Shown: piece after piece, positions 1 through 20,565 of the stretch | Layout of the letters: each line of letters begins with the position of its first letter | Position numbering within the stretch: position 1 is the stretch's first letter | IMG/VR virus record: IMGVR_UViG_3300009183_000438 | Span: 1-20,565 of that record | Strand: one strand, 5' to 3' | From: a virus | DNA: 20,565 bases | Position numbers and translations under genes: made by a program | The notes under the pieces: generated by a model | The model's database searches: none | What the model was told of the DNA's origin: nothing | The model's input: the letters and a program-made list of their open reading frames with translations, nothing else

Positions 1-2
1 CC

Positions 3-2807
3 CAGGGTCCTCAAGGACCACAGGGTCCACAAGGTGTCACAGGTGCTCAGGGACCACAAGGTCCACAAGGTGTCACAGGTGCTCAAGGACCACAGGGTCC
101 TCAAGGTGTCACTGGTGCTCAAGGTCCTCAAGGTGTCACAGGTTCTCAAGGACCACAAGGTCCACAAGGTGTCACAGGTGCTCAAGGACCACAGGGTCCT
201 CAAGGTGTCACAGGTGCTCAAGGACCACAAGGACCAAGTGGTGCTGGTGCTCAAGGTCCACAAGGACCACAGGGTCCATCTGGTCCAGCCAATGGACCAC
301 AAGGACCACAAGGTCCTCAAGGTGTCACTGGTGATCAAGGTCCACAGGGTGTCGCTGGCGCTCAAGGACCACAAGGTCCTCAAGGTCCTCAAGGTGTCAC
401 AGGTGCTCAAGGTCCTCAAGGTGTCACTGGTTCTCAAGGTCCACAGGGTGTCGCTGGCGCTCAAGGACCACAAGGTCCTTCTGGTCCTATAAGTCCACAA
501 GCATATGATGCTGCCAATACTGCATTTAATACTGCTAATCTTGCATATAATCAAGCCAATAGTGCGTATGCTGGCGCCAATACTGCTAATACCAATGCAC
601 TAAATGCATATGGTGGTGCTAATACGGCAAACACCAATGCTCTGAATGCTTACACTCAAGCAAATACAGCTAATACTAATGCATTAAATGCATATGGGCA
701 AGCAAATGCTGCTTATACTCAAGCAAATGCTGCTCGTAGTAACGCCAATACGACATTTGCAACTGTTAATACAACGTTCGGGACAATTAATACTAATTAT
801 CAAGCAGCATACACTCAAGCCAACCTTGCATATACTGCAGCTAACTCGGCTCAAACAGCAGCTAATACAGCAAATACTAATGCATTAAATGCTTACGGGC
901 AAGCCAACTCTGGTTATGCTCAAGCAAATTCCGCTTACGGACAAGCAAACCTTGCATACACAGCTGCAAACACGGCTCAAACTTCTTCTAATACAGTTTA
1001 TGCTCAAGCAAACCTTGCATACACTGCAGCTAATACGGCGAATACTAATGCACTTAACGCATACGGACAAGCTAATACTGCTCGTTCTGATGCTAATACG
1101 ACATTCGCAACTGTTAATACAACTTTTGGTACAATCAATACTAATTATCAAGCAGCTTATTCTCAGGCTAATGCAGCAGCCAACTTGGTCGCGGTTTATG
1201 CAAATAATACTATTGTGTATGCAAATTCTAACGTAAACTTTAATAATACAGCTACAGTTAATGTTTCTGTTGTTGCGAATACAACCAATAAAGCAGCAAA
1301 TATTGAGTTCACTGTTAATACTACTGCAACTGGTATTGTTGCTGCTTATGCGCAAGCTAATGCTGCATACACTGCAGCTAACTCGGCTCAAACTTCCTCT
1401 AATACAGTTTATGCTCAAGCAAACCTTGCATACACAGCAGCAAATACAGCGAATACTAATGCACTTAACGCATACGGACAAGCTAACGATGGTTATGCTC
1501 AAGCAAATTCCGCTTACGGACAAGCAAACCTTGCATACACAGCAGCTAATACAGCGAATACCAATGCATTAAATGCATATGGGAAAGCAAATAACTCGGC
1601 TAATACTGTTTGGGTTTATGCTAATGGATCTTCTATCCTTTCTAACGGCAATCTGAATTTTAATAATACTGCAACCATTAATATTTCTGCATCAGCAAAT
1701 GGTTCTGGTCAATCTAATGTAGAATTTTCTGTTAATGCCAATTCATTTACCTTAATCGGGCGTCCAACTTCTGCATTAACTCTTGCATCTAATGTAACTG
1801 TTTCGCAAGATATGACGGTTACTGGGAATCTTTTTGTTCAGGGTGATAGCGTAACATTTAATGTCTCAACACTCAAAGTTGAAGACAATGAAATTATTTT
1901 AAACTCTAGTAACACTGGAATTGCTCCTGCTGTTGATGCATTAATTACTGTAGAAAGAGGAACTTCAACTGATACATATTTAAAATGGAACGAGACAACG
2001 GATAAATGGACTTGGAGTGACGATGGATCAACAGCTTATAACTTCAGCAGCTCACTGAGCGCATATGCTCAAGCAAATTCCGCTTACGGACAAGCAAACC
2101 TTGCATACACAGCTGCAAACACGGCTCAAACTTCTTCTAATACAGTTTATGCTCAAGCAAACCTTGCATACACTGCAGCTAACACTGCTCAGACATCAGC
2201 GAATACAGTTTATGCTCAAGCAAACCTTGCATATACAGCAGCTAACACCGCCCAGACAGCTGCAAATACAGCGAATACGAATGCATTAAATGCATACGGG
2301 CAAGCAAATGCTGCCTATACTCAAGCTAATACTGCTCGTTCTGATGCAAATACAACTTTTTCAACTATTAATACAACGTTTGGGACAACGAACACAACGT
2401 TTGCGACTCATAATACAACGTTTGCGACTGTTAATACAACGTTCAGCGGAAATGTGACTGGTACATTGAAAGGCACTAAAGATTTTATGATTACTAGTGC
2501 AGCCACCACAACTTCAAATACCGTTGACCTTTCTGTATCTAATTACTTTAGACATACTCTAACAGGTAGCACTGCGTTTACATTTACTAATGCTCCAGCT
2601 TCTGGTAATGGTCAGATGATTTCTCTTCTTATTATTCAAGACGCAACTGGCGGCAGGACCCCATCATGGGTGAATACCGTTTATTGGGCTGGCGGAACCT
2701 CTCCTCCTGCGACAACTACAGCAAATGCAAGAGATCTATGGACATTCTTTACCTACGATGCTGGCTCTACGTTCTGGGGAACGTTAACGATGAAGGATGT
2801 GAGATAA
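3..2807 (+). CDS. Collagen-like tail fibre protein (5' end missing)
   Basis: One open frame runs from the left edge to TAA at 2805-2807, giving 934 visible residues; the true start lies upstream. Visible parts in order: collagen-like Gly-X-Y stalk (residues 2-163); Ala/Asn/Tyr-rich seven-residue repeats (about 165-535 and again 685-815) with units such as ANLAYTA and SNTVYAQ; two copies of a 43-44 residue module (about 396-439 and 536-578); a fibre domain with the [10 protein letters not shown] signature (about 595-680); and a C-terminal tip domain (about 816-934) rich in Thr, Gly and aromatic residues, of a type common at the ends of marine phage fibres. It probably forms a trimeric, elongated receptor-binding or whisker-like fibre. 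It sits just before the enzyme cassette and gene 13, the place of T4 genes 12 and wac. The exact fibre class (long, short, whisker) cannot be decided. A TTG at 1185 lies inside the frame and is not the start. Confidence 0.85.
6..491 (+). repeat. Collagen-like Gly-X-Y repeat region
   Basis: In the fibre frame this stretch reads as 53 complete Gly-X-Y triplets, mostly GPQ, GVT and GAQ, arranged in loose 27-36 nt units. There are two breaks: a short Gly-Ala step at residues 80-81 (240-245) and one extra Asn at residue 97 (291-293). Proline is always in the X position, and nine GVT triplets put threonine in Y. The region probably folds as a collagen triple helix. It continues beyond the left edge. 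Confidence 0.9.
915..1033 (+). repeat. 119-bp perfect direct repeat, copy 1
   Basis: By direct comparison this 119-nt stretch is identical, base for base, to 2064-2182. The offset is 1149 nt, exactly 383 codons, so recombination between the copies would delete or duplicate an in-frame block of the fibre. Confidence 0.9.
1188..1319 (+). repeat. Duplicated 43-44 residue fibre module, copy 1
   Basis: This encodes a Val/Asn-rich module beginning VAVYANN, with the core [11 protein letters not shown] and the end IEFTVN. It closely resembles the module at 1608-1736 (start VWVYANG, core [11 protein letters not shown], end VEFSVN). The alternating pattern suggests beta structure. Both copies interrupt the seven-residue repeats, so the duplication appears to be an internal domain copy. 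Confidence 0.75.
1608..1736 (+). repeat. Duplicated 43-44 residue fibre module, copy 2
   Basis: Second copy of the module at 1188-1319, one codon shorter and diverged at protein and DNA level, so the duplication is older than the perfect 119-bp repeat. It leads into the conserved [10 protein letters not shown] fibre domain. Confidence 0.75.
2064..2182 (+). repeat. 119-bp perfect direct repeat, copy 2
   Basis: Second copy of the sequence at 915-1033, identical over 119 nt. The match breaks at both ends (T versus A before it, T versus C after it). The reading frame is the same in both copies. Confidence 0.9.
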
Positions 2808-2811
2808 TTTT

Positions 2812-3450
2812 ATGATTATTTCTAATGATCTAAAGTTTCTTTTTATTGGTAATCCAAAAACTGGCACTTCAACAGCAAGATATGTTTTAAGACCGCATGG
2901 ATATTATATTTGTGATGCATTTTCTACAGCACCATCACACCATTTAACAGTTGATGAGTGTTTTAATTTACTATCAAATCAGAAACCGCAATTTAATCCT
3001 GCGCAACTAGAAAAAATATATGTTTTTTGGAGAGATCCAATTAAACGATTTATCTCAGCATATAATCATGTAAAATCAACAACAACTGGCAAGGGACTTG
3101 AGCTGTTGATAAAATATAGACCAAATGTCTTGATTAACAATAATACAGATATAGATCCAGAAAAACTTCTGCTCGACAGAATTAATGCACCATATAAAAG
3201 ATATGAAGATCCTATTGCTCAAATTTTAACCAAACAATCAAAGTGGATTATACCAAGTAATATTACACAAGTTTTAAACTTTGATGATTATGAAAACAAT
3301 TTAAAAATTGTCGCCAATTCTTTCGGAGTTGATGTTTCTACTTTACAAATCCCAGTTCTAAATGAAAGTTCAGAAACAGGTCTAGAAATTACTGGATCTT
3401 TAGAAACATTGGTTAGAGATTACTATGCCGAGGATTTTACGCTGATTTAA
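2812..3450 (+). CDS. Sulfotransferase family protein (PAPS-dependent)
   Basis: A 212-residue protein with the two cofactor signatures of cytosolic/Golgi-type sulfotransferases. The 5'-phosphosulfate loop is NPKTGTST (residues 14-21) straight after a hydrophobic strand. The 3'-phosphate site is in VFWRDPIKRFISAY (71-84), with Arg74 and Ser82 as the usual contacts. His43/His44 in SHHLT is a candidate catalytic base, as in Sulfotransfer_2-type enzymes. The family transfers sulfate from PAPS to a sugar or tyrosine hydroxyl; the substrate here is unknown. No signal peptide or membrane segment is visible, so it should act in the host cytoplasm. It starts 4 nt after the fibre stop and is first in the five-gene cassette, suggesting co-transcription with the fibre. 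The gene looks more AT-rich than the capsid genes, compatible with later acquisition. Confidence 0.8.
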   Translation: MIISNDLKFLFIGNPKTGTSTARYVLRPHGYYICDAFSTAPSHHLTVDECFNLLSNQKPQFNPAQLEKIYVFWRDPIKRFISAYNHVKSTTTGKGLELLIKYRPNVLINNNTDIDPEKLLLDRINAPYKRYEDPIAQILTKQSKWIIPSNITQVLNFDDYENNLKIVANSFGVDVSTLQIPVLNESSETGLEITGSLETLVRDYYAEDFTLI

Positions 3451-3458
3451 GATTTATA

Positions 3459-3466
3459 TATAAATG
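3459..3466 (+). promoter_or_regulatory. Weak late-promoter-like box before GT4 gene
   Basis: TATAAATG, one base off the T4 late box TATAAATA, lies 21 nt before the ATG at 3488 in the 37-nt gap after the sulfotransferase. The sequence is AT-rich and a single near-match could be chance. Confidence 0.3.
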
Positions 3467-3487
3467 ATACCATTGAAGTGAGTGTTT

Positions 3488-4483
3488 ATGAAAATTCATG
3501 TTTTAGGGAATCCAAGAAATCCCACTGGTTTAATGAACCGTATTGACCCCTTCGCGGTTCATACATACAAATATATCAAGCATCTATCACCTTACTTTAA
3601 GATGATACACTATGGTATTCCAGTTGCGCAAGTAAACTGTGTTCATGTTGATATAAACACCGACCCATACGATATTCGAGGCTTTAATGAAAAGGCTGGC
3701 GCTGAAATAAAGAAACGCGCAGAAGCTGGTGATATTATTGTTTGCTTTTATGGAGTAGATAATAAACTCGCATGCGATATGAACCCTTCTTGCAAAATCG
3801 TCGAACCATCTATTGGATATCGCGCCAACGGAACTTTTGCGCCATATCGAGTTTTCACTTCTTATGCGCAAATGCATATGTTCTACGGTCATAGCGATAT
3901 GCTTATGAATCCATCATGGTTCGATGCAGTGATCCCTAATCCATTTACAATTAGTGAGTTTGATTTCGTAGATAATAAAGAAGATTATTTTCTTTACTTT
4001 GGTCGCGTGTGTCCAGAAAAAGGCGTTGATCTAGCAATACAAGCAACGAAAAAAACGGGAAAGAGGCTTATTATTGCTGGTCCAGGATCATTAACAGATA
4101 TAGGTTATAGTTCAACCCCAGATCATGTAGAGATGCTCGGTTATGTGGGTCCTGAGAAAAGAAAAGAACTCATGGGAAAGGCGAAAGCACTTTTAGGTTT
4201 AACATATTATGTTGAGCCGTTTGGTAATATGGTCATTGAAGCTAACCTCTGCGGAACACCCACTATCACTACAGATTGGGGTGGATTTTCTGAAACTGTT
4301 TTGGAAGGAAAAACTGGATATAGAATCAGAGATTTTAAATCACTATTAACAGCAATAGAAGCTATTGACAAGATTCAACCAATTAATTGTAGGAATTGGG
4401 GATTAAACTTCTCCGATGAAGAGGTGCACTATAAACATCGTTTATATTTGAATCGAGTAATTGAGAATAATTTCTATGCGTAA
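3488..4483 (+). CDS. Glycosyltransferase, GT4 family (GT-B fold)
   Basis: A 331-residue retaining-type glycosyltransferase that should move a sugar from an NDP-sugar donor to an acceptor. The C-terminal Rossmann half is typical: FGRVCPEKG (171-179) for the donor phosphate region, the IIAGPGS strand-loop (195-201), and the EX7E motif Glu243...Glu251 in EPFGNMVIE, followed by GTPTITTDWGG and the E-G-K-T-G-Y element. The N-terminal half, which chooses the acceptor, is less conserved. I chose ATG 3488 over the in-frame GTG at 3482 because a GAAGTGAG stretch lies at suitable distance and MKIHVLG is a normal start for the first beta strand. No membrane segment is seen. Its 3' end overlaps the next gene by 8 nt. 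Fibre glycosylation is a possible role, but a host-surface or DNA-base target cannot be excluded. Confidence 0.85.
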   Translation: MKIHVLGNPRNPTGLMNRIDPFAVHTYKYIKHLSPYFKMIHYGIPVAQVNCVHVDINTDPYDIRGFNEKAGAEIKKRAEAGDIIVCFYGVDNKLACDMNPSCKIVEPSIGYRANGTFAPYRVFTSYAQMHMFYGHSDMLMNPSWFDAVIPNPFTISEFDFVDNKEDYFLYFGRVCPEKGVDLAIQATKKTGKRLIIAGPGSLTDIGYSSTPDHVEMLGYVGPEKRKELMGKAKALLGLTYYVEPFGNMVIEANLCGTPTITTDWGGFSETVLEGKTGYRIRDFKSLLTAIEAIDKIQPINCRNWGLNFSDEEVHYKHRLYLNRVIENNFYA

Positions 4484-5228
4484 ACTGATTATTGTTGGAT
4501 CTGTTATTCAAACTCGAAAAGACGCTCCTCTGACTTATAGCCCAACTAGAACTGCCTTTTCTGATGAGGAAAGATTGCGCCATACTGTTTATTCAATTTC
4601 TGCTCTAAGAGACAGACATCCTGATACGGATATTGTATTGGTGGATGCATCAGATGACCCTAAAGATTATAGACAAATTTTTGCTTTTTTGAATGTGGTT
4701 TATGTTTGGCTTCAAGATATTTCAACAGAAACTGCAAATATAGTAAGAACTCATCCGAATAAAAGTGTTTGTGAAGTTCTGTTACTGAATACATATATTA
4801 AAGTCAACAAAGCTAAAATTAAAACCTATGATTATATTATCAAAGGAACTGGCCGATATTCATTGATGAACTTTGATAATTCGTTATTCACACCAGAAAA
4901 CACAGATAAGATATTCTTCAAAAAACCATTTGAGTATGAATGGAATGACGCTTGGCGATATTCTTTTGTTGATAAGAGATCAGAACAAGGTGATAATAAA
5001 CTTCGACAGTATTGTACAGTTGTTTTTGGGTTTGGTATAGAACATCTAGATAAGTTTATAGATATGTTTGATGTCATAGGTGATCTTTTACAGAATGATG
5101 CAATGAAACATTATGATATCGAGACATTAATGTATTATTTTACAAGATTTTTTACTGATAAAATTATCGAAACAGATTGGCGTGTTTTAGGGTGGGATGG
5201 TGTCACTAATCGATTAATGTATTATTGA
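4476..5228 (+). CDS. Putative glycosyltransferase-like protein
   Basis: A 250-residue protein I cannot place in a named family with certainty. The opening RKLIIVGSV strand, the later TDIVLVDAS (51-59) and the YDYIIKGTGRY segment (118-128) resemble GT-A-type transferases in which a K-x-(T)-G-R-Y element follows the nucleotide-sugar strand. HYDIET (212-217) in the C-terminal part could hold an acidic catalytic residue. No signal peptide or membrane helix is visible. The start at ATG 4476 is preferred over TTG 4461: it overlaps the stop of the upstream gene by 8 nt (translational coupling) and has GAGA about 10 nt upstream. It lies between a GT4 enzyme and an oxygenase, so a sugar-transfer role in the same pathway is likely. 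Sugar-modifying activity of another kind is possible. Confidence 0.55.
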   Translation: MRKLIIVGSVIQTRKDAPLTYSPTRTAFSDEERLRHTVYSISALRDRHPDTDIVLVDASDDPKDYRQIFAFLNVVYVWLQDISTETANIVRTHPNKSVCEVLLLNTYIKVNKAKIKTYDYIIKGTGRYSLMNFDNSLFTPENTDKIFFKKPFEYEWNDAWRYSFVDKRSEQGDNKLRQYCTVVFGFGIEHLDKFIDMFDVIGDLLQNDAMKHYDIETLMYYFTRFFTDKIIETDWRVLGWDGVTNRLMYY

Positions 5229-5237
5229 GGTTATTAT

Positions 5238-5786
5238 ATGCAAACTAATGTGATTATTATTGATGACTTTTATAGTAATCCTGATGAAGTCAGAAATTAT
5301 GCTCTCAATCAACCATTTGAAGTGAAGGGAAACTATCCTGGATTGAGAACAGCGCCTTGGCTCGACCAAGGATTAAAAGCCACGATCGCCAACATAGTAT
5401 TAGCTGCTGGCGGAAGAGTAACTGACTGGCTGGAAAACTCTGGCTACGATGGTGCATTTCAAATTTGCACCGCACAGGATAGAACTTGGATCCATGCTGA
5501 TAGTTATAATACTTGGGCTGGTGTTTGCTATTTAACTCCAAACGCTCCGCTGTCTGCAGGAACTGCCTTATATCGACACAAAGCCTCTGGTGAATATTTC
5601 AAGACCACCGACGATCATGAAGGCTACGACTATACTAAATGGGAAATGGTTGACTATATTGCAAACAAGTACAATCGTCTGGTTCTATATCGCGGTAATA
5701 TGTTTCATGCATCGATGGATTATTTTGGCAATAACTTTCAAAACGGTCGTCTTTTCCAAACATTCTTCTTCAACACAGAATTCTGA
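5238..5786 (+). CDS. 2OG-Fe(II) oxygenase-like protein (DUF6445-like)
   Basis: A 182-residue protein with the layout of a small 2-oxoglutarate/Fe(II) dioxygenase. The iron ligands would be His86 and Asp88 in WIHADSY (84-90) and His157 in GNMFHASMDYFG (153-164). Arg171 in NGRLFQTFFF is well placed to bind 2-oxoglutarate. The YLTPNAPLSAGTALYRHK stretch (98-115) is typical of the DUF6445 group found in phages and marine bacteria. The N-terminal IIIDDFYSNPDEVRNYAL is also shared with prolyl-hydroxylase-like relatives. Such enzymes hydroxylate protein side chains, nucleobases or small molecules; the substrate is not known for this group. It lies inside the glycosyltransferase cassette and ends in TGATG, so its stop overlaps the next start. 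A collagen-like, proline-rich fibre encoded 2.4 kb upstream makes protein hydroxylation an attractive guess. Confidence 0.75.
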   Translation: MQTNVIIIDDFYSNPDEVRNYALNQPFEVKGNYPGLRTAPWLDQGLKATIANIVLAAGGRVTDWLENSGYDGAFQICTAQDRTWIHADSYNTWAGVCYLTPNAPLSAGTALYRHKASGEYFKTTDDHEGYDYTKWEMVDYIANKYNRLVLYRGNMFHASMDYFGNNFQNGRLFQTFFFNTEF

Positions 5787-6532
5787 TGAAAATCCTTCAT
5801 GTAATTTTCTCGACTAATCGCCTCAGGTATCTAACGAAAACGTTAGAATCATTAAAAAATCTGGACTACGGTGATCATCAAGTCACAAAAATGCTTGTAG
5901 ATGACTATCCTCGCACCAGAAACGATAAGATTTTTGAGTTATTAGGGAAAGTTCATGGGTTTCAATTAGTTCTAAACGAAAAGAATTTCGGGCTTTCTGT
6001 GACTTGGTCTTGGTTGTTTGATTGGTTAAAAACGCAGGATTACGACTATGTTCTTCATCAGGAGGACGACGTGGTTCTTTTGGAGCCGATTAAAATTGAT
6101 GATCTAATTACAGTATTAGAATCAGATGAGAAAATGGCTTCAGTTGTTCTTCATCGCCAGCCGTGGTACTTCCATGAGCAGCCCTCTAAAATTGAAGAAA
6201 CTGATATAAAAATTAATCAATTTTATTATCGCAAAAATACTGCGGTTTTCTCCCCAATGTTCTCGCTTTATCGAAAAAATATAGTCAACTACCCTTTCAA
6301 AGATTACTGGAATTTCAATATCAATGAAGGCATGATAATGATTTATCTAGAATTTTATTATCAAATGTACTCTGCTGTTCTTAAAAATTACAACGGAGGT
6401 CATATTATAGAGCATATTGGTGAGGAAACTGTCGGTATTAGACTCCTTCCGGGAGAGCCGAACCAAGAACTTTTTGCTCATATGGACCCGAATCGGATTT
6501 ACACCTCTCGAGAAGGTAAACTTGTAGAGTGA
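5786..6532 (+). CDS. GT-A family glycosyltransferase (GT2-like)
   Basis: A 248-residue protein with a GT-A nucleotide-sugar fold signature: the N-terminal KILHVIFSTNRLRYLTKTLESL (2-23), Asp39-Asp40 at the end of the next strand, a NEKNFGLSVTWSWLFDWL region (64-81), and the metal-binding acidic motif QEDDVVL (92-98) that stands in for DXD. GIRLLPGEPN (about 218-227) may close over the donor. No transmembrane helix is seen, unlike many GT2 polymerases, so a soluble transferase is likely. Its ATG overlaps the oxygenase stop (TGATG), implying coupled translation. It is the last gene of the modification cassette; gene 13 follows after 30 nt with its own late-promoter box. Acceptor and donor sugars cannot be read from the sequence. 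Confidence 0.75.
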   Translation: MKILHVIFSTNRLRYLTKTLESLKNLDYGDHQVTKMLVDDYPRTRNDKIFELLGKVHGFQLVLNEKNFGLSVTWSWLFDWLKTQDYDYVLHQEDDVVLLEPIKIDDLITVLESDEKMASVVLHRQPWYFHEQPSKIEETDIKINQFYYRKNTAVFSPMFSLYRKNIVNYPFKDYWNFNINEGMIMIYLEFYYQMYSAVLKNYNGGHIIEHIGEETVGIRLLPGEPNQELFAHMDPNRIYTSREGKLVE

Positions 6533-6539
6533 CTAAATA
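6532..6539 (+). promoter_or_regulatory. Late promoter box (ACTAAATA) before gene 13
   Basis: ACTAAATA overlaps the last base of the GT-A stop codon and lies 23 nt before the gene 13 start. The same octamer precedes three other late genes here. T4 late promoters consist only of a TATAAATA-like -10 element read by gp55/gp33/gp45. Confidence 0.6.
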
Positions 6540-6562
6540 TAGAATACTCAGAGAGGTTCCAG

Positions 6563-7321
6563 ATGGCACAACCTTACACTCGCGCAACACTTAAAGACTA
6601 TTGCCTTCGCAGACTAGGCTTCCCAGTCGTAGATATTAACGTCGATGACGATCAATTAGAAGATCGAATCGATGATGCTCTGCAATTGTTTAACGAATTC
6701 CATTACAATGGAACAGAGAGAGTTTATCTGGCTCAGGCAGTAACGAGCGCAGATATTAGCAATCAGTATGTAAATCTTGCTGATTCTATTATTGGAATCA
6801 CTCGAGTATTCCCGATGCTCGGGTCGACTATGGGTTCTACATCGTCGGCAGGTTTTAATATGTTCGATATTAATTACCAGTTGCGCTTAAACGATTTCTA
6901 TAACTTAACTTCTTCGTCGTATACCTATTATGTGATCGCAAGAGAGCATTTGGCGATGCTTGATATGATTGTCACTGGACTTCCTCCATTTACATTCAAT
7001 AAACATACTCATAGACTAAACGTGCAAACCGATTGGAACAAATATATTAGTGGCTCGTATCTATGTTTTGAGGGGCATAGAATTGTCGACCAAGACACAT
7101 ACGAAGGTGTCTTTAAGGAGACTTGGGTCAAGAACTATACCTCACAACTATTCAAGCGTCAATGGGGCGAGAATCTAAAGAAGTATGGCAATTATGTTCT
7201 TCCTGGTGGTCTAGTCATCAACGGACAAGCTATTTGGGACGAGGCATCTGGTGAAATTGAAAAATTAGAAACGCATCTCCGTGAAACTTATGAAGAACCA
7301 GCTGGATTTATTGTAGGCTAA
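6563..7321 (+). CDS. 13: Neck protein gp13
   Basis: A 252-residue homologue of T4 gp13, which forms the neck ring with gp14 and seals the filled head before the tail joins. The N-terminal block (RATLKDYCLRRLG, then DDQLEDRIDDALQLFNEFHY at about 29-48) is the conserved signature of this family in marine T4-like phages. It is shorter than T4 gp13 (309 aa), as in that group. A GAGAGG ribosome site lies upstream of the ATG. The stop is 1 nt before the gene 14 start, and the order 13-14-15 is that of T4, which supports the call beyond sequence likeness. Confidence 0.85.
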   Translation: MAQPYTRATLKDYCLRRLGFPVVDINVDDDQLEDRIDDALQLFNEFHYNGTERVYLAQAVTSADISNQYVNLADSIIGITRVFPMLGSTMGSTSSAGFNMFDINYQLRLNDFYNLTSSSYTYYVIAREHLAMLDMIVTGLPPFTFNKHTHRLNVQTDWNKYISGSYLCFEGHRIVDQDTYEGVFKETWVKNYTSQLFKRQWGENLKKYGNYVLPGGLVINGQAIWDEASGEIEKLETHLRETYEEPAGFIVG

Positions 7322-7322
7322 A

Positions 7323-8210
7323 ATGGGAACTAGCGTATATTTTAACAACCAAAGAGCAACTCAAGAACAGTTGCTCCTTGAAGATTTAATCATCGAATCT
7401 ATTAAGAATCATGGAATCGATGTCTATTACATGCCACGCGAATCTCAATCATCAACCGATGAATTATTTGGTGATGATCCAGTTAAAACTTATAGAAGTG
7501 CCATCAAACTTGAGATGTATCTTGAATCAGTTCAAGGTTATGAAGGAAATAAAGAATTCTTTGGAAAGTTTGGTTTAGAAATTCAAGAAACTGCTCGCCT
7601 GTGTATTGCTCGTAGAACTTATGAAAAACTAGTAACAAGTAGATTCCCAAGCACTCACCATACTCCAAAAGAAGGCGATTTAATTTATCTTCCAATTCAA
7701 TATAAACTTATGGAAATTAAGTTTGTTGAAGATGAAAAAAACTTCTTCCAGTTGGGTCGTGACTCTAAGAACCCATACATGTATGGGATATCGATGGAAG
7801 CCTTCAAGTATAATGGCGAACTATTGCAAACTGGTGTCAGCGAGATTGATCGTATTGGTAATATCCAAGCATACGCAACAGATCTAACGTTGACAGCTGG
7901 CGGAACTAAGACATACACATTATATGAAACAGTGTATCAAGGTGCATCACTTGCTGCCGCAACTGCTAAAGCAGTTGTTGCTGGCTGGAATAAGCCAAAT
8001 AGAGCATTAAAAATTCGTAACGTATTTGGAGCATTTGTCGCTAATACTAATATTATTGGCGCATCTAGTGGTGCTATATGGAGTCTTGCTTCTACACCAG
8101 ATTTACTTACAAACTCCAATTACGAAAACATTGAAGATAATTCACGTATAGAAACTGAGGGAGTTAATGTTATTGACTTCAGTGAAATCAATCCATTTGG
8201 TGAACCGTAA
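7323..8210 (+). CDS. 14: Neck protein gp14
   Basis: A 295-residue homologue of T4 gp14 (256 aa), the partner of gp13 in the head-tail neck. The N-terminal SVYFNNQRATQEQLLLEDLI (4-23) and the GIDVYYMPRE element (30-39) are typical. The family end IDFSEINPFGEP is intact at the C-terminus. Between them, about residues 185-262, lies an added beta-rich module (YETVYQGAS ... NIIGASSGAIW) that resembles one at the end of gp15 in this genome and probably explains the extra length. The gene overlaps gene 15 by one base (TAATG), implying coupled translation. Confidence 0.85.
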   Translation: MGTSVYFNNQRATQEQLLLEDLIIESIKNHGIDVYYMPRESQSSTDELFGDDPVKTYRSAIKLEMYLESVQGYEGNKEFFGKFGLEIQETARLCIARRTYEKLVTSRFPSTHHTPKEGDLIYLPIQYKLMEIKFVEDEKNFFQLGRDSKNPYMYGISMEAFKYNGELLQTGVSEIDRIGNIQAYATDLTLTAGGTKTYTLYETVYQGASLAAATAKAVVAGWNKPNRALKIRNVFGAFVANTNIIGASSGAIWSLASTPDLLTNSNYENIEDNSRIETEGVNVIDFSEINPFGEP

Positions 8211-9208
8211 TGTTTGGGCAGTCGCATTTCTATCATAGAGTTATTCGAAAGATGGTTGTTTCTTTTGGAACAATGTTTAACGACATTCGCCTTGTTCGCT
8301 ATAATAAAGCAGGCACGCAAGAGATTGAGCGTATTAATGTTCCATTGATGTATTCACAGAAAGAAAAGTTCTATCAACGTATTACTCAAGATCCAGAGTT
8401 GACTAAAGAAACTGCAATAACTCTTCCAAGAATGGGATTTGAGCTAACAAGTATTACATATGATCCATTGCGCAAAAGAACACTGTTTGCCGAGAGTTAT
8501 TCAGCAAATGATTCTACATCAATAAAAGCAATTAGAACTACACCATATAATTTTGATTTTACATTAAGCATTTATGTTCGTAACGTTGAAGATGGGACTC
8601 AGATCATAGAGCAGATTCTTCCGTTCTTCAATCCAGACTATACAATGACAATTGACTTTATTGGATTGACAGATCAAAAAACCGACGTTCCATTTATTCT
8701 TCAAAATGTAATTCAAAACGTTGAGGATATTGGCGGTGCAGACCCAACTAGAGTTATTGTTTGGACTTTGACCTTTACCGCAAAAGGTTATATGTACGGT
8801 CCGATTGTCTCTAGAGATATTATTCGTAAGGCTACGGCAAATACATATAATGATACGTTCTCATTACTGAATAAAAGATCAATTACTGTCGCTTCTGGTT
8901 CTGGCACGTACCAAGCAGGTGAAATTGTTTATGAAGGGAGAACACTTAATACGTCAAATGTTACGGCGAAAGTTGATTCTTGGTCGCCATCAACAAATAC
9001 ACTAATCATTACTGATACGAGCGGTATTCTTAAGGCTGGAAGATATCTGTTTGGTGTATCTTCAAATGCTGCGTATAATATTGCTTCTTTTGCAAGCAAT
9101 GATAATCAATTAACAAATCTAACTGTGATACCAAATCCAAACACAGCAAATGCGAATACAGCATTTGGATTTGACACTACAGTTGAGGAATTTCCTAATA
9201 TAACATGA
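8210..9208 (+). CDS. 15: Tail sheath stabilizer / completion protein gp15
   Basis: A 332-residue homologue of T4 gp15 (272 aa), which caps the finished tail on top of sheath and tube and binds the neck. The N-terminal FGQSHFYHRVIRKMVVSFG (2-20), the INVPLMYSQKEKFYQR segment and TLPRMGFELTSITYDP are the conserved core. From about residue 225 there is an additional module (GEIVYEGRTL ... YLFGVSSNAAYNIAS) like the one in gp14, followed by a low-complexity Asn/Thr tail. The start ATG shares its A with the gene 14 stop, and the stop overlaps the gene 16 start (ATGA). Confidence 0.85.
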   Translation: MFGQSHFYHRVIRKMVVSFGTMFNDIRLVRYNKAGTQEIERINVPLMYSQKEKFYQRITQDPELTKETAITLPRMGFELTSITYDPLRKRTLFAESYSANDSTSIKAIRTTPYNFDFTLSIYVRNVEDGTQIIEQILPFFNPDYTMTIDFIGLTDQKTDVPFILQNVIQNVEDIGGADPTRVIVWTLTFTAKGYMYGPIVSRDIIRKATANTYNDTFSLLNKRSITVASGSGTYQAGEIVYEGRTLNTSNVTAKVDSWSPSTNTLIITDTSGILKAGRYLFGVSSNAAYNIASFASNDNQLTNLTVIPNPNTANANTAFGFDTTVEEFPNIT

Positions 9209-9615
9209 GTGATGTAGATCAAAATCTTTCAAATATTTTGAATACTAATTATATGCCTGTTGCTAGAGAAAATGACAAGCCTATAACTATTCATCAGTCA
9301 CAGGAAAATAATCCTGACGCTGATTATTCACGTTCAAATTATTACAATCTTATTGAAAAGGGTAATGAAGCACTAAGTGGTATTCTAGAAGTTGCTAGAG
9401 AATCTCAGCACCCCAGAGCCTATGAAGTTGCTGCTAACATGATCAAGAATCTCTCTGATGTTACAGAGAAGTTAATGATCCTCCAGAAGCAGCAAAAAGA
9501 ATTAAACCCACAGGCTGCTGAACAACAGACAACTAACATTAATGTAGAAAGAGCCGTGTTTGTCGGAAGCACTGCTGATCTATTGAAACAAATCAAAAAT
9601 GAATATAGCAACTAA
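9205..9615 (+). CDS. 16: Terminase small subunit gp16
   Basis: A 136-residue protein in the place of T4 gp16 (164 aa). The small terminase recognises DNA for packaging and regulates gp17. The central part (about 45-100), with YYNLIEKGNEALSGILEVA and then a helical stretch ending in VTEKLMILQKQQKEL, matches the coiled-coil oligomerisation core seen in this family. The C-terminus VFVGSTADLLKQIK is typical of gp16 of marine relatives. It overlaps gene 15 by 4 nt at its start and gene 17 by 17 nt at its end. No HTH motif is obvious. The call rests on motif likeness plus synteny. Confidence 0.85.
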   Translation: MSDVDQNLSNILNTNYMPVARENDKPITIHQSQENNPDADYSRSNYYNLIEKGNEALSGILEVARESQHPRAYEVAANMIKNLSDVTEKLMILQKQQKELNPQAAEQQTTNINVERAVFVGSTADLLKQIKNEYSN

Positions 9616-11230
9616 ACTGAAGAATTATCTTGGGAATCCCAATTTAAAACGAATTAATATGCAATTAAATCTCACGGAAGAACAAGTCCGTGAGTATGTC
9701 AAGTGCTCTCAAGATCCAACTTACTTTATTGAAAACTATGTAAAGATTATCACACTTGATAAAGGTTTCGTTCAGATTGACCTTTACCCTTTTCAGAAAG
9801 AAGTTGTCAATGATATTAATCAAAACCGCCGAGTAATTGTAAAGGCTGGTCGTCAGGTCGGCAAGACTACAATCATTGTTGGTTATATCCTGTGGTATAT
9901 TCTTTTCAATCAAGACAAGACCGTTGCTATTCTTGCTAACAAAGCTGCCACATCCAGAGAAATCCTCGCGAGGATTAAAATTGCTTATGAAGCACTGCCT
10001 ATGTGGATTCAACAGGGGATTAAGGTTTGGAATAAGGGTGACATTGAACTAGAAAATAACTGTCGTGTGTTGGCAAACTCAACTGCATCTAGCGCAATCC
10101 GTGGTTTTTCGATCTCACTTCTATATCTTGACGAATTTGCGTTCGTACCAAGCAATATAGCTGAAGACTTCTTTACGTCGGTTTATCCAACTATTTCTTC
10201 TGGTCAAACTTCTAAGATTCTAATTTCTTCGACACCGAACGGCATGAACCACTTCTACAGAATGTGGACAGAATCAATTGAAGGGCATAATGGATTCGTC
10301 CACGTTGAAGCTAATTGGCGACAGGTTCCAGGAAGAACTCAACAATGGGCTGATGAACAGCGCCGTGTTCTTGGTGATCAAAAGTTTCAACAAGAAATGG
10401 AATGTGAGTTCATGGGATCGTCGGGAACTCTTCTTTCTGCTGCAGGTCTAAAGTCCTTGGCTTTCGTGAAACCAGTTCATTTATCAGAAAGTGGTATCAA
10501 AATCTATCAAGAGCCGATTGCGAATCACAACTATATGCTCATTGCCGACACCTCTCGAGGCAAGGGTCTAGACTATTCAGCATATCTGGTTATTGACACA
10601 ACTGTAATTCCATATCGAGTTGTTTCCACGTATAAAGATAATAACATCAGCCCACTAGTCTACCCTTCAATTATTAAAAGAATTTGTGAATACTACAATC
10701 AAGCCTATGCTCTAATTGAAATCAATGATAATGGGCAGCAGGTCGCCGATTCGTTGTTCGAAGACTATGACTATGAAAATATTCTTTCAACAGTAGAGAT
10801 TAAAGGTAAAATTGCGATTACATGGGGATATGGTAATAAATCTTACCGTGGAATTCGCACGACCAAGTCGGTGAAACGCCTTGGGTGTTCGATTATGAAA
10901 AATTTGATTGAGTCTCAAAAGGTAATTATTCAAGATTTTGAACTAATCGCCGAACTTTCGACTTTTATTGCGAAGGGAACCAGCTTCGAAGCCGAAGAAG
11001 GGAGTCACGATGACCTTGTGATGTGTTTGGTACTGTTTTCCTGGATGACAAATCAGCAGTTTTTTTCGGAATTAACCAATACCGATGTCAAAGCTAGAAT
11101 GCACGAAGAACAGATGAAACAGATTGAGGAAGAACAACTTCCGACTTTTTTAGCTGGTCACCTAGATATAGATGAGGGGCAGAAAAGTTTTGTTGAGAGT
11201 GGGACGTTATGGAACATCGTAAAAAGTTAA
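9599..11230 (+). CDS. 17: Terminase large subunit gp17 (packaging ATPase/nuclease)
   Basis: A 543-residue motor protein that docks on the portal, pumps DNA into the prohead and cuts the concatemer. The ATPase half shows the adenine-binding YPFQKEV (63-69), Walker A GRQVGKTT (84-91), Walker B LLYLDE (174-179) with Glu179 as catalytic base, and coupling motif SSTPNG (210-215). The RNase H-like nuclease half shows Asp317 (LIADTSRG), Glu374 (ALIEIND) and Asp471/Asp472 (SHDDLVM), the expected acidic triad. It is shorter than T4 gp17 (610 aa), mostly at the ends. The start at 9599 lies inside gene 16 (17-nt overlap). A second in-frame ATG at 9659 is possible, and neither has a strong ribosome site. 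Confidence 0.95.
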   Translation: MNIATKLKNYLGNPNLKRINMQLNLTEEQVREYVKCSQDPTYFIENYVKIITLDKGFVQIDLYPFQKEVVNDINQNRRVIVKAGRQVGKTTIIVGYILWYILFNQDKTVAILANKAATSREILARIKIAYEALPMWIQQGIKVWNKGDIELENNCRVLANSTASSAIRGFSISLLYLDEFAFVPSNIAEDFFTSVYPTISSGQTSKILISSTPNGMNHFYRMWTESIEGHNGFVHVEANWRQVPGRTQQWADEQRRVLGDQKFQQEMECEFMGSSGTLLSAAGLKSLAFVKPVHLSESGIKIYQEPIANHNYMLIADTSRGKGLDYSAYLVIDTTVIPYRVVSTYKDNNISPLVYPSIIKRICEYYNQAYALIEINDNGQQVADSLFEDYDYENILSTVEIKGKIAITWGYGNKSYRGIRTTKSVKRLGCSIMKNLIESQKVIIQDFELIAELSTFIAKGTSFEAEEGSHDDLVMCLVLFSWMTNQQFFSELTNTDVKARMHEEQMKQIEEEQLPTFLAGHLDIDEGQKSFVESGTLWNIVKS

Positions 11231-11242
11231 AAATAAAAAAAT

Positions 11243-11250
11243 ACTAAATA
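11243..11250 (+). promoter_or_regulatory. Late promoter box (ACTAAATA) before gene 18
   Basis: ACTAAATA lies in the 62-nt gap between genes 17 and 18, after an A-rich run and 42 nt before the gene 18 ATG, which has its own CAGGAG ribosome site at 11279-11284. Confidence 0.65.
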
Positions 11251-11292
11251 GTCCGTAGATTTCTTAATCTCCAATCAACAGGAGCTAAAACC

Positions 11293-12981
11293 ATGTTTCA
11301 AGTATCACCAGGCGTGAATGTATCTGAAATTGATGCAACAACAGTCGTTCCATCCGTTTCAACCTCTACTGGAGCCATTGCTGGTCACTTCCAGTGGGGT
11401 CCTATCGATGTAGCGAGACAAATCGCATCAGAAGACGAGTTGGTGCAAATTTTCGGCAAACCAGACTCAAATACGTTCTTAACATTCTTTACTGCTGCCA
11501 ACTTTTTATCATATAGCAACTCGCTATATGTTTCAAGAGCAGATGCGGGTAACATTAACTCTGCTATCGCTCTTAATGTTTCTTCTGCATCATTTGCTGG
11601 TAATACCAAAGTTAGAAACGAAGATCATTACTTAAACTCATTTAATGCAATGACGGATGCAAATGTTATATTTGCGGCACGTTGCGCGGGTTCACTGGGT
11701 AATGCATTAAAGATTGCATGGTGCGGCAATTCTAATTCTGCTTCATTCTCAGCATGGACTTATGCTCCATATTTTGATTCTGCTCCAGGCACTTCAACAT
11801 ATATTGGAACTAACTTCAAGTCTAATGCAAATGATGAAATGCATATTGTAGTTATCGATGAAGATGGCCTCTTTACTGGTACAGCAAATACAGTACTTGA
11901 AAGATATTCAAACGTTTCAAAAGCTTCAAATGCCAAAGACGAATCTGGTAATAGCCTATACTATCGCGATGTTCTTTTCCAGAACTCAAAGTATGTTTAT
12001 GCATATGGCCAAAATAGTGCAACTTGGGGTGCTGCAGCAAATGCAACTCTTGCATTTACTGGCGAAAATAGCAACGGTGTTTCATTTATTCGTGGCACGG
12101 AAGATACACCAACTGACGGTAACGTTCAGATTGCATATTCTCAATTCTCAAGTTCAGACAACGTTGATATCAGTCTAGTAATGGCAGGTGGCGCAAGTTC
12201 AACGCTTGCAGCTAATGTTATAACTCTAGCATCTGGTCGTAAGGATTGCATCGCATTCCTATCACCTCTTCTTGCTAATGTTCAAGCGGCTGATCCAATT
12301 ACGTCAATCACGAACTTCCGTAATGTTCTAACATCAACTTCGTTTGCTGTTATGGATAGTAACTGGAAGTATCAATACGACAAGTACAATGACCTTTATC
12401 GTTTTATTCCATGTAACGGTGACGTTGCTGGTCTCTGTGCTCAAACAGATCGTGATCGTGATCCATGGTTCTCACCAGCTGGATTCAATCGCGGTCAACT
12501 AAAGAATGTCATTAAACTGGCATTTAATCCTAACCAAACACAGCGCGATACGCTATACAAGAATGGTGTCAACCCAGTTGTATCATTCCCTGGAGATGGT
12601 ACGGTATTGTTTGGCGATAAGACAATGTTAAGCAAGCCAAGTGCGTTTGATCGTATTAATGTTCGTCGCTTGTTTATCGTTCTTGAAAAGGCTATTGCAA
12701 AGGCAGCTCGTGCCAGCTTGTTCGAATTCAACGATGAATTTACAAGAGCGCAATTTGTGAATCTAGTTGAACCATTCCTACGCCTCGTTCAGGGTCGTCG
12801 CGGTATCTATGACTTCCGCGTTGTTTGTGACGATACAAACAACTCACCAGAAGTTATTGATCGTAACGAGTTTGTTGGTGACATCTACATTAAGCCAGCT
12901 AAGTCAATCAACTTTATTCAGTTGAACTTCGTGGCTGTCCGTACTGGTGTTGCCTTCGATGAAATCGTAGGCAAGTTCTAA
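11293..12981 (+). CDS. 18: Tail sheath protein gp18
   Basis: A 562-residue contractile sheath subunit. Its N-terminus, FQVSPGVNVSEID followed by a Thr/Ser stretch and GAIAGHFQWGPID, is the standard sheath-protein opening. The C-terminal half carries the conserved DRDPWFSPAGFNRG block (about 385-398) and the ending with FVGDIYIKPAKSINFI. Subunits stack around the gp19 tube and shorten on infection. T4 gp18 has 659 residues; the shortening is in the outer, variable middle domain, as is usual in distant relatives. It is followed after 31 nt by the tube gene with its own late box, matching the need to make both in large amounts. Confidence 0.95.
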   Translation: MFQVSPGVNVSEIDATTVVPSVSTSTGAIAGHFQWGPIDVARQIASEDELVQIFGKPDSNTFLTFFTAANFLSYSNSLYVSRADAGNINSAIALNVSSASFAGNTKVRNEDHYLNSFNAMTDANVIFAARCAGSLGNALKIAWCGNSNSASFSAWTYAPYFDSAPGTSTYIGTNFKSNANDEMHIVVIDEDGLFTGTANTVLERYSNVSKASNAKDESGNSLYYRDVLFQNSKYVYAYGQNSATWGAAANATLAFTGENSNGVSFIRGTEDTPTDGNVQIAYSQFSSSDNVDISLVMAGGASSTLAANVITLASGRKDCIAFLSPLLANVQAADPITSITNFRNVLTSTSFAVMDSNWKYQYDKYNDLYRFIPCNGDVAGLCAQTDRDRDPWFSPAGFNRGQLKNVIKLAFNPNQTQRDTLYKNGVNPVVSFPGDGTVLFGDKTMLSKPSAFDRINVRRLFIVLEKAIAKAARASLFEFNDEFTRAQFVNLVEPFLRLVQGRRGIYDFRVVCDDTNNSPEVIDRNEFVGDIYIKPAKSINFIQLNFVAVRTGVAFDEIVGKF

Positions 12982-12987
12982 TAAATA
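12980..12987 (+). promoter_or_regulatory. Late promoter box (AATAAATA) before gene 19
   Basis: AATAAATA overlaps the TAA of gene 18 and lies 25 nt before the gene 19 start. It matches the T4 late box at seven of eight positions, including all of ATAAATA. The CAGGAG ribosome site of gene 19 follows. Confidence 0.6.
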
Positions 12988-13012
12988 GCTAAGATAGAGT
13001 CAGGAGAAAACA

Positions 13013-13600
13013 ATGCCTTTCAATGTAAATCAATTTCGTGGCCAATTAGCTGGTGATGGAGCACGTCCTAATCTATTTGAAGTGCGACTAAACTTCCCAT
13101 CTTTTGCGCAAAATGCTGGTGTAGCTGCTCAAAAGTCAACTTTTATGGTTAAAACTGCCGCTCTTCCAGGTTCAACTGTTGGTATGGTTACAGTACCTTA
13201 CTTCGGTCGCGAAGTCAAAGTTGCTGGCAATCGTACTTTCGCTGATTGGTCGGTAACGATTATCAACGATGAGGACTTCGCAATCCGTAATGCTATGGAG
13301 TCTTGGGTTCGTGGTATTAATGATAATACTACAAACCTTCGCAGTGCTCGTGCAAGAACATCAAACCAATACGGAGTTGATGCTCAGGTGATTCAATACG
13401 GTAAGGATGGTCGCCAATTAAAGCAATATCGTTTTGTTGGTATGTTCCCAACAGATGTTGCTCAAATCGATCTAGATTGGGGTTCAAATGACGCGATCGA
13501 GGAATACACAGTCAACTTTGCTTTCCAGTACTGGGAAACAACTGACCGTGGTGTTGCTTCTGCTCTAAGAACACCAGTAGAATCTCTACTAGGCGGTTAA
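13013..13600 (+). CDS. 19: Tail tube protein gp19
   Basis: A 195-residue subunit of the inner tail tube, the channel for DNA and the core on which gp18 assembles. The start NVNQFRGQLAGDGARPNLFEV (4-24) is the family signature, followed by a PGSTVG element (53-58), the YFGREVKVAG strand and the FADWSVTIINDEDF block (about 76-90). It is somewhat longer than T4 gp19 (163 aa); the extra residues are at the C-terminus. A strong CAGGAG ribosome site precedes the ATG. The gene is closed by a perfect hairpin terminator, so the tail genes 18-19 seem to form a transcription unit apart from the head genes. Confidence 0.95.
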   Translation: MPFNVNQFRGQLAGDGARPNLFEVRLNFPSFAQNAGVAAQKSTFMVKTAALPGSTVGMVTVPYFGREVKVAGNRTFADWSVTIINDEDFAIRNAMESWVRGINDNTTNLRSARARTSNQYGVDAQVIQYGKDGRQLKQYRFVGMFPTDVAQIDLDWGSNDAIEEYTVNFAFQYWETTDRGVASALRTPVESLLGG

Positions 13601-13608
13601 TGTGCGTT

Positions 13609-13637
13609 GAGCGGGGAAATATTTCCCCGCTCTTTTT
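13609..13637 (+). terminator. Intrinsic terminator after gene 19
   Basis: A perfect inverted repeat, GAGCGGGGAAAT (13609-13620) directly followed by its complement ATTTCCCCGCTC (13621-13632), then five T (13633-13637). The GC-rich base and T run are classic for a Rho-independent terminator. Because the hairpin has no true loop, the central AT pairs would open. Confidence 0.9.
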
Positions 13638-13652
13638 ATAATGGAGTAATGC

Positions 13653-15239
13653 ATGGCAGTTAAACTTTTTGGTTTTGAAATCACGCGTCCAACGGTTGAA
13701 GATGCTCCTCAACAGTTGCAGTCGCAGATCACTGCACCTGTTATGGACGATGGTGCTATTACAGCTACAGCGGGTGGCTACTTTGGCACATACTTAGATC
13801 TTGAAGCCAGTTTCAAGAATGAAAATGATCTAGTAACACGTTATCGTGAAATGTCGATGCAACCAGAATTGGAAGCAGCCGTCGATGAGATTGTCAATGA
13901 ATCAATTATTCATGATGTTACTGGTAAATCTGTTTCTATTATTCTTGATGATTTAGAACAGCCAGACAATATTAAAGATATGATCCGCGAAGAATTTAGA
14001 AACGTTCTTCGTTTGCTTGATTTCTCAAACAGCGGTGCAGATATATTCCGTGGTTGGTATATTGATGGGCGTTTGTTCTATCAAGTATTGATCGATGAAA
14101 AAAATCCAAAATCGGGTATTCAAGAATTACTTTATATTGACCCGCGCAAGATTAAAAAAGTGCGCACGATCATTAAGAAAAAAGACCCAAGAACGAGAAT
14201 TGAAGTCGTTCAGGGTATGCAAGAATTCTATGTTTTCAATGACAAGGCGACGGTACAGGGTCAACAGCTTGTAACTCAAGTCAATGATGCTTCTGTTAAG
14301 ATTGCCGCTGATGCTATTGTTAATATCAATTCTGGTCTGCTTGATCCAAAGCGTCAGATGGTTCTTTCTTATGTGCATAAAGCCATCAAGCCTCTCAACC
14401 AGCTTAGAATGATTGAAGACGCAATCGTTATCTACCGCATCAGTCGCGCACCGGAACGTCGTGTGTTTTATATTGATGTCGGTAATATGCCCAAGATCAA
14501 AGCAGAGCAGTATCTGCGCGACATTATGACAAAGTTTCGTAATAAAGTTGTTTATGACTCGACGACGGGACAAGTCCAAGACGATCGTAAGTTCATGTCA
14601 ATGATGGAAGACTTCTGGATTCCGCGTCGCGGAGAAGGTAAATCGACTGAGATCACTACACTTCCAGCTGGACAAAATCTTGGTGAACTTGCTGATGTCC
14701 GTTACTTTGAAAGCAAGTTGTATAAGGCACTTAACGTTCCTACATCTCGCCTAGAACCAAATCAGAATTTCAGCCTTGGTCGGACGAATGAAATTACTCG
14801 CGATGAATTAAAATTTAACAAGTTTATTGAGCGTCTGCGAGCGAAGTTCAGTCTATTGTTTGATGAACTAATGAAGCGTCAGCTGGCTCTAAAGGGTATT
14901 TGCTCAGTTGATGAGTGGGATGTTCTAAAGGAAAAAATTCACTACGACTTCCTGAAGGATAACAACTTCACTGAGATGAAGGAAGCCGAACTAATGGCTT
15001 CTCGCCTTCAGCTTATGCAACAGATCGATCCATACGTTGGAACATACTTCTCCAAGGGTTGGGTCAAGAAACATGTCCTTCACTTTGATGAAGAAGGCAT
15101 TGAGCGAATGGATGTTGAAATGGCTGAAGAGCAAGCAGAAAATCCAGAACCAGAACAGGTTCCTGGTGGTTTGGGCGATAAAACTGCTGCTCCACAATCA
15201 GCTATGGATCAAGCATTTAAGTCAGAAATTACTAAATAA
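13653..15239 (+). CDS. 20: Portal protein gp20
   Basis: A 528-residue homologue of the T4 portal (524 aa), the ring of twelve at the special vertex that starts prohead assembly and is the docking site of the terminase. The conserved central block is very clear: ISRAPERRVFYIDVGNMP (about 263-280), the AEQYLRDIMTKFRNKVVYD stretch, DFWIPRRGEGKSTEITTLPG-like residues and LNVPTSRLEP. This is the region used for gene 20 surveys of marine myoviruses. The C-terminus is acidic and Gln-rich. A GGAG site sits 7 nt before the ATG. It begins 15 nt after the gene 19 terminator, so transcription must restart or read through. I see no clear late box in that gap. Confidence 0.95.
   Translation: MAVKLFGFEITRPTVEDAPQQLQSQITAPVMDDGAITATAGGYFGTYLDLEASFKNENDLVTRYREMSMQPELEAAVDEIVNESIIHDVTGKSVSIILDDLEQPDNIKDMIREEFRNVLRLLDFSNSGADIFRGWYIDGRLFYQVLIDEKNPKSGIQELLYIDPRKIKKVRTIIKKKDPRTRIEVVQGMQEFYVFNDKATVQGQQLVTQVNDASVKIAADAIVNINSGLLDPKRQMVLSYVHKAIKPLNQLRMIEDAIVIYRISRAPERRVFYIDVGNMPKIKAEQYLRDIMTKFRNKVVYDSTTGQVQDDRKFMSMMEDFWIPRRGEGKSTEITTLPAGQNLGELADVRYFESKLYKALNVPTSRLEPNQNFSLGRTNEITRDELKFNKFIERLRAKFSLLFDELMKRQLALKGICSVDEWDVLKEKIHYDFLKDNNFTEMKEAELMASRLQLMQQIDPYVGTYFSKGWVKKHVLHFDEEGIERMDVEMAEEQAENPEPEQVPGGLGDKTAAPQSAMDQAFKSEITK
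15231..15238 (+). promoter_or_regulatory. Late promoter box (ACTAAATA) at end of gene 20
   Basis: ACTAAATA covers the last codons and stop of gene 20 and lies 13 nt before the gene 67 ATG. That is close for a promoter with a leader, so the fit is weaker than for the other boxes. The GGAG at 15242-15245 is the ribosome site of gene 67. Confidence 0.4.
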
Positions 15240-15251
15240 TTGGAGATAATT

Positions 15252-15512
15252 ATGGAATCTAGTTTAGACATGGTTAATGCTGCATTGGGAAATGATCAAG
15301 AATCATTCATGGCTGCATTTAATGCGGCATTAGCAACGAAAGTATCTGATGCAATTGAAGTACGAAAAGTTGAAATTGCATCTACTCTATTAACACCAGA
15401 AACAGAAGAAACGAATGAAGTTGAAACAACTGAAATCGAATTTGACGGAAGCGACGCCGACGATGACACCAGCGACGAAATCGCCGATGACGAAGAAACC
15501 ACAGCAGAATAA
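15252..15512 (+). CDS. 67: Prohead core protein gp67
   Basis: An 86-residue protein at the T4 gene 67 position, directly after the portal. The N-terminal half (about 1-45) is a helix-forming Ala-rich segment (AALGNDQESFMAAFNAALATK) with the VRKVEIASTLL turn. The C-terminal third is almost only Glu, Asp, Thr and Ser, like the acidic tail of T4 gp67 (80 aa). In T4 this small protein is part of the inner scaffold and is cut by gp21. ATG 15252 with GGAGATAATT in front is preferred over a TTG at 15240. The last 98 nt overlap the next gene in another frame. Confidence 0.8.
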   Translation: MESSLDMVNAALGNDQESFMAAFNAALATKVSDAIEVRKVEIASTLLTPETEETNEVETTEIEFDGSDADDDTSDEIADDEETTAE

Positions 15513-16299
15513 TCCTGCTTCTGATAGAGATATCAGAGCAAAGATTAGTGTAGCTAAATCGACGTTGGGGTTGAGAGACCTTAACGTTACTGCTGCGCTT
15601 GCTGGTCATAAAGCATTTATCGCAGCTGCTGCTAAGAATCCAAATGCTTCTTATTCACAAGTGTTAAATAAAGTTGCACCAAATGCACGCCAGCAGTATT
15701 CTGCTCTTGGCTCTGCTGTTCCAACAGATATTTTAAACGCTGGTGTGCCTATGTCGCAATTTAGAGCCACGCTGCAGAAGTTAAAACAATCAAAGCGTCC
15801 GATGAATAATAGTTATGAAATTACTGATACAGAACAAGAAACAGAATCACTCACAGAAGTATTTAAAGACGAACAAAATCCACCAGCAATGATGGTGCTG
15901 CGTCGTCAGGCTATTCGTATTTTCCCTGATGGTCGCCGTGTTGCTCTGTATACTAATAAGCAACTTGGTTTAACCTTTACTATTCCATACACACCTAATG
16001 GCACTTCAGCCAAAACAGTAGTTCCTGGTATGCAAAAGGAAGACGTTGAGATTGTTCTAGAAAACATTGATCAACTCAAGCAAATTGCTAATTCTAAAAC
16101 GCATTCCAAAGTAAAGTTTAAGAATGGATCTTCAATGGAGGTTAATCCCTTTACAGCTTCTGCTATTCATCAATTGCACAATGCATTAAATGATGAGAAT
16201 AAAGCAAAAGTTGCAAGAATGGTTGCTCATAGTCCAAAACAGTTTAAAAAAGTTGCTGACTTTGCACTCAAGCAAAAAAACATTCAAGATCAACGATAA
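15415..16299 (+). CDS. Conserved phage protein, probable prohead-associated
   Basis: A 294-residue protein of no clear function. It lies between gp67 and the basic gp68-like gene, inside the head-core operon. Two parts can be seen. Residues about 38-130 are Ala/Lys-rich and helical (DIRAKISVAKSTLGLRDLN, then SQFRATLQKLKQSKR). From about 150 on, after an acidic linker, there is a block MMVLRRQAIRIFPDGRRVAL and FTIPYTPNG of a kind found in other T4-like phages. The start is uncertain: ATG codons at 15415, 15463 and 15487 all lie within gene 67 in the +1 frame, and none has a strong ribosome site. Overlap of 26-98 nt implies coupled translation. The first 25 residues would be Thr/Lys-rich, the mirror of gp67's acidic tail. 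Confidence 0.65.
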   Translation: MKLKQLKSNLTEATPTMTPATKSPMTKKPQQNNPASDRDIRAKISVAKSTLGLRDLNVTAALAGHKAFIAAAAKNPNASYSQVLNKVAPNARQQYSALGSAVPTDILNAGVPMSQFRATLQKLKQSKRPMNNSYEITDTEQETESLTEVFKDEQNPPAMMVLRRQAIRIFPDGRRVALYTNKQLGLTFTIPYTPNGTSAKTVVPGMQKEDVEIVLENIDQLKQIANSKTHSKVKFKNGSSMEVNPFTASAIHQLHNALNDENKAKVARMVAHSPKQFKKVADFALKQKNIQDQR

Positions 16300-16599
16300 A
16301 TGAGCATTGTTTCACAAATCGTAAGAGAAATTATTTTAGAAGCAAACGTCCAGAAAATGGGACGTAAGAAACTTATCAAAGCACGAGTGCGTGGTGGTAA
16401 GGTTCAACGTCGCAAAGTTGTTTCTGCAGTAAAAGGCTATACGATTCGTGGTGGCAAACTAACGCGCATGACAGCAGCTGAAAGACTGCGTCGTCGTATT
16501 AGCCAACGTAAAGGTAAAATGAAGCGCAGAGCAAAGATGGCTCGTGCGTTGATTAAAAGAAAGCGTTCATTAAGAAAACGCTCAACACTGGGGATATAA
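16300..16599 (+). CDS. Highly basic small protein, gp68-like by position
   Basis: A 99-residue protein with 35 Lys/Arg and only three Glu. A short hydrophobic N-terminal helix (SIVSQIVREIILEA, 2-15) is followed by a nearly continuous basic tail with clusters such as RLRRRISQRKGKMKRRAK. It abuts the upstream stop (TAA then ATG) and ends 2 nt before gene 21. T4 has prohead core protein gp68 at exactly this place, between 67 and 21, so a core role is likely. Sequence likeness to T4 gp68 cannot be judged here. The charge suggests pairing with the acidic tails of gp67 or gp22, or with DNA. It could also be an internal head protein. Confidence 0.6.
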   Translation: MSIVSQIVREIILEANVQKMGRKKLIKARVRGGKVQRRKVVSAVKGYTIRGGKLTRMTAAERLRRRISQRKGKMKRRAKMARALIKRKRSLRKRSTLGI

Positions 16600-16601
16600 A
16601 G

Positions 16602-17246
16602 ATGAAGTTAATCACCGAAACAATTGAAACAGTAAAGATGTTCACCGAAGAAAAAAACGGTGTAAAGACTCTTTACATTCATGGACCATTCCTAGTCGCG
16701 GAAGTTAAGAACCGCAACAATCGTATGTACGGAACGTCTACTCTTGCAAAAGAAGTAGATCGTTACAACGAGGAGTATGTAACTAAGAACAGAGCATTCG
16801 GTGAACTGGGTCATCCAGATTCTCCATCAATTAATCTAGACCGAGTTTCCCATCTGATCACCTCACTAAAGCAAGAAGGTAATCAGTGGATCGGTAAAGC
16901 AAAAATTCTTGAAACACCTATGGGTAAAATTGCCAAGAGCCTTATGGAAGGTGGCGCAACTCTAGGTGTATCATCACGTGGCATGGGTTCACTTAAAGAA
17001 GTGAATGGTGTTAACATGGTTCAAGATGACTATTATCTGGCCACAGCGGCTGATATTGTAGCGGATCCATCCGCACCAGGTGCTTTCGTTCAAGGTATTA
17101 TGGAAGGCAAAGAGTGGGTTTGGGATAATGGCAAGGTGAAAGAAATCAACATCAATGCTTATTATGAACAAATCAAAGGCGCAAAGCAAAAACAGATTGA
17201 CGAAGTTTCATTAAAAATCTTTGAAAACTTCTTGTCAAAACTTTAA
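16602..17246 (+). CDS. 21: Prohead core protease gp21
   Basis: A 214-residue homologue of the T4 prohead protease (212 aa), a serine protease with herpesvirus-assemblin-like fold. It sits in the core, removes scaffold and trims the shell and portal-linked proteins before DNA packaging. The conserved NRNNRMY (37-43), FGELGHPDSPSINLDRVSH (66-84) with His71 as the likely catalytic histidine, and LGVSSRGMGSL (121-131) with Ser124 or Ser125 as nucleophile are all present. The PSAPGAFVQGIMEG stretch closes the domain. Known family specificity is for cleavage after Glu in (L/I)-x-E. It starts 2 nt after the basic gene. Confidence 0.93.
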   Translation: MKLITETIETVKMFTEEKNGVKTLYIHGPFLVAEVKNRNNRMYGTSTLAKEVDRYNEEYVTKNRAFGELGHPDSPSINLDRVSHLITSLKQEGNQWIGKAKILETPMGKIAKSLMEGGATLGVSSRGMGSLKEVNGVNMVQDDYYLATAADIVADPSAPGAFVQGIMEGKEWVWDNGKVKEININAYYEQIKGAKQKQIDEVSLKIFENFLSKL

Positions 17247-17250
17247 TTTT

Positions 17251-17258
17251 TATAAATA
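17251..17258 (+). promoter_or_regulatory. Late promoter box (TATAAATA) before gene 22
   Basis: A perfect T4-type late box TATAAATA, preceded by a T-rich stretch, in the 39-nt gap between genes 21 and 22. It lies 27 nt before the gene 22 ATG, with a CAGGAG ribosome site between. It is the best match in the window. Confidence 0.75.
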
Positions 17259-17285
17259 TATTTACTTCTTCAGGAGTTAAAACAA

Positions 17286-18857
17286 ATGGCAAAGACATTA
17301 TCAGAATCCGCTGCTGAAATTCTAAAGGCATCAATGAATGCAGGCAAGGAACAAATGAACGTACTACCAGATGAGGTTAATGACCTTGGCGGTGCAACAC
17401 ACGACAATCCAGGCGGCACAGTTAATGAGCCACCTACGGCTGAGGCTCCAAAGCCAGGTCAATCAAACACAGAGAGTCCAGAAAAGAAAATTGGCTCTGT
17501 TAAGTCACAAGGTCTTGCTAAACCAGCAGCCATGGACGCTACTCTAAACCCAAGCCTCGGTGAAGAAGTTGCACCGATGTATAATGTTAAAGATCCCGAT
17601 GGAAGAATTGTTGGTGTGCATTCATCTACTAGAGGTTTCATACCCTCTAGACCAGAGTTAGGATTAAAACCAGGAAAAACTATTCCAGACGGTCATACAA
17701 TAGATAAATCATCACCAGTAAGATCATCACCAGTAAGATCATCACGAGTAAGAGAAGAAGTCGAACAGGTGGATGAAGCTAAAATCGCATTGCCTGCTGG
17801 CGTTAGAGTTGAAGAAGAAGAGACGCCAGACGACGATTATGCCTCAAAACAACATACTGTGTACCATAGAAACAGACCAATTGGCTCAATTTCAGATACT
17901 CCTGGTGAGGGGCATATTGCAGTTCATCATGATCCTGAGGGGGACGACAAAATTACTGTTCATCCAACTCATGCTTCTGCGTTGAAAGCAATTCTTACAA
18001 CTCATAAACTTACTACTAAACCTACTAAACTTACTACTGAAGAAGTCGACGATCTTTCCGAAGAAGACATTCTTGAAGCTAAGAAAGAAATGATGAAGGA
18101 AATGGTTCGTAAGCACAAGGGCACGATGAAGGAAGATGTTGATGCGCTATTCAATGGCGAATCACTATCAGAAGACTTCCGTGTCAAGGCTACGTTGATC
18201 TTCGAATCAGCCGTAACATCTCGCGTAGAATCAATTCTAGAAGGTGTTCTAGCTGATAACGACGAACTTCTATCAGAAGCCGTTTCTGAAATTAAGACAG
18301 AAATGTCAGAGCAAGTCGATGCATATCTCAACTATGTTGTTGAAGAATGGATGACAGAAAACGCTATTGCAATTGAATCAGGTCTCCGTGCAGAATTGAC
18401 GGAAGACTTCATCAATGGTCTAAAGAATCTATTTGTTGAGCATTATGTTGAGATTCCAGACGAGAAACTCGACGTTGCTGAAGAACTAGCAGCACGTGTT
18501 GTTGAACTAGAAGAAGCCGCTGAAGCTGCAGCCGCAGAAACAGCTGCTCTATCAGAAGAACTAAATGCTGTTAAGAAAGACGAAGCAATTCGCAAGGTCT
18601 GTGAAGGTCTAACCGAAGTACAGATCGGCAAAATGAAATCGCTCGCAGAGAGCGTGGAGTTCACCACAGAGGGTGATTTTGATCATAAGCTCGCAGTAAT
18701 TCGCGAGAACTACTTCCCATCGAAAGTACAAGTGAAAAGTGAGGTAAAGGCAATTCAAGAAGCTGCAGCAGATGAAGCGCCTGAAGAAGTAGTACAAGCA
18801 TCTGGTATTATGGCACATTATGTAAATTCTCTAACAAAAACGGCTCCAAAAGCCTAA
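17286..18857 (+). CDS. 22: Prohead scaffold core protein gp22 (extended)
   Basis: A 523-residue version of the major scaffold, nearly twice T4 gp22 (269 aa). The C-terminal half is typical: EAKKEMMKEMVRKHKG (264-279), then long acidic helices with DALFNGESLSEDFRVKATLIFE, a Glu/Ala coiled coil (LEEAAEAAAAETAALSEEL) and FDHKLAVIRENYFPS. The added N-terminal part (about 1-255) includes a Pro/Gly-rich linker, a patch MYNVKDPDGRIVGVH (98-112), a three-fold SSPVR-type repeat (142-156) and a His-rich patch (189-240). Many L-x-E sites suit digestion by gp21, whose gene is next upstream. It forms the inner core on which gp23 assembles and is degraded afterwards. Confidence 0.85.
   Translation: MAKTLSESAAEILKASMNAGKEQMNVLPDEVNDLGGATHDNPGGTVNEPPTAEAPKPGQSNTESPEKKIGSVKSQGLAKPAAMDATLNPSLGEEVAPMYNVKDPDGRIVGVHSSTRGFIPSRPELGLKPGKTIPDGHTIDKSSPVRSSPVRSSRVREEVEQVDEAKIALPAGVRVEEEETPDDDYASKQHTVYHRNRPIGSISDTPGEGHIAVHHDPEGDDKITVHPTHASALKAILTTHKLTTKPTKLTTEEVDDLSEEDILEAKKEMMKEMVRKHKGTMKEDVDALFNGESLSEDFRVKATLIFESAVTSRVESILEGVLADNDELLSEAVSEIKTEMSEQVDAYLNYVVEEWMTENAIAIESGLRAELTEDFINGLKNLFVEHYVEIPDEKLDVAEELAARVVELEEAAEAAAAETAALSEELNAVKKDEAIRKVCEGLTEVQIGKMKSLAESVEFTTEGDFDHKLAVIRENYFPSKVQVKSEVKAIQEAAADEAPEEVVQASGIMAHYVNSLTKTAPKA
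17708..17752 (+). repeat. 15-bp tandem repeat, 3 copies, in gene 22
   Basis: Three head-to-tail copies of ATCATCACCAGTAAG, the third with one change (C to G at its ninth base). In frame they give SSPVR, SSPVR, SSRVR (residues 142-156 of gp22). The unit is a whole number of codons, so copy number can change without a frameshift. Confidence 0.9.
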
Positions 18858-18877
18858 TTTAACTGAAGGACACTATC

Positions 18878-20215
18878 ATGTATATTAACGAAACACATGC
18901 AAAGAAGTGGGCTCCAGTTCTTGATCACCCAGAACTCCCAAAGATCACCGATCAATACAAGCGTGCAGTTACTGCACTTGTTCTGGAAAATCAAGAGCGT
19001 GCCCTTATGGAAGACGCTCGTGGAATGCAAAACCTATGGGAAACAGGCAATGCTCCTGCTACCTCAATGGGTTCAGGCATCGGCGGACTATCAGCTGCAA
19101 CTGGTGCAGCAGTAGCTGGCTTCGACCCAATCCTAATCGGACTGGTTCGTCGTGCTCTACCAAACCTAATGGCTTATGACATCTGCGGCGTTCAGCCAAT
19201 GACTGGCCCAACTGGTTTGATTTTCGCAATGCGCTCCGTTTACTCATCCAATACCGCACTTGGCGGTGAGGCTCTGTATGTCGAAGCCAACACAGCTCAC
19301 TCGGGTAATGCTGGTGCCGCAGGACTCGCAACGTTGAACATGACAAACATTGCTAACGTTATACTTGCTAACACAGGTACGGGTATGTCAACGGCTGGCG
19401 GCGAAGAACTAGGTCTCGGTGTTGCATTTGGCAATATGGGCTTTGAGATCGATCGTGTTGCTGTAACGGCAAAGACACGCGGTCTACAGGCTTCATACAC
19501 GCTAGAACTTGCACAAGATCTTAAGGCAATTCACGGTCTAGACGCAGAAGCTGAGTTGACAAATATTCTGTCAACTGAAATTCTTGCTGAAATCAACCGC
19601 GAAGTTGTTCGTACGGTCTATGCTACTGCTAACGTCGGTATCACTGCTCTATCAAATCCTGTATTCAACCTAAATGCTTCAACCGATACAAGCGGTCGCT
19701 GGCAGGTAGAAAAGTACAAGAGCCTACTGTTCGCAGTAGAGCGTGCAGCTAATAAGATCGCCAAGGACACTCGTCGCGGCAAGGGTAATCTGCTAATCGT
19801 CTCAACAGACGTGGCATCTGCTCTAGCAATGACTGGTCTACTTGACTATAACTCAGCACTAGCTGGTCAAACAAACCTAACTGTTGACGATACGGGTAAC
19901 AGCTTCGCTGGTACACTATTCGGACGCATCAAGGTCTATGTTGATCCATATTCTGTAACAGGTTCGGACTATGTTGTTGTCGGCTATAAGGGTGCAAATC
20001 CTTATGATGCTGGTCTCTTCTACTGTCCTTATGTTCCTCTACAGATGGTTCGTGCAATCGATCCAGCTTCCTACCAGCCAAAGATTGGCTTCAAGACCCG
20101 TTACGGTCTAGTTGCAAATCCTTTCGCAACAGGCAGCGCGGTTGGTACTGGCGCACTAGTCGATGGTGGCAACGTATACTACCGCAAGTTCGCAGTGTTG
20201 AACATTGCTCAGTAA
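18878..20215 (+). CDS. 23: Major capsid protein gp23
   Basis: A 445-residue HK97-fold shell protein, the most abundant late product. The core block LVRRALPNLMAYDICGVQPM (89-108) followed by TGPTGLIFAMRSVY is the classic gp23 signature used in environmental surveys. The N-terminus (KKWAPVLDHPELPKI, then ALVLENQER) is the scaffold-binding delta segment. gp21 would cut after Glu in L-x-E: NLWE|TGNAP (after Glu55) is the best-placed site, with ALME|D (Glu45) as alternative; the T4 cut is after residue 65. It is shorter than T4 gp23 (521 aa), mainly in the insertion domain. A GAAGGA ribosome site precedes the ATG. The codons look more GC-rich than those in the modification cassette, fitting high expression. 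A hairpin terminator follows. Confidence 0.95.
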   Translation: MYINETHAKKWAPVLDHPELPKITDQYKRAVTALVLENQERALMEDARGMQNLWETGNAPATSMGSGIGGLSAATGAAVAGFDPILIGLVRRALPNLMAYDICGVQPMTGPTGLIFAMRSVYSSNTALGGEALYVEANTAHSGNAGAAGLATLNMTNIANVILANTGTGMSTAGGEELGLGVAFGNMGFEIDRVAVTAKTRGLQASYTLELAQDLKAIHGLDAEAELTNILSTEILAEINREVVRTVYATANVGITALSNPVFNLNASTDTSGRWQVEKYKSLLFAVERAANKIAKDTRRGKGNLLIVSTDVASALAMTGLLDYNSALAGQTNLTVDDTGNSFAGTLFGRIKVYVDPYSVTGSDYVVVGYKGANPYDAGLFYCPYVPLQMVRAIDPASYQPKIGFKTRYGLVANPFATGSAVGTGALVDGGNVYYRKFAVLNIAQ

Positions 20216-20236
20216 TATATCTGTTGTATAAGAAGA

Positions 20237-20286
20237 TTGCCGTAAGGCAACCACTTGAGGGGGACTTGAAAAAGTCCCCCTTTTTT
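20237..20286 (+). terminator. Intrinsic terminator after gene 23
   Basis: The main hairpin has arms GGGGGACTT (20259-20267) and AAGTCCCCC (20272-20280) around a GAAA tetraloop, followed by six T (20281-20286). A small extra stem, TTGCC/GGCAA around GTAA (20237-20250), stands just before it. Both loops are of the stable GNRA type. This should end the abundant gene 23 transcript and protect its 3' end. Confidence 0.92.
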
Positions 20287-20293
20287 ATTGTCT

Positions 20294-20301
20294 ACTAAAT
20301 A
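20294..20301 (+). promoter_or_regulatory. Late promoter box (ACTAAATA) after gene 23 terminator
   Basis: ACTAAATA lies just downstream of the terminator T run and 23 nt before the ATG of the last gene. Promoter after terminator is the expected order for a new transcription unit. Confidence 0.65.
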
Positions 20302-20324
20302 GGTGTATCAGGCGAGGAATTTAA

Positions 20325-20565
20325 ATGACAGTTCTACAGCGCACACCAACTAATACCGACCTATTACAAACTACCAAGTATCGTGTCACCTTTGACAGAT
20401 TACCAGGTGCAACTTATTTCTGTCAAGCAGCAAATGTTCCTGGAGTTTCTTTGACTGAAGTTCCATTTCCTACGCCATTTATAGATCTATTTGTTCCAGG
20501 CGAAAAGATGATCTATGATACGTTCAATATCACATTTCTAATTGATGAAGATATGCGCGCATGGA
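20325..20565 (+). CDS. Tail-tube-like virion protein (3' end missing)
   Basis: The first 80 codons of a gene that runs off the right edge. GCGAGGAA gives a ribosome site before ATG 20325. The translation shows a segment like TKYRVTFDRLPGATYFCQAA, then NVPGVSLTEVPFPTP, VPGEKMIYDTFNITF and LIDEDMRAW. This layout (strand, PG turn, PxP, PG-x-x-xxYD, FxIDED) is that of gp19/tail-tube-fold proteins and is echoed in gp19 of this window (PGSTVG, WSVTIINDEDF). It could be a tube-like baseplate or tail initiator protein. In T4 gene 24 (vertex protein) follows 23, and this is clearly not gp24. Confidence 0.6.
   Translation, partial: MTVLQRTPTNTDLLQTTKYRVTFDRLPGATYFCQAANVPGVSLTEVPFPTPFIDLFVPGEKMIYDTFNITFLIDEDMRAW

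Follow-up and report, generated by a model that had tools for sequence, protein, structure and literature searches.

Gene content of the fibre-to-neck region

The window (the whole stretch of DNA analysed, 20,565 nucleotides) is the fibre-to-capsid segment of a freshwater T4-like myophage, in which the fibre and gp13 are identified by profile; the rest we take, from gene order and sequence, to be gp14, gp15, terminase, sheath, tube, portal, protease, scaffold and major capsid. The genes discussed here lie on the plus strand. At the left edge, a collagen-like tail fibre whose 5' end falls beyond the window (positions 3 to 2807) carries Gly-X-Y repeats at about 3-500, followed by Ala/Asn/Thr-rich repeats, and is a candidate substrate. 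Downstream of it come a sulfotransferase-like protein (2812-3450; PF03567 at its threshold, PHROG 3347), which is accessory and found mainly in the closest relatives of the window; GT1, a GT-B glycosyltransferase (3482-4483; PF00534, PHROG 3408); orf250, a GT6-like glycosyltransferase of GT-A fold according to its predicted structure (4476-5228; an alternative TTG start at 4461 would give 255 amino acids); a DUF6445 Fe(II)/2-oxoglutarate (2OG) oxygenase (5238-5786); GT2, a family-2 glycosyltransferase (5786-6532; PF00535); and a gp13-type neck protein (6563-7321; PHROG 211), which is outside the cassette described below and served as the anchor for locus comparison. The sulfotransferase-like gene adjoins collagen-like fibres in the nearest relatives, and also in L288, a cassette-free locus with a Pro-poor collagen.

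The 3' end of GT1 overlaps orf250 by 8 bases, a gap of 9 bases separates orf250 from the oxygenase, and the oxygenase stop and GT2 start overlap by a single base (TGATG). These overlaps suggest translational coupling of the cassette genes. The earlier note had placed the oxygenase directly beside the fibre, but it lies 2.4 kb away, with the sulfotransferase-like gene, GT1 and orf250 in between. It had also missed the three flanking glycosyltransferases, and a role on sugars, or in hydroxylation followed by glycosylation, is no less relevant than the fibre itself.

For orf250, neither Pfam nor PHROG gave a significant match; a search with the single sequence returned only a known near-copy, and an alignment-based search returned more. 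Its model (pLDDT 93.8) shows a GT-A fold, with BoGT6a (Z 14.6) and bovine alpha-1,3-galactosyltransferase (Z 14.0) as structural matches. On the strength of this model, orf250 likely represents an undescribed glycosyltransferase family of T4-like phages.

The sample of loci was gathered with cassette genes or gp13 as queries and counted by distinct proteins, and it shows order, not prevalence. Immediately downstream of orf250 stands the oxygenase in 66 of 67 cases, with L010, where the orf250 frame is broken, as the exception. GT2 in turn comes after the oxygenase in 65 of 66, L045 being the one without GT2, and GT1 precedes orf250 in all 53 cases with room for it. Judged by gene order, GT1-orf250-oxygenase-GT2 is a tightly coupled four-gene cassette, with the oxygenase embedded among three predicted glycosyltransferases. 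L073 (record G012), a 52 kb fragment, also has the full cassette but yielded no collagen, a point against a collagen substrate. Another full cassette, together with gp13 and gp14 homologues, is present in an Actinomycetes MAG (L083, JANXME010000142.1), evidently a phage contig placed in a bacterial bin and a possible hint of the host. As for psbA, a possible host indicator, it was absent from the fragments of near relatives and present only in the record of L080, a locus with a distant homologue.

Family, active site and predicted fold of the oxygenase

The oxygenase gene spans exactly 5238 to 5786, an uninterrupted frame of 182 amino acids that opens with ATG, and its putative ribosome-binding site, GAGG, overlaps the stop codon of the upstream gene. 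The ligand set claimed in the earlier note, His86-x-Asp88, His157 and Arg171, is found at those positions (His-Arg spacing of 14). Its assignment to DUF6445 also holds, with a score of 59 bits for PF20043 at a cut-off of 24; PF13759, a related 2OG-Fe(II) oxygenase profile, gives 15.6 bits, under its cut-off of 27. Neither PF13640 (prolyl 4-hydroxylase / 2OG-FeII_Oxy_3) nor phytanoyl-CoA dioxygenase appears among the Pfam matches at E up to 1, and profile-profile comparison with neighbouring PF13640 oxygenases gave nothing. A relation to phytanoyl-CoA dioxygenase may exist at the level of the fold, as the VIA-align table has no entry for that family. Both the domain family to which the protein belongs and the Fe(II)/2OG superfamily are known. 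That the family lacks an established substrate is in keeping with the limited literature searched, where no paper naming DUF6445 was found.

From the best 80 of 162 viral relatives, 45 distinct sequences were obtained, and H86, D88, H157 and R171 are invariant in all of them, as are W84-I85, W93-A94, N146-R147 and R171-L172-F173-Q174. A wider alignment of 23 sequences, which goes down to 26-39% identity and includes marine cyanophage, pelagiphage and MAG homologues, likewise shows no variation at H86, D88 and R171; most of its members retain the distal His, which lies one column off in S-SSM7 and Sf-FS3. Conservation of these predicted active-site residues is far beyond chance.

Searches of PDB sequences with the oxygenase and with an 18-sequence profile returned no significant match to any chain; only fold comparison places the protein. 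The AlphaFold2 model, built on 18 window-type sequences, has a pLDDT of 76.5 and a pTM of 0.75, and contains the double-stranded beta-helix on which, as set beforehand, the oxygenase reading was to stand or fall. In the model H86 closes strand 84-86, H157 lies within strand 156-158 and R171 opens strand 171-180, the strands on which they are expected, and from these positions we infer that the HxD...H triad may cluster in space. Foldseek ranks Fe/2OG enzymes highest, namely PHD2, OGFOD1, OFD1, PPHD, HygX and SptF (E of about 2e-4 to 1e-3). VIA-align 2, where rows within 1 Z count as ties, gives PiuC (Z 12.0), PHD2 (11.5), P. putida P4H (11.3) and OGFOD1 (11.3), with vCPH lower (10.4); the top match, with Z up to 12.0, covers 146 residues at an rmsd of 3.0. 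PHD2/EGLN1, P. putida PPHD, OGFOD1 and PBCV-1 vCPH share with the oxygenase the fold (Z 10.4-11.5) and the HxD...H triad, and the known enzymes use protein proline, but they are only 9-15% identical to it in sequence. PHD2, PPHD and OGFOD1 hydroxylate prolines of non-collagen proteins. As modelled, the fold of the oxygenase is settled, but it does not fix the substrate.

Taken together, the invariant active site and the predicted fold indicate that the gene product is very probably an active Fe(II)/2OG oxygenase of prolyl-hydroxylase fold, in agreement with the earlier prediction of an intact enzyme and not a remnant. A structural role as a "minor coat protein" is the reading offered by PHROG 1644, which carries that label and matches the oxygenase over its full length (E 8e-35), and by RefSeq product names; given the complete, invariant active site and the oxygenase fold, such a role, or a degenerate enzyme, is extremely improbable. 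The label is probably wrong and likely a propagated error, under which DUF6445 proteins are widespread in T4-like phages. The same name stands on NC_015287, NC_020484, NC_006883 and other RefSeq phages.

Proline in the collagen-like fibres

The visible Gly-X-Y stretch of the window fibre comprises 53 triplets, with proline at 30 X and 0 Y positions and no Lys, which bears out the earlier observation that fibre proline is confined to X. Animal C-P4H, like the role proposed below for the oxygenase, concerns collagen-like Gly-X-Y, but it acts on Y prolines, which the visible stretch lacks, and carries a Lys at the place of Arg171. With 30 X against 0 Y prolines in that stretch, a canonical animal-type, Y-specific collagen P4H was rejected as an analogue. 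The earlier note had gone further and argued that a canonical prolyl-4-hydroxylase would have no target. The lack of Y proline in the visible stretch stands behind this argument, but it is too strict: the P4H of B. anthracis, which would also act on collagen-like Gly-X-Y, is described in a passage of PMC8968730 (citing Schnicker and Dey 2016) as hydroxylating both X and Y prolines, and therefore a Y-preferring enzyme would not necessarily be without a target.

The fibre side was scored in loci anchored on gp13, of which 54 have Gly-X-Y repeats. In these fibres the Pro fraction, X and Y positions combined, is 0.19-0.76, in most cases 0.59-0.76, where the oxygenase is present (38 distinct loci), and 0.00-0.22 where it is not (at most 0.07 in 14 of 16 loci). 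With the cassette, X-position proline amounts to 27-76%, except that one lineage has instead 19%, in Y. The collagen-like repeats of cassette-free relatives are genuine, with the pattern Gly-Ala/Val/Ser-Gln, and the contrast is therefore one of Ala/Val/Ser versus Pro in X specifically. Across whole records, the share of Pro-X among Gly-X-Gln triplets is 0.24-1.00 in the 14 with the oxygenase and 0.00-0.19 in the 12 without. In this phage group X-position proline tracks the cassette, and its candidacy as the substrate, raised in the earlier note, gains support.

Several simpler accounts of this pattern were rejected. GC content does not cause the proline difference, being the same with (0.405) and without (0.401) the oxygenase in the gp13-anchored loci and showing no correlation. 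Generic 2OG oxygenases are not the correlate either, since PF13640 oxygenases occur in records with and without X-proline. Physical linkage of cassette and fibre is not a full explanation, since distant collagens show the same Pro-X pattern: L041, L044 and L045 lack collagen in the adjacent fibre, but Pro-X-rich collagens are encoded elsewhere in the same records (Pro-X in 56/85 triplets of L312, 181/288 of L310 and 94/197 of L305, the last about 65-80 kb from the cassette).

These loci also bear on another possibility, namely that a different residue of a fibre or virion protein (for instance Asn, Asp, Thr or Gln in the Ala/Asn/Thr-rich repeats) is hydroxylated to become the sugar acceptor, and that the proline link is a by-product of shared ancestry. 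The window fibre has long Asn/Thr-rich repeats, the adjacent fibres of the cassette-bearing L041 and L045 have such repeats and no collagen, and the independent proline contrasts are few. However, this account leaves unexplained why collagens distant from the cassette are rich in Pro-X, and we regard it as rather unlikely.

The weight of the association is limited by relatedness. When the 54 scored loci are placed on a gp13 tree, only 3 label changes are needed (bootstrap 2-4) and well-supported branches force only 1; the naive p-values of 1e-8 and 2e-5 overstate the association, because they ignore relatedness and about three changes are independent. The available contrasts all agree but are few (L223 within a cassette-free clade, L151 versus L288, the main clades), and support for pairing L151 with L288 on the gp13 tree is weak. 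Shared ancestry may be the source of the association. In addition, the oxygenase is statistically inseparable from its glycosyltransferases in the association with proline, and G017, a record scored as lacking the oxygenase, gives a marginal DUF6445 match of 25.7 bits. A further point against the proline reading is that X-position proline is common in bacterial collagens lacking hydroxylation, at 19% in all bacteria and 31% in Gram-positives (PMC8968730).

Individual loci also depart from the general pattern. In the cassette-bearing L049 (1-1971) and L050, an adjacent Gly-rich Gly-X-Y gene has proline at 0 X and 26-31 Y positions, the reverse of their relatives; in L051, a close relative of both, the collagens elsewhere in the contig are of the X type. 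A Gly-X-Y gene from a cassette-bearing record (L307) is Pro-poor, with X-position Pro in 11/500 triplets. A universal rule linking DUF6445 to proline is broken by the more distant phages DSL-LC02 and S-SCSM2R, whose Gly-X-Y repeats are Pro-poor (1/157 and 2/38 windows, respectively) despite DUF6445 proteins.

Proposed role and distant DUF6445 homologues

The findings presented here make it likely that the oxygenase is one step of a four-gene modification cassette shared with the three surrounding glycosyltransferases. In the model that we propose, the cassette would decorate the phage's own virion fibres. We favour, tentatively and short of calling it probable, an X-position prolyl hydroxylase acting together with the glycosyltransferases on collagen-like fibres: the oxygenase would convert the X-position prolines of the Gly-Pro-Gln repeats to hydroxyproline, which would stabilise the triple helix and/or accept sugars from GT1, orf250 and GT2. 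A complete phage hydroxyproline-glycosylation system, in which DUF6445 would hydroxylate the X-prolines of collagen-like tail fibres and dedicated glycosyltransferases would extend the hydroxyl, is a more doubtful proposition. If true, prokaryotes would have their own version of the hydroxyproline glycosylation of collagen and plant type, but with the position preference reversed (X, not Y). Neither the cassette nor the X-proline link was found in the literature searched, whose coverage was limited, and hydroxylation and glycosylation by phages of their own fibres is a largely unexplored subject. Should the X-proline link be causal, the cassette would constitute a compact four-gene system whose substrate can be tested, bearing on fibre stability, host recognition and bacterial collagen engineering.

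By analogy, the closest functional parallel is the modification of collagen in mimivirus, where, according to passages of PMC8968730 (citing Luther 2011) and PMC9546862, a virus-encoded 2OG oxygenase and glycosyltransferases (the L230 lysyl hydroxylase/glycosyltransferase and R699) act on viral collagen. The window system differs in residue, gene layout and host: it belongs to a bacteriophage, its genes are separate, and the part of its collagen that is visible lacks Lys. Lysyl hydroxylation of the mimivirus type was rejected on this last ground.

The principal alternative to proline hydroxylation is that the oxygenase hydroxylates or oxidises a sugar, either a nucleotide sugar or a glycan built by the three glycosyltransferases, for subsequent transfer to the fibre, to another virion protein or to the host surface. 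The strict linkage to three glycosyltransferases is consistent with it, as is the presence of the aminoglycoside oxygenase HygX among the Foldseek matches. More distant homologues point in the same direction: the DUF6445 gene of L080 has as neighbours a GT2-like gene and one for a hexapeptide-repeat transferase, a type of enzyme that often acetylates sugars, and in S-SSM7 and Sf-FS3 a GT-oxygenase-GT25 order is found inside large sugar clusters, surrounded by nucleotide-sugar and glycosyltransferase genes. However, protein prolyl hydroxylases make up most of the best fold matches (even if fold does not fix substrate), X-proline tracks the cassette, and DUF6445 homologues without glycosyltransferases exist; a sugar substrate is conceivable but unlikely.

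Homologues of the latter kind are best seen in T4-like cyanophages, whose DUF6445/PHROG 1644 proteins (RefSeq product name "minor coat protein") are 25-43% identical to the window oxygenase, belong to the same family by profile and have the HxD and Arg in common with it, but differ in that many lie outside a glycosyltransferase cassette. Many are located away from glycosyltransferases, and many among non-structural genes; that some homologues are remote from both glycosyltransferases and fibres speaks against the favoured model. In L060, L063 and L074 the DUF6445 gene lies outside a cassette and beside another 2OG oxygenase, and in L079 its neighbours are a GT10-like gene and two more oxygenases. 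The settings among non-structural genes, together with fold matches to OGFOD1 and to PPHD bound to EF-Tu, would suit an intracellular host or phage target, either a translation factor, as for P. putida P4H on EF-Tu, or 2OG metabolism, with no role in fibres or sugars. In this regard, 2OG-related and DNA-repair roles have been proposed for cyanophage 2OG oxygenases (Sullivan et al. 2010; PMC3037559). In the lineage of the window, however, the gene is embedded and apparently coupled in a glycosyltransferase operon of the fibre-neck region, and an intracellular target is improbable, more so than a different fibre residue.

Other arrangements were observed around distant homologues. Some phages carry divergent DUF6445 paralogue pairs (L080, 7141-7722, with 37-39% identity to the window protein; second matches in records G006 and G007). 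In L084, a contig binned as a Poribacteria MAG, the DUF6445 gene comes after, and is overlapped by, a gene for a 1411-aa protein (3788-8576) with GT2, TPR_P4H-like, GT1 and methyltransferase domains, itself downstream of a collagen-like tail gene. This association with sugar and peptide enzymes, like the gene order in S-SSM7 and Sf-FS3, also speaks for the favoured model. In Synechococcus phage DSL-LC02 (L085), whose collagen-like genes are Gly-Thr-Gln rich and Pro-poor, a TPR-FkbM-radical SAM-SPASM protein (4794-7534) adjoins the DUF6445 protein, both being annotated as "FkbM family methyltransferase". Finally, Synechococcus phage S-CREM1 (L096, 224-5714) encodes eight annotated 2OG oxygenases in tandem, together with a JmjC protein.
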